A stretch of DNA of 64,000 nt from Luteipulveratus flavus (GTDB lineage Bacteria > Actinomycetota > Actinomycetes > Actinomycetales > Dermatophilaceae), in NCBI RefSeq assembly GCF_029439465.1, contig NZ_JAROAV010000028.1:372001-436000 (forward strand). The letters are read 5' to 3'. The notes beneath the pieces were generated by a model that was not told where the DNA came from, made no database searches, and saw nothing but the letters and a program-made list of their open reading frames with translations. Numbering within the stretch: position 1 is the first letter of the stretch; each line of letters starts with the position of its first letter. The position numbers and the translations under genes were made by a program. Below, one piece after another: positions 1 through 64,000 of the stretch.

Positions 1-54
1 CGCCAGGCTACCGACGCCACGCCCGTCCGTCGGGTCGGCGTCCGGTGCGCGGCG

Positions 55-1089
55 TCACAGGTCCGGGACGACCTCCAGGGAGCGCGCGGTGGTCCAGTCC
101 CGGACGAGGGTGGTCTCGTCGAAGCCGTAGTGCTTCAGCAGCAGCTGGGTCGGCGTCAGCCGCTCGGCGGTGTCCCGCCGCGCCACGTCGTAGAACGCCA
201 TCAGCCTCGGCTCGCCGGCGCGCCGCACCAGGTAGCGGACGAAGGAGTAGGACGCCTCGTACGCCCTCGCCCGGTCCTGCATGTCCTCGGAGTCGAAGTC
301 CGAGCCCGTGGGCAGCTCGGTGACGTCGGAGATGTCCGCCCAGACCCCGTCCGAGCCGACGATCCCGCGGCCGGCGTACTCGGCCACGCCCTCCATCAGC
401 CAGGTCGGCATCGTCTCGGACGCCCCGACGATGGTGAGCGCGTGGAAGATCTCGTGGGTGACCAGGAGGTCGGGCGGGAAGTCGTCCTCGAGCGCCTCGT
501 CGACGACGTCCGGCCGCAGGACGACCAGCGGCGCGTTGCCCGGGGAGAACCCGTCGCTCTGGTCCATCCCGGGGCCGGCGAGGTCGGCGTACTGGTCCTG
601 GGTGTCCGGGCACAGGACGGGGATGACGACTCCCGGCGGGACCGGGCGGCCGGTGAGCCGGACGTCCCACGCCGTCCCCGCGGCGGCGGCCTGCGCGATC
701 CGGCGCAACCGGCCGGTCGGCTGGCGGCCCACCACGGCGACCTGGCCGGCACGCACGACGCGCAGACCCGGTCGGTCGAGCATCGCGGTCAGTCCGGACC
801 TGGCGATCGCGCGTCTTACGTCCGGCTGGGTGGACAGGGCCACCGGTTGTCCCACTGCGGACCGCTTCGCCGTCACGGGCAGTCGGGGCCTGTCGGCGGT
901 GCCGCTCGAGGTGACATCGGCGCCGGGGACGGCTGGGGCGCCGCCGACGTCGGCGCTCGACGTCGCCGAGGGGACGGGGCGGTGGCTCAGCGCGGGCCGC
1001 GACGGCGCGATCACTCCGGAGCAGGACGTGCACAGCAGTGCGGTCGCGAGCGCGGTGCCGAGAGCGCGGCCGCGCGAGGGACGGATCAT
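55..1089 (-). CDS. secreted lipoprotein-like zinc metallopeptidase (gluzincin type)
   Basis: The 344-residue product starts with basic residues, a short hydrophobic run and a Cys at residue 23 (LLCTSC), an atypical but plausible lipobox, so it is probably membrane-anchored outside the cell. After a Pro/Ala/Ser-rich linker comes a domain with HEIFHALT near residues 211-218 and a Glu in EGVAEY about 20 residues later. HExxH plus a downstream Glu is the zinc-site arrangement of gluzincin (peptidase MA) proteins. Substrate is unknown. It is transcribed toward the left edge. A CATACT hexamer lies 7 nt before the ATG, so the message may be leaderless. Confidence 0.75.
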   Translation of the reverse strand: MIRPSRGRALGTALATALLCTSCSGVIAPSRPALSHRPVPSATSSADVGGAPAVPGADVTSSGTADRPRLPVTAKRSAVGQPVALSTQPDVRRAIARSGLTAMLDRPGLRVVRAGQVAVVGRQPTGRLRRIAQAAAAGTAWDVRLTGRPVPPGVVIPVLCPDTQDQYADLAGPGMDQSDGFSPGNAPLVVLRPDVVDEALEDDFPPDLLVTHEIFHALTIVGASETMPTWLMEGVAEYAGRGIVGSDGVWADISDVTELPTGSDFDSEDMQDRARAYEASYSFVRYLVRRAGEPRLMAFYDVARRDTAERLTPTQLLLKHYGFDETTLVRDWTTARSLEVVPDL

Positions 1090-1096
1090 GGGCGGA

Positions 1097-1102
1097 AGTA
1101 TG
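1097..1102 (-). promoter_or_regulatory. putative -10 hexamer (CATACT) of the zincin gene
   Basis: Read on the minus strand, CATACT ends 7 nt before the ATG at 1089. No Shine-Dalgarno sequence fits between them, which is consistent with leaderless transcription. This is inference from spacing only. Confidence 0.35.
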
Positions 1103-1140
1103 CAGCCTGGAACCGTCCCGTGGCCGGGCCGGCGGTCGGA

Positions 1141-2043
1141 TCAGTCGTACTCCCAGCGCAAGCCGCTGACGCAGGGGGTCGTGGGCTCGGTCACCAGGTG
1201 GGCCCGGCCGCCGTGGTAGATCGGCACCGGGTGCTGCCGGGTGTCGGGGTCCTCCAGCCGCCGACGGCGGAACTCCTCCACCCGTACCGGCACCGCGTCG
1301 GGGTGGAACTGCAGCTCGACCACGTGGATGCCGCTGGGGTAGAGGTGCATCCGGTACTGCTCGTAGCTCGTGATGCGGTTGTCGTCCTTGATGACGTACT
1401 GGAAGACGTGGGTCTCCTGCCGGCGGACCAGCCGGTCGAACCACAGCTCGGCGACGACGATGCCCGTCCCGGCGTGACGCCCGAGCCGGCCGACGCGGCA
1501 GCCGCTGATGGCGAAGAACGAGATCTGGTCGACGTCGCAGCCCGGCTCACCCTGATACGTCACGACCGCCTGGTCGACGTCCTCCACCGCGCGGATCACC
1601 TGATGCACGTGCTTGGTCTCGATCGACCGCTCCCGGCCGATGGCGATGCCCTCGGTCACGCTCAGGCAGGCGCTCTGGCCCACCGACGGACTGCCCATCT
1701 GCGCGATCAACCCGTCGATGGTGTTGCCGAGGTCGCTGAGACCGGCCAGCCGGCTGCGACGGGCCTCGCGCGAGGCCTCCTCGGTCACCAGGTCGGTGAG
1801 GGTGGCCGGCGGCAGAGCCAGGACCTGCTCCAGCGCCTGGACGACGGGCAACGAGCGGGTCGTCGGCTGACGCTCGCCGTTCTGCCAGTACGACAGGGTG
1901 CTCACACCCACGTGCTGGCCCCGCGTGGCGAGGTGGTCCCGCACCCGGCTCAGCGCCAGGCCGCGATCGGCGATGGCGGCCCGCAGGGCCTCGTGGAACG
2001 GCGGACGGCCGGCGTCGCCGGCACTTCGTGAGGGGGTCTGCAT
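1141..2043 (-). CDS. XRE-family helix-turn-helix transcriptional regulator
   Basis: The 300-residue product has an N-terminal helix-turn-helix (about residues 15-75, including LSRVRDHLATRG and VSTLSYWQNGERQP) typical of XRE/Cro-type DNA-binding domains. The remaining ~220 residues match no family I can name; they contain a Cys-bearing segment (GEPGCDVDQISFFAISGCRVGR) and may sense a ligand. The ATG at 2043 is chosen because the minus strand has AGGAG about 11 nt upstream and the HTH begins soon after; an in-frame ATG further upstream would add a low-complexity extension outside the family fold. It diverges from the Cys-rich protein gene across a 384-bp gap. Confidence 0.75.
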   Translation of the reverse strand: MQTPSRSAGDAGRPPFHEALRAAIADRGLALSRVRDHLATRGQHVGVSTLSYWQNGERQPTTRSLPVVQALEQVLALPPATLTDLVTEEASREARRSRLAGLSDLGNTIDGLIAQMGSPSVGQSACLSVTEGIAIGRERSIETKHVHQVIRAVEDVDQAVVTYQGEPGCDVDQISFFAISGCRVGRLGRHAGTGIVVAELWFDRLVRRQETHVFQYVIKDDNRITSYEQYRMHLYPSGIHVVELQFHPDAVPVRVEEFRRRRLEDPDTRQHPVPIYHGGRAHLVTEPTTPCVSGLRWEYD

Positions 2044-2415
2044 GCTGCTTCGTTCTCCTGCTCCTCGCCGTGGCACGGAGGCCACGGTGAACACTCGCCG
2101 GTGCCCCCCGGCTGAATGTGAGCAGCGCGCGTCGACGGACTCACACCCGTCCGCCGTCCCCAACCCGCACCCTAGGGGACGTCGCTCCCGCCTCCGGCCC
2201 GACCGCAGGAAATGCCGCGAGCACCTTGCTGGGCGACACCCTGCACAACGCGTGTGGGAGGCCAGGTCCGGCTGCGATGGATCGGTCACGCCCTGCACGG
2301 CTGACCAGCGCCGTCGTCCACGTCAGCCCGCAGTCGGCCCACGCCGGGACGACGGCGGCGTGAGCGCGTCGGGGCTCGGCCGCACGTGCGTCGGTCGGCG
2401 CGGGGCCGGGCCGCC
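2044..2415. other. divergent intergenic region with a 10-bp inverted repeat
   Basis: About 370 bp separate the divergent regulator and Cys-rich protein genes. It holds the regulator's ribosome binding site. A perfect 10-bp inverted repeat (GCCGTCGTCC at 2310-2319, its complement at 2347-2356) brackets 27 nt, about 80 bp before the plus-strand gene. It could be an operator or a hairpin. No convincing coding frame was seen. Confidence 0.35.
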
Positions 2416-2421
2416 TAGAGT
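2416..2421 (+). promoter_or_regulatory. putative -10 hexamer (TAGAGT) before a leaderless GTG
   Basis: TAGAGT lies 6 nt before the GTG at 2428, fitting TANNNT with transcription starting at or next to the start codon. No ribosome binding site is present. Confidence 0.45.
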
Positions 2422-2427
2422 CGACAC

Positions 2428-3222
2428 GTGCCCGAGACACCCCTGGAGACCCCCCGCACCTGGGTGGAGTTCGACAACCCGGCCGACGCGCAGGAGCGGT
2501 TCCGCTGCGACCTGACCTGGCTGACGTCGTCCTGGACCTGCATCTTCGGCAACGGCTGCCCCGGCATCTACGCCGACGCGCCCGACACCGGCTGCTGCAC
2601 CCTCGGCGCGCATTTCTCCGACAAGGACGACATCAAGAACGTCAAGAAGGTCGTCGCCGAGCTCGGGCCGGACGAGTGGCAGTACTACGACGAGGGCCAC
2701 TCCAAGGCGGGCTGGCGGGAGAAGGAGGACGGCGAGACCAAGACGCGCGTGGTCGACGGCGCGTGCATCTTCCACAACCGGCCCGGCTTCCCGGCCGGGT
2801 CCGGGTGCGCGCTGCACCAGCACGCACTCGCCGTCGGTGCCGAGCCGCACACCATGAAGCCCGACGTGTGCTGGCAGCTGCCGATCCGGCGTACGTACCG
2901 GACGGTCGAGCTGCCGGACGACACGTCCTACCTGGAGATCTCCATCGCCGAGTACGACCGGCGCGGCTGGGGGCCGGGCGGGCACGACCTCGACTGGTAC
3001 TGCTCCGGGAACCCCGAGGCCCACGTCGGCGCCGACCCGGTCTACCTCTCCAACGCGGGCGAGCTGAGGCACCTGATGGGCGACGAGGGGTACGAGGTCC
3101 TGGTCACCCACTGCGAGGCGCACCTGGCGCTGGTCCGGACCGCACACAAGGGTCCCGGCGGTCGCGCGCTGCTGCCCCTGCTGGTGCACCCGGCGACGCT
3201 GGCGGCGCAGGACCATCGATGA
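2428..3222 (+). CDS. conserved Cys-rich protein (YkgJ/DUF3109-like metal-cluster family)
   Basis: The 264-residue product is soluble and has a cysteine pattern suggesting a metal or Fe-S site: [20 protein letters not shown] near residues 38-57, then [11 protein letters not shown] near 130, KPDVCWQLP near 150, WYCSG near 192 and HCEAH near 230. This resembles the zinc/iron-chelating YkgJ and DUF3109-type proteins; the assignment rests on motif layout, and the molecular role is unknown. The GTG start follows a TAGAGT hexamer by 6 nt. Its TGA overlaps the ATG of the methyltransferase gene (ATGA), so the two are probably translationally coupled. Confidence 0.65.
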
Positions 3223-3917
3223 GCCCCGAGCAGCACCAGGCGATCCCGTCACCGAACATCTGGGGTGACCCGGACGCGTACGAGATCGAGAACCTCGCCG
3301 TCGACCCCGACGGGGCGATCTGGGCGGCGATGCGCGCGGTCCGGGACTGGCGCGGCACGCGGGTGCTCGACATCGGGTGCGGCACCGGGTTCCACCTGCC
3401 GTACCTCGCCTCGACCGCCACGTACGTGATCGGCGTGGAGCCACATCTGCCGCTGTACGAGGTTGCCACTGAACGGATCTCGGGTCTGGACCACGCCGAG
3501 GTACGCCACGGTCTGGCCCAGGGGCTCCCGGTCGAGGACCACTCGATCGACGTCGTGCACAACCGGTGGGCGTACTTCTTCGGCCCCGGCTGCGAGCCCG
3601 GCCTGCGCGAGCTCGAGCGGGTCATGGCTCCCGGCGGCGTGGCGTTCCTGATCGACAACGACGCGACGCGGTCGACGTTCGGACGCTGGTTCCGCGACGC
3701 CTGGCCGGACGTGGATGCCTTTGCGGTGCAACGGTTCTGGGACAGGAACGGGTTCACGACGGTGCCGGTCATGATGCGCTGGTCGTTCGAGTCACGGGCC
3801 GACCTCGAACGCGTCGTCCGGATCGAGTTCAAGCCCGAGCAGTCCGACCGGATCCTGGCCGAGCACGATGGCCTGGAGGTCGACTACGCGGTCGCCGTCC
3901 GCTGGCGCCGTTACTGA
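3219..3917 (+). CDS. class I SAM-dependent methyltransferase
   Basis: The 232-residue product has the SAM-binding motif [16 protein letters not shown] near residues 50-64, an acidic residue ending the second strand (VIGVEPH), and a later [16 protein letters not shown] segment typical of the Methyltransf_11 fold. The substrate cannot be read from the sequence. The ATG overlaps the upstream stop by 4 nt (ATGA), so it is probably co-translated with the Cys-rich protein. The 3' end overlaps the convergent adenylate-forming enzyme gene by 7 bp. Confidence 0.85.
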
Positions 3918-5293
3918 CCCAGCTCGCTGGCGAACCGGCGTGGTTTGCCCGGGCCCAGCGCGACCGGCCCACTCACCGGCTCGACCTCGACCGGCTGCTG
4001 CAGGAGCCGGTCGAACGCCTCGCGCAGCGCCGGGTGGTTGCCGCCGAGGCAGCGCGCGAGCACCGAGCCGTCCGCACGCTGGCGCACCGCCCACGCGCGT
4101 ACCCCGTGCTGCTGCAGCCGCTGGGTCAGCTCGACCGACTGCACCGTACGGCCGTCCCCGGTGACGAACCGGACGGCGGCCCGGCCCTCCAACCCGACGA
4201 TCCGGCGGTCCCGGCCCGCCCCGGTCAGCGCGCCCCGATCACCCGTGCGGTAGCGCAGGAGCGGGAGGTACGGGTTCTCCAGGCTCGTCACCACGATCTC
4301 GCCGGCCGACCCGTCCGCGAGAGAGCGTCCCGCGTCGTCGACCACCTCGACGTGGATGGTGCGGGGAAGGAGGTGGTGCCCCTCGCGCGAGCCGTACGCT
4401 GCCGCCACCGGACCGGTCTCCCGCAGGCCGTAGAGGTCGAGAACCGTTGTGCCACTTCGGGACTCGACGTACGACCGCGCGGCCGGGCTGAGGTCGACGG
4501 CACCGGAGACGAAGGCCAGTGGTGTGACCGGCAGGCCCAGGTCGACGTAGTCCATGAGGGTGAGCGCCGAGCCGGACACCACCTGCGGGTTCACCTCCGA
4601 CAGGAACGCCGCCCGGTGGTCGAGGTCGGTCCAGGCGCTCGGGTGCAGGTTCACCCGGCTCATCAGCTGCTCGTCCCGCCACGTCATGGTCGAGGCGTAC
4701 GTGAACGCCTGCTCCTGGTGGACGACGTTGAGCAGACCCAGGCGCGACGGATCCCGCGGCCAGGTGATCCCGCACCGTGACAGCAGGTGCTCGAGCAGTG
4801 GCAGGTCCCTGGCGATGTCGAGCGGGTGCCACGGGATCACCAGCGCCGAACCGGTGCTGCCCGAGCTGGTCCCCTGCACGACCCGTGACAGGTCGGCGTC
4901 CACGGGGACGAAGTCGGCGACGGCCCGGGCCAGGTCGGCGCGGCTGATCGTCGGCAGCTGCTCCCACCGGTCGACGCCGAGGCGCCGGTAGAACGGCACG
5001 ACGGCGAGCAGCCGGTCCAGGCGCTCGAGCACGGCCGGCGGTGGCCCGTCGTCGCCGGCCGGCGGATCGGTCGCCAGCCCGTCGGTCCAGGCGTCCAGCG
5101 CCGCGTGGTCCTCGGGGGTCAGCAGATCGCCGCACTCGTGCGTCCAGACGGGCGCGCTCGGGTGGCAGCGCAACCCGTCCAACCGGCGACGCCCGTCCGG
5201 GGACGCGGTCGGCCAGCGCTCGTCGTCGGTCCGGACGGCCGCCCCGAGAGGTTCGTACCCGGGCAGGACGTCGGGCGTCCGACGCTCAGACAT
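3911..5293 (-). CDS. CapK/PaaK-like adenylate-forming enzyme
   Basis: The 460-residue product carries signatures of the ANL adenylating superfamily in the phenylacetate-CoA ligase/CapK branch: a Gly/Ser/Thr ATP loop GTSSGSTGSALVIPWHP, the YGLRETGPVAA motif whose Glu contacts Mg-ATP, and YRTGD. Such enzymes adenylate a carboxylic acid before transfer to CoA or another acceptor; the acid is unknown. The ATG at 5293 overlaps the end of the preceding gene by 8 bp, and this is the last gene of the coupled run that starts with the flavin reductase. Convergent with the methyltransferase. Confidence 0.75.
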   Translation of the reverse strand: MSERRTPDVLPGYEPLGAAVRTDDERWPTASPDGRRRLDGLRCHPSAPVWTHECGDLLTPEDHAALDAWTDGLATDPPAGDDGPPPAVLERLDRLLAVVPFYRRLGVDRWEQLPTISRADLARAVADFVPVDADLSRVVQGTSSGSTGSALVIPWHPLDIARDLPLLEHLLSRCGITWPRDPSRLGLLNVVHQEQAFTYASTMTWRDEQLMSRVNLHPSAWTDLDHRAAFLSEVNPQVVSGSALTLMDYVDLGLPVTPLAFVSGAVDLSPAARSYVESRSGTTVLDLYGLRETGPVAAAYGSREGHHLLPRTIHVEVVDDAGRSLADGSAGEIVVTSLENPYLPLLRYRTGDRGALTGAGRDRRIVGLEGRAAVRFVTGDGRTVQSVELTQRLQQHGVRAWAVRQRADGSVLARCLGGNHPALREAFDRLLQQPVEVEPVSGPVALGPGKPRRFASELGQ

Positions 5294-5903
5294 GGGTGTA
5301 CTGCGCAGCGGCTTCCTGCGCCCTCTTCTCGGCCAGCCGACGAGCCAGCTCCTCGGCCTTGCGCTGCTCCTCCGCGGCGGCCCGCAGCGCGGCTCGGCGG
5401 GCGGCACTGCCCACCGCGACCCATCGGTCCTCGGCGACGCCGTGGGTCTCACCGCGCGGGCGCAGCCCGAGCACCCGGCACAACGCTCGGACGACCTCCT
5501 CGTGCCGCTCCGGGTCCTCACCCGTCCAGCGCGCCACCGGTACGGCGTCGGCCAGCCCGGCGAAGGAGAGCAGGGCACTCGCGACGGACTCGCCGTCGTA
5601 CGAACGGCCCTCGCCCGGCGCCGTCCGCAGCAGCGGCGCGAGCGGTGGGCCCGCCACCATCCACGCGCCGACCTGGAGTGCGAGCCGCTCGGGCAGCGCG
5701 AGCTCGCCGAGCCCGCGGGCGCGGACGGCCTCGTCACCGGCCGGCCGCACTCCGGCCAGCCGGACCGCGTCGTTGACCAGCGGACCCGCCTCGACGTCGC
5801 CGGCCAGGAAGTCCGGCGGGATCGCCAGCAGGCGCCCGATCATCGCCTGCAGGTCGGGCCCCTCGACCGAGTGGTCGAGCGGATCGGTCAGTGGGTCACT
5901 CAT
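5286..5903 (-). CDS. uncharacterised protein of the MoxR/VWA run
   Basis: The 205-residue product is mostly predicted alpha-helical, with an acidic, Leu-rich body and a charged C-terminal helix (about residues 160-195, RRAALRAAAEEQRKAEELAR) likely to form a coiled coil. No motif I recognise is present. The ATG overlaps the stop of the VWA/metallopeptidase-like gene (ATGA), and its own end overlaps the next start by 8 bp, so it is embedded in the operon and probably a structural or adaptor partner of the ATPase/VWA pair (inference from position). Confidence 0.65.
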   Translation of the reverse strand: MSDPLTDPLDHSVEGPDLQAMIGRLLAIPPDFLAGDVEAGPLVNDAVRLAGVRPAGDEAVRARGLGELALPERLALQVGAWMVAGPPLAPLLRTAPGEGRSYDGESVASALLSFAGLADAVPVARWTGEDPERHEEVVRALCRVLGLRPRGETHGVAEDRWVAVGSAARRAALRAAAEEQRKAEELARRLAEKRAQEAAAQYTHV

Positions 5904-7651
5904 GCGGCGGCACCTCCCCAGCTACGTCGTGCCATCACCCGGGCGAAGGCCACCAGGTCGTCCGGCGGCAGGCGCACCACCTCGTAGTCACCGGCGAGCT
6001 CGCGGGTGTCGTCCACGACGGACTCCGGGACGTCGAGCACCAGCGTCCCGCCACCGCCCGCCGCCGCCAGCGCCTCGTGCGCGGCCCCGGCGAGCTCCCT
6101 CGGCTGACCCTGGCCGAACATCGACCGGACGCCGTCGTCGGAGATGACCGCGATGTGGCACGTCTGCTCCCGCGTCTGCGGGCTCCGACCGCGGCTGCGG
6201 TGCGCGTGCGCCAGCTGCGCCAGCGGGAAGGACGTCCCGCCTCCGTGGTAGGTCAGCAGCGCGAGGACCGCGGCCGTACGGTCGCGCACGAAGTCGCCCG
6301 TGGAGGAGATCTGCTCCGGGCCGGCCCAGCTCGTGACGCGGACCCGGGCACCGACGCGCAGCGCCGACAGGACGAGCACCGCTCCACCGAGGACGGCCGG
6401 CGAGACGCTGCGGCGCGGGTCCGGCATCGAGCCGGAGGAGTCGACGTACAGGTCGAGGTCGACCGGGCGTCGCTCGCGCTCCGGTCCACTCGCGCGCTCG
6501 ACGACCCGACGCTGCGTCGTCACTCCGGGCACGACGGTCGTGGACCGCAGCATCGTCGCGGCCCAGTCGATGTCCGCGGGGTCGTCGCCGAGGTCCCACG
6601 TCTGCATGCCCTGCCACTCCGGCTCTGCCGCCGGGGGTCGCGCCTGCCGCGGGAAGGGGACGAGGTGCCGAGACGCGCGACGCACGTACCAGTCGAGGGC
6701 CGCGTCCCGTCGCAGGTCCATGGCGCCGTAGAGGACCGCGAGATCGGAGGGACCGAACGACTGACCGCCCGACCCGCGCCCGGTCCTGGCCCGCTGGTCC
6801 GAGTCGTCGCCCGCCGAGGGAGCGGCCTCCTGCGAACCGTCGTCGTCCCCACCGGCGGAGCCACCGCCACCGCCGGACCCCTCGGCGCGGCCGGCTTCGG
6901 GGTTGACGCGCGGGTCGAGCGCGGGATGCAGCGGGACGCCGCCGGCCAGGTCGCCGTCGTCCAGCTCCGGCGCCTCGTCACCGTCGACGTGCACCCGGCA
7001 CACGTCGACGCCGGCGTCGTCCTCGGGCATCCACCGTCGCATCAGGGCCGCGAATCCGCCTGCGCCCTCGACGAACTCGCGCGCGAAGACACGGGCATGC
7101 CTGGCCAGCAACGCCGCGTCGGTGTCCTGCTGCGCCGACACCGGGCCGGAGGTGAGCGTGCGGCGGGGCAGCTGCCAGAGCACCTCGCAGGTACGCAGGT
7201 AGACGGTGAAGTACGGCACGGAGGCACCGGCCGCGGCGGCGCGGTACGGCCCGGTCATGTCCAGCCCGCACTGGCGGGTCAGCCGGTCGTTGATGAGCAG
7301 GTCGGTCCACAGGTTGGCCATCTCGGCGGCGCGGCCGTCGCGATCGACGAGTCCGAGCCGGCACCGCTGGACCGTGCGGGCCAGACCGGTCAGGTCGGCC
7401 GGCGCGAGGACGTGGTGACCGATCTCGTGCGCCAGGACGGGCAGCGGGTCGTCCTGGATGCCGAGCGCGACGACGCGCCGCAGGTCGATCGTGGCGCGGA
7501 CGTCGTCCAGGGAGAACCACGCGAGCGCGTCGACCGGCTGCGTGGCCTCGTCGGTGAGCAGCAGCGGCTCGGACAACCGCAGCGCCTGCCCCCAGCAGCT
7601 CAACGCCTCGGGCCAGGCCGCTGCCCAGCGCTCGTCGAGTGGGTCGGTCAC
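5900..7651 (-). CDS. VWA-like protein with N-terminal predicted metallopeptidase motif (COG3864 type)
   Basis: The 583-residue product combines two signatures. Residues 75-79 are HEIGH, an HExxH zinc motif in an N-terminal domain resembling the DUF2201_N predicted metallopeptidase. Near residues 400-410 is DLDLYVDSSGSM, a MIDAS-type DxSxS metal site of a von Willebrand A domain. A Gly/Asp/Ser-rich linker (about residues 265-290) separates the halves. VWA proteins of this kind commonly pair with a MoxR AAA+ ATPase, and the ATPase gene here is two genes upstream in the same run. Whether the zinc site is catalytic is not shown. Start and stop overlap both neighbours by 4 nt. Confidence 0.75.
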   Translation of the reverse strand: MTDPLDERWAAAWPEALSCWGQALRLSEPLLLTDEATQPVDALAWFSLDDVRATIDLRRVVALGIQDDPLPVLAHEIGHHVLAPADLTGLARTVQRCRLGLVDRDGRAAEMANLWTDLLINDRLTRQCGLDMTGPYRAAAAGASVPYFTVYLRTCEVLWQLPRRTLTSGPVSAQQDTDAALLARHARVFAREFVEGAGGFAALMRRWMPEDDAGVDVCRVHVDGDEAPELDDGDLAGGVPLHPALDPRVNPEAGRAEGSGGGGGSAGGDDDGSQEAAPSAGDDSDQRARTGRGSGGQSFGPSDLAVLYGAMDLRRDAALDWYVRRASRHLVPFPRQARPPAAEPEWQGMQTWDLGDDPADIDWAATMLRSTTVVPGVTTQRRVVERASGPERERRPVDLDLYVDSSGSMPDPRRSVSPAVLGGAVLVLSALRVGARVRVTSWAGPEQISSTGDFVRDRTAAVLALLTYHGGGTSFPLAQLAHAHRSRGRSPQTREQTCHIAVISDDGVRSMFGQGQPRELAGAAHEALAAAGGGGTLVLDVPESVVDDTRELAGDYEVVRLPPDDLVAFARVMARRSWGGAAA

Positions 7652-8601
7652 GAGGCGACCTCCTCGGGGTGCAGCACCAGCTGGTAGGACGAGGCGAGGC
7701 TGGTCAGCACCGCTCCCCCGGCCCGGACGACCCCGGTCACGCCCGCCGCTCCGCGCTCAGCGGCAGCAGGCCGCCCGGCGGCCGGCGACTCACCACGCGG
7801 GACGACCGCCGCGCCGAAGGCATCCGCGACGACCGTCCAGTCCCCCTCGCGCGTGCGGACCTGCCACTCCGCGCCATCGCCGTCGAGCACGACGGGCGGC
7901 GTACGCCACGGGCCGCCGAAGCCCCGGAACCCGCCGACCCGCCGCGGCCAGCCGTCGCCGTCCGGCCACCACAGAGGGCGAACCTTGTTGCGCTGCAACG
8001 CTTCCCGCGCATCCGACACACCGAGCGCCGCGTCGAGCACCGGCTCCGGGAGGCCGCCGGAGATCCGCATCGCGGTGCCCCGCAGCCGGACGTGACCCGC
8101 GCGCCACGCGGCCACGACCCCGAGCCGGCGGAGGTCCTCGTCGGACACCTCACCCGGCCAGGCACCCGTCGCCGCCGCCATCCGGCGCGCCCACGCCGGG
8201 ACGTCGCCGACCGCGTCCAGGTGTGCGGCCGCCGTGGTCAGGTCGGTCAGCAGCTGGGGGGTGGTGGCGCTGAGGTCGCCGCCGAGCGACGGCCAGATCC
8301 CCGTGAGCGCCCACCGGCGTACCGACGACGGCGCGAACCGACGGGCGGCGACCAGCCGAGCGACGTGCACGGCGAGCGCGGGAGCCCAACGGTCGGCGTC
8401 GAGCCGGTGGCGCGCCACGCAGGCGTCGAACGCCGGTCCGACCGACCGGAGCGCCTCGACGAGGCTCGGGTCGTCGGCGCCGTCGGCCCGAGGTGCCGCC
8501 AGCAGGGACTCGATCCGAGCGGCGTCCCGGCGCAGCGCAGCTGCCCAGAGCGGTGCCGGGTCGTCGCCGTCCGCCGGGCTCAGCCCGACCACCGCAGCCA
8601 C
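7648..8601 (-). CDS. uncharacterised protein between the AAA+ ATPase and VWA genes
   Basis: The ~317-residue product has an alpha-helical N-terminal part (ALRRDAARIESLLAA, SLVEALRSVGPAFDACVARHRLDADRW) and a Gly/Trp-rich C-terminal part (VGGFRGFGGPW). I recognise no family. The stop overlaps the VWA gene start (ATGA). The start is uncertain: in-frame GTG codons at 8601 and 8592 both lie within the last 22 bp of the ATPase gene and neither has a clear ribosome binding site. As part of the coupled run it is probably a subunit or substrate adaptor of the MoxR/VWA machine (inference). Confidence 0.65.
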   Translation of the reverse strand: MAAVVGLSPADGDDPAPLWAAALRRDAARIESLLAAPRADGADDPSLVEALRSVGPAFDACVARHRLDADRWAPALAVHVARLVAARRFAPSSVRRWALTGIWPSLGGDLSATTPQLLTDLTTAAAHLDAVGDVPAWARRMAAATGAWPGEVSDEDLRRLGVVAAWRAGHVRLRGTAMRISGGLPEPVLDAALGVSDAREALQRNKVRPLWWPDGDGWPRRVGGFRGFGGPWRTPPVVLDGDGAEWQVRTREGDWTVVADAFGAAVVPRGESPAAGRPAAAERGAAGVTGVVRAGGAVLTSLASSYQLVLHPEEVAS

Positions 8602-10181
8602 GCCAGGTAGTTGGTGTAGCGCTGGTGCAGGTACTTCAGCGCGAGCGCGTCGTCGTACAGGTGGCCGTACAGCTTGCGCTGCGCCGACATCTGCTCCAGG
8701 AGGTCCTCGATCCGGTGCAGGCGGCTGCGGACCTCGTGCTCCGGCGTCCCGTCCAGACCACGGTCGAACTGCGCGAGCTCGTGGCCGACCGGGTCGTCGT
8801 GGTCGAGCCCGGCCGCGTCGTACTGCCGGCACGTCGTGTCGAACATCGTGCGCAGCCAGGAGACGCGGTCCAGCCGCAGCTCCTCGGCCCGCTGCTGGTC
8901 GAAGACCGGCGAGTCGGGGTCCATCGGCAGCTTCTGGAGCAGCACGTACGGCAGCACCGCGCGCAGGTGGTCCAGGCCGACCTCGGCGTCGCCGCGGAAG
9001 TAGGCCATCGCCTTGCTGTACGCGATGAGCGACTGCAGCGACCGCACGGACAGGCCGGCGGTGGTCTGGGTACCGACGTCGATCAGCGCGTCGCGGCCGG
9101 AGTCGGTCTGCTGCACCAGGTGCGGGTCGACGCCCGCGAGTCGTGCCGTGTCCTTGGTGCGGTACTCGAACTGCCGCCCGCCGCGCTCGAGGAACTCCAG
9201 CTGGCCGGCGAAGAACTCCAGCCGACGCAGCACCGGTCGCGGGATCGGTACGTCGAGGACGGCGCGGTGCAGACGGTCGTGCTCGCGCTCGGTGAAGACG
9301 ATGGACTCCGGCACGGCCTCCTCCGGCCGCAACCCCCGCTCGGCCCGCGACACCAGCGCCGACAGGAACCGGTTGTTGAACGGCAGCGCCGGGACGACCA
9401 CGTCGATGCGGTCGCGCAGCGCGTCGATGACCTGGTACGTGCCACCGCCCGCGTCGTCGTTCGCGGTGAGGTACCAGGCGCTGCGCCCTGTCTCGTAGAC
9501 CTGGTCGAAGCTCTCGACGTACCCGTCGGCCAGCACGGTCAGCAGCGCGGACTGCGTACGGGTCGGGATGCGGTTGTACTCGTCGACGATCTTGACGCGC
9601 ATGCCGAGCCAGCCGCGCCAGGCGACGTCGACGTCGGCCAGCCGGTCGGCCTCGACGAGGTCGCGCGGCAGCGGCGTCCCGAACATGTCGCTGACCGTCA
9701 GCTGCGGGTGACCGTGCTGCATGGCGCGGCGCATCTCCCGCGGGGTGTAGCCGGCGAGCACGCCCATCAGCAGGGCGCTGGCCGTCTTGCCGCGCCCCGG
9801 CCCGCCCACCATGAGGCAGCGCCCGCGCACCATGAACGTCAGCAGCGGCATGAGCACGTAGCTGGAGTAGGACTGGCCGCTCGGCAGGACCAGCTCGGCC
9901 CGCGCGTCGCCGAACCGGAACCGCCGGCTCGGACCGTCCTCGAACTCCACGTCGTAGTGCGGGCTGATGATGGCGTGGTTGGTGATCCAGAAGTACGCCT
10001 GGCGCAGCTTCTCGTCCAGCGGCGGCCCCTGCTCGGCCGTACCCGCGGTGGACCCGTAGAGATCGGTCAGGTCGAGCGCGACGCCGGCGGTCGCACCCGG
10101 TCCCGGGCGCGTCGGGGCGTTGGAGACGTGACCCAGCTCGTCCTGCTCCTGTCGCATCCCGGGGATTCTGCCACCGCTCAT
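8580..10181 (-). CDS. MoxR-like AAA+ ATPase
   Basis: The 533-residue product has a Walker A loop GGPGRGKTAS near residues 126-135, Walker B KIVDEYNR near 194-201, and sensor-type WYLTANDDAGG about 40 residues later, in the order expected of MoxR AAA+ proteins. It is much longer than the usual ~330 residues, with an extra ~110-residue N-terminal region before Walker A and a long helical C-terminal region rich in LRLDR/LHRIEDLL segments. Such ATPases remodel partners together with VWA proteins, and one is encoded just downstream. The ATG at 10181 overlaps the nadR stop (ATGA). Confidence 0.8.
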   Translation of the reverse strand: MSGGRIPGMRQEQDELGHVSNAPTRPGPGATAGVALDLTDLYGSTAGTAEQGPPLDEKLRQAYFWITNHAIISPHYDVEFEDGPSRRFRFGDARAELVLPSGQSYSSYVLMPLLTFMVRGRCLMVGGPGRGKTASALLMGVLAGYTPREMRRAMQHGHPQLTVSDMFGTPLPRDLVEADRLADVDVAWRGWLGMRVKIVDEYNRIPTRTQSALLTVLADGYVESFDQVYETGRSAWYLTANDDAGGGTYQVIDALRDRIDVVVPALPFNNRFLSALVSRAERGLRPEEAVPESIVFTEREHDRLHRAVLDVPIPRPVLRRLEFFAGQLEFLERGGRQFEYRTKDTARLAGVDPHLVQQTDSGRDALIDVGTQTTAGLSVRSLQSLIAYSKAMAYFRGDAEVGLDHLRAVLPYVLLQKLPMDPDSPVFDQQRAEELRLDRVSWLRTMFDTTCRQYDAAGLDHDDPVGHELAQFDRGLDGTPEHEVRSRLHRIEDLLEQMSAQRKLYGHLYDDALALKYLHQRYTNYLAWLRWSG

Positions 10182-11203
10182 CCCAGCGGGTCCTTCAGCG
10201 ACCAGCCCGCGGCGACCAGCGCGTCGACCGCGGCCACGGCGGCGCCCATCCGCTCGGCGTGCGACCCGCGTACCTCCTGCCACGGCACCGCCTGTGCGGC
10301 CAGGACCTCGCGGAACCGCTCCTGCATCCAGCCGCGTACGTGCTCACCATCGCGCATCCCGTCCTGGACGAACGGGATCTCGTCACCGGTGAGCAGGTAC
10401 AGGTCGGGGGTACGGCGACCGGCGGCGTACGCCTCCACGCTCGCCGAGCGCGACCCGACGTAGCGCTCGTGCCACAGCGTCGTCGCGAGCGCGTCGGTGT
10501 CGCAGACGATCAGCGGCCGCGGCGCGGTCGCTGCGGCTCGGTCCTCCTGCGCGGACTGCTCGCGCGCGACGAGGTCGAACTCGCCCGTGTGCCAGGGCGC
10601 TTCGGGCCCGCCGGCGCGCAGCAGGGTCCACTCCCGACCGAACTCCGGCACCCACGTCGTGCCGTAGTGCTCCGCGAGGGCGCGGGAGAGGGTGGTGGTC
10701 CCGGTGGACTCCGCGCCGACGACCACGACGCGACGGGCGAACGACGCGCGCACCGGGGCGGAGAGCGCCCACCAGTGGCCGGCGACGTCGGCCCGGACCG
10801 CGGTACCCGACACCGGCGTAGCCACCCTCCCCGGGTCGCACTGCATCCACTGCGCATCGAGCCGACGGGCCAGCTCGGCGCCGTACGCGTCGCTGGTGAG
10901 GACGGCGTCGACCGGGGCGTCCAGCAGCGCCTCGATGACCGTCATGTGCTGGTCCCAGGCGGCGGCCGAGTCGAAGTCGACCTCGCCCTCGTCGTAGGCC
11001 CCCACCACGCGGACGGTCGGGTGCTCGGCCCGGACCCAGGCCATCCGCTCCTCCAGCGGGATCGACTCGACCTGCGAGGCGTGCACCTGGACGGTGACCC
11101 GCTCGCACACCGCCGTCGCCTGGCGGATCAGGGCCTGGTGGCCGGCGTGCAGTGGGTACAACTTGCCGAGGACGAGCCCGTGCCCGAACGCAGGGGCGCT
11201 CAT
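10178..11203 (-). CDS. nadR: NadR-like bifunctional NMN adenylyltransferase / ribosylnicotinamide kinase
   Basis: The 341-residue product begins with a nucleotidyltransferase domain (GKLYPLHAGHQALI, holding the HxGH ATP motif at about residues 18-21, and VSGTAVRADV near 132) followed by a P-loop kinase domain (VVVGAESTGTTTLSRAL near 156-172). This is the architecture of NadR, which phosphorylates nicotinamide riboside and adenylates NMN to NAD. The N-terminal repressor HTH of enterobacterial NadR is absent. The Walker A Lys is replaced by Thr (STGTTT rather than STGKTT). It is coupled by ATGA overlaps to pnuC upstream and the AAA+ gene downstream. Confidence 0.9.
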   Translation of the reverse strand: MSAPAFGHGLVLGKLYPLHAGHQALIRQATAVCERVTVQVHASQVESIPLEERMAWVRAEHPTVRVVGAYDEGEVDFDSAAAWDQHMTVIEALLDAPVDAVLTSDAYGAELARRLDAQWMQCDPGRVATPVSGTAVRADVAGHWWALSAPVRASFARRVVVVGAESTGTTTLSRALAEHYGTTWVPEFGREWTLLRAGGPEAPWHTGEFDLVAREQSAQEDRAAATAPRPLIVCDTDALATTLWHERYVGSRSASVEAYAAGRRTPDLYLLTGDEIPFVQDGMRDGEHVRGWMQERFREVLAAQAVPWQEVRGSHAERMGAAVAAVDALVAAGWSLKDPLG

Positions 11204-11799
11204 GCCTGCGCTCCGACGGGTACCGGCTCGTGCGGGCTCGTCGCGTCGGCAGCCACCCGGCGCCACTGCACCAGCCCGAGCGTCGCCAGCCCGAGGAAGC
11301 CCAGGTACAGCACCGCGGTCAGGGCCAGGTCCTTGTGCAGGTACAGCGGGACGTAGATCAGGTCCGCGACGATCCACAGCACCCAGCTGCCGACCCACTT
11401 GCGGTTGAGCATCAGCTGGGCGACCAGGCTCAGCGACGTCGTGAGCGCGTCCCAGATCGCGACGTCGGAGTCGGTGTGCCGGGTCAGCAGGATCCAGATG
11501 ACCGCGGTGCCCGCCGCCGTCAGCGCCACCGCCGCCGGCCATCCCCAGGCCGGCGTCGGGCGGACGGCGAGCGGCTCGTGCCGCGGGCCACCACGCAGCC
11601 ACCAGTACCAGCCCAGCGCACCCAGCAGGAGGTAGACGACCTGCAACGCCGCGTCGCCGTACAGCCCGGCGCCCACGAAGAGGACGACGAACAGGACGTT
11701 GTTGGCGATGCCGACGGGGAAGTTCCAGATGTTGCGGCGCACGACGAGCCACACGCACACCGCGCCGGAGACGAACCCGGCGACCTCGGTCCACGACAT
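11200..11799 (-). CDS. pnuC: PnuC nicotinamide riboside transporter
   Basis: The 199-residue product is a polytopic membrane protein (about six or seven hydrophobic helices) with the family signature RRNIWNFPVGIANNVLF and the Trp-rich LGALGWYWWLRGG segment. PnuC proteins move nicotinamide riboside into the cell by facilitated diffusion, driven by intracellular phosphorylation. The kinase is the NadR encoded immediately downstream, its start overlapping the pnuC stop by 4 nt. Together they form an NAD salvage pair. The flavin reductase stop lies 3 bp upstream. Confidence 0.92.
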   Translation of the reverse strand: MSWTEVAGFVSGAVCVWLVVRRNIWNFPVGIANNVLFVVLFVGAGLYGDAALQVVYLLLGALGWYWWLRGGPRHEPLAVRPTPAWGWPAAVALTAAGTAVIWILLTRHTDSDVAIWDALTTSLSLVAQLMLNRKWVGSWVLWIVADLIYVPLYLHKDLALTAVLYLGFLGLATLGLVQWRRVAADATSPHEPVPVGAQA

Positions 11800-11802
11800 C
11801 GG

Positions 11803-12438
11803 CTACTGCGCCTGCTGCGCCTGGCGACGCAACCGGTTCTCGTAGGGCTCGCGCGGTATGTCACGCACGTCACCGAGGCTGCCCCACTCGTCGCGACCGA
11901 GGCGGGACATCGGGCGCATCAGGTCGATCCGCGGGTGCGGCAGCCCGTCGGAGTCGTCCACGACGGACGGGTCGATGGCGATGTGCTGCACCCGCCCCAT
12001 CACGACCGTGGAGTCGCCCAGCTCGATCGTCCGCTCCAGCACGCACTCCAGCGCCACGGGTGAGTCCGCCACGCGGCTCGGGGCCACGGTCAGCGACGGC
12101 TCCCGGTCGATCCCGACCGCGTCGAACTCACTCTCCTCGCGCGGGAAGTCGGTGGCCGACTCGTTGATCAACCGCGTCAGCGACTCCGGCGCCAGGCAGA
12201 CGACGAACTCGCCGGTCTCCTCGACGTTCGCGAGGGAGTCCTTGCGCCCGACCGAGGTGAACTGCACGATCGGCGGCCGCACGCACGAGATCGTGAAGAA
12301 GGAGTGGGGGGCCAGGTTGTCGACGCCGGTCCCGGACCGCGTGGAGACCCAGGCGATCGGACGCGGGACGACGCTCGCCGTGAGCAGGCGGTACGTCACG
12401 TCGGGGTCCAGGTCGGCCACGTCGAGCTCTGTACGCAT
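11803..12438 (-). CDS. flavin reductase-like domain protein (FMN-binding split barrel)
   Basis: The 211-residue product matches the flavin-reductase-like family: VVPRPIAWVSTRSG near residues 26-39, NLAPHSFFTISCVRPPIVQF, and KDSLANVEETGEFVV. Members bind FMN and often use NAD(P)H as hydride donor, which makes its place directly ahead of the NAD-salvage pair suggestive. The ATG at 12438 has a strong Shine-Dalgarno (GGGGAGG) about 9 nt upstream on the minus strand, so it is probably the first gene of the minus-strand operon. The C-terminus is Gln/Arg-rich. Confidence 0.8.
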   Translation of the reverse strand: MRTELDVADLDPDVTYRLLTASVVPRPIAWVSTRSGTGVDNLAPHSFFTISCVRPPIVQFTSVGRKDSLANVEETGEFVVCLAPESLTRLINESATDFPREESEFDAVGIDREPSLTVAPSRVADSPVALECVLERTIELGDSTVVMGRVQHIAIDPSVVDDSDGLPHPRIDLMRPMSRLGRDEWGSLGDVRDIPREPYENRLRRQAQQAQ

Positions 12439-12494
12439 ACCCGCATCCTCCCCTGCCGTCCGCGCCGTGGGCGAGCGGTGTCGGCGTCAGCCCC

Positions 12495-12500
12495 TACGGT
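12495..12500 (+). promoter_or_regulatory. putative -10 hexamer (TACGGT) of radA
   Basis: TACGGT lies 6 nt before the radA ATG, with no ribosome binding site between them, consistent with a leaderless transcript. Confidence 0.4.
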
Positions 12501-12506
12501 CTGCGC

Positions 12507-13946
12507 ATGGCCTCCAAGACCGCGCGCACCCGTTCGACGTTCCGTTGCTCCGAGTGCGGGTGGTCGACCGTCAAGTGGGTGGGCCGGTGCGGTGAGTGCC
12601 AGGCCTGGGGCACCATCGCCGAAGCCGGTACCACCCCCGTCCGTACGGCGCCGGCCACGGTGGTCGAGCGCCCCGCCGTCCCGATCGGTCAGGTCGACGC
12701 CACCCGCGCCGCGGCCCGCTCGACCGGCGTCAGCGAGTTCGACCGGGTGCTCGGCGGTGGCCTCGTCCCCGGCGCGGTGGTGCTGGTGGCCGGCGAGCCC
12801 GGCATCGGCAAGTCGACCCTGCTGCTCGACGTCGCCGCCCGCGCCGCGCAGGAGGCGCGCCAGGTGCTGTACGTCAGTGGCGAGGAGTCCGCCGCCCAGG
12901 TCCGGCTGCGGGCCGAGCGGATCGAGGCGCTCGCGCCCTCGCTGTTCCTCGCCAGCGAGACCGACCTGGCCACGGTGCTGGCCCAGATCGACCAGGTCGA
13001 GCCGGAGCTCGTCGTGGTCGACTCGGTGCAGACCATCGCCTCCGCCGCGATCGAGGGCGCCGCCGGCAACGTCGCCCAGGTCCGCGAGGTCGCGGCGGCG
13101 ATCATCCAGCACGCCAAGGCCCGCGGCATCGCGGTGCTGCTGGTCGGCCACGTCACCAAGGACGGCTCCATCGCCGGGCCGCGCGTGCTGGAGCACCTCG
13201 TCGACGTCGTCGTCCAGTTCGAGGGCGAGCGGCACTCCCGGCTGCGGCTCGTGCGCGCGGTGAAGAACCGGTTCGGTCCCACCGACGAGGTCGGCTGCTT
13301 CGACCTGTCCGACGTCGGCATCGTCGGCCTGCCCGACCCGAGCGGGCTGTTCCTCAGCCGCCGTGACGAGCCGGTGCCGGGTACCTGCGTGACCGTCACC
13401 CTGGAGGGCCGCCGGCCGCTGGTCACCGAGGTACAGGCCCTGCTGGCTCCCTCCCCCGGCGGCTCGCCGCGCCGGACGGTGAGCGGCGTCGACAGCTCCC
13501 GGACCGCCATGATCCTGGCCGTTCTCGACCGCCGCGTCGGCGTGCCCGTGCGCCAGTCCGACTGCTACGTCTCGACGGTCGGCGGTGCCCGCCTCGCGGA
13601 GCCGGCGGCCGACCTGTCCGTCGCGCTGGCCCTGGTCAGCTCGGCGATCGAGCAGCCGCTGCCCGCCCGCACCATCGCGGTCGGCGAGGTCGGGCTCGCG
13701 GGCGAGGTACGCGCGGTCACCGGTGTCGAGCGCCGGCTCGCCGAGGCGGCCCGCATCGGCTTCACCCGGGCGATCGTCCCGCGCGGCTCGCTGGCCGACA
13801 AGCCGGCGCCGCCGTCCATGCAGGTGCTGGAGGTCAGTGACCTCGCCGCCGCGGTGGCAGCCGTCCACCCCAGTGCGCGGGACGCCGCCGCGACGCGTGG
13901 GGCGAGCGCGCCGCCGGCCGTCCCGTCCGGGCTGCACTCCGTCTGA
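12507..13946 (+). CDS. radA: DNA repair protein RadA
   Basis: The 479-residue product is full length for RadA/Sms, a RecA-like ATPase that drives branch migration of recombination intermediates. It shows the N-terminal C4 zinc finger (Cys 14, 17, 28, 31), Walker A GEPGIGKST near residues 99-107, the family-specific KNRFG motif (RAVKNRFGPTDEVG), and a C-terminal Lon-protease-like domain (VGEVGLAGEVRAV). It diverges from the flavin reductase gene across a 68-bp gap. DisA, its usual actinobacterial companion, is encoded about 6 kb downstream. Confidence 0.97.
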   Translation: MASKTARTRSTFRCSECGWSTVKWVGRCGECQAWGTIAEAGTTPVRTAPATVVERPAVPIGQVDATRAAARSTGVSEFDRVLGGGLVPGAVVLVAGEPGIGKSTLLLDVAARAAQEARQVLYVSGEESAAQVRLRAERIEALAPSLFLASETDLATVLAQIDQVEPELVVVDSVQTIASAAIEGAAGNVAQVREVAAAIIQHAKARGIAVLLVGHVTKDGSIAGPRVLEHLVDVVVQFEGERHSRLRLVRAVKNRFGPTDEVGCFDLSDVGIVGLPDPSGLFLSRRDEPVPGTCVTVTLEGRRPLVTEVQALLAPSPGGSPRRTVSGVDSSRTAMILAVLDRRVGVPVRQSDCYVSTVGGARLAEPAADLSVALALVSSAIEQPLPARTIAVGEVGLAGEVRAVTGVERRLAEAARIGFTRAIVPRGSLADKPAPPSMQVLEVSDLAAAVAAVHPSARDAAATRGASAPPAVPSGLHSV

Positions 13947-13969
13947 TCTGCGGGAGCCCATGACCGTCC

Positions 13970-14011
13970 TTGCGTTCACTTCTTGACGTCAAGAGGTCGA
14001 CGCGGCAGGCT
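13970..14011 (+). promoter_or_regulatory. ROK gene promoter with 24-bp operator element (copy 1)
   Basis: Positions 13970-13993 hold TTGCGTTCA, three bases, CTTGACG, one base, then CAA; this matches positions 15185-15208 at 20 of 24 bases. The element contains a perfect 12-bp palindrome CTTGACGTCAAG (13982-13993) overlapping a -35 hexamer TTGACG (13983-13988). CAGGCT (14006-14011) follows after 17 bp as a weak -10. The GTG start is 6 nt further on. Probably the autoregulatory site of the ROK repressor. Confidence 0.6.
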
Positions 14012-14017
14012 CACGCC

Positions 14018-15241
14018 GTGACCTCCCCCCACTCGCCCGGCTCGCAGTCGGCCCTGCGGCAGCGCAACCGCCAGTCCGTCGTGCATGCGCTGCTGGCCGG
14101 CGGCCCGGCGACGCAGGCGGAGCTCGCGCGCACCACCGGGCTGAGCAACGCGACGATCTCCAACATCGTCAAGACGCTCACCCGCGACGGGCTGGCGATC
14201 ACCGAGCCGACCACGAGCTCGGGCCGGCGCGCCCTCTCGGTCCGGCTGCACGGGTCGCGCGCCGTGGCCGCTGGCATCGACATCGGCCGTCGCCACGTCC
14301 GGGTCGTGCTCGCGAGCATGGGTTACGAGGTCATCGCCGAGGAGGCGCACGCGCTGCCCCTCGGGCACAGCGCCGACGAGGGCATGGAGGCGGCGGCAGC
14401 CCTGCTGGGGGACCTCGTCAACCGGGCCGGCATCGACCGCGGCGCCGTGATCGGAGCCGGCGTCGGGCTCCCCGGTCCCATCGAGCGCCGGTCGGGCACG
14501 GTGCTGGACGGCGCCATCCTGCCGGCCTGGATCGGCACCAGCATCCCCGAGGCGTTCGGTGAGCTGCTGGGTCTGGAGGTGCTCGTCGACAACGACGCGA
14601 ACCTCGGCGCCATGGCCGAGATCGCCTGGGGCGAGAGGCAGGACGCGACCGAGCTCATCTTCGTCAAGGTCGGTACGGGCATCGGCGCGGGCCTGGTCAT
14701 CGGCGGTCGGCTGCACTACGGCGCGCTCGGCACCGCCGGGGAGATCGGGCACACCACGGTCGACCCGCAGGGGCCGTTCTGCCGCTGCGGCAACCGCGGC
14801 TGCCTGGAGACGCTGGCGTCCACCTCCACGATGCTGGAGTCGCTCGCGCCGAGCACGAGCGGCGCAGTGAGCACGGCCGACATCGTCCGGCGCGGCCTCG
14901 CCGGTGACTCCGCCACGCTGCGCGTGCTCGACGACGCGGGCTTCGTCCTGGGCCGGGTGATGGCGAGCCTGGCCAACTTCGTCAACCCGCAGGTGATCGT
15001 CGTGGGCGGTCCGCTCTCCGCGCTCGGCGACGCCCTGCTGGAGCCGATCCGGCGCGGCCTGGTCCGGCACGCCGTACCCGTCGTCGGCGAGACCACGCAG
15101 ATCGTCATGTCCTCGCTCGGGGACCGCGCCGAGGCCCTCGGTGCCGCGTCCCTGGTGCTACGGCACGCGGGCCTCAGCCCCGCGTTGCGTTCATTGCTTG
15201 ACGGCAAACAGGTTGAAGGGTTTACTGCTCGCCAACCGTGA
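14018..15241 (+). CDS. ROK-family transcriptional repressor (NagC/XylR type)
   Basis: The 407-residue product has an N-terminal winged helix-turn-helix ([22 protein letters not shown], about residues 30-55), then an actin-like ROK domain with [15 protein letters not shown], the Asp of VDNDANLGA and the zinc motif CRCGNRGC near residues 255-262. ROK repressors sense sugars or sugar phosphates. The downstream genes encode a monosaccharide ABC transporter, so that operon is the likely target, and a shared promoter element supports this. The GTG at 14018 is preferred over upstream TTG 13970, which lies inside the operator. Confidence 0.88.
15185..15226 (+). promoter_or_regulatory. sugar ABC operon promoter with 24-bp operator element (copy 2)
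   Basis: Positions 15185-15208 repeat the element found upstream of the ROK gene (20 of 24 identical), here inside the last codons of that gene. TTGACG (15198-15203) and TTTACT (15221-15226) are separated by 17 bp, a good -35/-10 pair. Transcription would start near 15233, leaving a leader of about 90 nt before the ATP-binding gene, which has its own GAAGGA ribosome binding site. Confidence 0.6.
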
Positions 15242-15321
15242 TCCATCGCACAACCATCCCTGCGACCACCGCCGCCGAATCCCCCGAGGGCGGCTCACGA
15301 CTCCCCACCGAAGGACTTCAC

Positions 15322-16908
15322 ATGCAGCAGCCGGGCGCGACGTCGAAGGACGATGCGGCGTACCTCCTGCGGATGCACGCGATCACCAAGCGCTTCCCGG
15401 GCGTCCGCGCGCTCGACAACGTCAACCTCGACGTGCGCGAGGGCGAGATCCACGCCATCTGCGGTGAGAACGGCGCCGGCAAGTCGACCCTGATGAAGGT
15501 GCTCTCGGGCGTCTACCCGCACGGCACGTACGACGGCGACATCGTCTACCGCGGACAGCCGGCGGCCTTCAAGAACATCCGCGAGTCCGAGGCAGAGGGG
15601 ATCGTGATCATCCACCAGGAGCTCGCGCTCATCCCCGAGCTGTCGATCACCGAGAACATCTTCCTCGGCAACGAGCCGACTCGCCGCGGGGCGATCGACT
15701 GGCGGCGCGCGAAGGCCCAGGCCAAGGAGCTGCTGCTGCGGGTCGGTCTGCGCGAGGACCCCGACACCGCGATCAAGAACATCGGCGTCGGCAAGCAGCA
15801 GCTCGTGGAGATCGCCAAGGCCCTCAGCAAGGACGTGCAGCTGCTGATCCTGGACGAGCCGACCGCCGCTCTGAACGAGTCCGACTCCGAGCACCTGCTC
15901 GGACTGATCGCCGATCTGCGGGCCAAGGGCATCACCTCGATCCTCATCAGCCACAAGCTCAACGAGATCGAGTCCATCGCCGACTCCATCACGATCCTGC
16001 GCGACGGCCACACCATCGAGACCCTCGACGTCGGCGCCGGCGGCGTCGACGAGGACCGCATCATCAAGGGCATGGTCGGCCGGACGCTGGAGTCCCGGTT
16101 CCCCGACCACACCCCGAACATCGGCGAGGTCTTCTTCGAGGTCCAGGACTGGACGGTCCGTCACCCTCAGATCGCCGAGCGGCTGGTGTGCAAGAGCGAG
16201 AGCTTCTCGGTCCGGCGGGGCGAGATCGTCGGGTTCGCCGGCCTGATGGGCGCGGGCCGGACCGAGCTCGCCCGGTCGGTCTTCGGGCGCTCGTACGGCA
16301 CGTACGTCTCCGGCCGCATCATCAAGGACGGCAAGGAGATCCGCCTGCACAACGTGTCTCAGGCGATCGACGCCGGTCTGGGGTACCTCACCGAGGACCG
16401 CAAGAGCCTCGGGCTCAACCTGCTCGACGACATCAAGGCGACCACGGTCGCGGCGGGGCTGAAGAAGATCGCCAACCGCACCGTCGTCGACCGCCGCGAG
16501 GAGCACTCGGTCGCCGAGCGCTACCGCCGCCTGCTGCGGACGAAGGCGCCGTCGGTGGACGAGGGCGTCGCCAAGCTGTCCGGCGGCAACCAGCAGAAGG
16601 TCGTGCTGTCCAAGTGGATGTTCACCGACCCCGACCTGCTGATCCTCGACGAGCCCACCCGAGGGATCGACGTCGGTGCGAAGTACGAGATCTACGGGAT
16701 CATCCAGGCGCTGGCCGACCAGGGCAAGGGCGTCATCGTGATCTCCTCCGAGCTGCCCGAGCTGCTCGGCCTCTCCGACCGGATCTACACGATCTTCGAG
16801 GGCCGTGTCACCGGTGAGCTCACCCGCGAGGAGGCCGATCAGGAGCGCCTCATCCGCCTGATGACCACAGCTCCGGCGACCCAGCGCGCCGGCTCCACTC
16901 CCGCCTGA
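15322..16908 (+). CDS. mmsA: multiple-monosaccharide ABC transporter, ATP-binding protein (GguA/MmsA type)
   Basis: The 528-residue product has two fused ABC ATPase domains, the pattern of monosaccharide importers (RbsA/XylG/GguA). Domain 1 has Walker [10 protein letters not shown] and [11 protein letters not shown]; domain 2 has a degenerate P-loop [13 protein letters not shown], the signature LSGGNQQK and [11 protein letters not shown]. It energises uptake of sugars through the permease encoded next. The ATG at 15322 is chosen because GAAGGA lies 7 nt upstream and the ABC fold begins at once; an earlier in-frame GTG (15238) lies next to the predicted transcription start. First gene of the operon. 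Confidence 0.93.
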
Positions 16909-16940
16909 CCGGCCGAGAAGACGAAGGAACGGAAACCCTC

Positions 16941-18245
16941 ATGGCCACCACCGTCGACACCGCACCTGCGCCGACCGACCCGTTGCCCGAACCCGAGACC
17001 CGGGGCGGCTCGCTCTTCCACCAGCTGTTCGGCGACAACGTCCGCCAGTTCGGCATGCTGGGCGCGCTCGTCGTCATCGTGCTCTTCTTCCAGTGGTGGA
17101 CCGGCGGCACGATGCTGACGTCGGACAACATGATGAACCTGCTGAACGGCAACAGCTACATCCTCGTGCTGGCCATCGGCATGGTGATGGTCATCATCGC
17201 CGGCCACATCGACCTGTCGGTCGGATCCGTCGCGGCGTTCGTCGGCATCGTCGTCGCCAAGTCGATCACCAACGGCGGGATCCCGTGGTGGGCAGGCATC
17301 CTGCTCGGTCTCGCCGTCGGACTGCTGGTCGGCATGTGGCAGGGCTTCTGGGTCGCCTACGTCGGCATCCCGGCATTCATCGTGACCCTGGCCGGCATGC
17401 TCATCTTCCGCGGCGCCAACCAGTTCGTCGGCAACTCCAACAGCATCCCGGTGCCGGAGGAGCTGCAGACGATCGGCGGCGGGTACCTCCCCGAGGTCGG
17501 CCCCGACACCGGCTACAACAACCTGACCGTGCTGCTCGGCCTGCTCGCCTGTGCCGCCGTCGTCCTCGGCCTGTGGCGCTCGCGCCGGACCGCCGTCCGG
17601 ATGGAGTCCGAGGTCGACCCGCTGTGGGTCACCGTCGTCAAGATGGTCGCGCTGTGCGCGGTCATCCTCTACATCACCTACATGTTCGCCACCGGCCGTG
17701 AGGGCACCTCCTTCCCGATCCCCGGGCTGATCCTGGTCGTCCTGGTGCTGGTGTACGGCTTCATCACCTCCCGCACCGTGCTCGGCCGGCACGTGTACGC
17801 GGTCGGCGGCAACCGCCAGGCGGCGGAGCTGTCGGGTGTGAAGAGCCGCAAGATCAACTTCCTGGTCATCATGAACATGAGCCTGCTCGCGGCCGTCGCG
17901 GCGATCATGTTCATCGGTCGTTCGACCGCGTCGGGCCCGTTCGACGGCACCAACTGGGAGCTGGACGCCATCGCCGCGGTCTTCATCGGCGGGGCCGCCG
18001 TCAGCGGCGGTGTGGGCACCGTCGCCGGCAGCATGGTCGGCGGTCTGGTCATGGCCGTCCTTAACAGCGGCCTGCAGCTGAAGGGCATCGGCGCCGATGC
18101 CACGTACATGACCAAGGGTCTGGTGCTGCTCGCAGCCGTCGCCCTCGATGTGTGGAACAAGAAGCAGGGTCGGTTCTCGATCATCGGCGCCCTGATCAAC
18201 AGGGGTTCCTCCCGGGAGCCCAGCACCGCCACCTCCAACGGCTAG
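16941..18245 (+). CDS. mmsB: multiple-monosaccharide ABC transporter, permease (GguB/MmsB type)
   Basis: The 434-residue polytopic membrane protein has about ten hydrophobic helices and the BPD_transp_2 signatures of ribose/xylose-type permeases: VMVIIAGHIDLSVGSVAAF near residues 75-95, IPAFIVTLAGMLIFRGAN, and AVFIGGAAVSGGVGTV. It forms the inner-membrane channel for the adjacent ATPase and binding protein. The gene starts 32 bp after the ATPase gene with GAAGGAACGGAAA upstream. Confidence 0.93.
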   Translation: MATTVDTAPAPTDPLPEPETRGGSLFHQLFGDNVRQFGMLGALVVIVLFFQWWTGGTMLTSDNMMNLLNGNSYILVLAIGMVMVIIAGHIDLSVGSVAAFVGIVVAKSITNGGIPWWAGILLGLAVGLLVGMWQGFWVAYVGIPAFIVTLAGMLIFRGANQFVGNSNSIPVPEELQTIGGGYLPEVGPDTGYNNLTVLLGLLACAAVVLGLWRSRRTAVRMESEVDPLWVTVVKMVALCAVILYITYMFATGREGTSFPIPGLILVVLVLVYGFITSRTVLGRHVYAVGGNRQAAELSGVKSRKINFLVIMNMSLLAAVAAIMFIGRSTASGPFDGTNWELDAIAAVFIGGAAVSGGVGTVAGSMVGGLVMAVLNSGLQLKGIGADATYMTKGLVLLAAVALDVWNKKQGRFSIIGALINRGSSREPSTATSNG

Positions 18246-18281
18246 CCAACCGGCCGGCTACAACCCGTAAAGGAACACCGC

Positions 18282-19394
18282 ATGCGCACGAATCACCACC
18301 TCCGGACGATGGCCGCCGGCGCGGCCGTCGTCGCCCTGGCCCTGTCCGCCTGTGGCGGCCGCGACGACTCCTCGTCGGGTAGCGGCTCGTCCGGCTCGGG
18401 CGGCGCCGGCGGCTTCTCCAAGAGCTCGGTCATCGGCGTGTCCCTGCCGCAGAAGACCAGTGAGAACTGGGTCCTCGCCGAGAACCTGTTCAAGACCGAC
18501 CTCGGCAAGGCCGGTTACAAGCCGCAGGTGCAGTTCGCCAACGGTGGTGTGACCGAGCAGCAGAACCAGATCAGCGCGATGGTCACCAACGGCGCGAAGG
18601 TCATCGTCGTGGGCGCCATCGACGGTTCCCAGCTCACCACCCAGATCAAGCAGGCGCACGACGCCGGTGCCGTCGTCATCGCGTACGACCGGCTGCTGCT
18701 GAACTCGCCGAACGTCGACTACTACGTGGCGTACGACAACTTCAAGGTGGGCGTGCTCCAGGGCCAGGCGCTGCTGGACGGCATGAAGGCCAAGAAGCCG
18801 AACGGCCCGTACAACATCGAGCTGTTCGCCGGCTCGCCGGACGACGCCAACGCCAAGGTGTTCTTCGACGGCGCGATGAGCGTGCTCAAGCCGAAGATCG
18901 ACGACGGCACCCTCAAGGTCGTCTCCGGCCAGAAGTCGTTCAACCAGGCGGTCACGCAGGGCTGGAAGCCGGAGAACGCCCAGAAGCGCATGGACACGCT
19001 GCTGACCGGCAGCTACGGCGGCAGCAAGACCCTCGACGGCGTGCTGTCCCCGAACGACACCCTCGCCCGCGCGATCCTGACCTCGACCAAGTCGGCCGGC
19101 AAGCCGAACCCGGTCGTCACCGGCCAGGACTCCGAGGTCGAGTCGGTGAAGTCGATCATGGCCGGCGTGCAGTACTCGACCATCAACAAGGACACCCGCA
19201 ACCTCGTGAAGCAGGCCGTCAAGATGGTCGGCGACCTGCAGGCGGGCAAGAAGCCCGAGACGAACGACACCAAGAGCTACAACAACGGCGTCAAGGTCGT
19301 CCCGGCGTACCTGCTGCCGCCGCAGATCGTCACCAAGCAGAACGCCAAGGAGGCGTACGCCAACGACCCGACCCTGTCGAAGGTCACCGGCTGA
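18282..19394 (+). CDS. chvE: sugar-binding lipoprotein of the ABC transporter (ChvE type)
   Basis: The 370-residue product has a signal peptide with lipobox LSAC (Cys near residue 23), a Ser/Gly-rich tether, then a periplasmic-binding-protein type 1 fold with IGVSLPQKTSENWVLAENLF, GAIDGSQLTTQIKQAHDAGAVVIAYDRL and SPNDTLARAIL. This matches ChvE/multiple-monosaccharide binding proteins that bind galactose, arabinose, xylose or glucose; the exact ligand is not readable. AAGGA precedes the ATG. Operon ends at a strong hairpin 18 bp after the stop. Confidence 0.92.
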   Translation: MRTNHHLRTMAAGAAVVALALSACGGRDDSSSGSGSSGSGGAGGFSKSSVIGVSLPQKTSENWVLAENLFKTDLGKAGYKPQVQFANGGVTEQQNQISAMVTNGAKVIVVGAIDGSQLTTQIKQAHDAGAVVIAYDRLLLNSPNVDYYVAYDNFKVGVLQGQALLDGMKAKKPNGPYNIELFAGSPDDANAKVFFDGAMSVLKPKIDDGTLKVVSGQKSFNQAVTQGWKPENAQKRMDTLLTGSYGGSKTLDGVLSPNDTLARAILTSTKSAGKPNPVVTGQDSEVESVKSIMAGVQYSTINKDTRNLVKQAVKMVGDLQAGKKPETNDTKSYNNGVKVVPAYLLPPQIVTKQNAKEAYANDPTLSKVTG

Positions 19395-19411
19395 TCTCCC
19401 CCTGTACGTCA

Positions 19412-19445
19412 CGAGAGCCCGGCACCGTGTGGTGCCGGGCTCTCG
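19412..19445 (+). terminator. strong hairpin terminator after the sugar ABC operon
   Basis: A perfect 15-bp inverted repeat (19412-19426 and 19431-19445) with a 4-nt loop GTGT lies 18 bp after the binding-protein stop. There is no U-tract, as is usual in actinobacteria. It may also serve the convergent DUF2382 gene. Confidence 0.85.
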
Positions 19446-19484
19446 TCCGTCCGGGCCGGCTCCTGCGGGAGTCGGTCGACGGCG

Positions 19485-20030
19485 TCAGGACGCGGTCGGT
19501 TCGTCGTCGGTGCGGACGAGCTCGACCTCCTCGCGTCGCACGGGCTGGGTCACGGTGTGCTCGGCATCCGTCGTGCTCGGCACCAGGCGCACCCGCTCGA
19601 CCGGGACGGTCTCCAGGCTGACGACCGGGCGCTCCTCGTGCAGGACGACCTCGGTCGGGGCGGACGGCAGACCGTCGACCGCGCCGTGGTCGGTGCCGTC
19701 GGCGGGGTGGGGCACCGCCGACGTCCCGTCCTGGTGAGCGGCCGTGGCCTCGCCGTCCTGCGACGGGAGGGTGTCGCCGCCCTCGACCGGCAGCTCCTCG
19801 TACACCAGCACCTCGCGACGCACCTGGACCGGCACCTGCACCGTCTCGGTGACCGTCCTCTTGCCGATCCGCACCTTGCCGGCGGCGCGGCGCTCCTTGC
19901 TCACGTCGAGCCGCTCCTCGTGCCGCACGACGCTGAGGTCGTCGGCACCCGCTGCGAGCGGGGTCTCATCGGTCTGGTCGGCGGCTGGGGTCGGCTGCTC
20001 TACGTCGTACTGGGTCACTGCATCTCCCAC
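19485..20030 (-). CDS. DUF2382 domain protein
   Basis: The 181-residue acidic product has two DUF2382-type segments: HEERLDVSKERRAAGKVRIGKRTVTETVQVPV (about residues 37-70) and LHEERPVVSLETVPVERVRLV (about 131-155). Proteins of this family (YsnF/AvaK type) are associated with stress responses in bacteria, but their biochemical activity is unknown. No signal peptide or membrane helix. Monocistronic, ending near the ABC operon terminator. Confidence 0.8.
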   Translation of the reverse strand: MGDAVTQYDVEQPTPAADQTDETPLAAGADDLSVVRHEERLDVSKERRAAGKVRIGKRTVTETVQVPVQVRREVLVYEELPVEGGDTLPSQDGEATAAHQDGTSAVPHPADGTDHGAVDGLPSAPTEVVLHEERPVVSLETVPVERVRLVPSTTDAEHTVTQPVRREEVELVRTDDEPTAS

Positions 20031-20181
20031 GTGGTGGATCGGTGGGTCCCGTGCGCGGCACCGGCTGGTGTCGTGCGTCCTCCCGTGCGGGTGGACTCGG
20101 ACCCGATGTACGAGACTGACACATCCGGACCCCCTGCGTACGCGGTACCGGCGGCCCCGACCGGTGCGCCGTCGGCACGGT

Positions 20182-20187
20182 TAGACT
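20182..20187 (+). promoter_or_regulatory. putative -10 hexamer (TAGACT) of disA
   Basis: TAGACT ends 7 nt before the GTG start of disA and no ribosome binding site is visible, indicating a leaderless message. Confidence 0.45.
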
Positions 20188-20194
20188 CCCGCAC

Positions 20195-21271
20195 GTGGAC
20201 CGATCCGACGAGCGGCTGCTGAGCGAGACGCTCGCCGCCGTGGCACCAGGCACCGAGCTGCGTGACGCCCTCGAGCGGATCCTGCGCGGCCGTACGGGTG
20301 CGCTCATCGTCCTCGGGCACGACAAGGTCGTGGAGGAGATCAGCACCGGCGGTTTCCCGATCGACATCGAGTTCTCCGCGACCCGGCTGCGCGAGCTCGC
20401 CAAGATGGACGGCGCGATCGTCCTGGACCGCGACATGACGCGGATCATGCGGGCCGCCACCCAGCTGGTGCCCGACCCCAGCATCGAGACGCGCGAGTCC
20501 GGCACCCGGCACCGGACGGCGGAGCGGGTCGCCAAGCAGACCGGTTTCCCCGTGGTGTCGGTGAGCCAGTCCATGCAGATCGTGGCCCTGTACGTCGGTG
20601 GCATCCGGCACGTGCTCGAGGGCTCCAACGCGATCCTGTCCCGTTCGGCCCAGGCGCTGCAGACGCTGGAGCGCTACAAGGCCCGGCTCGACGAGGTCAC
20701 CGGCACGCTCTCGGCGCTGGAGATCGAGGACCTCGTCACCGTCCGCGACGTCGCCAACGTCCTGCAGCGGCTGGAGATGGTGCGGCGGATCAGCGCGGAG
20801 ATCGACCAGTACGTCGTCGAGCTCGGCACCGACGGCCGGCTGATGTCGCTGCAGCTGGAGGAGCTCGTCGGCGGCCTCGGCAACGACCGTGAGCTGGTGA
20901 TCCGCGACTACATCGAGAGCACCCGCGAGCAGCTGTCGGTACAGGAGGCGATGTCCCGCCTCTCCACCCTCTCATCGACCGACCTGCTGGACCCGACCGC
21001 CGGTGCGCGGGCGATGGGCTTCCCGGTGATGGGCGAGGCGCTGGACTCCTCGGTCAGCCCGCACGGGTACCGGCTGCTGTCGAAGGTCCCGCGGCTGCCG
21101 GGCGCGATCGTCGACCGGCTGGTCGACCACTTCGGCACCCTGCAGAAGCTCCTGGCCGCCAACTTCGACGACCTCACCGCCGTCGACGGCGTCGGCGAGA
21201 GCCGCGCGCGGGCCGTCCGCGAAGGCCTGTCGCGACTGGCGGAGTCCAGCATCCTCGAGCGGTACGTCTGA
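20195..21271 (+). CDS. disA: DNA integrity scanning protein DisA (diadenylate cyclase)
   Basis: The 358-residue product is full length for DisA, which makes cyclic di-AMP from two ATP molecules and scans DNA. It has the DAC catalytic motifs MDGAIVLD (about residues 72-79) and GTRHRTAER (about 106-114), a central helical spine, and a C-terminal helix-hairpin-helix DNA-binding region ([19 protein letters not shown]). Downstream is mutY, whose apparent CTG start overlaps the disA stop. Confidence 0.97.
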
Positions 21272-22146
21272 GCCCCCTCCCACTGCACCGCGCCGTCCTC
21301 GACTGGTACGCCGAGGCGCAGCGCGACCTGCCCTGGCGACGTCCGGAGTGCTCGCCGTGGGGCGTGTTCGTCTCCGAGGTCATGCTCCAGCAGACGCCGG
21401 TGGTGCGCGTCCTCCCCGTCTGGCAGGAGTGGATGCACCGCTGGCCGACGCCGGCCGCCCTCGCCGCCGAGCCCTCCGGCGAGGCCGTACGCGCGTGGGG
21501 TCGGCTCGGCTACCCGCGGCGGGCGCTGCGGCTGCACGCCGCCGCGACCGCGATGGCCGAGCGGCACGGTGGGGACGTACCCGCGAGTGTCGTTGACCTA
21601 CAAGCACTTCCGGGCGTGGGCGTCTACACGGCCGCTGCGGTCGCGGCGTTCGCGTTCGGCGACCGGGTTGCGGTGGTCGACACCAACGTGCGCCGGGTCC
21701 ACGCCCGCGCGGTCAGCGGTGTCGAGCACGCGGCGCCCGCCCTGACCCGCGCCGAGAGCGACCTCGCCGCCGAGCTGCTGCCCGAGGACCCCGACGTCGC
21801 GCGCGTCTGGAACGTCGCCGTCATGGAGCTGGGCGCACTCGTCTGCACCGCCCGTGGTCCGCGCTGCGACGACTGCCCTGTACTCACCACCTGTGCGTGG
21901 GTGGCCGCGGGTCGACCCGCGTACGACGGTCCGCCCCGGCGCGGCCAGGCGTGGGCGGGCACCGACCGTCAGGTCCGCGGCCGGCTGCTGCAGGTGCTGC
22001 GCGAGAGCGACACACCCGTACCGGCGGCGCGGCTGGAGCAGGTGTGGGACCAGGAGATCCAGCGGGAGCGCTGCCTGGACGGGCTGGTGAGCGACGGTCT
22101 GGTCGAGCCGCTCGCGGACGGGACGTACCGGCTACCGGGAGGATGA
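21268..22146 (+). CDS. mutY: A/G-specific adenine glycosylase MutY, apparent CTG start
   Basis: MutY removes adenine mispaired with 8-oxoguanine. The frame holds the HhH region ([12 protein letters not shown]), VDTNVRR with the catalytic Asp, and a [4Fe-4S] cluster CX6CX2CX5C. No ATG, GTG or TTG gives a complete N-terminus; GTG 21364 would delete the conserved RDLPWRR segment. Starting at CTG 21268, which overlaps the disA stop as CTGA, puts the catalytic Glu at 37 and Asp at 138, the same numbers as E. coli MutY, and the cluster cysteines at 193, 200, 203 and 209 (192, 199, 202, 208 in E. coli). The C-terminal domain is short (292 residues total). It converges on gntK with a 15-bp overlap. 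Confidence 0.88.
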
Positions 22147-22731
22147 CCCGGTAGCCCGGGACTGCCCGGTCGGCGGCTCGACGTACCCGCGCAGGCCCCC
22201 CTCGGGCTCGGGTTCCAGGCCGAGCGCGACCAGCGTGTCCTCCAGGACCTCCTGCGGATCCCCCTCGGCGTGGACCACGACGCCGGGCTCGTCCGGCTGC
22301 AGCGGCTCCAGGTCGGCGAGCTGGCTCGCCAGGAGGGAAGCCGGCATGTAGTGGCCCTTGCGCTCCTTCAGCCGCGTCTCGAGCACCTCGCGATCGACGT
22401 CGACGTGGCAGAACCGCAGCCGCGGCCGGCCCTCGCGCAGCAGGTCTCGGTAGGCGCGCTTGAGCGCGGAGCAGGTGACGACCGCGCTCTCGCCGGACCC
22501 CTCCTGCTCGTCGATCCAGGCACCGACCGCGCCCAACCACGGCCAGCGGTCCTCGTCCGTGAGTGGCTCGCCGCGCTTCATCTTCTCGACGTTGGACTTC
22601 GGGTGGAAGTCGTCGCCCTCGGCGAAGGTCCACCCCATCCGCTCGGCGATGCCCTTGGCGACCGTGGTCTTGCCCGAGCCCGAGACACCCATGACGATGA
22701 CGACCTGCGGCTGCTGCGACGCGTCACTCAT
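22132..22731 (-). CDS. gntK: gluconokinase
   Basis: The 199-residue product is a shikimate-kinase-like P-loop kinase with GVSGSGKTT near residues 15-23, EGDDFHPKSNVEKMKRGEPLTDEDRWPWL (the gluconate-kinase signature) and CSALKRAYRDLLR. It phosphorylates gluconate to 6-phosphogluconate for the pentose phosphate pathway. It is about 25 residues longer than typical GntK, with a low-complexity tail overlapping mutY. Confidence 0.92.
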   Translation of the reverse strand: MSDASQQPQVVIVMGVSGSGKTTVAKGIAERMGWTFAEGDDFHPKSNVEKMKRGEPLTDEDRWPWLGAVGAWIDEQEGSGESAVVTCSALKRAYRDLLREGRPRLRFCHVDVDREVLETRLKERKGHYMPASLLASQLADLEPLQPDEPGVVVHAEGDPQEVLEDTLVALGLEPEPEGGLRGYVEPPTGQSRATGSSSR

Positions 22732-22770
22732 ACCGCCACCCTAGGCCCGCCGTCCCACCCCGCCTTCTCC

Positions 22771-22833
22771 CGCCGAGTGCGCGTGTCCTGCGCCTCTGAG
22801 CGCGCAGAACCAGCAGGACACGCGCACTCGGCG
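22771..22833. repeat. palindromic intergenic repeat, family 1 copy 1
   Basis: Arms 22771-22791 and 22813-22833 are perfect 21-bp inverted repeats around a 21-nt loop. The conserved arm core GCCGAGTGCGCGTGTC recurs at 45480-45495. It sits between divergent gntK and the ABC-2 operon, so a terminator role is unlikely here. Confidence 0.7.
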
Positions 22834-22889
22834 GACAGTGGCCCGTACGGCGCTCGCGTCTCCCGGTTGCGGGGCCACCTCGTCGTCGG

Positions 22890-22895
22890 TAAGTT
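22890..22895 (+). promoter_or_regulatory. putative -10 hexamer (TAAGTT) of the ABC-2 operon
   Basis: TAAGTT ends 9 nt before the GTG at 22905. No ribosome binding site is visible, consistent with a leaderless or nearly leaderless transcript. Confidence 0.4.
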
Positions 22896-22904
22896 CTCGC
22901 GTTT

Positions 22905-23711
22905 GTGCGTGCGAGCCTCCTTCCCTACTGGCGCCTGCTGCGTGCGGGGATCCGGGAGCAGTCCACCTACCGGCTCGCCGCGCTCGGTGGGCTCGTCGCC
23001 AACGCCACCTTCGGCTTCCTCAAGGTCGCGGTCCTGTTCGCGACGGTGCGCGCCGCCGGCGGTGACCTGAACGGGTACGACCTCGGCGCGATGAGCGCGT
23101 ACATCTGGCTGTCGCAGGGGCTGCTCGGATCGGTGAACCTGCACGGTCGCAGCGACTTCGCCGAGCGCATCAAGGACGGGAGCGTCGCCGTGGACTTCCT
23201 GCGGCCGCTGGACGTGCAGGCCGCGAGCATCGTGCAGGAGGTCGGCCGGTCGCTGTGGTCCCTGGTGCCGCGCGGCATCCCGTCGGTGCTCATCGGCGGG
23301 CTGGTGGTCGGCATGACGATGCCCACCAGCCCGGGGCCGTACCTGCTCGGGGCGGTGAGCCTGCTGATCGGGATCACCATCGGCGCCGCGGTGGTCTACC
23401 TGGTGGCGACCGCCGGCTTCTGGATGGTCGAGACGCGCGGGCTGCAGATCCTCTACATGGTGGTCTCGGGCTTCCTCGCCGGACTGTTCGTCCCGATCGC
23501 GCTGTTCCCCGGCTGGCTGCTGGTCCTCGCGCAGGCCACACCGTTCCCCTCGATGATGATGTACCCGATCGACATCCTGTCCGGACGCGTCACCGGCGCC
23601 GCCGCGCTCGGCCTGACCGCCGCCCAGCTCGGCTGGCTCGCGGCGCTCGGTCTCGCCGGCCACCTGCTCACCCGGGCCGGCCGTCACAAGCTGGAGGTGC
23701 AGGGTGGCTGA
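22905..23711 (+). CDS. ABC-2 family transporter permease, first subunit
   Basis: The 268-residue product is an integral membrane protein with about six hydrophobic helices and the layout of the ABC-2 permease group (SYRLAALGG-like N-terminus, FAERIKDGSVAVDFLRPLDVQ). It works with a second permease and an ATPase encoded next, all overlapping, to form an exporter. Cargo is unknown; homologous three-gene systems have been linked to drug, lipid or polysaccharide export. Its stop overlaps the next gene by 8 bp. Confidence 0.85.
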   Translation: MRASLLPYWRLLRAGIREQSTYRLAALGGLVANATFGFLKVAVLFATVRAAGGDLNGYDLGAMSAYIWLSQGLLGSVNLHGRSDFAERIKDGSVAVDFLRPLDVQAASIVQEVGRSLWSLVPRGIPSVLIGGLVVGMTMPTSPGPYLLGAVSLLIGITIGAAVVYLVATAGFWMVETRGLQILYMVVSGFLAGLFVPIALFPGWLLVLAQATPFPSMMMYPIDILSGRVTGAAALGLTAAQLGWLAALGLAGHLLTRAGRHKLEVQGG

Positions 23712-24504
23712 TCTCGCGCCGTACCGGGCGGTCCTCGCCTCACGCATCCGGTCGCAGCGGTCGTACCGCGCCAACTTCCGGATCGACCTGATCAGCTCGT
23801 TCATGGTCGGGCTGGTGGAGCTCGCCGAGGTGTGGGTGCTGTTCCACAACGTGCACTCTCTCGGTGGGTTCACCTTCGCCCAGATCCTGCTGGTGTTCGG
23901 CCTCGCCGACGTGGCGTTCTCGCTGGCGGACCTGGCCTTCGGGCACTGCGACAACCTGCCGACCTACATCCGCGCGGGGAAGCTGGACGTGTTCTACCTG
24001 CGCCCGCAACCGCTGCTCCTGCAGCTGATCACCAGCGACATCAGCCTGCGCCGGCTCGCCCGCGTCCTGGTCGGCGTGGTGTGCGTGGTCGCGGGCCTCG
24101 CGGTCAACGACATCGCCTGGTCGGCCTCGACCGTGCTGCTGCTGGTGGTGTCCCTGGTCAGCGGATTCGCGATCTTCTCGGCCATGTTCGTCTGGGCGGC
24201 CGGCGCGCAGTTCTTCCTGATCAACGGCGCCGAGATGACCAACGCGTTCGTGTACGGCGGCCGGTACGCCGCCACGCAGCCGGCCGCGGTGTGGAACCGT
24301 CCGCTCAAGGTCGTCTTCGGCTTCTTCTTCCCGATGGCGTTCACCGGCTACCTGCCGACGCTGGAGATCCTCGGGCTGCCGGGCCCCGAGTGGTTGCCCG
24401 CGTGGCTCGCCTGGTGCACGCCGCTCGCAGCGGTGTGGGCGTGGGCGATGGCGATGCTCTTCTGGCGGATCGGCGTACGGCACTACCAAGGAGGCGGCGG
24501 ATGA
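23704..24504 (+). CDS. ABC-2 family transporter permease, second subunit
   Basis: The 266-residue product is a second six-helix membrane subunit, related to the first: RSYRANFRIDLISSFMVG at the N-terminus and LPTYIRAGKLDVFYLRPQP in the cytoplasmic loop, the equivalent of FAERIKDGSVAVDFLRPLD. The GTG start is embedded in the end of the first permease gene and the stop overlaps the ATPase start (ATGA). Likely a heterodimeric channel. Confidence 0.85.
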   Translation: MADLAPYRAVLASRIRSQRSYRANFRIDLISSFMVGLVELAEVWVLFHNVHSLGGFTFAQILLVFGLADVAFSLADLAFGHCDNLPTYIRAGKLDVFYLRPQPLLLQLITSDISLRRLARVLVGVVCVVAGLAVNDIAWSASTVLLLVVSLVSGFAIFSAMFVWAAGAQFFLINGAEMTNAFVYGGRYAATQPAAVWNRPLKVVFGFFFPMAFTGYLPTLEILGLPGPEWLPAWLAWCTPLAAVWAWAMAMLFWRIGVRHYQGGGG

Positions 24505-25454
24505 GCCCGATCATCGAGACCCGCGAGCTGACCCGAGACTTCCATGTCCGGGACGGGTTGCGGCGCAAGCGGATCCGCGCGGTCGACGAGATGTCGTTCA
24601 GCGTGGACGCGGGCGCGGCCGTCGGCTACATCGGCGCGAACGGCGCCGGGAAGTCCACCACCATCAAGATGCTCACCGGCATCCTGGTGCCGACGTCCGG
24701 CGAGGTCCGGACCTGCGACCTGCGGCCGGTGCAGGACCGGCGCCGGCTCGCCCGCGAGGTCGGCGTGGTGTTCGGGCAGCGGTCGCAGCTGTGGTGGGAC
24801 CTGCCGGTCCGCGAGTCGTTCACGATCCTCGCCTCCATCCACGCGCTGTCGTCCGCGGACGAGCGCGCCCGGACGGACGAGCTCGTCGACCGCCTGGAGA
24901 TGAGCGAGTACCTCGGCACGCCCGTACGGCAGCTGTCGCTCGGGCAGCGGATGCGGGCCGAGGTGGCGGCAGCGCTGCTGCACTCACCGCGGCTGGTGAT
25001 CCTGGACGAGCCGACCATCGGGCTGGACGTGCTGAGCAAGCAGCGGCTGCGCGAGTTCCTGGTGCAGGAGCGGCAGACGCACGGGACGACCCTGCTGCTC
25101 ACCACCCACGACATGGGCGACATCGAGCGGCTGTGCGACCGGGTGCTGGTCGTCGACCACGGGCATCTGGCGTACGACGGGACGCTCGACGGGCTGTCGC
25201 GGACGGTCGGCGCCCAGCGGGTGCTCGTGGTCGACCTGGCGGAGCAGACGCCGGACCTGCTCGGCATCCCCGACACCGCGCACCTGGGCAGCGAGAGCCG
25301 CGGGCTGCGACAACGGCTGGCCTTCGACGCCGAGCGCACGACGGCGGCCCGCGTCCTCGGCGCGGTGTCGGAGCAGGCGGAGGTGCTGGACCTGTCGATC
25401 GAGGAGCCCGACATCGAGGACGTCGTCCGCCGCGTCTACGCCGCCTCCCGCTAG
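24501..25454 (+). CDS. ABC transporter ATP-binding protein of the ABC-2 system
   Basis: The 317-residue product has one ABC domain: Walker A GANGAGKST near residues 48-56, signature LSLGQRMRAE, Walker B LVILDEPTIGLD, and the H-loop TTHDMGD, followed by a ~90-residue C-terminal extension. GGAGGCGG precedes the ATG, which overlaps the stop of the second permease. A 58-bp palindromic repeat 14 bp after the stop may terminate transcription. Confidence 0.92.
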   Translation: MSPIIETRELTRDFHVRDGLRRKRIRAVDEMSFSVDAGAAVGYIGANGAGKSTTIKMLTGILVPTSGEVRTCDLRPVQDRRRLAREVGVVFGQRSQLWWDLPVRESFTILASIHALSSADERARTDELVDRLEMSEYLGTPVRQLSLGQRMRAEVAAALLHSPRLVILDEPTIGLDVLSKQRLREFLVQERQTHGTTLLLTTHDMGDIERLCDRVLVVDHGHLAYDGTLDGLSRTVGAQRVLVVDLAEQTPDLLGIPDTAHLGSESRGLRQRLAFDAERTTAARVLGAVSEQAEVLDLSIEEPDIEDVVRRVYAASR

Positions 25455-25468
25455 CTAGCCGCCCCCTC

Positions 25469-25526
25469 CCGGCAAAAGCTGGCCGACCGCACACGCATAC
25501 CTGTGACCCGCGCCAATTTTTGCCGG
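25469..25526. repeat. 58-bp palindromic repeat, family 2 copy A
   Basis: It begins CCGGCAAAAGCTGG and ends with a near-complement ending TTTTTGCCGG. The centre CGCACACGCAT followed by CTGTG is shared with copies at 58010 and 58071, all exactly 58 bp. It lies between convergent genes and could act as a bidirectional terminator. Confidence 0.8.
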
Positions 25527-25537
25527 AGGGGGTGGGG

Positions 25538-26059
25538 TCAGAGCTCGAGGAGCATGCGGGTGTTGCCCAGGGTGTTGGGCTTGACCCGGTCCAGGTCGAG
25601 GAACTCGGCGACACCTTCGTCGTACGACTGCAGCAGCTCGGCGTAGACCTGCGGGTCGACCGCCTGGCCCTGGATCTCGTGGAAGCCGAACCGGCCGAAG
25701 AAGCCGACCTCGAAGGTCAGGCAGAACACCCGGCGTACCCCGATCTCGCGGGCCTCCTCCAGCAGCGCCGCGAGCATCGTCCCGCCGACCCCGCGGCCCG
25801 TGGCCCAGTCGGCGACAGCGAGGGTGCGGACCTCGGCGACGTCCTCCCACATCACGTGCAGGGCACCGCAGCCCGCCAGCCGCCCGTCGATCTCGACCAG
25901 CCGGAACTCCTGCAGCGACTCGTAGTAGGCGACCGCGGGTTTCGGGACGATGGCTCGCCGGTCGACGTACGGGCCGACGAGGTCGCGGATCCCCCGCACG
26001 TCGGCGGCACGGGCGCGCCTGACGGCCAGGGCGGCAGCGCCCACCGGCTCGACCATCAC
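25538..26059 (-). CDS. GNAT amino-acid N-acetyltransferase (actinobacterial N-acetylglutamate synthase type)
   Basis: The 173-residue product is a GNAT fold with the acetyl-CoA loop region VADWATGRGVGGTMLAALL, preceded by GCGALHVMWEDVAEVRTLAV and ending VAEFLDLDRVKPNTLGNTRMLL. This pattern closely follows the M. tuberculosis Rv2747 type of ArgA, which acetylates glutamate (or glutamine) at the first step of arginine synthesis. GTG 26059 and ATG 26056 are adjacent possible starts; both overlap the LCP gene stop, so the two are coupled. Confidence 0.85.
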   Translation of the reverse strand: MMVEPVGAAALAVRRARAADVRGIRDLVGPYVDRRAIVPKPAVAYYESLQEFRLVEIDGRLAGCGALHVMWEDVAEVRTLAVADWATGRGVGGTMLAALLEEAREIGVRRVFCLTFEVGFFGRFGFHEIQGQAVDPQVYAELLQSYDEGVAEFLDLDRVKPNTLGNTRMLLEL

Positions 26060-27243
26060 AGGTTGCCGTCGCGGAACCGCGCGAACTCGGCCCGCGCCCT
26101 CGGGCCGACCTGCACCACGGACGCCCCGCCGATCGTCGTCGCGCCGTCGTGGGCGACCGTACGACCGATCCGAGACGGGTTGAGCTGGTAGGCGCTCGCG
26201 AGGAAGGTGAGCACCTGGGTCGGGCTCAGGTCGGTGGTGACGTGCTTGTCGATGGCCGTCATGATCCTCGGCAGCGTGCGCACCCCCTCGCTTCGCACCT
26301 TCAGGAAGCCGCTCATCAGCAGCAGCCCCTGGTTCGCCGAGCGGTCGAAGTCACCACCGGGCAGCGACTTGCGCTCGCGGGCCAGGTGCAGGGCCTGCAG
26401 ACCGTTGAGGTTGTGGCTGCCGGCCGGCACGTCCTTGACCTGTCGCTTCAACGTCACGGGTACGCCGCCGATGGCGTTCACCGCGGCGGTCAGCCCCGTC
26501 ATGCTCGTCAGCAGGTACCCCTGCAGCGGCAGACCGGTCGTGCGGGCCACGGTGCTGGTCATCCCCTGCGGCCCGGCCGCCGACATCGCGCCGTTGATCT
26601 TGCCGCGGCTGCCACCTGGCAACGGCACGTAGGAGTCGCGCGGCATCCCGAGGATCCCGCCGCCGCCATGGCCGTCGAGCCCGATGACCTGGATGGTGTC
26701 GGCCCGGCTGCGCTGGACGTCCTGCCCCGGTCGCGCGTCCGAGCCGAGCGCAAGCACGAACCGCTTGCCCCCGAGGTACGGGCCCGGCGCGCCCTTGGAG
26801 GGCCACCAGCCGCCGACGACCTTCCAGGTGCTGCCCTGCTTGACGAGCAGGCTGACGTCCTCGCCCTGGGACAGCGCGCCGACCTGGGTGCCCTTCCAGG
26901 TGCCCTTGGCCGCCGTCGCCATCTCGGCGTCGGAGTAGGAGCTCTTGCCCAGTCGCTGCAGCACCTGCGGCGTCAGCGTGCCGTCGCCGACCGGCAGTGC
27001 GGGCCCCGGGGCCGACGCCGACGGGCTCGCGCTCGAGCTCGAGCCCGGACTGGGGCTCGAGCTCGTGGCGGAGGTGTCGTCGGCCGTCGTGGACGGGTTC
27101 GCGCTGCCGGTCCCTGCTGCCTCGCCACCGGAGTCGGAACCGGAGCAGGCAGCCAGCGGACCGGCGACGAGCACGGCTGCGGTCAGCACGGAGATCGCTC
27201 GAGCGGACGTCGGACGACCGGGGGCGCGGCGGCGAGCAGACAT
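26056..27243 (-). CDS. LytR-CpsA-Psr (LCP) family lipoprotein-like protein
   Basis: The 395-residue product has a signal sequence with lipobox LAAC, a long Ser/Pro/Ala tether, then an LCP domain: LALGSDARPG, SRADTIQVIGLD, ILGMPRDSYVPLPG (with the Arg/Asp residues that bind the lipid pyrophosphate) and INGAMSAAGPQG. LCP enzymes attach glycopolymers such as arabinogalactan or teichoic acid to peptidoglycan. Most LCPs have an N-terminal membrane helix; a lipobox is less common. The segment between tether and domain (about 90-165) is family-atypical. Confidence 0.85.
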   Translation of the reverse strand: MSARRRAPGRPTSARAISVLTAAVLVAGPLAACSGSDSGGEAAGTGSANPSTTADDTSATSSSPSPGSSSSASPSASAPGPALPVGDGTLTPQVLQRLGKSSYSDAEMATAAKGTWKGTQVGALSQGEDVSLLVKQGSTWKVVGGWWPSKGAPGPYLGGKRFVLALGSDARPGQDVQRSRADTIQVIGLDGHGGGGILGMPRDSYVPLPGGSRGKINGAMSAAGPQGMTSTVARTTGLPLQGYLLTSMTGLTAAVNAIGGVPVTLKRQVKDVPAGSHNLNGLQALHLARERKSLPGGDFDRSANQGLLLMSGFLKVRSEGVRTLPRIMTAIDKHVTTDLSPTQVLTFLASAYQLNPSRIGRTVAHDGATTIGGASVVQVGPRARAEFARFRDGNL

Positions 27244-27273
27244 GGAGCCCACCGTAGGTCCTGGGTACGGCAA

Positions 27274-27302
27274 CGGGCCGGGTGCATGTCGCACCCGGCC
27301 CG
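27274..27302 (-). terminator. hairpin terminator after clpC
   Basis: A perfect 12-bp stem (27274-27285 and 27291-27302) with a 5-nt loop lies 16 bp past the clpC stop on the minus strand, separating clpC from the LCP gene. Confidence 0.8.
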
Positions 27303-27317
27303 TCGTCGTCCTGCTGA

Positions 27318-29867
27318 CTAGCTCGCGTCGCTGTCGCTCGGCGCGGCGGTCGAACCACCCGTCGTGCCCGCGGTCGCGACCGGGATGGAGTCCGGGGCCT
27401 TGGCCCGCGGCGTCCCCTCGAAGGTGAACTCCGCCGCCTTGCCCTCGCCCCGCACGTCGATCAGCACGATCTCGCCGGCCGCCAGCTCGCCGTACAGGAT
27501 CTTCTCGGACAGCACGTCCTCGATGTCGCGCTGGATGGTGCGACGCAGCGGACGGGCGCCCAGGGCCGGGTCGTAACCGCGCTTCGCCAGCAGCTCCTTG
27601 GCCGGCTGGGTCAGCTCGATCGCCATGTCCTTGTCCTTCAGGCGCTCGTCCAGGCGGCCGATCATCATGTCGACGATCTGGACGATCTCGTCCTGGCTCA
27701 GCTGCGGGAAGACGATGGTGTCGTCCACGCGGTTGAGGAACTCGGGCCGGAAGTGCTGCTTGAGCTCGTCCTGGACCTTGGCCTTCATCTTGTCGTAGTC
27801 GGTGCCGGCCTGATTGCCCGAGGAGAAGCCGAGCGAGACGCCCTTGGCGATGTCCCTCGTACCGAGGTTCGTCGTCATGATGATCACGGTGTTCTTGAAG
27901 TCGACCACCCGGCCCTGGGAGTCGGTCAGGCGACCGTCCTCCAGGATCTGCAGCAGCGAGTTGAAGATGTCCGCGTGGGCCTTCTCGACCTCGTCGAACA
28001 GCACCACCGAGAACGGCTTGCGCCGCACCTTCTCGGTCAGCTGGCCGCCCTCCTCGTACCCGACGTAGCCGGGAGGCGAGCCGAACAGCCGCGAGACGGT
28101 GTGCTTCTCGGAGAACTCCGACATGTCCAGGGTGATGAGGCTGTCCTCGTCCCCGAACAGGAACTCCGCGAGCGCCTTGGCCAGCTCGGTCTTACCGACA
28201 CCGGTCGGACCGGCGAAGATGAACGAGCCACCGGGACGGCGCGGGTCCTTCAGGCCGGCACGGGTACGGCGGATGGCCTGGGAGAGCGCCTTGATCGCGT
28301 CGTCGTTGCCGACGATGCGCTTGTGCAGCTCGTCCTCCATGCGCAGCAGCCGCGAGGACTCCTCCTCGGTCAGCTTGAACACCGGGATGCCGGTGCTCGC
28401 CGCCAGGACCTCGGCGATGAGCTCCTCGTCGACCTCGGCGACGACGTCGATGTCGCCGGCCTTCCACTCGCCCTCACGGCGGGCCTTGGCGTCGATGAGC
28501 TTCTTCTCGTCGTCGCGCAGGGACGCAGCCTTCTCGAAGTCCTGCCCGTCGATCGCCGACTCCTTCTCGCGGCGGACGGCCGCGATCTTGTCGTCGTACT
28601 CGCGCAGGTCCGGCGGTGCGGTCATCCGGCGGATGCGCAGTCGCGCGCCTGCCTCGTCGATCAGGTCGATCGCCTTGTCCGGCAGGTGCCGGTCGTTGAT
28701 GTAGCGGTCGGCCATGTTGACCGCACCCACCAGGGCGGCGTCGGTGATCGTGACGCGGTGGTGCGCCTCGTACCGGTCACGCAGACCCTTGAGGATCTCG
28801 ATCGCGTGGCTGATCGTCGGCTCGGCCACCTGGATGGGCTGGAAGCGGCGCTCCAGCGCGGCGTCCTTCTCGATGTGCTTGCGGTACTCGTCCAGCGTCG
28901 TCGCGCCGATCGTCTGCAACTCACCCCGGGCCAGCATGGGCTTGAGGATGGAGGCCGCGTCGATCGCGCCCTCGGCGGCACCCGCACCGACGAGGGTGTG
29001 GATCTCGTCGATGAACAGGATGATGTCGCCGCGGGTACGGATCTCCTTGAGGACCTTCTTCAGGCGCTCCTCGAAGTCACCGCGGTAGCGGCTGCCGGCG
29101 ACCAGGGAACCCAGGTCGAGCGTGTACAGCTGCTTGTCCTTCAGCGTCTCGGGCACGTCGCCCCGGACGATGTCGGCGGCGAGGCCCTCGACGACGGCGG
29201 TCTTGCCGACGCCGGGCTCACCGATGAGCACCGGGTTGTTCTTGGTCCGGCGGGACAGGACCTGCATCACGCGCTCGATCTCCTTCTCGCGCATGATGAC
29301 GGGGTCCAGCTTGCCCTCGCGGGCCGCCTGGGTCAGGTTGCGACCGAACTGGTCGAGCACCAGCGAACCCGCCGGGGTGCCCTCCTGGCCGGTCTGCCCG
29401 CCGACGCCGGCACCCGCGGGCTCCTTGCCCTGGTAGCCGGACAGCAGCTGGATGACCTGCTGGCGGACGCTGGAGAGGTCCGCGCCGAGCTTGACGAGGA
29501 CCTGGGCGGCGACGCCCTCGCCCTCGCGGATCAGGCCCAGCAGGATGTGCTCGGTGCCGATGTAGCTGTGGCCGAGCTGCAGCCCCTCCCGCAGGGACAG
29601 CTCCAGCACCTTCTTGGCGCGCGGCGTGAACGGGATGTGGCCGGACTGGGTCTGCTGACCCTGGCCGATGATCTCCTGCACCTGCTCGCGGACGGACTCC
29701 AGCGAGATGCCGAGGCTCTCCAGAGCCTTCGCAGCAACGCCTTCGCCCTCATGGATCAGGCCCAGCAGGATGTGCTCGGTGCCGATGTAGTTGTGGTTGA
29801 GCATGCGCGCCTCTTCCTGGGCGAGCACCACCACTCGCCGGGCGCGGTCGGTGAACCGTTCGAACAT
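27318..29867 (-). CDS. clpC: ATP-dependent Clp protease ATP-binding subunit ClpC
   Basis: The 849-residue product is a full-length class I Clp ATPase. It has two N-terminal Clp repeats ([20 protein letters not shown] and [24 protein letters not shown]), a first AAA+ module with [10 protein letters not shown] near residue 215, a UVR-containing middle domain near 430-465, and a second AAA+ module with [10 protein letters not shown] near 553, plus the [10 protein letters not shown] Walker B. It unfolds substrates for ClpP. The ATG has GAGGAG upstream. Confidence 0.98.
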
Positions 29868-30046
29868 GTCATCTCCTCGCGTACCGGGGTCGTGTCCACG
29901 ATATCTGCGGAGCCTGAGCGCCCCGGCATTTCCCCTGGTCCGTTAGTTCTTGACGCGGTCAACGCCGCCATCAGCGTCGGTGTTCCGCCGCCTGCGTTCG
30001 CCCATGGCGGAATCACGGTACGGACACCGCGCGTGGACGTGCTCCC
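29868..30046. other. clpC upstream region with a TTGAC-N3-GTCAA palindrome
   Basis: This gap precedes clpC on the minus strand. It holds the clpC ribosome binding site and, at 29950-29962, a palindrome of TTGAC and GTCAA around GCG, about 85 bp before the start. A heat-shock or ClgR-type operator is possible but no recognised consensus fits. Confidence 0.3.
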
Positions 30047-30104
30047 GGTGTGACCCACCGCGCACACCCCCACGCGGTGCGACCCACCGCGCGGGTGGCT
30101 CGTC
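30047..30104. repeat. 29-bp direct repeats, left flank of DUF559 gene (two units)
   Basis: Two units spaced exactly 29 bp apart begin GGTGTGACCCACCGCGC (30047) and GGTGCGACCCACCGCGC (30076). The same unit is found twice at 31228-31285, on the other side of the gene. Confidence 0.7.
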
Positions 30105-30193
30105 GTCCACAGCCCCCGCGTCCGGGTATCGGCCGTCCACCGCGGGCGACGTGGCCGTCCCGCTGGTCGACGAGCGCGGGCACGGTCGACCCC

Positions 30194-31198
30194 ATGAGCG
30201 TTCCTCCGCTGACCCACCACGAGGTCGCGCCGCTGACCGGCCGCGGCCGAGGTCGCCGCGACGCCAGACACCGACGCGCGGCGCCGCTTGCTGCGGAGTA
30301 CGACGGTGTCGCGTCGCGAGCGCTGTTGCGTCAGGTGGGGCTGACCCGTCACGACATCCGGTGCGAGGTCGAGGCCGGTCGGTGGCGGCCTCACGGTGTC
30401 GAGACCGTCGTCATCTCGCCCGGCAAGCCGACCCCGCGCGCAGTGTGGTGGACGGCCCTGTGGGAGACGGGCTGCGGGGCGGTGCTCGACGGCGTCAGCG
30501 CGCTGCAGGCGTCGGGGATGCTGGGCTTCGACAGCACGGTGGTCCATGTGTCGGTTCGCGGCGGGCGGCGCCCGCGGCGTACGGCGGGCGTCGTGGCGCA
30601 CACTCTCCGATCGGTGGGCGCCACCGCTGCCGCCGGCGTCCCTCGGACATCTCCGGAAGTCGCAGCCGTCCGGGCGGCGCAGTGGGCCACGTCGGACCAA
30701 CAGGCGGCCCTCCTCCTGGCGATGTGTGCTCAGCAGCGCCTCGTACGAATGGACCGGTTGCAGGACTTCTGGCAGACCGTCGGCCGGTCACCGAGGCAGG
30801 CCCTGATCGACCGCGTCATCCGCGACGTCAGCGACGGCGCCCAGGCGCTCGGAGAGCTGGACTTCGCGAGGATGTGTCGCTCGCGCGGCCTGCCCGAGCC
30901 GAGTCGCCAGGTGGTGCGACGGCTCGCCACGGGCCGGGCGTACCTGGACGTGGAGTGGACCGACCTGGGAGTAGCGGTGGAGATCGACGGGGGCCATCAC
31001 TTCCACGGGCTGCGACCGGTGGAGGACGCGCTCCGGCAGAACGCGATCGCGGCCGACGGGACGGTCGTGCTCCGGATCCCGCTGCTCGGCCTCCGGCTCG
31101 AACCCGAGAGGTTCCTCGACCAGGTGGAGCACGCGCTGCGGCTGGCCCGAGACCGCCGCGCCACCAGTCCGTGGCGTCGTTCACCACACGACGTGTGA
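30194..31198 (+). CDS. DUF559 endonuclease-like protein with AbiEi-like N-terminus
   Basis: The 334-residue product has an N-terminal region (ALLRQVGLTRHDIRCEVEAGRWR, then a winged-helix-like segment) resembling AbiEi-type antitoxin N-termini, and a C-terminal DUF559 domain with YLDVEWTDLGVAVEIDGGHHFHG, ALRQNAIAADGTVVLRIP. DUF559 belongs to the PD-(D/E)xK/Vsr-like nuclease fold; the candidate metal ligands are the Asp and Glu of LDVEW and EIDG. Biological target unknown. ATG 30194 is chosen as the first start outside the flanking repeats. Flanked by 29-bp repeats on both sides. Confidence 0.7.
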   Translation: MSVPPLTHHEVAPLTGRGRGRRDARHRRAAPLAAEYDGVASRALLRQVGLTRHDIRCEVEAGRWRPHGVETVVISPGKPTPRAVWWTALWETGCGAVLDGVSALQASGMLGFDSTVVHVSVRGGRRPRRTAGVVAHTLRSVGATAAAGVPRTSPEVAAVRAAQWATSDQQAALLLAMCAQQRLVRMDRLQDFWQTVGRSPRQALIDRVIRDVSDGAQALGELDFARMCRSRGLPEPSRQVVRRLATGRAYLDVEWTDLGVAVEIDGGHHFHGLRPVEDALRQNAIAADGTVVLRIPLLGLRLEPERFLDQVEHALRLARDRRATSPWRRSPHDV

Positions 31199-31227
31199 CC
31201 ACCCACGACCAGGTGACCGCCCGCCCC

Positions 31228-31285
31228 GGTGTGACCCACGGCGCGCAGGTCCACTCGGTATGACCCACCGCGCGCAGGGCCGCGC
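31228..31285. repeat. 29-bp direct repeats, right flank of DUF559 gene (two units)
   Basis: Units begin GGTGTGACCCACGGCGCG (31228) and GGTATGACCCACCGCGCG (31257), again 29 bp apart, and share GACCCACNGCGC with the left-flank pair. A degenerate third unit may precede at 31212. Confidence 0.7.
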
Positions 31286-31323
31286 GGTCGACGACCGAGC
31301 GGTCGCGCTGCGGAGAGCCTCAG

Positions 31324-31329
31324 TAGGTT
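31324..31329 (+). promoter_or_regulatory. putative -10 hexamer (TAGGTT), leaderless GTG
   Basis: TAGGTT ends 6 nt before the GTG at 31336. Confidence 0.45.
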
Positions 31330-31335
31330 GATCGC

Positions 31336-32388
31336 GTGAACGAGGTCGTCCGCATCGAGACGCTGGAAGCCGTGGTGGACGTGCTCGCCGAGCCGACCAC
31401 CGTACGGCGGCTGCGGCAGCAGTGGTCGCGCTGCCTGACCGGCCCGGCGTCGGCCGCCCCCGACCTGGTCGTCGACCTCACCGGGGCGCTGACCACCGAG
31501 GAGTCCGCCGACGAGACGGAGTACCGCGTCACCACCCGGGTGACCCGAGCCGCCATCGATGCGCAGCGCGGACGGCGGCTGCTATTGCACGCGGCGGGCG
31601 TGGCCGACCCGGTGACCGGGCGGATGCTGATCCTGGTCGCGGAGTCCGGCGGAGGCAAGACGACCGCCGCCGCGGTGCTGGGCCGTCGCCTGGGCTACGT
31701 CACGGACGAGACCGTGGCGCTCGACGACGACCTGACCGCGCTGCCCTTCCCCAAGCCGTTGTCCGTGGTGCGGCGGGGCGACGACCCGTACGACAAGTCG
31801 CAGCACGGCCCCGACGAGCTGGGCCTGCTGCCGGCGCCCGCGCGACCCACAGCGGCGGCCGTGATGCTGCTGGCCCGGGACCCCGAGCGCGACGAACCAC
31901 CGGCGCTCGAGGCCGCCCACGTCCTCGACGGGCTGCTCGCCCTCGTGCCGCAGACGTCCGCGCTTCCCGAGATCGACCGTCCGCTGTCGCGGCTCGCGGC
32001 GCTGATCGAGCGCACCGGCGGCATCCGTCGGCTGCGCTACCGCGAGGTCGCCGATGCCGCCGACCTGCTCTCCGATGTGCTGGGCGAGGTCCGCGCGACG
32101 CCCCCCTCCGTCGTCGCCCACCCGCCGACCACGCCACGTCCGGGATACCCCTACGCGCCGCCGCGACCGTTCACCGGCCCCGTCCCGCCGACCGTGCAGC
32201 GGGCGGACTACACCGACGCGGTGGAGTCGGCCGGCGACGTGGTCGTCCTGGTCGGTGCGAACCCCTACCGCCTGACGGGTCCGGCCGCTCGGCTGTGGTT
32301 GGCCGCCGGACGACCCGTGCCCTCCCCGGGCGAGGTCGCGCGCGAGCTGCTCGCGCTCGGGCTGCTGCGGCCGGCCTCCGGCGCCTAG
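31336..32388 (+). CDS. HprK-like P-loop protein with PqqD-like C-terminus
   Basis: The 350-residue product has a P-loop [12 protein letters not shown] near residues 99-110 after LLLHAAGV, the pattern of HPr-kinase-like ATPases (HAAGV...GxSGxGKTT), followed by DETVALDDD. After a Pro-rich linker (about 255-285) is a ~70-residue winged-helix-like region ([19 protein letters not shown]) resembling PqqD-type domains. Such kinase-like proteins appear with peptide-modifying or glycopolymer clusters, but here it stands alone. Its 3' end overlaps convergent ku by 4 bp. Confidence 0.65.
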
Positions 32389-33332
32389 CTGGCCTTCTTC
32401 TTGGCAGGAGCCTTCTTGGCCGTGGTCTTCTTGGCGGCGGTCTTCTTGGCCGGCGCCTTCTTGGCGGTCGCCTTCTTCGCCGCGGCCTTCTTGGCGGGCG
32501 CCTTCTTCGTGGACTTCTCCGCGGACGTGCGCCGTGCGTCACTCGCCTCACCGCGCGAGGACTTGGCCCGGTTGACGCTCTGCTGCAGCGCGGCGAGCAG
32601 GTCGACGACCTCCCCGCCGGTGTCGGCCTCGGGGGCCGGCGCCTTGACCTCGCCACCCTCGAGCTTGGCCTTGACCAGCGCGCGGACCGCCTGCTCGTAG
32701 TCGTCCTCGTACTCATCCGGCTCGTAGTCGCCGGTCAGCGACTCGACCAGCATCTGCGCCATCGCCTGCTCGGCGGGCTTGACCTCGTCGGACGCGTCGT
32801 TCAGGACGCCGAAGTCGGCCGCGCGCACCTCGTCCGGCCACAGCAGAGTCTGCATGCTGATGACGTCGTCCCGGACGCGCAGCACCGCGACCGTCATCCG
32901 GGTCCGGATCGAGACCGTCACCAGGGCGACGCGGTCGGTCTGCTCCAGCGCCTCACGCAGCAGGACGTACGGCTTGACGGCCGCCTTCTCTGGCTCCAGG
33001 TAGTAGCACTTGTCGTAGTAGAGAGGGTCGATCTGGTCCGACGGCACGAACTTGTCGACCGCGATCTCCCGGCTGGTGCTGATCGGCAGGTCGGACAGGT
33101 CGTCGTCGGTGAGCACGACCATCTCGCCGTCGTCGGTCTCGAACCCCTTGGCGATGTCGTCGTACGCGACCTCCTCGCCGTCGATGCTGCAGACCCGTTT
33201 GTACTTGATCCGGCCGCCGTCCTCGCGGTGCACCTGGCGGAACTGCACGTCGTGGTTCTCGGTGGCGGAGTACAGCCGGACGGGCACGTTGACCAGCCCG
33301 AACGACACAGCGCCTTTCCAGATCGCCCGCAT
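32385..33332 (-). CDS. ku: non-homologous end-joining protein Ku with Lys/Ala-rich tail
   Basis: The 315-residue product starts [28 protein letters not shown], diagnostic of bacterial Ku, which forms a ring on DNA ends and recruits ligase D. The core runs to about residue 250. The C-terminus (about 275-315) is a tandem array of [12 protein letters not shown]-type units, resembling histone H1 tails known in actinobacterial Ku and likely to bind DNA. It diverges from the ligase gene, with only 18 bp between the two start codons. Confidence 0.96.
32392..32515 (-). repeat. Lys-Ala coding repeats of the Ku tail
   Basis: The plus strand shows repeated CTTCTTGGC units at irregular 12-18 bp spacing, encoding AKK motifs separated by Ala/Pro/Thr. 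This is low-complexity coding repeat and a probable site of length variation between strains. Confidence 0.7.
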
Positions 33333-33350
33333 GCCCCCAAGGATGACCCC

Positions 33351-34316
33351 ATGCGCCCCATGCTCGCCACCCCGTCGAACCGGGTTCCTCCCGGCGACGG
33401 GTGGTGCCACGAGGTGAAGTGGGACGGGATGCGCGTGCTCGTGGACGCCCACGGCGGAGCGGTACGCGTGAGCTCTCGCACCGAGCGCGACGTCACCATC
33501 GCCTTTCCCGAGCTCACCCGCGAGGCGGCCGGGCTGACGGCGTACGACGACCTGCTGCTGGACGGCGAGCTGGTGGTGATGCGCGAGGGCAAGCCGTCGT
33601 TCAAGGCCCTGGCCGAGCGGTTCAACGTCACGAATGCGCGGGTGGCCGACCAGCTGGCCGCCTCGGCGCCGATCACGCTGATGGCCTTCGACGTGCTGCG
33701 GGTCCTCGACACGCCCGTCCTGTCCCGGCCGCTGCGCGAGCGACGGCGACTGCTCGAGGGCGCCGGGCTCGGGAGCGCGTGGGTGCAGGTGCCGCCGGTG
33801 TTCGAGGACGGAGAGACCCTGCTCGCCGCCACCACCGAGCAGGGCATCGAGGGGGTCGTCTCCAAGCGGTGGACCTCGCCGTACGTCCCCGGGCGCCGCT
33901 CGGAGGACTGGCGCAAGATCGTGCACCGCCGCACCGGCTCGTACGTCGTCGGCGGCTGGCGGCACGAGACGGGCAGCCGCGACCGGCTGGGGGCACTGCT
34001 CATCGGTACGGCGACGCCGGCCGGCCTGCTCTTCCGCGGGCGGATCGGCAGCGGGCTCGCCGGCCGAGCGGGCGCCGCGCTGCTGCCGGTCCTGCGAGGG
34101 CTGCCCGACGAGGGCGACCCGTTCGTCGACGAGCTGCCCCGGGAGGACCGCCTCGGCGCGACCTGGGTACGACCGACGCTGGTGGTCGACATCGAGCACC
34201 ACGGCCACGCCGACACCGGCCGGCTCCGGCAGCCCAGCTGGCGCGGCGTCCGCCACGACCTGACGGTCGAGGAGCTGCTGCGCACCGACACCGAGGACGA
34301 GGCGGGACATGCCTGA
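33351..34316 (+). CDS. ATP-dependent DNA ligase (LigC/LigD ligase-domain type)
   Basis: The 321-residue product has nucleotidyltransferase motif I EVKWDGMR with the AMP-accepting Lys 23, motif III-like TLMAFDVL, motif IV GIEGVVSKR and motif V DWRKIVHRR, plus an OB-fold tail ending in WVRPTLVVDIEH and LRQPSWRGVR, as in the ligase domain of LigD. AAGGA lies 8 nt before the ATG. It seals ends presented by Ku, encoded divergently. The polymerase is a separate gene that overlaps its stop by 8 bp. Confidence 0.93.
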   Translation: MRPMLATPSNRVPPGDGWCHEVKWDGMRVLVDAHGGAVRVSSRTERDVTIAFPELTREAAGLTAYDDLLLDGELVVMREGKPSFKALAERFNVTNARVADQLAASAPITLMAFDVLRVLDTPVLSRPLRERRRLLEGAGLGSAWVQVPPVFEDGETLLAATTEQGIEGVVSKRWTSPYVPGRRSEDWRKIVHRRTGSYVVGGWRHETGSRDRLGALLIGTATPAGLLFRGRIGSGLAGRAGAALLPVLRGLPDEGDPFVDELPREDRLGATWVRPTLVVDIEHHGHADTGRLRQPSWRGVRHDLTVEELLRTDTEDEAGHA

Positions 34317-35214
34317 CAAGGAGCAGATCACCGTGCAGGTCGGCGGGCGGCGGCTGAGGCTGTCGAGCCTGGACAAGGTGCTCTTCCCCGCCACCGAGAC
34401 GACCAAGGGCGAGGTGCTCAACTACTACGCCCACGTCGCGGCCGTACTGCTGCCGGTGATCGAGGAACGGCCGCTGACCCGGATCCGCTGGCCGCACGGG
34501 GTCAACGACATGTCCTTCTTCGAGAAGAACCTGCCCTCCGGCGCCCCGTCGTGGCTGGAGCGGGTCACCATCCAGGGGTACGGCTCACGCGGCGGTGGTG
34601 ACTCCGTGACCTACCCGATGGTGGACGACCTCGGCGCCCTCACCTATCTGGTCAACCTCAACTCGATCGAGCTGCACGTCCCCCAGTGGCGGGTGTCGTC
34701 CGACGGCAAGCCGGTGAACCCCGACCGCCTCGTCATCGACCTCGATCCGGGGTCGCCGGCCGGACTGCACGAGTGCGCCAAGGTCGCCCTGCTCGTGCGG
34801 GATCGCCTTGCGGACGAGGGGTACTCGTCGGTCCCGGTCACGTCGGGCAGCAAGGGGATGCAGCTGTACTCCGCGCTCGACGGGTCGCGGTCCTCGGACG
34901 ACGTGCGCGAGTGGACCAAGGGCATCGCCCAGGAGCTGACCAAGCAGATGCCCGGCGACGTGGTGTGGAAGATGACCAAGTCGCTGCGCCCGGGCAAGGT
35001 GCTGCTCGACTGGTCCCAGAACGTCGCCGCGAAGACGACGATCGCCCCGTACTCGCTGCGGGGCCGGGACCGCCCGACCGTCGCCGCACCCCGCACCTGG
35101 GACGAGGTGGAGGAGGGCGCGCAGGAGCGGGACGCGTTGCGGCAGCTGGACATGGACGAGGTGCTGGACCGGGTGGCCGAGCACGGCGACCTGTTCGCCC
35201 ACCAGCTCACCTGA
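34309..35214 (+). CDS. LigD-type polymerase/primase domain protein
   Basis: The 301-residue product is an archaeo-eukaryotic-primase-like polymerase of the LigD PolDom family: SSLDKVLFPATETTKGEVLNYY, FFEKNLPSGAPSWL, DRLVIDLDPG (catalytic acidic residues), VTSGSKGMQLYSAL and WSQNVAAKTTIAPYSLR. It adds nucleotides, often ribonucleotides, at ends during joining. The gene overlaps the ligase gene by 8 bp. No phosphoesterase domain is encoded here, so the usual three-domain LigD is split and incomplete in this window. Confidence 0.93.
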   Translation: MPDKEQITVQVGGRRLRLSSLDKVLFPATETTKGEVLNYYAHVAAVLLPVIEERPLTRIRWPHGVNDMSFFEKNLPSGAPSWLERVTIQGYGSRGGGDSVTYPMVDDLGALTYLVNLNSIELHVPQWRVSSDGKPVNPDRLVIDLDPGSPAGLHECAKVALLVRDRLADEGYSSVPVTSGSKGMQLYSALDGSRSSDDVREWTKGIAQELTKQMPGDVVWKMTKSLRPGKVLLDWSQNVAAKTTIAPYSLRGRDRPTVAAPRTWDEVEEGAQERDALRQLDMDEVLDRVAEHGDLFAHQLT

Positions 35215-35872
35215 GCCGGGGGCAGCGGGCGCACTCGTGGGCGCCGGGGAGCGCGTAGATGAAGCAGCACGAGTCACGCCAGCGGTCCGGTGATGCCCAC
35301 CCCAGGACCGCGCGGCTCGCACCCGCCCACGCCGCCTGCCACGCGTCCTCGACCGAGCCGGCGCGGTGCGCCGAGCTCATCTTCACGCCCGGCTCGTACG
35401 TCCTCGCGAACTCCTGCGCGTGCGTCCGGTACGCCCGCTCGGCGAGCCCGCGACGCTCGGACAGCCGGGGCCGCCACTCGACCGGTCCGGGGCCGACCCC
35501 GAGCCGGTCGGCGAACCCGCCCGGACCGCTGAACCCGACGGACAGCCGCTCAGGCGCGAGGTCGAGGGCGTACGGCGAGGCCACCACGAGGTGCGCGATG
35601 CCGGTCGCGAGCGCCCCGAGATACCACTGCAGGACGAACGTCGCGGGTACGGCCGGAGCGGGCGCGGCGCCGTACTGCCGGCTCAGATCCGCAGCGCACG
35701 CCGCACGCCAGGTCGCCGTCGGGTCGCCGCCGGACCGCTGCGCGCGGAGCGCGTCCGCGCAGGCCAGGTCGAGCGGACGGGCGGTGGGGACGACCGAGAG
35801 CCAGCCGCTGGTGCGGCTGGCTCTCGTGCAGGCCCGGCGAACCGGGCCGTCGCCGGCGGTCCGGGCGCTCAG
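35207..35872 (-). CDS. FhuF-like (2Fe-2S) protein, apparent CTG start
   Basis: The 221-residue product ends in DSCCFIYALPGAHECARC, the C-C-x10-C-x2-C cluster of FhuF-type ferric-siderophore reductases. The body (FVLQWYLGALATGIAHLVVASPY) fits the same family. No ATG, GTG or TTG occurs near the expected N-terminus; the only canonical upstream start, GTG 35956, lies 88 bp inside lsr2. A CTG at 35872 overlaps the lsr2 stop as CTGA with AAGG about 7 nt before it, and is proposed as the start. Its 3' end overlaps the polymerase gene by 8 bp. Confidence 0.65.
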   Translation of the reverse strand: MSARTAGDGPVRRACTRASRTSGWLSVVPTARPLDLACADALRAQRSGGDPTATWRAACAADLSRQYGAAPAPAVPATFVLQWYLGALATGIAHLVVASPYALDLAPERLSVGFSGPGGFADRLGVGPGPVEWRPRLSERRGLAERAYRTHAQEFARTYEPGVKMSSAHRAGSVEDAWQAAWAGASRAVLGWASPDRWRDSCCFIYALPGAHECARCPRLR

Positions 35873-36210
35873 CCCTGGGCCTTGTCGTAGGCCTCCTGCA
35901 GCTCCTTGGAGACACGGCCACGGTCGCTCACCGTGTAGCCGTTGGCGCGGCCCCACTCGCGAACCTTGTTGAGGTCGCCGCGCGAGGACGAGGAAGAAGT
36001 GGAGGAGGAGGAACGGGAGCCGCTGGCGCGACGACCGCCCGTACGGCGTGCGTGACCGATCCAGCTCGCCATCTCGTCACGCAGTCGCGCGGCGTTGGCG
36101 TTGGAGAGATCGATCTCGTAGCTCACGCCGTCCAGGCCGAAAGTGACGGTTTCCGATGCTTCGCCGCCGTCGAGATCGTCGACGAGGAGGACCTGAATCT
36201 TCTGAGCCAT
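35869..36210 (-). CDS. lsr2: Lsr2 nucleoid-associated protein
   Basis: The 113-residue product has the N-terminal dimerisation domain (MAQKIQVLLVDDLDGGEASETVTFGLDG) and the C-terminal AT-hook-like DNA-binding domain with the RGR motif in SDRGRVSKELQEAY. Lsr2 silences AT-rich and horizontally acquired DNA. The linker (about 60-78) is a Ser run, longer than in many homologues. AGGAGAT precedes the ATG. Confidence 0.96.
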   Translation of the reverse strand: MAQKIQVLLVDDLDGGEASETVTFGLDGVSYEIDLSNANAARLRDEMASWIGHARRTGGRRASGSRSSSSTSSSSSRGDLNKVREWGRANGYTVSDRGRVSKELQEAYDKAQG

Positions 36211-36273
36211 GGGGTGTGATCTCCTGATGGGGGGACGGTTCCCGATCAGATTAGGGCGAATAGCGAATAATTT

Positions 36274-36453
36274 CTATTCGGACGTGCGATCCGGGTGCGC
36301 TTTTCGCAGTGAATCCTGCTGCGCTTCCCACTGCGCGTGAGCAATTCGCTCGCGGCGGTCGCCTTCCATGATGTGCTTCATCACGAGGTAGAAGAGATAC
36401 AGAAGGCCGAGGGTGGGCAGCAGGGCCGCGATGTACGGCCAGAGATCGTTCAC
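36274..36453 (-). CDS. 59-residue single-pass membrane protein upstream of lsr2
   Basis: The minus strand from GTG 36453 encodes MNDLWPYIAALLPTLGLLYL, then a basic and Glu-rich cytoplasmic tail (GDRRERIAHAQWEAQQDSLRK), ending at TAG 36274. One strong membrane helix spans about residues 6-27. Small membrane proteins of this pattern next to lsr2 are common in actinobacteria; function is unknown. Codon bias and the clean hydrophobic/charged layout support it as real, although it is too short for many gene callers. Confidence 0.75.
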   Translation of the reverse strand: MNDLWPYIAALLPTLGLLYLFYLVMKHIMEGDRRERIAHAQWEAQQDSLRKAHPDRTSE

Positions 36454-36484
36454 TTCGCACCTCGGGTGACTCGGATGTCCGACG

Positions 36485-37024
36485 TCAGGATACCTGCGCC
36501 GCCCGAAGGTCCGCCGCGCTCCCCCGCGCGGCTGCCGCGAGGTGGCGGCCCTCCAGCTCCAGCAGCGCTCTCTTGCGCGGCAGTCCGCCGCCGTAGCCGG
36601 TCAGGTCCCCGCCGGCGCCGACCACGCGGTGGCACGGGACGATCACCGAGATCGGGTTGCGACCGTTCGCCAGGCCGACGGCCCGGGCGCTGCTCGGTGA
36701 TCCGATACACCGCGCGAGCGCACCGTACGTCGTCGTCTCACCGTACGGAATATCGAGCAATGCGTTCCACGCCCGCCGCTGGAAATCCGTGCCGCGGGAT
36801 GCGAGGGGTAGATCGAATTCCGATCGCGCGCCGGCGAAGTATTCGGTCAGCTGCCCTTCGACGAGGTCGCCCAGTGGGTCGCCGATCACCGGTGGCCCGA
36901 ACGTGGTGAGCGCCGGCGCGTGCCGGTGATCGGTCATGTACACCGCGGCCAGCCGATCGGCGTCGAGGACGAGCGTCAGCGGTCCGATCGGCGTATTTCG
37001 CATCACCTGGTGTCGGGTGCTCAT
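36485..37024 (-). CDS. ogt: methylated-DNA--protein-cysteine methyltransferase
   Basis: The 179-residue product has the active-site motif ISVIVPCHRVVG with the acceptor Cys near residue 130, preceded by IPYGETTTYGALARCIG and ARAVGLANGRNP. It removes O6-methylguanine damage. ATG 37024 gives the right N-terminus; GTG 37033 is only 2 nt from the AAGGAG and overlaps the upstream stop. Directly follows ada-alkA, making an alkylation-repair operon. Confidence 0.94.
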   Translation of the reverse strand: MSTRHQVMRNTPIGPLTLVLDADRLAAVYMTDHRHAPALTTFGPPVIGDPLGDLVEGQLTEYFAGARSEFDLPLASRGTDFQRRAWNALLDIPYGETTTYGALARCIGSPSSARAVGLANGRNPISVIVPCHRVVGAGGDLTGYGGGLPRKRALLELEGRHLAAAARGSAADLRAAQVS

Positions 37025-37029
37025 CGAAT

Positions 37030-38532
37030 TCACTGCTCCTTCGGGAGGCGATTGATCTCGTGATCGGTGGTGGCCCAGAGGTGCTGAGCGGCATAAGCCC
37101 GCCACGGCCGCCACCGGGCGGACTCGCTCTGAATGGTGGCGAGATGGTCGGGAATGCCGATCCGTGCCGCACCGGCCCGTATCCCGAGGTCGCTGGTGGG
37201 AAAGGCGTCCGGGTCGCCCAGGGCCCGCATCGCGATCGACTCCACCGACCACGGACCGATTCCGGGAAGGGCGATCAGGTCGGCCCGGGTCGAGGCCCAG
37301 TCGGCACCGGGCGTGAGGTCGATCTGCCCCTCGGCGAGCGCCGTGGCCAGACCGACCACCGTCCGGTGCCGGCTCGCGGGCATCGCCAGGTGCTCGGCCG
37401 AGGTCCTGCGCAGCCGCGCCGCGGTCGGGAACAGGTGGGTGAGCCCGCCGACCGGTTCGGGGAGGCGCTGCCCGTACCGCTTGACGAGCCGGCCGGCGTG
37501 GGTCCGGGCGGCCTTGGTCGAGATCTGCTGGCCGAGCACGATCCGTACGGCCATCTCGTCGGCGTCCGCGCTGCGGGGCACCCGACGTCCGGGCGCGGCC
37601 CGTACCAGCCGCGCGAGGCGGCGGTCGGCGGCCAGCGCGGCGTCGATCGCGACCGGGTCGGCGTCCAGGTCGAGCATCCAGCGGCACCGGCTGGTCGCGA
37701 CGGGCAGGTCACGCAGGTCGGACAGCCACATCTGTGCGGCAACGTGGTCCGGCTCGGGACGCAGCGCGACGACCGCCGGTCCGTGCGGCAGGAGCATGGT
37801 GCGGCGGTACGCCCCGTCGCGCCATTCCTCCACCCCCGGCACCGCCGTGGCGGCGAGGTGGCCGAAGAGGTTGTCCGGCAGCAGCGGGCGACGGAAGGGG
37901 AGCCGTAGCCGCATCTGGTGCCACGTGCCCGTGGACGCCTCCGCGCGTTCCCCCCGCTCGGGGGCCGAGGCGCGCGAGCGCATCTCGCGCGGGGTCGCCG
38001 CGAACACCTCGCGCACCGTGCCGTTGAAGGCCCGGATGCTGCCGAAACCGGCGGCGAACGCGATGTCGGCCATCGGCAGGTCGGACGTCTCGACGAGCAC
38101 GCGGGCGGTCTGTGCGCGCTGGGCACGGGCGAGGGACAGCGGCCCGGCGCCGAGCTCGGACCGGACCTGCCGCTCGATCTGCCGCACGCTGTACCCGAGA
38201 CGGCGCGCGAGTCCGGCGACGCCCTCCCGGTCGATCACCCCGTCGGCGATCAGCCGCATGGCGCGCGCGACCAGGTCGGCGCGCGAGTTCCATTCCGGTG
38301 AACCCGGACTGGTGTCGGGCCGGCAGCGCTTGCACGCTCGGAAACCGCCCGCCTGCGCCGCCGCTGCGCTCGGGTAGAACGTCATGTTGCGCGGCTTCGG
38401 CGTCGTGGCCGGGCAGCTCGGCCGGCAGTAGATGCCGGTCGTTCGTACGGCGGTGTAGAACCAGCCGTCGAAGCGTGCGTCCCGGGAGCTGACCGCGCGT
38501 ACACAGGCCTCCGTGTCGGTGTACATGCCCAC
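37030..38532 (-). CDS. alkA: Ada-AlkA fusion: methyl-accepting regulator and 3-methyladenine DNA glycosylase
   Basis: The 500-residue product has three parts. The Ada N-terminal zinc domain holds Cys 36, 40, 67 and 70 (YCRPSCPA, CKRC), of which one accepts a methyl group from DNA phosphotriesters. An AraC-type HTH follows (about 85-185, GVAGLARRLGYSVRQIERQV). The C-terminal AlkA glycosylase has the HhH segment LPGIGPWSVESIAMRALG followed by the catalytic Asp of TSDLG. It therefore likely both senses and repairs alkylation damage and activates itself and ogt. Two starts (Met 1 or Met 3) are possible. Confidence 0.94.
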   Translation of the reverse strand: MGMYTDTEACVRAVSSRDARFDGWFYTAVRTTGIYCRPSCPATTPKPRNMTFYPSAAAAQAGGFRACKRCRPDTSPGSPEWNSRADLVARAMRLIADGVIDREGVAGLARRLGYSVRQIERQVRSELGAGPLSLARAQRAQTARVLVETSDLPMADIAFAAGFGSIRAFNGTVREVFAATPREMRSRASAPERGERAEASTGTWHQMRLRLPFRRPLLPDNLFGHLAATAVPGVEEWRDGAYRRTMLLPHGPAVVALRPEPDHVAAQMWLSDLRDLPVATSRCRWMLDLDADPVAIDAALAADRRLARLVRAAPGRRVPRSADADEMAVRIVLGQQISTKAARTHAGRLVKRYGQRLPEPVGGLTHLFPTAARLRRTSAEHLAMPASRHRTVVGLATALAEGQIDLTPGADWASTRADLIALPGIGPWSVESIAMRALGDPDAFPTSDLGIRAGAARIGIPDHLATIQSESARWRPWRAYAAQHLWATTDHEINRLPKEQ

Positions 38533-38606
38533 GACTATGACGCACCTCCAGTGGCGTTACTAGCCGAAATGCGACATGACGGTTTCTGGCCAGTACGAGC
38601 TCGGGC

Positions 38607-39497
38607 TCAGTCGTCCTCGAGGGCTCGCAGCAACGGCGCCACCCGCTCCGGCGGCAGCGCCCGTCGCGCGATCGTCCGCTCCGCGGTCGCTCTGGCCATG
38701 GCTCGGTACGCCTCTCGTACGTCGGCGCTCTCCCCCTCCAAGGCGGACAGGTGCGCCGCGAGGGTGTGCGCGTCGCCGCGAGCAACCGGACCGGTCAGCG
38801 CCCGGTCACCTCGCTCCAGGGCGTTGTCCAGCGAGGCCTCGGTCAGCAGTCGCAGCACTCGCGCGGGGTCCTCGAACCCGCACTCGCGCAGCACCTGCAT
38901 CGACTGGCCCACCAGCGTCACCAGGTGGTTGGAGCTGTGGGCGAGCGCGGCGTGGTAGCGGACGCGGTCCTCCTCGGCCACCTGGACCGGCTCGCCGCCC
39001 ATGTCGATGACGAGTGCCTCCCCGAGGACGCGCGCGTCCGAGGTGGCGGTGACGGCGAACAGGCAGCCGGCGATCCGTTCGAGGTCCTTCGGGGTGCCGC
39101 TGAACGTCATCGCCGGGTGAACAGCGAGCGCGATGCCGCCGCGCTCGACGACGGGCTGCAACGGCTCGAGCCCGAGGGCGCCGGCGAGATGGACGGCGAC
39201 GCGAGGGTCGTCCCAGGCGCCGAGCGCCGCGAGCCCGCCGACGACCGAGGCGATCTCGTCGTCGGGGACGGTGACGAGCACGAGCTCGGCGAGGCGTACG
39301 ACGTCCGGGACGTCCACGACGGGCACGCCGGGCAGCATGGTCGCCGCGCGTTCACGGGACGCCTCGCTGACCCCGGAGACGGCCACGACCTGGTGGCCGG
39401 CGGCGCGCAAGGCCGCCCCGATGGTCGCGCCGACGCGCCCGCAGCCGATGACGCCGACCCGCAGCGACGGGCGTCCGAGATCCTCCAGCTCACTCAC
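38607..39497 (-). CDS. Rossmann-like/DUF2520 protein
   Basis: The 296-residue product opens with a dinucleotide-binding fold (RVGVIGCGRVGATIGAALRAAGH) and has the DUF2520 C-terminal region (HPAMTFSGTP, YHAALAHSSNHLVTL), the F420/NADP oxidoreductase-like family usually encoded next to panC. panC is not seen here. A TAGCGT hexamer precedes GTG 39497 by 7 nt, which argues for this leaderless start over GTG 39506. Divergent from the MidA-like gene. Confidence 0.85.
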   Translation of the reverse strand: MSELEDLGRPSLRVGVIGCGRVGATIGAALRAAGHQVVAVSGVSEASRERAATMLPGVPVVDVPDVVRLAELVLVTVPDDEIASVVGGLAALGAWDDPRVAVHLAGALGLEPLQPVVERGGIALAVHPAMTFSGTPKDLERIAGCLFAVTATSDARVLGEALVIDMGGEPVQVAEEDRVRYHAALAHSSNHLVTLVGQSMQVLRECGFEDPARVLRLLTEASLDNALERGDRALTGPVARGDAHTLAAHLSALEGESADVREAYRAMARATAERTIARRALPPERVAPLLRALEDD

Positions 39498-39504
39498 CCG
39501 CGTC

Positions 39505-39510
39505 ACGCTA
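39505..39510 (-). promoter_or_regulatory. putative -10 hexamer (TAGCGT) of the DUF2520 gene
   Basis: On the minus strand TAGCGT ends 7 nt before GTG 39497. Confidence 0.4.
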
Positions 39511-39638
39511 ACGATCGTCGGCCCGTTCCGCGCACCTCGGTCCCCGTGATGACAGGTCGACCCGCGAGTCGTGGCCTGCGGCCCGCGGAGGTGGTCCCCG
39601 ATGATCGACCCGACAGCTCGTGCAGCAGGGTGGACGCC

Positions 39639-40616
39639 ATGTCGGAACGATCGTGGGACGTGGCGTGGCAGGAGGCCCTGTACGGGCCGGACGGGTTCTA
39701 CCGTCAGCCCGCCGGCCCGGCGGCGCACTTCGCGACCTCGGCGCAGGGTCTGCCCGGGGTCGGACGCATCCTCGCCCGAGCGGTCGCCACGCTCTGCCGG
39801 CAGTACGCCCTCTCGAGCATCGTCGAGATCGGCGCCGGACGCGGTGAGCTGCTCGCGACCCTGCACGAGGTCGACCCGGCCCTGAGCCTGCACGGCATCG
39901 ACGTCGTACGCCGCCCACCGGGTCTGCCGGGCGCCGTTGCGTGGTCCACGTCCCCCGGTGGCGCGGCGCTGCCGGACGACCTGGGCGCGCTCGACGGCGT
40001 CCTGGTCCTCGCGCACGAGTGGCTGGACGTCGTACCCCTCACGGTCGGTGAGGTCGACGAGGACGGCTCGCTGCGGGTCGTCCACGTCACGGAGACCGGT
40101 CAGGAGCACCTCGGTGCTCCACTGGGCGAGGCGGATCTGCAGTGGTGCCAGCGGTTCTGGCCGGCGGGCGAGCCGGGCGACCGGGTCGAGGTCGGCGCGA
40201 CGCGGGACCGCGCGTGGGCCGACCTGTGCGCACGGGTCCGGCAGGGGGTGGTCGTCGGCGTCGACTACGGCCACGAGCGCACGGACCGCCCGGCCTTCGG
40301 CACCCTCACCGGCTACCGCGAGGGCGCCCAGGTCCAGCCGGTCCCGGACGGCTCGTGCGACATCACCGCCCACGTGGCCGTCGACTCACTCGACACCAGC
40401 TGGCGGACCCGCCAGCGGGCGCTCCTCACCGAGCTCGGCGTGGTGGCACGCCCGGCGCAGCACGAGATGTCCCGTACGGACCCCGGGCGGTACCTCGCCG
40501 CGCTGGCCGAGCGCAGCGCCGGGCTCAGCGCGACAGCCGCGCAGGGCCTGGGCGACTTCTGGTGGTTCGTACGCGAGATCGGCGTACGGCGTCAGCCGTC
40601 GACGAGCACGTCGTGA
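39639..40616 (+). CDS. MidA/NDUFAF7-like SAM-dependent methyltransferase
   Basis: The 325-residue product has ALYGPDGFYRQPAGPAAHFATSAQ at its N-terminus, the MidA-family hallmark, then SAM motif I IVEIGAGRGELLATL near residues 64-78 and VLAHEWLDVVPL. In eukaryotes the homologue NDUFAF7 methylates an Arg on the NuoD-type subunit of complex I. A nuoD gene lies 5 kb downstream, which makes the link interesting. ATG 39639 begins the conserved SERSWDVAWQEAL segment. Confidence 0.82.
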   Translation: MSERSWDVAWQEALYGPDGFYRQPAGPAAHFATSAQGLPGVGRILARAVATLCRQYALSSIVEIGAGRGELLATLHEVDPALSLHGIDVVRRPPGLPGAVAWSTSPGGAALPDDLGALDGVLVLAHEWLDVVPLTVGEVDEDGSLRVVHVTETGQEHLGAPLGEADLQWCQRFWPAGEPGDRVEVGATRDRAWADLCARVRQGVVVGVDYGHERTDRPAFGTLTGYREGAQVQPVPDGSCDITAHVAVDSLDTSWRTRQRALLTELGVVARPAQHEMSRTDPGRYLAALAERSAGLSATAAQGLGDFWWFVREIGVRRQPSTSTS

Positions 40617-40629
40617 CCGGCGCCGGACG

Positions 40630-41706
40630 TCACGGGACGGGCCGCACGCTGTCGAGGATCCGCTGGGTCGTCGTGTCGTCCAGGGCGTTCGGGACACCGA
40701 GGTCGCGGGTCAGGACGACGGACGCGGTGCCGTTGCCCGTGGTGAAGGAGGTGACGACCACCTCAGTGACTGGTGCGAAGCAACGGCCCGACCGCCGCTC
40801 TGAGTGGGTGACGGTGGCGCGGGACCGCACGGCGAGCGTCCGTCCACCGTTCACCGCGACCTGCTGCGAGGTCACCGACGAGGACGACTCGTACGTCCGG
40901 TCGTCGGACTTCAGGGCCGCGGCTCTGGACCACCGTCCGGCCAGGTCCGGTGCGATGTCCGCCGGGTCCCGGTCCCCCGAGGTCTGGAACACCACCGAGG
41001 CGAGGTTCTGATTCTTGGTGGCAGCGCAGAAACCGGTGCGGTAGCCGGCCGGCCGGTGCCCGTTGATGATCGCCTTCGGCAGCAGCCCACCCGGCGTCTT
41101 CGCCTTGGCGTAGAAGTACCCGGCGTACTCCTGGGAGCTCGTCGAGACGTCCCAGACCGGGTCCGTCGTCGCGCCGACCCCGGCCGCGGCCATCCGGCCG
41201 CGCGGCGGCACGTCGAACGCCGCTTTGTTGCCTGCATCGTCGGTGTCCAGGTCGACCTGCCAGCCCGGCACGAGCGGCTGGACGCCGAGGCCCGGCCCGC
41301 TCGCCGACGGCGCACCGGCGGTCGGCGTCGGTGCCGTGGACGCGGTCGGGGACGGCGTCACGTCACCGGTGGCGCGGTCGGTGCCCTGAGTGCTCCGGTA
41401 CAGCGCGTACCCGCCACCGCCCAGAACCGCCACGCCCACGAGCACGCCGGCCACCAGGAGTGCCGTACGCCGCCCGCGTCCGCTCCCTGCCGGTTCTGAG
41501 GTCTTCGCAGGAGCCGGTGAGGCGGGCGCCTCCGGACGCACCAGATCGCCGTAGTACTGCTGCTGCCCGTGGGCGAACTCGTGCTCGCGCCATGACTCAC
41601 CGAAGGTGCTGCCGAACCGCTGGCCCGACGTCTGCGGGTTGCCGGGCCCGGACGGAGGCTCCGGGCGCCGCGGCAGCCGGTGCCCCTGCGGTCGTTCGTC
41701 GCTCAC
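40630..41706 (-). CDS. membrane-anchored envelope protein, paralog 1 of 3
   Basis: The 358-residue product has a cytoplasmic Pro/Gln-rich N-terminus with FGESWREHEFAHGQQQYYGDL (about residues 35-55), a membrane helix (ALLVAGVLVGVAVLGGGGYALY, about 81-102), a Ser/Thr/Pro linker and an extracellular ~220-residue domain with VPGWQV, GFCAATK, SGDRDPADIAPDLAGRW and TRDLGVPNALDD. Two Cys (in GFCAA and GRCFAP) may form a disulphide. It shares this plan with the next two genes. Function unknown. Confidence 0.8.
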   Translation of the reverse strand: MSDERPQGHRLPRRPEPPSGPGNPQTSGQRFGSTFGESWREHEFAHGQQQYYGDLVRPEAPASPAPAKTSEPAGSGRGRRTALLVAGVLVGVAVLGGGGYALYRSTQGTDRATGDVTPSPTASTAPTPTAGAPSASGPGLGVQPLVPGWQVDLDTDDAGNKAAFDVPPRGRMAAAGVGATTDPVWDVSTSSQEYAGYFYAKAKTPGGLLPKAIINGHRPAGYRTGFCAATKNQNLASVVFQTSGDRDPADIAPDLAGRWSRAAALKSDDRTYESSSSVTSQQVAVNGGRTLAVRSRATVTHSERRSGRCFAPVTEVVVTSFTTGNGTASVVLTRDLGVPNALDDTTTQRILDSVRPVP

Positions 41707-41728
41707 CCTGCTGATCCCCCTCGATGAA

Positions 41729-42952
41729 CTACGGCGCGACCCGCGCCGAGCTGATGATCTTGTTCAGCGTCGCGTCGTCCAGCGCGTCCGGGACGCCGAG
41801 GTCACGGACGGCGACGATCGTCGCGGTGCCGTTCTTGGCCGCGAACGAGGTGACGACCAGCTCGACCTTCGGCGCCGTGCACTTCGTGGGGTCCTGCTCG
41901 GTGTTGGGGATCGTCGTCCTCGACTGCACGGCCGGTGTCTTGCCGCCGTTCACCATGACCTGCTTGGTGGCCGGCGCGGCGTACGACTCGTGCGAGGTCT
42001 TGTCCTTCTTCGTCGACATGACCTTGGCCCAGCGGTCGGCGGTGTCGGGACCGACCTCGGCCGGGTCACGGTCACCGGAGGTCGACCACACCAGGAACGC
42101 CCGGTCCTGGCTGTCGTCGCCGGCGCAGAAACCCTCGCGGTACGACGCGGGCTGGCGGCCGATGACCAGCGCGTCGCCGCCCTTGATGTCGTCACCGAAC
42201 CCGCGGTAGACGGTGTCCGTCGGCGAGCTGAGGCTCCACACCGGGTGCGACGTGGACTTGCCGACGCCCGGGCCCTGGAAGCTGCCCGCCGGGGGGACGT
42301 CGTACAGCCCGCCGTGGTCCTTGTCCTGCCCCTGGACCACCTGCCACCCGGGAACGGTAGGAGACAGACCGCGGCCCGCGATCGGGCCGGGGCTGCTGCC
42401 CGAGGACGGCGCCTGCGACGAGCCACTCGTCGACGAGGGCTGGGTGGTCGTGACGGCGGTCGGCTGCGTGGGCGCCGCCGGGTTCGTGGCGGTGGTGTCC
42501 GACTGGGTGCCGCGGTAGATCGCGTACCCGCCGCCACCGAGGACGGCGACCGCGGCGACCGCCGCTGCCGCGAGGAGTGCCGTACGCCGTCCGGAGGAGC
42601 CGTGCCGGAGTGGACCGATCGGCCCCGACTGCGGTGAGCCGTGCTCGACGGGCGTGCTCTGGGGGCGCTCGTACCCCTGCGGACCGCCGTAGCCCTGCCC
42701 GGCGTCGTTCGCCTGCTGGGGCCCGCGACCGAGGTCGCCGTAGTACCGCTGCTGGCCGTGACCGAACTCCTGCTCGCGCCACGACTCGCCGAACGCGTCG
42801 CCGCCAGCACGACCGCCGTACGGCTGCGCGCCCCCGGAGCCGGGGTACTCGCCGCCGGGCTGCTGCCGGTGCTGTGCGTCGTCCGGGCCGGGCCGCTGCC
42901 CCTGGCCGCGCGGGTCCTGCTGTGGACCGTCACCGTGGGTGTGGTCGCTCAT
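41729..42952 (-). CDS. membrane-anchored envelope protein, paralog 2 of 3
   Basis: The 407-residue product has a longer Gly/Pro/Gln-rich cytoplasmic tail carrying FGESWREQEFGHGQQRYYGDL, nearly identical to paralog 1, then a membrane helix (AAAAVAAVAVLGGGGYAIYRG, about 127-147), a Ser/Thr linker and an extracellular domain with VPGWQV, GFCAGDD, SGDRDPAEVGPDTADRW, KCTAP and VRDLGVPDALDD. It lies 22 bp upstream of paralog 1 in one transcription unit. Confidence 0.8.
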   Translation of the reverse strand: MSDHTHGDGPQQDPRGQGQRPGPDDAQHRQQPGGEYPGSGGAQPYGGRAGGDAFGESWREQEFGHGQQRYYGDLGRGPQQANDAGQGYGGPQGYERPQSTPVEHGSPQSGPIGPLRHGSSGRRTALLAAAAVAAVAVLGGGGYAIYRGTQSDTTATNPAAPTQPTAVTTTQPSSTSGSSQAPSSGSSPGPIAGRGLSPTVPGWQVVQGQDKDHGGLYDVPPAGSFQGPGVGKSTSHPVWSLSSPTDTVYRGFGDDIKGGDALVIGRQPASYREGFCAGDDSQDRAFLVWSTSGDRDPAEVGPDTADRWAKVMSTKKDKTSHESYAAPATKQVMVNGGKTPAVQSRTTIPNTEQDPTKCTAPKVELVVTSFAAKNGTATIVAVRDLGVPDALDDATLNKIISSARVAP

Positions 42953-42980
42953 ACTGCCTGCCTCCGCCTGTCGGTCTCGT

Positions 42981-43778
42981 TCATGGTCCGGTCACTCGGG
43001 TGGGACGCACCGAGCGCAGGATTCGGTCCTTGATGTCGTCCGTCAGCTGCCCGGGGACGTCCAGGTCGCGTACCAGGACGACGGTCGCCGACAGACCCTC
43101 GTTGCTGACCGTCCGAGCGGTCACTTCGACGCGCGGCGGGAGACACCCGGTCGGGTCGGGCTCGTCCAGGGTCACCACCGAGGTCGAGGTCACCGCGGTC
43201 GCCCCCGGGTCGTCGACCGTCCCGGTCGTGCTGCTGACGGGCGAGGTCGGCGAGTGCTGGCGCCCGTCGGCCCGCAGGGACACCGCGCTCGCCCAGACCT
43301 TCGCCACCGCCCGAGAGGGCTCGCCCACGCCCGCAGGCGTGGGAACCACGCCCACCCAGGCCCGGCCCGGTGACGAGCCCCGCGGGCAGAACGCCGCCTG
43401 GAAGTAGGACGGGCTGTTCGCGCTGGCCAGCGGCCTGCCCTGGGCGTCGGCGTACCCCACCGAGTCACCGGGAGTGCCCATCGTCCAGCCGTCCCTCGGC
43501 GCAGGAACCAGATAGCTCTCGTCCGGGGCGCGCACGGTCTGCCAGCGGCCGGCCGGGACGCTCGGGGCGGCGGCCGGGGTCGGCGTGGGAGGGCCCGACG
43601 AGGCCGTGGCACCTCGCGCGGACGGGGAGCCCAGCACCGCGAGGCCCGAGCCGCCGTTCGTCTCGCCGCGCAGGAGGAGCCAGGCCAGGACGCCGACAGC
43701 GACCAGCACGGCCGCGCCGGCGACACCGAGCCCGACACCTCGGCCCGACCGCCGCTGCTGCCCCCCGTGGTTCGTCAC
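42981..43778 (-). CDS. membrane-anchored envelope protein, paralog 3 of 3
   Basis: The 265-residue product is a shorter version: membrane helix right after the N-terminus (VAGAAVLVAVGVLAWLLL, about 19-36) and an extracellular domain sharing AFCPRGS, GCLPPRVEVTAR and VVLVRDLDVPGQLTDDIKDRILRSVRP with the other two. It lacks the FGESWRE cytoplasmic motif. It is the first gene of the three-gene set, 28 bp ahead of paralog 2. Confidence 0.78.
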   Translation of the reverse strand: MTNHGGQQRRSGRGVGLGVAGAAVLVAVGVLAWLLLRGETNGGSGLAVLGSPSARGATASSGPPTPTPAAAPSVPAGRWQTVRAPDESYLVPAPRDGWTMGTPGDSVGYADAQGRPLASANSPSYFQAAFCPRGSSPGRAWVGVVPTPAGVGEPSRAVAKVWASAVSLRADGRQHSPTSPVSSTTGTVDDPGATAVTSTSVVTLDEPDPTGCLPPRVEVTARTVSNEGLSATVVLVRDLDVPGQLTDDIKDRILRSVRPTRVTGP

Positions 43779-43823
43779 GGCGCCAACCGTACTGAAGGAG
43801 ACGGCGACGGGCGCGCGCAGCGC

Positions 43824-44375
43824 TCAGTCCGCGGCGGCCTGGCGGGCGCGGTAGGCCGCGACGTTCACGCGGTTCCCGCACCCGGCGTCGCAGTACCGGC
43901 GCGAGCGGTTCTTGGACAGGTCGACGAGAAGGTCCTCGCAGTCGTCCGCAGCACACACCCGCAGGCGGCTCAGCTCGCCGGCGCGGACGACGTCGACCAG
44001 CGCCATCGCCGCCTCCACCGCCATCCGCGTGGCCAGTGGGGCCTGCGGTGTCGTCGCGTGCAGGTGGTAGTCCCAGCCGTCGTGCCTGACCAGCTGGGGC
44101 AGGGCCTGCGCCCGCGCGAGCAGGTCGTTGACGATGCGCACGACGCCGTCCACGTCGCTGGACCAGACCTCGCGCAGCCGGGGGCGCAGGGCGCGGACCT
44201 GCGCCAGCTCCAGGTCGTCGTGGCGTCGCTCGCCGGTCCACCCCCACGACTCGACGAACGCATCCAGCGCAGCCACGTCGGGCAGCTCCTCGACGCTGCG
44301 AGGGCCGTTCGCCTGCGTGTTGACCAGGGCGGCGGCGCTGGCGAGCGCCACCTCGGCGTCATGGGTGAACAACAT
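43824..44375 (-). CDS. CGNR zinc-finger transcriptional regulator
   Basis: The 183-residue product has the ABATE-type N-terminal domain (FTHDAEVALASAAALVNTQ) and a C-terminal CGNR zinc finger: LRVCAADDCEDLLVDLSKNRSRRYCDAGCGNR. It diverges from the EamA exporter gene across 80 bp with GGAG before its ATG, and probably regulates that gene and itself. An AGCC/GGCT inverted repeat around TGATT lies in the shared gap and is a candidate operator. Confidence 0.88.
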   Translation of the reverse strand: MLFTHDAEVALASAAALVNTQANGPRSVEELPDVAALDAFVESWGWTGERRHDDLELAQVRALRPRLREVWSSDVDGVVRIVNDLLARAQALPQLVRHDGWDYHLHATTPQAPLATRMAVEAAMALVDVVRAGELSRLRVCAADDCEDLLVDLSKNRSRRYCDAGCGNRVNVAAYRARQAAAD

Positions 44376-44455
44376 CTTGACTCCTGACCGGCCCGGCTCG
44401 TACCGTCACCAGCATAAGCCTGATTGGCTCCTTACCCGTCCGAAGGTGGTGCCGC

Positions 44456-45436
44456 GTGACCGACGTCCAGCCCGTCATGGCGGGTGACCAGGTCCCCGTC
44501 ACGCGGCGAAGCACGCCCCCGCGGACCGCGTACGTGCTCGCGCTCGTCTCGGCTGCTGCGTTCGGGACGTCGGGCCCGTTCGGCAAGGCGCTGTTCCAGG
44601 GTGGGTGGAGCCCGGCCGCCGCCGTCACCGCTCGCATCGGCATCGCGGCGCTCGTGCTCGCGATCCCGACCGTGCTGGAGCTGCGCGGCCGGTGGCACCT
44701 GCTGCGCCGCAACCTCGGCACGATCCTGCTCTACGGCATGACCGGCGTCGCCGGGTGCCAGCTGTTCTACTTCGTCGCCGTCGAGCACCTGTCGGTCGGG
44801 GTGGCCCTCCTGCTGGAGTACCTCTCGCCGGTGCTGCTCGTCGGGTACGCCTGGCTGACCACGAGGCGTCGACCGAGCCGGCTGACCGTCGCCGGCAGCC
44901 TGGCCGCCCTGGCCGGCCTGGCCCTCGTGCTCAACGTGCTCGGTGATGTCCGCCTGGACCTCGTGGGCGTGGCGTTCGGGCTCGCCGCCGCGTTCTGCTC
45001 CGCCGCCTACTTCGTGGTCGCCTCCCGCAGCCACGAGGAGGGTCTCAGCCCGCTGGCCCTGGCCGGTGCCGGGATGGCGGCCGGCGTCCTGCCGCTCGTC
45101 GCCGTCGGCGCGCTCGGGCTGCTGCCGATGCGCGCCTCGACCGATCCGGTGCCGTTCGCCGGGCATCGGGTGAGCTTCCTGGTCCCCCTGCTCGGCATCG
45201 CGGTGCTCGCGGCGGCGTTCGCGTACGTCACGGGGGTGGTGTCGGCGCGGATGCTCGGGTCACGGCTCGCCTCGTTCGTGGCCCTGTCCGAGGTGATCTT
45301 CGCTGTGCTGTTCGCCTGGTGGTTCCTCGGCGAGCTGCCACTGCCGGTCCAGCTGGCCGGCGGGGCGCTCATCGTGGTCGGCGTGCTCCTCGTGCGCGCC
45401 GCCTCCGCCGAGGAGGACGAGCCGCTGGACGGCTGA
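44456..45436 (+). CDS. EamA/RhtA-family exporter
   Basis: The 326-residue product has ten hydrophobic helices in two EamA repeats ([53 protein letters not shown]). Family members export amino acids or metabolites. GTG 44456 has AAGGTGG about 7 nt upstream. Controlled probably by the divergent CGNR regulator. Confidence 0.88.
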
Positions 45437-45479
45437 CCCAGCCGGTGCGCCCTCGCCGTCCACTGCCGGCTTCATGATG

Positions 45480-45540
45480 GCCGAGTGCGCGTGTCATGTG
45501 GCGTTCCGCCGTGAACGCCGACACGACACGCGCAGTCGGC
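45480..45540. repeat. palindromic intergenic repeat, family 1 copy 2
   Basis: Outer arms 45480-45495 (GCCGAGTGCGCGTGTC) and 45525-45540 pair with one mismatch; an inner stem GGCGTTC/GAACGCC (45500-45506, 45513-45519) makes it a compound hairpin. The outer arm matches that of the copy at 22771. It lies between the EamA gene and nuoD. Confidence 0.65.
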
Positions 45541-45592
45541 AGGCAGGTGGGGGCGCATGCAGGTGTGCCCGGACGGCGGGGAGGCGGCCTGG

Positions 45593-45598
45593 CAGACT
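45593..45598 (+). promoter_or_regulatory. weak -10 hexamer (CAGACT) of nuoD
   Basis: CAGACT ends 7 nt before the nuoD ATG and no ribosome binding site is visible. Confidence 0.3.
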
Positions 45599-45605
45599 GG
45601 CCGGC

Positions 45606-46772
45606 ATGACCCAGGCGCCCCGTGAGCTCACCGTCGGCGTCGGCGCGGGCGGCCTCGCCACGGCCGACATGGTGCTCAACATCGGCCCGCAGCACCCCGC
45701 CACGCACGGCGTCCTACGGCTGCGCATCACCCTCGACGGCGAGCGGGTCCTCAAGGCCGAGCCGATCGTCGGCTACATGCACCGGGGCGCGGAGAAGCTG
45801 TTCGAGGTCCGCGACTACCGCCAGATCCTGGTGCTGGCGAACCGGCACGACTGGCTGTCGGCGTTCAGCAACGAGATCGGCCTCGTGCTCGCGGTCGAGC
45901 GGATGCTCGGCATGGACGTCCCCGAGCGGGCGACCTGGACCCGCACCCTGATGGCCGAGCTGAACCGGGTGCTCAACCACCTGATGTTCCTCGGGTCCTA
46001 CCCGCTGGAGCTCGGGGCCATCACGCCGATCTTCTACGCGTTCCGCGAGCGCGAGGACCTCCAGGCCGTGATGGAGGAGATCTCCGGTGGCCGCATGCAC
46101 TACATGTTCAACCGGGTCGGCGGCCTGCGCGACGACCTCCCCTCGGGCTGGCTCGGCCGGGTGGAGGCGACCATTGCGCAGGTCCGCCGGCGGCTGCCCG
46201 ACCTGGAGAGCCTGATCGTCGGCAACGAGATCCTGCACGCCCGTACCCGCGGTGTCGGCGTCCTCGACGTCGGTGTCGTGACGTCGTACGGCGTCTCCGG
46301 CCCGATCGCCCGCGCGAGCGGCCTCGACATCGACCTGCGGCGCGACCAGCCCTACCTCGCGTACGACGAGGTGTTCGGCGCCGACGGGCCCGGGCGGGTC
46401 GTCACCCGCACGGGCGGCGACTGCCAGGCCCGGCTGGAGGTGCTGCTGGAGCAGGTGCACGTCAGCCTGGACATCGCGGAGTACTGCGTCCAGCGGCTCG
46501 GCTCGCTCGAGCGCGGTCCGGTGAACGTCAAGCTGCCCAAGGTCCTCAAGGTGCCCGAGGGCGCGGACTACGTCGCCACCGAGAACCCTCTGGGGATGAA
46601 CGGCTACTACCTGGTGTCCCGCGGCGAGAAGACCCCGTGGCGGCTGAAGCTGCGGTCCGCGTCGTTCAACAACGTCGCGGTGCTGGGCGAGCTGCTGGAG
46701 GGGACCCTCCTGGCGGACATGGTCGCGATCCTGGGCTCGATGTTCTTCGTCGTGGGCGACATCGACAAGTAG
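45606..46772 (+). CDS. nuoD: NADH-quinone oxidoreductase subunit D, stand-alone
   Basis: The 388-residue product is a full-length 49-kDa-type complex I subunit: [18 protein letters not shown] near the N-terminus, [25 protein letters not shown] and the C-terminal FFVVGDIDK. Residues around the quinone site are retained. No other nuo gene is in the window, so this is an orphan copy. Such stand-alone nuoD paralogs occur in other actinobacteria; partners would be encoded elsewhere. A MidA-like methyltransferase, whose relatives act on complex I, is 5 kb upstream. Confidence 0.93.
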
Positions 46773-46819
46773 CCGTCGCCGATCCGCCCGACGGGACGTT
46801 CCGGCGAAGGTGTTGCGAC

Positions 46820-46870
46820 GTGGGTCACACGGACATACCTTGGGCTTACTTACTCAACAGTAGGTAGACA
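46820..46870. promoter_or_regulatory. promoter region with TACT-N4-AGTA palindrome before the stalk protein
   Basis: The 131-bp gap holds CTTACTTACTCAACAGTAGG, with the palindrome TACT-CAAC-AGTA, beginning about 55 bp before the start. This lower-GC patch contrasts with its surroundings and looks like a regulated promoter or operator. Confidence 0.4.
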
Positions 46871-46903
46871 CGGGGGTCTGCCTTCGCGCACGCAAGGAGC
46901 ACC

Positions 46904-47812
46904 ATGAAGCTCAGCTCTGCTCGTTCCGTCCGCCGCACGGGAGCGGCCGCAGCCGTGGGAGGCGCGCTCGCCATCGGCCTGGTCGGCCTCTCCTCCGGTC
47001 CGGCCAGCGCGGCCTCGACCGGCACTCTCAACTACTCCTGCGGCATCCCCTCGCTCGGCATCAGCTGGCAGCAGCCCTGGAAGGTCGTCGTGAGCGCCGA
47101 CCTGCCGACCCAGGTCGACCCGGGCGCCAGCCTCGCCGCGCCCTCGGTGAGTGCCACCGTCACCACCGGCACCGACGCCGCGGACCAGCTGCGGTCCCTG
47201 AACGTGAAGACCATCGAGGGCACGAGCGCCGCGACCTACACCGTCAGCGGCGCCGTCGCCAACCCGGGCAGCCGGACCGCGAACCTCACGGTCCCGAAGG
47301 TCACCGTCCCGGCCACCGGCGTCATCGTCACCAAGCCGGCCGGCAGCGGCGTCGCCGAGACGGCCGCGACCACGCCGGGCACGATCACCGCCAAGGTCGG
47401 CGACTTCACCGCCGCCCTGACGACCGACAGCGGCTTCGTCGCCAACGTGGTCTGCACGCTCGCGGCTGGCCAGGACACCACGCTGGGCACCGTCCAGGTC
47501 GGCTCCGCGCCGACCAGCTCGTCCAGCTCCAGCTCGTCGTCCTCGTCCAGCTCGAGCACGTCCAGCAGCTCCACCACGAGCGAGCCGACGGACACCGGCA
47601 CGGGTACGGCAACGGGTACGGACACCGGCACCGCCACGGGTACCGACACCGGCACCGGCACCGGCAGCAGCACCGTGAGCGGCCCGCCCGTGCAGACCGA
47701 CCTCGTCGGTGACGAGGGCTCGTCGAACACCACCGTCGCGCTCGCCGGCCTGGCGACGCTCGGCGGCGTGATCGGCGCCGGCGCCCTGGCCCGTCGCCGG
47801 ACGAAGGGCTAA
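46904..47812 (+). CDS. secreted surface protein with Ser/Thr stalk (DUF6801-like)
   Basis: The 302-residue product has a signal peptide cleaved after ASA (residue 36), a ~165-residue beta-rich domain starting LNYSCGIPSLGISWQQPW with a second Cys near 186, a Ser run and TGTDTGT repeats (about 205-265), a hydrophobic helix (VALAGLATLGGVIGAGALA) and a RRRTKG tail. This is the layout of a cell-wall sorting signal, but no LPXTG or LAXTG pentapeptide precedes the helix. A class F-like sortase is encoded next. AAGGAG precedes the ATG. Confidence 0.8.
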   Translation: MKLSSARSVRRTGAAAAVGGALAIGLVGLSSGPASAASTGTLNYSCGIPSLGISWQQPWKVVVSADLPTQVDPGASLAAPSVSATVTTGTDAADQLRSLNVKTIEGTSAATYTVSGAVANPGSRTANLTVPKVTVPATGVIVTKPAGSGVAETAATTPGTITAKVGDFTAALTTDSGFVANVVCTLAAGQDTTLGTVQVGSAPTSSSSSSSSSSSSSSTSSSSTTSEPTDTGTGTATGTDTGTATGTDTGTGTGSSTVSGPPVQTDLVGDEGSSNTTVALAGLATLGGVIGAGALARRRTKG

Positions 47813-47827
47813 TTTCGACGGAAGATC

Positions 47828-47870
47828 GCGTGAGGGTGGGACCGCCGAAGCGCCGGTCCCACCCTCACGC
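47828..47870 (+). terminator. strong hairpin terminator between stalk protein and sortase genes
   Basis: A perfect 17-bp stem (47828-47844 and 47854-47870) with a 9-nt loop starts 15 bp after the stop of the stalk gene. It probably terminates or attenuates transcription before the sortase gene. Confidence 0.85.
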
Positions 47871-47902
47871 GTCCGACCCTCACCCCCGCGGAAGGACGTC
47901 CC

Positions 47903-48775
47903 ATGGCACCCCAGCGTTCGCTCGCGACCGTCGGCGCCGCGCTGGCCGTCGCCGCGTGCCTGGCCGGCTGCGGTCGGTCCGCCGAGTCCCGCAGCAGCCT
48001 GCCGAGCCAGGCGCCGACCTCGTCCAGCTCCGTTGGCACGTCGAGCTCGCCCTCGCCGGGTTCGTCGAGCCCGGCTCAGAACCCGACGTCCACCGCGCCG
48101 ACCCCGAGCCCGGCCTCGACCGGCTCCGCGCCGGTCGGTGGCGCCACGTCGTCCGGCTCCACGTCGTCCGGCTCCACGTCGGCATCCGGCTCCACGTCCG
48201 GCGGCGCGGGTTCGACCTCGGGTTCGGCAGGCGGCACCGGCGGGTCCGGCGCCGCCACAGCAGGACAGCCGGGAGCCGCCGGCGAGGGTCGCCGCATCGA
48301 CCCGCTCCGTACGACGCCCAGCGGGCGCCCGACCGAGGTCCGGGTGCTCTCCTCCTCCGGCCGTACCCTGCTGCGGCACGCGATCGGCCCCGTCTACCTC
48401 AACGCCCGCGGCGAGCTCAATCCCGCGGGTGGGCAGGCCGGGTGGTACGCCCAGGCCGGCTACGTCCGTCCCGGCCATCCCGGCACATCCGTCCTCGTCG
48501 GGCACATCACCGACGCCGGGCGGCCGGACACCTTCTACAACCTGCCGGACGCACGGGCCGGCGACCGCGTCCTCATCCGCTACTCCAGCGGTCAGGAGGT
48601 GGCCTTCCGGGTCACCCGGTCGGCCGGAGAGGACAAGCGCGCCGCGCAGTACGACGGCTCGATCTGGGGCAAGACCTCCGGACCGTCCCTCCGGCTCATC
48701 ACCTGCGACCTCAGCACCCCGGTCCGCGGCGGCCACCGCACCGGAAACTGGGTGGTCTGGGCGACACCGGCCTGA
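47903..48775 (+). CDS. class F-like sortase, lipoprotein-type N-terminus
   Basis: The 290-residue product has a signal sequence with a Cys (CLAGC, near residue 23), a ~110-residue Ser/Thr/Gly/Pro stalk, and a sortase domain: TSVLVGHITDAGRPDTFYNL with the catalytic His near residue 199, LRLITCDLS with the catalytic Cys near 266, and HRTGNWVVW. Sortases of this class are thought to attach surface proteins; the substrate of this one is unproven. GAAGGA lies 7 nt before the ATG. Convergent with the DUF3180 gene. Confidence 0.88.
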   Translation: MAPQRSLATVGAALAVAACLAGCGRSAESRSSLPSQAPTSSSSVGTSSSPSPGSSSPAQNPTSTAPTPSPASTGSAPVGGATSSGSTSSGSTSASGSTSGGAGSTSGSAGGTGGSGAATAGQPGAAGEGRRIDPLRTTPSGRPTEVRVLSSSGRTLLRHAIGPVYLNARGELNPAGGQAGWYAQAGYVRPGHPGTSVLVGHITDAGRPDTFYNLPDARAGDRVLIRYSSGQEVAFRVTRSAGEDKRAAQYDGSIWGKTSGPSLRLITCDLSTPVRGGHRTGNWVVWATPA

Positions 48776-48785
48776 GCGCGCCGGG

Positions 48786-49274
48786 TCAGGCCGCGGCCGG
48801 CCCCCGGGGATCGCGCTCGGAGTCCTCGTCCTCCGGCGGGTTCTTGCACCACGACTGGGCCACCAGCCCGGCCACGGCGAGACCGGCGCTCGCGACGAAC
48901 AGCACCGCGGCCAGCACCAGCGCCGACCGCACCGAGTCGACGTCGGCGTTCGGCAGGTGCACGAACGCCTGCGCGAGGTACCACCCGGCGGCCGCCCCGC
49001 CACCGATGATCGTGGCCTGCGAGCCGACGACCGTACGGCGCGCGCGCTGCGGGGTGAGGACGAACTTCGAGTCGCCCTTGACGTACCGGCGGATCTCACG
49101 GGCGGCGGCCAGGATCGCGCTGGCCATCAGCAGGATGATCGCCACGGCGAACCAGGAGTTGCGCGGCGGGGTGTGACCGCTCTCGCTCCAGAGCCGCAGC
49201 CCGGCGTACGCAGGGACGAGCACGACCGCGGCCGCGGTGGTCGCGTGCTTCCAGGTCAGCCCGTCGTGGTTCAC
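48786..49274 (-). CDS. DUF3180 membrane protein
   Basis: The 162-residue product has four hydrophobic helices (AAAVVLVPAYAGLRLW; WFAVAIILLMASAILAAA; ATIIGGGAAAGWYLA; LVLAAVLFVASAGLAVAGLVA) and matches the DUF3180 family, routinely found downstream of folK in actinobacteria. Its start overlaps the folB-folK stop by 4 nt. Function unknown. Confidence 0.88.
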   Translation of the reverse strand: MNHDGLTWKHATTAAAVVLVPAYAGLRLWSESGHTPPRNSWFAVAIILLMASAILAAAREIRRYVKGDSKFVLTPQRARRTVVGSQATIIGGGAAAGWYLAQAFVHLPNADVDSVRSALVLAAVLFVASAGLAVAGLVAQSWCKNPPEDEDSERDPRGPAAA

Positions 49275-50179
49275 GACGCCGGGCCGCTCGTCGTCCCGCG
49301 CTCGGGGCGCACGCCGGCGTCACCGACATCGCGCGCGAGCTCCTGAACGTCGCGCACCCCGTCACCGACGCGCAGCACCGCTGCGGGATCGACGTCGAGC
49401 CACGGCAGCAGCACGAATCCACGCTCGTGGGCGCGCGGGTGCGGCAAGGTCAGCTCCTCGGTGTCGCTGGTGATGTCGGAGTCGTCGCGCGGGTCGCCCA
49501 CCTGGATCAGGTCGAGGTCCAATGTCCTTGGACCCCAACGGATCTCGCGGGTCCGGCCGTACCACGACTCGATCTGGTGGAGCCGGCGCAGCAGCGTGTG
49601 CGGCGCGAGGCGGGTGCGGGCGACCGCGACCGCGTTGACGTACTCGGGCTGACCCTCGGGGCCACCGACCGGCTCGGTCACGAACCGGCCGGACACCCCG
49701 ACCATGGTCAGGCCGTCCGTGTCGCGCAGGGCCGCGACAGCGGCGTCGATCGTGCCGGCGACGTCGCGGCCGAGGTTGGCGCCCAGCGCGATGACGACCG
49801 GGCGGTCCTGCTCGCGCCGCACGGTGACCGACGGGCCGTCCAGCACGGGGTCGCGGAAGGTCACGCCCGCAGGCGCCTGCGGCTTGTGGATCGTCACCTC
49901 GACCGCCTCGACCGTGGGCCGGGCCAGCGCGATCGCGGCGATCCGCTCGGCCAGGGTCTCGATGAGGTCGACGGTGGGGCCGGTGAGCACCCGCTCGGCC
50001 TCCTGGGCGATCTCGGCGTAGCTGATCGTGCGGGCGAGCTCGTCGCTCTCCCCGGCCGGGCGCAGGTCGGTCTCCAGGACGATGTCGGCACGGAACGGCT
50101 GCGGCTCGACCTTCTCGGAGTCCAGGACGCCGTGGCAGGCGGTCACCGCGATGCCCCGCAGCGCGATGCGATCGCTCAT
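49271..50179 (-). CDS. folK: bifunctional dihydroneopterin aldolase / HPPK (FolB-FolK fusion)
   Basis: The 302-residue product fuses two folate enzymes. Residues 1-120 are FolB-like (IALRGIAVTACHGVLDSEKVEPQPF, SYAEIAQEA, IETLAERIA). Residues ~135-290 are FolK (VVIALGANLG, WGPRTLDLDLIQVGD, LPHPRAHERGFVLLPWLDVDP). It cleaves dihydroneopterin and pyrophosphorylates the product. ATG 50179 overlaps the folP stop. Confidence 0.94.
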   Translation of the reverse strand: MSDRIALRGIAVTACHGVLDSEKVEPQPFRADIVLETDLRPAGESDELARTISYAEIAQEAERVLTGPTVDLIETLAERIAAIALARPTVEAVEVTIHKPQAPAGVTFRDPVLDGPSVTVRREQDRPVVIALGANLGRDVAGTIDAAVAALRDTDGLTMVGVSGRFVTEPVGGPEGQPEYVNAVAVARTRLAPHTLLRRLHQIESWYGRTREIRWGPRTLDLDLIQVGDPRDDSDITSDTEELTLPHPRAHERGFVLLPWLDVDPAAVLRVGDGVRDVQELARDVGDAGVRPERGTTSGPAS

Positions 50180-51021
50180 CGAGCCGCCTCGACGCGAGCG
50201 TTCACCTGCAGGGCGGCCATGGTGCTCGGGACGTCGTGCACGCGTACGCCCCACACGTCGGCCCGGGCGAGCAGCAGGCTCGTCGCGGCCGTGGCGTGGT
50301 CGCGCTGGTCCGGCGGTGACGGCTCACCCTCGGGGTCCGCGAGCCGGGACAGGAACGACTTGCGCGACGTACCGACCAGGACGGGCAGGCCCAGCCGCTC
50401 GAACTCACCGATCCGCGCCAGCATCGTCCAGTTCTGAGCGGCGGTCTTGGCGAACCCGAACCCGGGGTCGAGGACGAGCTGCTCACGGCGTACCCCGACG
50501 CTCACCAGCGCGTCCACCCGTTCGCCCAGCTCGCGGCTGACATCGGCGACCACGTCGTCGTACACCGCACGGGACTGCATGTCCCGGCTGTGACCGCGCC
50601 AGTGCATCACGACGTACGGGACGTCCAGGCCCGCGACCACGCCGGCCATCGCCGGGTCGGCCAGACCACCGCTCACGTCGTTGACGATGGCGGCGCCCGC
50701 GCCGACGGCCGCCTCGGCCACGCTCGCTCGCATCGTGTCGACGCTGACACAGGCGCCGGCGTTGGTCAGCGCGGTCACGACCGGCAGGATCCGGCGGCGC
50801 TCCTCGTCCTCGTCCGGGCGCCCGGCGCCCGGGCGGGTCGACTCACCGCCGACGTCCAGGATGTCCGCGCCCTGCGCCAGCAGAGCCTCGCCGTGCGCGA
50901 CCGCCGCGTCGGTGTCGAACCAGCGGCCACCGTCGGAGAAGGAGTCGGGCGTGACGTTGACGACCGCCATCACCAGCGGTCGGTCGGACGGGCGCTGCGG
51001 CAGCGCGGTCGCGGCGGACAC
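50176..51021 (-). CDS. folP: dihydropteroate synthase
   Basis: The 281-residue product has the DHPS signatures MAVVNVTPDSFSDGG near residues 18-32, DILDVGGESTRPGA, IVNDVSGG and LVLDPGFGFAKT. It condenses pABA with the pterin pyrophosphate and is the sulfonamide target. GTG start at 51021, 3 bp after the folE stop. Confidence 0.96.
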   Translation of the reverse strand: MSAATALPQRPSDRPLVMAVVNVTPDSFSDGGRWFDTDAAVAHGEALLAQGADILDVGGESTRPGAGRPDEDEERRRILPVVTALTNAGACVSVDTMRASVAEAAVGAGAAIVNDVSGGLADPAMAGVVAGLDVPYVVMHWRGHSRDMQSRAVYDDVVADVSRELGERVDALVSVGVRREQLVLDPGFGFAKTAAQNWTMLARIGEFERLGLPVLVGTSRKSFLSRLADPEGEPSPPDQRDHATAATSLLLARADVWGVRVHDVPSTMAALQVNARVEAAR

Positions 51022-51024
51022 GGT

Positions 51025-51603
51025 CTAGCGACCCGTGACGAGGCTCATGGCCTCCGCGCGCGTCGCCGGGTTGCGCAGCTGGCCGCGCACGGCGGAGGTG
51101 ATCGTGCGAGCACCGGGCTTGCGCACCCCGCGCATCGACATGCACAGGTGCTCGCACTCCAGCACCACCAGCACGCCCTGGGCGTCCAGGTGCTCGGTCA
51201 TCGCGTCCGCGATCTGGGTGGTGAGCCGCTCCTGCACCTGCGGACGCTTGGCGAACACGTCGACCAGCCGAGCCAGCTTGGACAACCCGGTCACCCGGCC
51301 GCTGCGGCTGGGGATGTACGCGACGTGCGCCACCCCGTGGAAGGGCACCAGGTGGTGCTCGCAGGTGGAGTACACCTCGATGTCGCGGATCATGATCAGC
51401 TCGTCGTGGCTGACGTCGAAGGTGCGGGCGAGCACCTTCTCCGGGTCCTGGTGCATGCCGGCGAACTGCTCGGCGTACGCCCGCGCCACCCGCTGCGGGG
51501 TGTCCAGCAGACCCTCACGGTCGGGGTCCTCGCCGAGGGCGATCAGCAGCTCGCGCACCGCCGCGGCGGCGCGGTCGAGATCAACCGTCGGACGGGTCGA
51601 CAT
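51025..51603 (-). CDS. folE: GTP cyclohydrolase I
   Basis: The 192-residue product has zinc ligands in [19 protein letters not shown] and [11 protein letters not shown], and [13 protein letters not shown]. It opens the pterin pathway from GTP. ATG 51603 lies within the end of ftsH (23-bp overlap), giving translational coupling. Confidence 0.96.
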
Positions 51604-53608
51604 AGCCGCCCTCGGGAACCTCGACGACCGCCTCCGGCGGGTGCTCCTCGACGTGCTGCTTGTCCTCCGGCAGCGACTCGCCACGAGCCAGGGCCTCACG
51701 CTCGGCCGGGGTCAGCACCGGCCCACGGTCGCTCACCGTCCGCATGTCGCTGGACAGCCAGACCGGGCGGTCCGGGCGCTTGCGGACGTTCGCGAACACC
51801 TCGGCCAGCGCGTCGTGGTTGAGGGTCTCGTGCTCCAGGAGCTCCAGGACCAGGTGGTCCAGGACGTCCCGGTTGTCGTTCAGCGCGTGCCACGCCTCGT
51901 CGTGCGCGGCCTCGATCAGCCGACGGACCTCCTCGTCGACCACGCCGGCGAGGTCCTCGGAGTAGTCACGCTCGTGGCCCATGTCGCGGCCGAGGAAGAC
52001 CTCGGAGTTGGCGGTGCCGAGCTTGATGGCGCCGATGCGCTCGCTCATGCCGAACTGCGTGACCATCTTGCGGGCCAGACCGGTGGCCTTCTCGATGTCG
52101 TTGGACGCACCGGTGCTCGGGTCGTGGAACACGACCTCCTCCGCCACGCGCCCGCCGAGCGCGTACGCCAGCTGGTCGAGCAGCTCGTTGCGCGTCGTGG
52201 AGTACTTGTCGTCCACCGGCAGCACCATCGTGTAACCGAGGGCGCGTCCGCGCGGCAGGATCGTGATCTTGGAGACCGGGTCGGTGTAGTTGAGCGCCGC
52301 CGCGACCAGGGCGTGACCGCCCTCGTGGTACGCGGTGATCTTGCGCTCCTTCGCGCTCATCACCCGGGTGCGCTTCTGCGGACCGGCCATCACGCGGTCG
52401 ATCGCCTCGTCCAGCGCCCGGTTGTCGATGATCCGGGCGTTCGAGCGGGCGGTCAGCAGCGCCGCCTCGTTCAGCACGTTCGCCAGGTCGGCGCCGGAGA
52501 AGCCCGGCGTACGCCGCGCGACGGTGAGCAGGTCGACGTCCTGGGCCATCGGCTTGCCCTTGGAGTGCACCTGCAGGATGTGGTGGCGGCCGACCATGTC
52601 GGGCGCCTCGACGGCGATCTGCCGGTCGAACCGGCCCGGACGCAGCAGCGCCGGGTCCAGGATGTCCGGGCGGTTGGTGGCCGCGATCAGGATGACGTTG
52701 GTCTTGACGTCGAAGCCGTCCATCTCCACGAGCAGCTGGTTCAGCGTCTGCTCGCGCTCGTCGTGGCCACCGCCGAGGCCGGCACCACGGTGGCGACCGA
52801 CCGCGTCGATCTCGTCCACGAAGATGATGGCGGGCGCGTTCGCCTTCGCCTGCTCGAACAGGTCGCGTACTCGGGAGGCACCGACACCGACGAACATCTC
52901 GACGAAGTCGGAGCCGGAGATCGTGTAGAAGGGCACGCCGGCCTCACCGGCGACCGCTCGCGCGAGCAGCGTCTTACCCGTACCGGGCGGGCCGTACAGC
53001 AGCACGCCCTTGGGGATCTTGGCGCCCACGTCCAGGAACTTGCGGGGCTCGGCGAGGAACTCCTTGATCTCGTGCAGCTCCTCGACCGCCTCGTCCGCGC
53101 CGGCGACGTCGGCGAAGGTGACCTTCGGCATGTCCTTGCTGGCGAGCTTGGCCTTGGACTTGCCGAACTGCATCACCCGCGAGCCGCCGCCCTGCATCTG
53201 GCTCATGAAGAACCAGAACAGACCCAGGATCAGCAGCAGCGGCAGCAGCGTGAGCAGCATGCTGACGAAGACGTTCTGCTTCTCCGGGTCGTCGGTGTAG
53301 CCCTTGGCCGGCTGGTGGGCGCTGAGGGCGTCGACGATCTGGTCACCGCGCGCTGGGACGTAGTACGACTGGACCCGCTTGGTGTCCTTGACGTCGCCGA
53401 CGTCCTGCTTCTCCTTCAGCGTCAGGTCGATGCGGTCGGGCGTGACCTTCGCGGAGTCGACCTTGTCCTGCTGGATCAGGGTCAGGGCCTGAGAGGTGTC
53501 GACGCGCTGGAAGCCGCCGGTGTTGCCCAGGGTGAACCAGAGGAAGGCGATCGCCACGATGAGGACGATCCACAACCCCGGGGTACGGGCGAGACGCTTG
53601 AGGTTCAT
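51581..53608 (-). CDS. ftsH: ATP-dependent zinc metalloprotease FtsH
   Basis: The 675-residue product has two membrane helices flanking an extracytoplasmic domain (about residues 12-28 and 112-132), an AAA+ module with [13 protein letters not shown] near residue 206 and [14 protein letters not shown], and an M41 protease site HEGGH near 425 (HEAGH in most species) with the distal Asp in [16 protein letters not shown] 53608 is the family start. The nearest strong Shine-Dalgarno (AGGAGG) is about 25 nt upstream, separated by the palindrome GGGGCGCGCCCC. Confidence 0.96.
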
Positions 53609-53903
53609 GTACGTGACGGGGCGCGCCCCGATCCTCCTGCTCAGTAGGCCACGACGGCCGTCGCACCCCTTGTGGAGCACAGCGGCCGTCGGCAACAGAC
53701 TTTTCCGACGTTACACGGCGTACCGGCCCCCCGCCGACGCGGGATGTTGCCGATCCTCGGTGGACAACGTGTCGTACGGCGCCAGTGTTCCGGGAGCGCG
53801 CCGCGGCCCCGGGTCCGCGGTGGACCCGGAGCCGTGGTGAGTCTCAGTGCCGGCGCTGTACCCGGTGCGTTCGTGAAGGCGGCGCCTGCGGCCGGTGGAC
53901 GCA
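53609..53903. other. ftsH upstream region
   Basis: About 300 bp without a convincing gene. It includes the distant AGGAGG and a GGGGCGCGCCCC palindrome at the ftsH end. A TAACGT hexamer on the minus strand near 53708 is a candidate -10. Short open frames here show no family features. Confidence 0.35.
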
Positions 53904-53943
53904 CGAGCCTCGGAACCCGGGGGTAGTCGGGTCCCGAGGCTCG
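53904..53943 (-). terminator. hairpin terminator after the secreted protein gene
   Basis: Arms 53904-53919 and 53928-53943 pair over 16 bp with one mismatch around an 8-nt loop, 8 bp past the stop at 53952. Confidence 0.75.
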
Positions 53944-53951
53944 GCGCCTGC

Positions 53952-55034
53952 TCAGTGGTGACCGTCGATCGTCTGCGCCTGGGCGATCATGCCGCCCGAA
54001 GTCGTACCGGACCCGGCCAGGCGGGTGACCCGGTTGGTCGTGAGGTCGTACTTACCCAGCCACCACCGGTTGGCGGTGTCGGTGAAGCAGGAGGAGCTCG
54101 CGAAGTACGCGCTGGAGGAGAAGGCGCCGGACAGGCTCGTGCTGGAGTCGGCGTCCTCGGACTGCATGCCGGGCAGCGAGTGGTAGCCGGTCTGGTCGAC
54201 GTAGCCGACCGCGTTGCAGTTGCTGCCGACCTCCGCGACCCGCTTCGGCGACGTCGGGGACGCGTGGGCGCTGTTCTGCGGGCTCATCGCCGTCATCGCC
54301 CCCGTCGCCGTCACGAGCCGGAACGTCTGGTCCATGCCCAGTCCGCCGCCGTTGCAGTCGACCGAGACCGAGGCCGCGTCCCACTGCTGTCCCACCTTGC
54401 AGAAGCGCTCGGCGCCGCGGTACGCGGCCGGGACCGCCCAGGACCGGCTGACCACGCCGGTCTTGGCGTTGCGCTCGTAGATCCGCGTGTCGTTCGCCTG
54501 GTAGACCAGCGCGCCGTTGGGGGAGGGAGTCGTGTCCTCGCCGTACGAGGCCCAGGACCGGACGAACGAGCCGTCGATGCGGCGGGACTGGACGTTGTAG
54601 CCGCGCGGGTGCAGCAGGATGCCGTCACCGCCGAAGGCGAGGTCGACGTTGCCCGGGGTCTGACCGGCGACCCGGAAGTAGGTCGCCTTCTTGGTCGCGG
54701 TGTCCCACACCGTGGCCCGCAGACCCTCGCCTGCCTGGATACGGGCCGTGATGACCTTGCGGCCGTCGGGGCTCACGTCGGCCAGCCACGCGTCGTCCGA
54801 CACCGAGCCGATCGTCACGATGCCGCCGCTCGGCGGGACGAGGACCAGTGTGCCGCGGCCGTCGTGCAGGCCGGAGGCGTGCCGGATCGCGGCCGACCAG
54901 CCCAGGGCGGTCGATCCCGGCGCCGGGAGCGTGACGGCCGAGGCGGAGCCGGCGGTGAGAGCGGCTCCGGCGCCGGCGAGCGTGACGCCCGCGAGAGCGA
55001 GAGCGGTCAGTCGTCGAGCGGGTCGTGCGGACAT
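53952..55034 (-). CDS. secreted protein of unknown function, propeller-like
   Basis: The 360-residue product has a signal peptide (ALALAGVTLAGAGAALTAGSASA) and a body of repeated strand motifs such as DAWLADVSPDGRKVITARI, LRATVWDTATKKATYF, TRIYERNAKTGVVSRSW and WLGKYDLTTNRVTRL, which resemble blades of a beta-propeller. Several Cys suggest disulphides. No enzyme motif seen. ATG 55034 follows GGGGG; an ATG at 55046 is an alternative. Confidence 0.7.
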   Translation of the reverse strand: MSARPARRLTALALAGVTLAGAGAALTAGSASAVTLPAPGSTALGWSAAIRHASGLHDGRGTLVLVPPSGGIVTIGSVSDDAWLADVSPDGRKVITARIQAGEGLRATVWDTATKKATYFRVAGQTPGNVDLAFGGDGILLHPRGYNVQSRRIDGSFVRSWASYGEDTTPSPNGALVYQANDTRIYERNAKTGVVSRSWAVPAAYRGAERFCKVGQQWDAASVSVDCNGGGLGMDQTFRLVTATGAMTAMSPQNSAHASPTSPKRVAEVGSNCNAVGYVDQTGYHSLPGMQSEDADSSTSLSGAFSSSAYFASSSCFTDTANRWWLGKYDLTTNRVTRLAGSGTTSGGMIAQAQTIDGHH

Positions 55035-55211
55035 GTGATCCCCCATTCGTGCTGGCACCCGAGGTGCGAGTCATCGGGCCGAACGGCCCGTCACGAGAAG
55101 GATGAGCGAACACGGGTCCCGCGTTCTACGGGACTCGGACCGAATGCGTAAGACCGCAGATCGGACCAAGTCTCAGCAACCCCGCACCGCATCGCTGCGT
55201 CCTGGCACTCC

Positions 55212-55763
55212 TCAGCTGTAGACGTGCGGGGCGAGAGTGCCGACGTCGCGCAGGTTGCGGTACTGCTCGGCGAAGTCCAGGCCGTACCCGACGACGAACT
55301 CGTTCGGGATGTCGAACCCGACGTACTTGCAGTCGATGTGCACCTTGGCCGCGTCGGGCTTGCGCAGCAGCGTGCAGATCTCGACCGACGCGGGCGAACG
55401 CGACTCCAGGTTGGCGCGGATCCACGACAGCGTCAGGCCGGAGTCGATGATGTCCTCGACGATCAGCACGTGCTTGTCGGTGATGTCGGTGTCGAGGTCC
55501 TTCAGGATCCGGACGACACCGGAGGACTTGGTGCCGGAGCCGTACGACGACACCGCCATCCAGTCCATCGGCGCACTGCCCGGCAGGGTGCGCATCAGGT
55601 CGGCCATCACCAGGACGGCGCCCTTCAGGACGCCGACCAGGAGAAGGTCCTTGCCCTCGTAGTCTCGCCAGATGTCCTGCCCGAGCTCGGCGAGACGGTC
55701 CTGGATCTGCTCCTCGGTGTAGAGCACCTTCTCCAGGTCCTTGCCCATGTGGGTGGCGTCCAC
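55212..55763 (-). CDS. hpt: hypoxanthine phosphoribosyltransferase
   Basis: The 183-residue product has the PRPP-binding motif [17 protein letters not shown] near residues 97-113 and the upstream loop [16 protein letters not shown]. It salvages hypoxanthine and guanine. AAGGAG lies about 9 nt before GTG 55763. It follows tilS by 35 bp, as usual. Confidence 0.95.
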
Positions 55764-55798
55764 GGTCGCGGCTCCTTCGTCGGTGGGGGCTGCCGCGT

Positions 55799-56932
55799 CT
55801 ATTGAACCGGACTAGCCGGACGGACGACGATCCGGCCGTCGACGCGCTCGGCCCGCAGCCCGCCGGGCACGTCCACGGCCTTCTGGCCCTTCCACCGCAT
55901 GACCAGGTCGTCGACCCAGCCGATCTGCGCCGAGGACAGCGCCGCCGGGTCGGCCCCTGCCGCCAGCAGGTGCAGGCGGATCACCCGGGTCCGTACGCCG
56001 GTGGGCAGGTCGGCCAGTGCGTCGGTGTCGAGCCCGCGGGCGTCCACGAGCACGTCCGCTCCGGCTTCCGCTGGTTCAACTGCGATCGGTGTTCCTGACG
56101 CAGTTCGAACTGCGTCAGGAACACCAGACGCAGTTCGATCCGCGGAGGCCGAGCCGGGGCCGGCGGCCGGAGTGTGGGCGGCGAGGGCGGCGTACGCGGT
56201 GGCGGCCAGGTCGTCCAGGGCCTCACCGTCCGCCCGGAGCAGGTCGGACGAGCGGGCCAGGCCGGCGCGGACCCCCGGGCCGATCCGGGCCTCCACCTCG
56301 TCCAGCACCCTGCGGACGCGGACGCGCAGGTACCGCTCGTCGGCGTTGTGCGGGTCGTCCCACACCTGCAGCCCCTGGTCCAGGCACGCCTGCCGGGTCT
56401 CCGCGGCGGTCACGTCGAGGAACGGGCGCAGCAGCGTCGCCGTACGCCTCGGCATGCCGGACAGCGAGCGGGTCCCCGACCCGCGCACGAGCCCGAGGAG
56501 CACCTGCTCGGCCTGGTCGTCGCGGGTGTGGGCGAGCACGACCGACGTGGCACCGTTGCGGACGCGCGCCGCCTCGAGCGCCTCGTACCGGGCGGAGCGC
56601 GCCTGGGCCTCCGGGCCCTCGCCGGTGCCGGTCGGCACGTCGATCCGGACGACCTCGACCGGAGCCAGGCCCAGCTCGCGGCACTGCTGAGCGGCTCGGC
56701 GCGCCGCCCGGTCCGACTCCGGCTGCAGTCCGTGGTCGACGACGACGGCGCCCACCTCGTACGACGCCCGCGGCCCCTCGAAGGCCATCGCCGCCGCGAG
56801 CGCGAGGGAGTCCGCTCCCCCGCTGACGGCGGCGAGCAGGAGCGGGCGGCGACCGTCGGCCGTACGGCGGGTGGCGAGCGCCCGGCGTACGGCCAGCCGG
56901 GTGACCGCGACGGCGGGAGGCGGCCCGGGCAT
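55799..56932 (-). CDS. tilS: tRNA(Ile)-lysidine synthase
   Basis: The 377-residue product has the ATP pyrophosphatase P-loop [15 protein letters not shown] near residues 33-47 and the [19 protein letters not shown] segment. It modifies the wobble C of tRNA-Ile(CAU). The linker between the catalytic and C-terminal domains contains a tandem [20 protein letters not shown] insertion encoded by a palindromic 30-bp repeat. ATG 56932 overlaps the upstream stop by one base. Confidence 0.95.
56078..56137 (-). repeat. tandem 30-bp repeat with perfect 38-bp palindrome inside tilS
   Basis: Two 30-bp units (56108-56137, 56078-56107) both begin CGAACTGCGTC and end CGCAGTT on the minus strand. Positions 56088-56125 form a perfect loopless 38-bp palindrome. 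The element is a multiple of three and stays in frame, adding residues of about 266-285. Confidence 0.85.
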
Positions 56933-57978
56933 CAGCCGTGCACCCGCTCGACCCAGGCGGACGGCTGCTCGATCTCGGTCGGCAGCGGCAGCGTCTCCGG
57001 GGAGGTCCAGACGGCGTTGAAGCCGTCGACGCCGACCTTGTCGACGACCGCGCGGACGAACACCGCGCCGTCGCGGTACTGGCGCATCTTGGCCTCGAGC
57101 CCGAGCAGCCGGCGCAGCAGGCGGTCGACCCCGCCCGCGCCCCGTCGACGCGCGTCGAACTTGGTGCGGATCTCCTCGACCGACGGGACGATCCGCGGGC
57201 CCACGTCGTCCATCACCACGTCCGCGTGCCCCTCCAGCAGCGACATGACGGCGGTGATGCCGGCCATCTCGGCGCGCTGCTCGGGAGTGGCCAGCAGGTC
57301 CGAGACGCCCTGGCCGCCCTCGCGGAGCAGCTCGGGCAGCCGGCCGAGGATGTTCTGCAGCCGTTGCTGCAGCTGCTCCGGGTCGGGGACGAGGTCCACC
57401 ATCAGGTGGCGGGCGCGGTCGATCATGTGCTGCCGCAGCCAGGGCACCGCGGTGAACTGCACCCGGTGGGTCTCCTCGTGCAGGCAGACCCAGAGCCGGA
57501 AGTCGCGGCTGTCGACCTGGAGCTCGCGCTCGACGTGGACGATGTTCGGGGCGACCAGGAGCAGGCTCGGCGTACCCCCCGGCGCGAGGTCGTACTGGCC
57601 GAGGACCCGGCTGGCGACGTACCCCATCACCGCGCCCGTCTCGGTACCGGTGATGGTCGCTCCGACCTTGCGGGCGGCCGGGCCGGCGGGGCGCTTGGCC
57701 ACGAGCTCGCCGATCACGGGGTCGAGCAGGGCGGACATGGACCCGATGTTGGTGTCGATCCATCGCTTGCGGTCGACGACGTGGACCGGGCTCGTCCCGT
57801 CCGGCGCGTGCAGCCTGGCCGTGTCGGCGACCGGCTGGTGCGCGCGTGCTGCCGCGCCCCGCAGGTCCTCGACCGCGGCGTGGGCCTCGCCCTCGGTCAC
57901 GGTCGGGCCGTCGCGCACGATCCGATGGCCCGTACGCCGCGCCAGCTGCCAGTCGATGTACTGCGGGTCCCCGCTCAT
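56932..57978 (-). CDS. zinc-dependent metalloprotease-like protein (DUF2342)
   Basis: The 348-residue product has LHEETHRVQFTAVPWLRQHM near residues 165-184, an HExxH motif, and the DUF2342/F420-biosynthesis-associated family features (WIDTNIGSMSALLDPV, SLLEGHADVVMDDVG). Function is unproven despite the zincin motif. This gene always accompanies dacB and tilS in actinobacteria. ATG 57978 begins the conserved YIDWQLARRTGHRIV. Confidence 0.88.
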   Translation of the reverse strand: MSGDPQYIDWQLARRTGHRIVRDGPTVTEGEAHAAVEDLRGAAARAHQPVADTARLHAPDGTSPVHVVDRKRWIDTNIGSMSALLDPVIGELVAKRPAGPAARKVGATITGTETGAVMGYVASRVLGQYDLAPGGTPSLLLVAPNIVHVERELQVDSRDFRLWVCLHEETHRVQFTAVPWLRQHMIDRARHLMVDLVPDPEQLQQRLQNILGRLPELLREGGQGVSDLLATPEQRAEMAGITAVMSLLEGHADVVMDDVGPRIVPSVEEIRTKFDARRRGAGGVDRLLRRLLGLEAKMRQYRDGAVFVRAVVDKVGVDGFNAVWTSPETLPLPTEIEQPSAWVERVHG

Positions 57979-58009
57979 GGCCCCATCCTCACATCCGCCC
58001 CCCGACACC

Positions 58010-58067
58010 CCGGCAGAAGTTGACCAGGCGCACACGCATGGCTGTGCCCATCACCAGCTTTTGCCGG
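58010..58067. repeat. 58-bp palindromic repeat, family 2 copy B
   Basis: Begins CCGGCAGAAGTTGACC and ends CCAGCTTTTGCCGG, with centre CGCACACGCATGGCTGTG. Differs from copy C at only 2 of 58 positions. Confidence 0.85.
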
Positions 58068-58070
58068 TCA

Positions 58071-58128
58071 CCGGCAGAAGTTGACCAGGCGCACACGCAT
58101 GGCTGTGCCCACCTCCAGCTTTTGCCGG
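58071..58128. repeat. 58-bp palindromic repeat, family 2 copy C
   Basis: Tandem neighbour of copy B after a 3-bp spacer. Both lie between dacB (ending at 58153) and the DUF2342 start, where they may form the dacB terminator. Confidence 0.85.
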
Positions 58129-58152
58129 GGGGTTTGTGGGAGGGCGCGCGGG

Positions 58153-59580
58153 TCAGCGGCAGCCGCAGCCGGCGAGCGCGGCGACCACCCGGTCCAGCTG
58201 CGCCCGCGCGTCCAGCGGGCCGCGCGGCTGCTTGCCGTTGTTGATCAGGGTGAACGCCAGCAGCCGCCCGTCCTTGTCCAGCACGGTGCCGGTCAGGCTG
58301 GTGACCGAGGGCAGGCTGCCCGTCTTGGCCCGGACGACCCCGACGCCCGCGCGCGCGTCCGGGACGCCGAACCGGTCGTGCACGGTGCCGTTCAGGCCCG
58401 CGACCGGCAACCGCGACACAACCTGCTCGAACCGGGGACTCTTGCCGGAGGTGGCTCGCACGATCAGGTCGCCGAGCACCCGCGCCGGGATGGTCGTCCC
58501 GTCACCGAGTCCGCTCGCGTCGGCGAGGCGTACGCCGCGCAGGTCGATGCCGTCGCGCTTGAGCGTGTCGGTGATCCAGGCGACGACCGAGGCGGTGTCG
58601 CCGGGCCGGCCGGCCTTCGCGGCGGCCTGCCGGGCGAGCGACTCGACCATCGCGTTGTCGCTGTCCTGCAGGGCGACGCCGAGGACGTCGACGATCGGCG
58701 CGGAATGGACGACACCGAGCCGGGCCGCCCCTTCGGCGGCAGTCGTCGTACCGCCGAGTGTCGCCGAGATCCCTTGCCCGGCAAGGGCTTTCACGAACGC
58801 CTGGGCGGTGCTCCGGGCCGGGTCCTTCGGCGGGGGCGTGCCCGGGTGAGCGCGCTGGGTGGACAGGCCGAGCATCGCGATACGCGCGGTGTACCCGGAG
58901 TCGACGTTGCCCTGCGCCCAGTGCGCGGCCTGCAAGGGACCGGGCGCGTACGAGACGTCGTAGCCGACGGTGGTCGACGTGCGGCCCTGTGCCTTGAGCT
59001 GCTTCGCGACCTGGGCGGCGAGGTCGTCCAGCCCGGCCCGACCGGTGACCGCGTTCGGGTCGCCGGAACCCGGGTTGAGCACGGTGTCGCCGCCGGCGAC
59101 GAGCACGACGGAGCCGCCGCTGCTCTCGACGACCGTCGTGTCGAGGGTGGCGCCGAGGTCGAGCGTCCGGGCGATGGCGTACGCCGACAGCATCTTGGTG
59201 ATCGACGCCGGCGTGTGCGCGCCGTCCGCGTCGACGTCCATCAGGTGCTGGCCGGTCCGCCCGTCGCGGATGGTGAGGGCGGTGGTCGGGCCGAGGTACC
59301 GGCTCTTCAGCAGTGGGCTGACGAGGGCGCTGACCTTCGCCGGGGCGGGGACGGGCGCGTCGGCCGCCTGGGCGACGGCCTCCACCTTCGGCACGACGGG
59401 CGGCGCGGCAGAGGCGGCCGGCGGCGGTGCCGTATGACCGGGGACGGGTACCGGATCACGCTGCGCATCGGTCGTCGTCAGGACGCCCGGGACCTTGTCG
59501 TAGACGTCCAGGGCGGCGTACCCGCCGAGGAGGACGACGACCGCCGTACCCGCGGCGGCCACCCTGCCCGCAGTCCGCAT
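58153..59580 (-). CDS. dacB: D-alanyl-D-alanine carboxypeptidase/endopeptidase (PBP4 type)
   Basis: The 475-residue product has a membrane/signal segment, a Pro/Ala linker, and the S13 peptidase motifs: SITK near residues 127-130 (catalytic Ser), SDN near 304, and KTG near 418. It trims peptidoglycan peptides outside the membrane. ATG 59580 follows AAGGGGG by 4 nt. Confidence 0.93.
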   Translation of the reverse strand: MRTAGRVAAAGTAVVVLLGGYAALDVYDKVPGVLTTTDAQRDPVPVPGHTAPPPAASAAPPVVPKVEAVAQAADAPVPAPAKVSALVSPLLKSRYLGPTTALTIRDGRTGQHLMDVDADGAHTPASITKMLSAYAIARTLDLGATLDTTVVESSGGSVVLVAGGDTVLNPGSGDPNAVTGRAGLDDLAAQVAKQLKAQGRTSTTVGYDVSYAPGPLQAAHWAQGNVDSGYTARIAMLGLSTQRAHPGTPPPKDPARSTAQAFVKALAGQGISATLGGTTTAAEGAARLGVVHSAPIVDVLGVALQDSDNAMVESLARQAAAKAGRPGDTASVVAWITDTLKRDGIDLRGVRLADASGLGDGTTIPARVLGDLIVRATSGKSPRFEQVVSRLPVAGLNGTVHDRFGVPDARAGVGVVRAKTGSLPSVTSLTGTVLDKDGRLLAFTLINNGKQPRGPLDARAQLDRVVAALAGCGCR

Positions 59581-59690
59581 GTCGCCCCCTTGTGCCCGTT
59601 CGCGCCGTCGGTGGGAGACACTAACCCGCGGACCTGGTGGACGTTCGCCGGTCCGCCACCGCCGACACACACGAGGAATGGCCAGGGCCC

Positions 59691-60281
59691 ATGGAGTTCG
59701 ACGTCACCATCGAGATCCCGCGCGGAACGCGCAACAAGTACGAGATCGACCACGAGACGGGTCGCATCCGGCTGGACCGTCTGCTGTTCACGGCGATGAG
59801 CTACCCCGCCGACTACGGCTACATCGAGGACACCCTCGGCGAGGACGGCGACCCGCTGGACGCGCTGGTGCTGCTGGACGAGCCGACCTTCCCCGGCTGC
59901 ATCGTGCGCGCCCGCGCGGTCGGTGTCTTCAAGATGGTCGACGAGGCCGGCGGCGACGACAAGATCCTGTGCGTGCCCGCGGGCGACCCGCGCAAGGACG
60001 GCGTCCAGGACACCAAGGACGTCAGCGAGTTCACCCTCAAGGAGACCCAGCACTTCTTCGAGACCTACAAGGCGCTGGAGCCGGGCAAGTCCGTCGAGGA
60101 GGGCTCGCACTGGGTCGGCGCCGACGAGGCCGTGAAGGTCGTCGAGGACGCCCTGAAGCGCGCCAAGGACCAGGGCGTCACCACCGCCCGCTGGGCGATG
60201 CCGGCCCACGACTCGCACGACACCGAGCGCTCGATCGACCGTTCGAGCGAGGACAGCCAGGCCGCCAAGCCCGAGGCCTGA
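59691..60281 (+). CDS. ppa: inorganic pyrophosphatase
   Basis: The 196-residue product has the family I motifs [38 protein letters not shown] and [19 protein letters not shown]. It hydrolyses pyrophosphate to phosphate. The ~25-residue C-terminal tail after the core is charged and non-conserved. Divergent from dacB, the standard actinobacterial arrangement. Confidence 0.97.
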
Positions 60282-60300
60282 TCCGCACCACACCCGAGCA

Positions 60301-60337
60301 GAGGCGTACGACGACCGTCACGGTTGTCGTACGCCTC
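60301..60337 (+). terminator. hairpin terminator after ppa
   Basis: Arms 60301-60317 and 60321-60337 pair over 17 bp (one G-T mismatch) with a 3-nt loop, 20 bp after the ppa stop. Confidence 0.85.
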
Positions 60338-60357
60338 CGTCGTGATGCGGTCCGGCT

Positions 60358-60363
60358 TACGAT
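60358..60363 (+). promoter_or_regulatory. putative -10 hexamer (TACGAT) before the AraC-type gene
   Basis: TACGAT overlaps the ATG at 60362 and ends 7 nt before GTG 60371, favouring the GTG as a leaderless start. Confidence 0.4.
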
Positions 60364-61405
60364 GCCGGGCGTGGTTGCGACGATTCGCGCCGCGAGTCTG
60401 CGCGGCTTTCAGGGACTGGTTCGCCGGCTGGGCGGCGAGCCCGAGGTGTTCCTGAGCCGCTACCGCATCTCGGCGGACGTGCTGGACAGTGACGACGGCC
60501 TGGTGCCCATCACCGAGCACGACCTCATGCTGGACGCGGCGGCTGCTGAGCTGGGCTGTCCTGATCTCGGCCTGCAGCTGGCCGAGTCCCAGGATCTTTC
60601 GATACTCGGTCCGCTCGCGCTGGCGATCGCCGCCTCGCCGACCGTGACCGAGGCGCTGCAGTGCGTGTCGCGGTTCATGTTCGTGCACAGCCCGGCGCTG
60701 CACATCGGCGTGATGCCCGACCCGCGGGGTCGGCGCGGGGTGGTCGCTCTGACCTACCGCAAGGACCTGAGCGAGTCGTCCTACTCCCCGCAGGCCATGG
60801 AGCTGGGCGTCGGCCTGTTCTACCGGGTGGCGATCAGCCTCCTGCACCTGCAGGGTCCGTTCACCGGCCTGCACTCGGTGGAGCTTCCGCACCAGCCTCT
60901 GTCTCCCGTGCGGCGCTACACCGAGTTCTTCGGTGTGGACGCCGTACGGTTCGGTGCGAGTCTCGCGGCGCTGCGGGTCGATCAGCGCATGCTCGACGAG
61001 AGCTTCACCACCGCCGACGAGACGATCCGCCGCCTGGCGCTGGACCACCTCACGCGCCACTACCAGGAACCGGCAACGACGGTATCGGTCGCCGTCCGGC
61101 GCGCAGTGGCGCAACGTCTGGGCATCTCCGGCCTGTCACTGACGCAGACGGCTCACCTGATGGGGATGCACCCGCGGACCCTGCAACGCCGCCTGGCGGC
61201 GGAGGGCACCGGCTTCGAGAAGATCGTGGACGACGTCCGGCGGGAGGCCTCGTGGCACTACGTCACCAGCACCGCTGTGCCGTTCTCCCAGGTGGCCGAG
61301 CGAGTCGGGTTCAGCGAGCAGGCTGCGCTGACCCACGCCGTACGCCGGTGGTTCGACGCAAGTCCACGCGCTCTGCGGGTCCGCGAGGGAGCCGGCGGCA
61401 GATAG
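60362..61405 (+). CDS. AraC-family transcriptional regulator (OruR/ArgR-like)
   Basis: The 347-residue product has an N-terminal arabinose-binding-like effector domain (LVRRLGGEPEVFLSRYRI..., about residues 15-215) and a C-terminal AraC HTH (LSLTQTAHLMGMHPRTLQRRLAAEG and FSQVAERVGFSEQAALTHAVRRWFDASPRALR). It likely controls the hydrolase and dehydrogenase genes that follow. GTG 60371 is an alternative start, three codons in, and better fits the -10 hexamer. Confidence 0.88.
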   Translation: MPGVVATIRAASLRGFQGLVRRLGGEPEVFLSRYRISADVLDSDDGLVPITEHDLMLDAAAAELGCPDLGLQLAESQDLSILGPLALAIAASPTVTEALQCVSRFMFVHSPALHIGVMPDPRGRRGVVALTYRKDLSESSYSPQAMELGVGLFYRVAISLLHLQGPFTGLHSVELPHQPLSPVRRYTEFFGVDAVRFGASLAALRVDQRMLDESFTTADETIRRLALDHLTRHYQEPATTVSVAVRRAVAQRLGISGLSLTQTAHLMGMHPRTLQRRLAAEGTGFEKIVDDVRREASWHYVTSTAVPFSQVAERVGFSEQAALTHAVRRWFDASPRALRVREGAGGR

Positions 61406-61452
61406 TCGTCCTGGATCAAGTAGTGCCGCCGGGATCGATGCATGCTGCGGGC

Positions 61453-62607
61453 ATGGTGATGGAGTGGACGGAAGAACGAGTGCTGACCGGCATCGGAGCG
61501 CGGACGATTCCCGAGTTCGAGGGCGTCCATGACGTGTGGCCGCGTGGTGAGCGGCTACAGGCGGTCCGCGAGGCGGCGGTCGCGTACAAGACCCGGTTCG
61601 TTTCCCAGGGTCAGGTCCGCGCGGTCCGCTCGGTCGACATCGCGGCCGCGCCCTACCCGGTGCTGTACGCGTTCAACGGGGCGGTGCAGGTACCCCACCT
61701 GCCGCTCATATCGATGATCAACCGGATGATCGTGGTGCAGTACGACGACTGGGACGGCCGGCCGCGGACGCTCGTCTTCGAGCCGACGGTGCCCGCCGGT
61801 TCGGCCGAGGCGCCGTTCTACGCCAGCCTGCAGAGGCTGACCGACAAGGTCCCGTTCGGGCTGGGTCGTCGGGTCGAGAGCGTCGTCCTGAAGTACATCC
61901 ATGAGCCGGAGGACGTACTCGCGCTCGTCGGGCTGACGCCGCAGGACATCGACTTCTGCACCTTCGACCACTTGCACGTGCAGGACCCCCGGATGATCCT
62001 GGGTTCGAGCCGTGTCATCGAGGGTGAGACCGCCCCACGCGCGCCGCTGTTCGGCGAGGCCAGGATGCTGGTCCACGAGCGTGAGCTCGCGACGCTCCAG
62101 TCGCCTCATCCCATGCAGTGGGCGTGGTACGTCGAGGACGGTCTCGACGGTGTCGACATGAACCGGTTCGCGACCTTCGACGCCGACATCGAGCTCGGCC
62201 CCGGCCTGAGCCTGCTGTGGACGCCCGGCCACACCGACGGCAACCACTCGCTGGTCATCAACACCCCGGACGGGGTGTGGGTGTCCTCCGAGAACGGCAT
62301 CTCGCTGGACAACTGGCAGCCCGAGCTCTCCAGGATCCCGGGCGTACGGCGGTACGCCGAGACCTACGGTCGGGAGATCTGCCCGAACGCGAACACGCTC
62401 GAGGACTCCCTGGACCAGTACGACTCCATGATCAAGGAGAAGATCATGGCCGACCCGTGCAGGAGCGACCCGCAGTGGTTGCAGATCCTGCCCTCCACCG
62501 AGCTGGCGCCCTGGAAGCGCTTCTGGCCGGTGGTACCGACGTACTGGCACGGCGGCATCGAGTACGGGCGCATCGAGTCCGGCCTGCGCCAGGGATCGGC
62601 CCAGTGA
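61453..62607 (+). CDS. metallo-beta-lactamase-fold protein
   Basis: The 384-residue product has DHLHVQD near residues 176-182 (an HxHxxD-type variant of the metal motif) and LLWTPGHTDGNHSLVI near 256-271. The fold covers hydrolases of esters, thioesters and nucleic acids; the substrate is unknown. The first ~95 residues precede the MBL core. ATG 61438 is an alternative start. Its stop overlaps the dehydrogenase start (GTGA). Confidence 0.8.
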   Translation: MVMEWTEERVLTGIGARTIPEFEGVHDVWPRGERLQAVREAAVAYKTRFVSQGQVRAVRSVDIAAAPYPVLYAFNGAVQVPHLPLISMINRMIVVQYDDWDGRPRTLVFEPTVPAGSAEAPFYASLQRLTDKVPFGLGRRVESVVLKYIHEPEDVLALVGLTPQDIDFCTFDHLHVQDPRMILGSSRVIEGETAPRAPLFGEARMLVHERELATLQSPHPMQWAWYVEDGLDGVDMNRFATFDADIELGPGLSLLWTPGHTDGNHSLVINTPDGVWVSSENGISLDNWQPELSRIPGVRRYAETYGREICPNANTLEDSLDQYDSMIKEKIMADPCRSDPQWLQILPSTELAPWKRFWPVVPTYWHGGIEYGRIESGLRQGSAQ

Positions 62608-63431
62608 CGTCCACGCGCGGAGGTGCCGTCGTCACGGGCGCGGGGCGCGGTCTCGGGCGGCTCATCGCTCGGTTGCTCGTCGACCGCGGGTACACCGTGC
62701 TCGTGACCGACCTGAACCGGACCGCTGCCGAAGCCGCCGCCGCCGAGCTCGGTGAGCAGGCCCATGCGTACACGCTGGACGTCCGCGACCCCGAAGCGGT
62801 CACGGCGGCACGGGAGGAGATCATCGCCCGCGCCGGGCGACTCGACCTGTGGGTCAACAACGCCGGTGTGCTCATCACCGGCCCGGCCTGGGAGCAGGAC
62901 GCCGACACCCGCGGCCTGATGCTGGAGGTCAACGCGATCGGCACGATCAACGGCACCGTCGCGGCGATCGAGGCGATGCGCGAGCACGGCGGCCACATCG
63001 TCAACATCGTGTCGCTCGCCGGGCTGAGTGCCGTCCCCGGCGAGGCGGTGTACGCCGCGTCCAAGCACGCCGCGATCGGGTTCAGCCTCAGCACGCTGTC
63101 GGATCTGCGACTGGCCGGGATCACGAACATCGACCTCTCCTGCGTCTGCCCGGACGGCATCTGGACGCCGATGCTGCACGACAAGCTGGACGACCCGGCC
63201 TCGGCGCTGTCGTTCTCGGGCAAGTTGCTGCGCCCCGAGGACGTGACGGCCGTGGTCGCGTCGGTGCTCGACCGGCCGCGGCCGGTGACGACCATCCCGC
63301 GCTGGCGGGGTGCCCAGGCGCGCCTGGGCGACACGTTCCCGTCGGCCGCCCTCCGGCTGGTGTCCGTGGTCGTCGCCCGAGGCCGGCGCACGCAGCACCG
63401 GCTCCGGGCCGCCGCCGGCGCTCGCCGCTAG
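62604..63431 (+). CDS. short-chain dehydrogenase/reductase
   Basis: The 275-residue product has the classical SDR motifs: VTGAGRGLGRL near residues 10-20 (cofactor), NNAGVL, SLAG and the catalytic YAASK. The Asp of TDLNR after strand 2 suggests NAD rather than NADP. GTG 62604 overlaps the upstream stop, so it is translated with the MBL protein. Confidence 0.92.
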   Translation: MTSTRGGAVVTGAGRGLGRLIARLLVDRGYTVLVTDLNRTAAEAAAAELGEQAHAYTLDVRDPEAVTAAREEIIARAGRLDLWVNNAGVLITGPAWEQDADTRGLMLEVNAIGTINGTVAAIEAMREHGGHIVNIVSLAGLSAVPGEAVYAASKHAAIGFSLSTLSDLRLAGITNIDLSCVCPDGIWTPMLHDKLDDPASALSFSGKLLRPEDVTAVVASVLDRPRPVTTIPRWRGAQARLGDTFPSAALRLVSVVVARGRRTQHRLRAAAGARR

Positions 63432-63459
63432 GAAGAGCGGCGTCGAGCGCGGTCGTCGC

Positions 63460-63465
63460 TAGCAT
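63460..63465 (+). promoter_or_regulatory. putative -10 hexamer (TAGCAT), leaderless ATG
   Basis: TAGCAT ends 7 nt before the ATG at 63473. Confidence 0.45.
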
Positions 63466-63472
63466 CCTCACC

Positions 63473-63850
63473 ATGACAGGCACTCGGCTCGGAAGGCTCA
63501 GCCTCGGCTTGGACGCTGCCTACTGCGTCGTGGTCGGGATCATGCTCGGGGCAGCGGCACCGCTCATCGCCGGCTGGGCACGGCTGCCCGTCGCGCTCAT
63601 CGTCGGGGTCGGTGCTCTGGTCGCGATCTGGGGAGTCGCCGTCTGGTGGCTGCGGCGTCGTCACCACCTTCGCGGTGCGCTGAGAGTCGTCATGCTCGCG
63701 AACGGTGCGGCCGTGCTTGCGCTGTGTGGTGTCTCGGTCGCCATCGGAGGGGTCCTGCTGGTCGTGGCCCTGATCGCCGCGGCCGTCGACGTCGCCGGCT
63801 TCGGTGTGTCGCAGGCGGTCGCGCTACGCCGACTGGAGCCGTCCGTCTAG
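63473..63850 (+). CDS. small four-helix membrane protein
   Basis: The 125-residue product has four hydrophobic helices (YCVVVGIMLGAAAPLIAGW; ALIVGVGALVAIWGVAVWWL; VVMLANGAAVLALCGVSVAI; VLLVVALIAAAVDVAGFGVSQ) with an Arg-rich loop between helices 2 and 3. No family recognised. It has its own putative promoter. Confidence 0.7.
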   Translation: MTGTRLGRLSLGLDAAYCVVVGIMLGAAAPLIAGWARLPVALIVGVGALVAIWGVAVWWLRRRHHLRGALRVVMLANGAAVLALCGVSVAIGGVLLVVALIAAAVDVAGFGVSQAVALRRLEPSV

Positions 63851-63885
63851 GCCACGCGACCGCCGGGTCTTCCTGCGGCTCACAG

Positions 63886-63930
63886 GGTTTCGACTCGGCT
63901 CCGCTGCGCTCCGCCGGCTCGACCAGCGGG
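63886..63930. repeat. GGTTTCGACTCGG-type intergenic repeat
   Basis: GGTTTCGACTCGG at 63886 and CCGGCTCGACC near 63914-63924 form an imperfect inverted repeat around CTCCGCTGCGCTCC. Very similar intergenic elements ending in GACCAGCGGG are widespread in actinobacterial genomes. Confidence 0.5.
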
Positions 63931-63937
63931 CGCCCGC

Positions 63938-64000
63938 TCACGCAGCGGCGCGCAGGCGCTCGGGGATCAGGTGCTCGTACGCGCCGGTCTCGTCGGCGTG
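63938..64000 (-). CDS. partial CDS, C-terminal 20 residues
   Basis: A minus-strand frame enters from the right edge and ends at TGA 63940-63938 as HADETGAYEHLIPERLRAAA. The codon bias and composition look coding, but too little is present to name a family. Confidence 0.4.
   Translation of the reverse strand, partial: HADETGAYEHLIPERLRAAA

Follow-up and report, generated by a model that had tools for sequence, protein, structure and literature searches.

The PsbP/Mog1 fold is used by accessory proteins in other settings, and its known representatives include the plant and cyanobacterial PsbP proteins, the NDH-associated PsbP-like proteins and Mog1 itself. The exported domain of Apa from M. 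tuberculosis (PDB 5zx9/5zxa), described as fibronectin-binding, and the actinobacterial envelope proteins LpqN and MTC28 (PF10738) are structurally close to this class. LpqN has been described as interacting with MmpL3 and MmpL11 (review PMC7458404). Here we describe a cluster of three paralogous genes (g1, g2 and g3) in a 64,000-nucleotide stretch of Luteipulveratus flavus DNA (the window). Their products are predicted to place a domain of this kind outside the cell, and two of them carry a short motif (the tag) in their cytoplasmic tails.

Gene cluster, membrane architecture and predicted fold

The genes are arranged head to tail on the minus strand in the order g3 (42981..43778; 265 aa, GTG start), g2 (41729..42952; 407 aa) and g1 (40630..41706; 358 aa, GTG start), with gaps of 28 and 22 bp. 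All three are in the ORF list, and an HMM of the window's exported domains recovers them together with ~40 relatives, nearly all at domain E-values of 1e-46 or better, fragments excepted. This agrees with a sequence-only reading of the DNA, which had taken them for consecutive membrane-anchored paralogs. The two tagged proteins, g1 and g2, are 49% identical in a search of their own genome; the tagless g3 is placed by synteny and by a tree, in which it belongs to a separate clade. An ABATE/CGNR zinc-finger regulator gene (Pfam; 43824..44375, minus strand) lies 45 bp upstream of g3 and probably forms one operon with g3, g2 and g1 in the window genome; a scan for promoter- or terminator-like consensus, which is weakly informative at the G+C content of this DNA, returned none. 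On the other side, a Methyltransf_28 (PF02636) gene (39669..40616, plus strand) converges on g1 with a gap of 13 bp. Divergently from the regulator runs a gene for an EamA transporter, after which comes a nuoD-like gene (Complex1_49kDa; 45474..46772, plus strand). At 46904–48775, a DUF6801 gene codes for a product that carries long Ser/Thr repeats and ends in a sorting-like C-terminus; the next gene encodes a sortase domain, and the two products are likely a substrate/enzyme pair.

Hydropathy shows one hydrophobic segment per protein, at residues 80–103 of g1 (41398..41469), 123–146 of g2 (42515..42586; helix 123–147 in the model) and 12–40 of g3 (43659..43745), all on the minus strand. Lys plus Arg counts before and after the span are 4/2, 3/1 and 3/1 in the three proteins. 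Hydropathy and the positive-inside argument together predict an N-in orientation, with the tail in the cytoplasm and the C-terminal domain outside. A linker rich in Ser, Thr and Pro separates the span from the exported domain (minus strand; g1, 40633..41277; g2, 41732..42361; g3, 42984..43559). The g3 protein has this domain, a tail of only ~11 residues and no tag. Alignments of the exported domain reveal two invariant cysteines (Cys276 and Cys358 in g2), presumably joined by a disulfide, an invariant Pro within a (D/E)VP-type motif and an invariant terminal Arg. With regard to a lipoprotein signal, none of the window proteins has a cysteine at the end of the span, both conserved cysteines being in the exported domain. 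The g1 and g2 domains are 45% identical and have VPGWQ, FC, a second Cys and RDLGVP-ALDD in common. These motifs had been read as shared by all three proteins, which is true of g1 and g2 and fits g3 only loosely, its own forms having diverged to AGRWQ, FC, Cys and RDLDVP-LTDD.

An AlphaFold2 model of the g2 exported domain, built with 22 relatives, has a pLDDT of 89.0 and a pTM of 0.88. Foldseek ranked PsbP first (E 4.3e-4) and Apa second, and VIA-align gave Z scores of 11.4 for Apa (151 residues, 3.8 Å), ~10–11 for PsbP chains, 8.8 for Mog1, 8.3 for LpqN and 8.2 for MTC28. With Z values of ~9–11 across 140–155 residues for the Apa, PsbP and Mog1 chains, the modelled domain can be assigned with fair confidence to the PsbP/Mog1 fold class, and alignment extends the g2 prediction to g1. 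Judged from the model, this fold class would say little about function and points to no particular ligand, which leaves the earlier term "receptor" without backing.

No family in Pfam, NCBIfam or PHROG covers the window proteins. The sequence-only reading, which had made no family assignment, is thereby borne out at the level of sequence, whereas at the level of fold the domain would belong to a well-known structural class. At E up to 1, no Pfam family matched more than one of 22 members; a PDB sequence search with the family profile gave no match, and a single-protein query for related loci found none. Weak matches to GltJ, anti-sigma, TIGR03931 and DUF families arise from the span and the low-complexity tail and were rejected. 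TIGR03931, the type VII secretion-associated Rv3446c domain, matched g2 (E 0.02) and g3 (E 0.005) weakly, with scores of 15.2 and 17.1 bits against a curated cut-off of 47.6; the matches start at the membrane span and are gone when the exported domain is scanned alone. The LpqN family (PF10738) was likewise rejected, as 0 of 22 members match it at E up to 1 and the hhalign probability is 0.8%; a PF10738 scan of the window's own genome at E up to 1e-10 also came back empty. Membership of the Apa/FAP family by sequence was also rejected, there being no Apa family among the five Pfam families listed for the 22 members.

Distribution, chromosomal site and history of the family

Within the window's taxonomic family, 20 of 186 genomes, from 10 genera, encode the exported domain, with one to four copies each; among 395 genomes drawn from the class, 44 do so (E up to 1e-3). 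The class-level relatives come mostly from one Streptomyces-like genus and have tails rich in NPYQQPGY. Profile-profile comparison (hhalign) of the two sets gave a probability of 99.9% and an E-value of 1.2e-33 over 184 columns, and tagless actinobacterial relatives have a homologous exported domain, with both Cys columns invariant, and a single span. The sole annotated match (NZ_CP016083.1) is a "hypothetical protein". The window proteins are members of a widespread, unnamed family of actinobacterial single-span cell-surface proteins.

The cluster occupies a single conserved place on the chromosome, a slot whose copy number varies and which is empty in at least one relative. The last family copy adjoins the Methyltransf_28 gene, directly or across one P450 gene, in ten long loci and also in shorter loci that include enough flank, and the opposite side consists of ABATE, EamA and nuoD genes or, in genomes G006, G012, G222 and G223, of nuoD directly. 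For G001 and G002, nuoD was not found within the fetched flank; the G020 contig stops at the cluster, and the G147 contig has none of the slot neighbours. In G011 the gene order is kept with no family gene, ~65 bp separating the Methyltransf_28 and ABATE genes. Relatives from other taxonomic families sit at other sites. Many genomes carry the ABATE/CGNR regulator gene without the family, and in G006 and G012 it is found elsewhere on the chromosome; the regulator is not an obligate partner. Given the empty slot and a regulator that occurs without the family or elsewhere, we regard the neighbours as place markers and not as demonstrated partners.

Several other features of these loci deserve mention. 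In G002 and G026, though not in the window, the cluster and the Methyltransf_28 gene are separated by a cytochrome P450 gene (L033 6546–7727 and L034 11069–12253). Small WXG100-like and PPE-like ORFs near the cluster of G002 (L033 14872–15147 and 16549–16836; weak Pfam matches below cut-off) suggest a type VII secretion-type island. The Methyltransf_28 and nuoD-like genes are a few kb apart in most relatives. For this pair, NDUFAF7, which we take to be a PF02636 protein, offers an analogy. It methylates NDUFS2, the mitochondrial counterpart of NuoD (PMC3829151), and the bacterial pair may similarly be an enzyme and its substrate.

In the tree, from which a length filter excluded g2, g3-type proteins form a supported clade of their own together with two proteins of another taxonomic family; g3 has orthologs in three other genomes. 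This separate clade suggests that g3 is an old paralog rather than a recent copy that lost its tag. Apparent tag losses in G113, G114 and G115 were rejected, since the tag was found once the loci were extended past the fetched ends; this leaves one tagless copy in that clade, a truncated one in G012. The simplest reading of the sequences, which depends on the root, would be that the tag arose once within the tagged lineage. G026 encodes three tagged paralogs (L034 8040–11064) with tails nearly identical over ~45 residues and strongly diverged exported domains, and in this genome at least, gene conversion or an exchange of tails has probably played a part. Degenerate family copies are also present: the g3-type copy of G001, in which the span is missing in frame (L032 7884–8642), a frame-shifted third tagged copy in G002 (L033 7727–9438) and the truncated third copy of G012 (L036 9811–10362).

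The cytoplasmic tag and its candidate roles

The motif FGESWRE-EF-HGQQ-YYGDL is present in the cytoplasmic tails of g1 (FGESWREHEFAHGQQQYYGDL; 41542..41604) and g2 (FGESWREQEFGHGQQRYYGDL; 42731..42793), both on the minus strand, and the two 21-residue translations are identical at 18 positions. Local alignment of the g1 and g2 tails scores 137, whereas 5000 shuffled pairs never exceed 102 (mean 44.9, s.d. 7.8). With the tag masked, the score is 37, below the shuffled mean of 43: beyond the tag, the likeness of the two tails is at background level. The earlier claim of a conserved motif in two of the proteins stands, and its conservation reaches across genera. All 18 tagged copies of the first-aligned loci have an invariant Gln, two residues and then YY, i.e. 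a core of Q-x-x-Y-Y. Two flavours track the tree, WR-x-x-EF-GHGQ-x-RYYGDL in G000, G001, G002, G026 and G021 and (N/S)PQ-x-RYY-x-RY in the remaining tagged genomes, with peptide forms such as WREQEFGHGQQRYYGDL and PQDRYYERY. With extended loci, and counting frame-shifted copies in G002 and G223, there are ~34 tagged copies in 19 genomes, all within the window's taxonomic family, and the tail around the tag is unalignable among relatives. One G021 copy has the motif twice, and an unlinked, diverged second family member in G223 retains NPQSRYYDHY. Tagless copies are those of g3 type (G000, G001, G002 and G026), the truncated G012 copy and both G147 copies, which group with a protein of another taxonomic family.

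Tag HMMs run against 23 genomes, 7 of them without tagged genes, returned family members only, bar chance-level matches; in the genomes searched with tag profiles, the tag is private to the family. A look-alike, PQSQYYGDIS (E 0.26–0.45 in five genomes), was judged a chance match; as read in G000 and G021, it belongs to a solute-binding-like protein that has a lipoprotein-type signal and should reside across the membrane from the tag. The sequence RPQSQYYGDIS, within a solute-binding-protein-like sequence, is conserved across two genera (L183, G000:C21:36889-36918; L184). A full-length model of g2 has two short helices (57–63 and 66–71) exactly at the tag, at a pLDDT of ~50, and the rest of the tail is unstructured. 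In pooled data from six pairs of close orthologs, pN is 0.052 and pN/pS 0.18 for the 12-codon tag core; the corresponding values are 0.212 and 0.48 in the remaining tail, 0.156 and 0.42 in the span and 0.156 and 0.38 in the exported domain. The tag amounts to 72 codons in this comparison and was chosen for its conservation, which inflates the contrast with the tail; these values support, without proving, selective constraint on a small sample of a segment picked for being conserved. Together with the retention of the core across genera and in an unlinked paralog, they favour a motif under constraint over one that is simply young.

Because the motif is short, private, slowly evolving and located in a disordered tail, we infer that it serves in docking. 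In the explanation we favour, tentatively and with somewhat less than even confidence, a single-span N-in protein would hold a compact PsbP/Mog1-fold domain outside the cell on a flexible Ser/Thr/Pro linker, and its disordered tail would stay in the cytoplasm. There, the short linear motif with its Q-x-x-Y-Y core would dock either a dedicated cytoplasmic partner or a second family copy, coupling that partner to the exported domain and making the protein an envelope adaptor or scaffold. Since no other protein in the genomes searched has the tag, a partner probably works with this family exclusively or is the family itself; those genomes gave no sign of a general docking code common to many proteins. 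The earlier proposal that the tag binds a common partner has only partial support, as no partner is indicated and only family members carry the tag in the genomes searched. Several points count against docking. No partner was found, and the neighbouring genes also occur without the family (G011; ABATE in many genomes). A family-only motif would equally fit self-association or modification, the choice of the tag for its conservation inflates its contrast with the tail, the helices at the tag are modelled with low confidence, and gene conversion probably plays a part in G026.

The main rival, unlikely in our view, is that the tag is a modification or processing signal, with its tyrosines or the arginine of YYxRY being modified or the tail being marked for cleavage or sorting. 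This could account for two adjacent invariant tyrosines, with an arginine close by in most copies, in an exposed disordered tail. However, conservation goes beyond the tyrosines to the invariant Gln three residues upstream and, in one clade, to WR-EF-GHG; that clade does not retain the second arginine, and presence/absence links no modifying enzyme to the locus.

We consider it improbable that the exported domain is a sensor whose state the tag passes on to a regulator in the cytoplasm, for instance the adjacent ABATE/CGNR protein. The regulator gene does lie 45 bp upstream on the same strand in the window, an order that recurs in most loci, but G006 and G012 combine a tagged gene with a regulator gene located elsewhere, many genomes have the regulator without the family, and the predicted fold indicates no particular ligand. 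The same low weight goes to a role with the nuoD-like and Methyltransf_28 products, in which a soluble NuoD-like protein would be held at the membrane or the tag arginine methylated. Wherever sequence spans both sides, family copies lie between these two genes (directly so in G006 and G012), and the methylation of NDUFS2 by NDUFAF7 (PMC3829151) offers a precedent; against this, G011 has both genes in order with nothing of the family in the interval from Methyltransf_28 to ABATE, relatives from other taxonomic families are located elsewhere, and the conserved order may be mere inheritance.

Still less probable is a tag without separate function, alike through recent duplication or gene conversion: tandem arrays with degenerate copies and the nearly identical tails of the three tagged G026 copies would fit, but the g1 and g2 exported domains are only 45% identical with tails at background beyond the tag, the core is common to several genera and an unlinked paralog, the tag evolves more slowly than all surrounding sequence, and the single-copy genomes G005, G006, G020 and G098, which retain it, largely refute the idea. 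Least likely of all, the tag could be a novel, self-contained docking peptide of a single bacterial family, bringing a dedicated cytoplasmic protein, possibly the neighbouring NuoD-like protein or its putative methyltransferase, to a PsbP-fold envelope protein, in a bacterial parallel to the PsbP-like subunits of chloroplast NDH complexes.

Comparison with known systems

The adaptor or scaffold reading can be set beside the described systems. Apa, the best structural match, is ~10% identical to the exported domain and differs in that it is not described as membrane-anchored with a cytoplasmic tag. The PsbP/Mog1 proteins are alike in fold across nearly the whole domain, but at 7–12% identity and with other compartments and partners. 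LpqN and MTC28 resemble the window proteins in fold class and in being actinobacterial envelope proteins; however, Pfam scans and profile comparison reveal no sequence kinship, LpqN is a lipoprotein, and the comparison with LpqN is an analogy of fold and location only. The Streptomyces-like relatives (~360–440 aa) have the same layout as the window proteins, with a low-complexity tail, one span, a linker and an exported domain with two Cys, and differ in having NPYQQPGY-type tail repeats, no tag and other chromosomal sites.

An actinobacterial membrane-protein family that is absent from the curated libraries searched can now be given a predicted fold and a distribution, and a motif of ~20 residues has been isolated from it. 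Finding a partner would also reveal what a group of hypothetical envelope proteins does; otherwise, this would be one more lineage-specific envelope family. Set against the known systems, the cluster represents a familiar type of actinobacterial envelope protein in a lineage-specific form.
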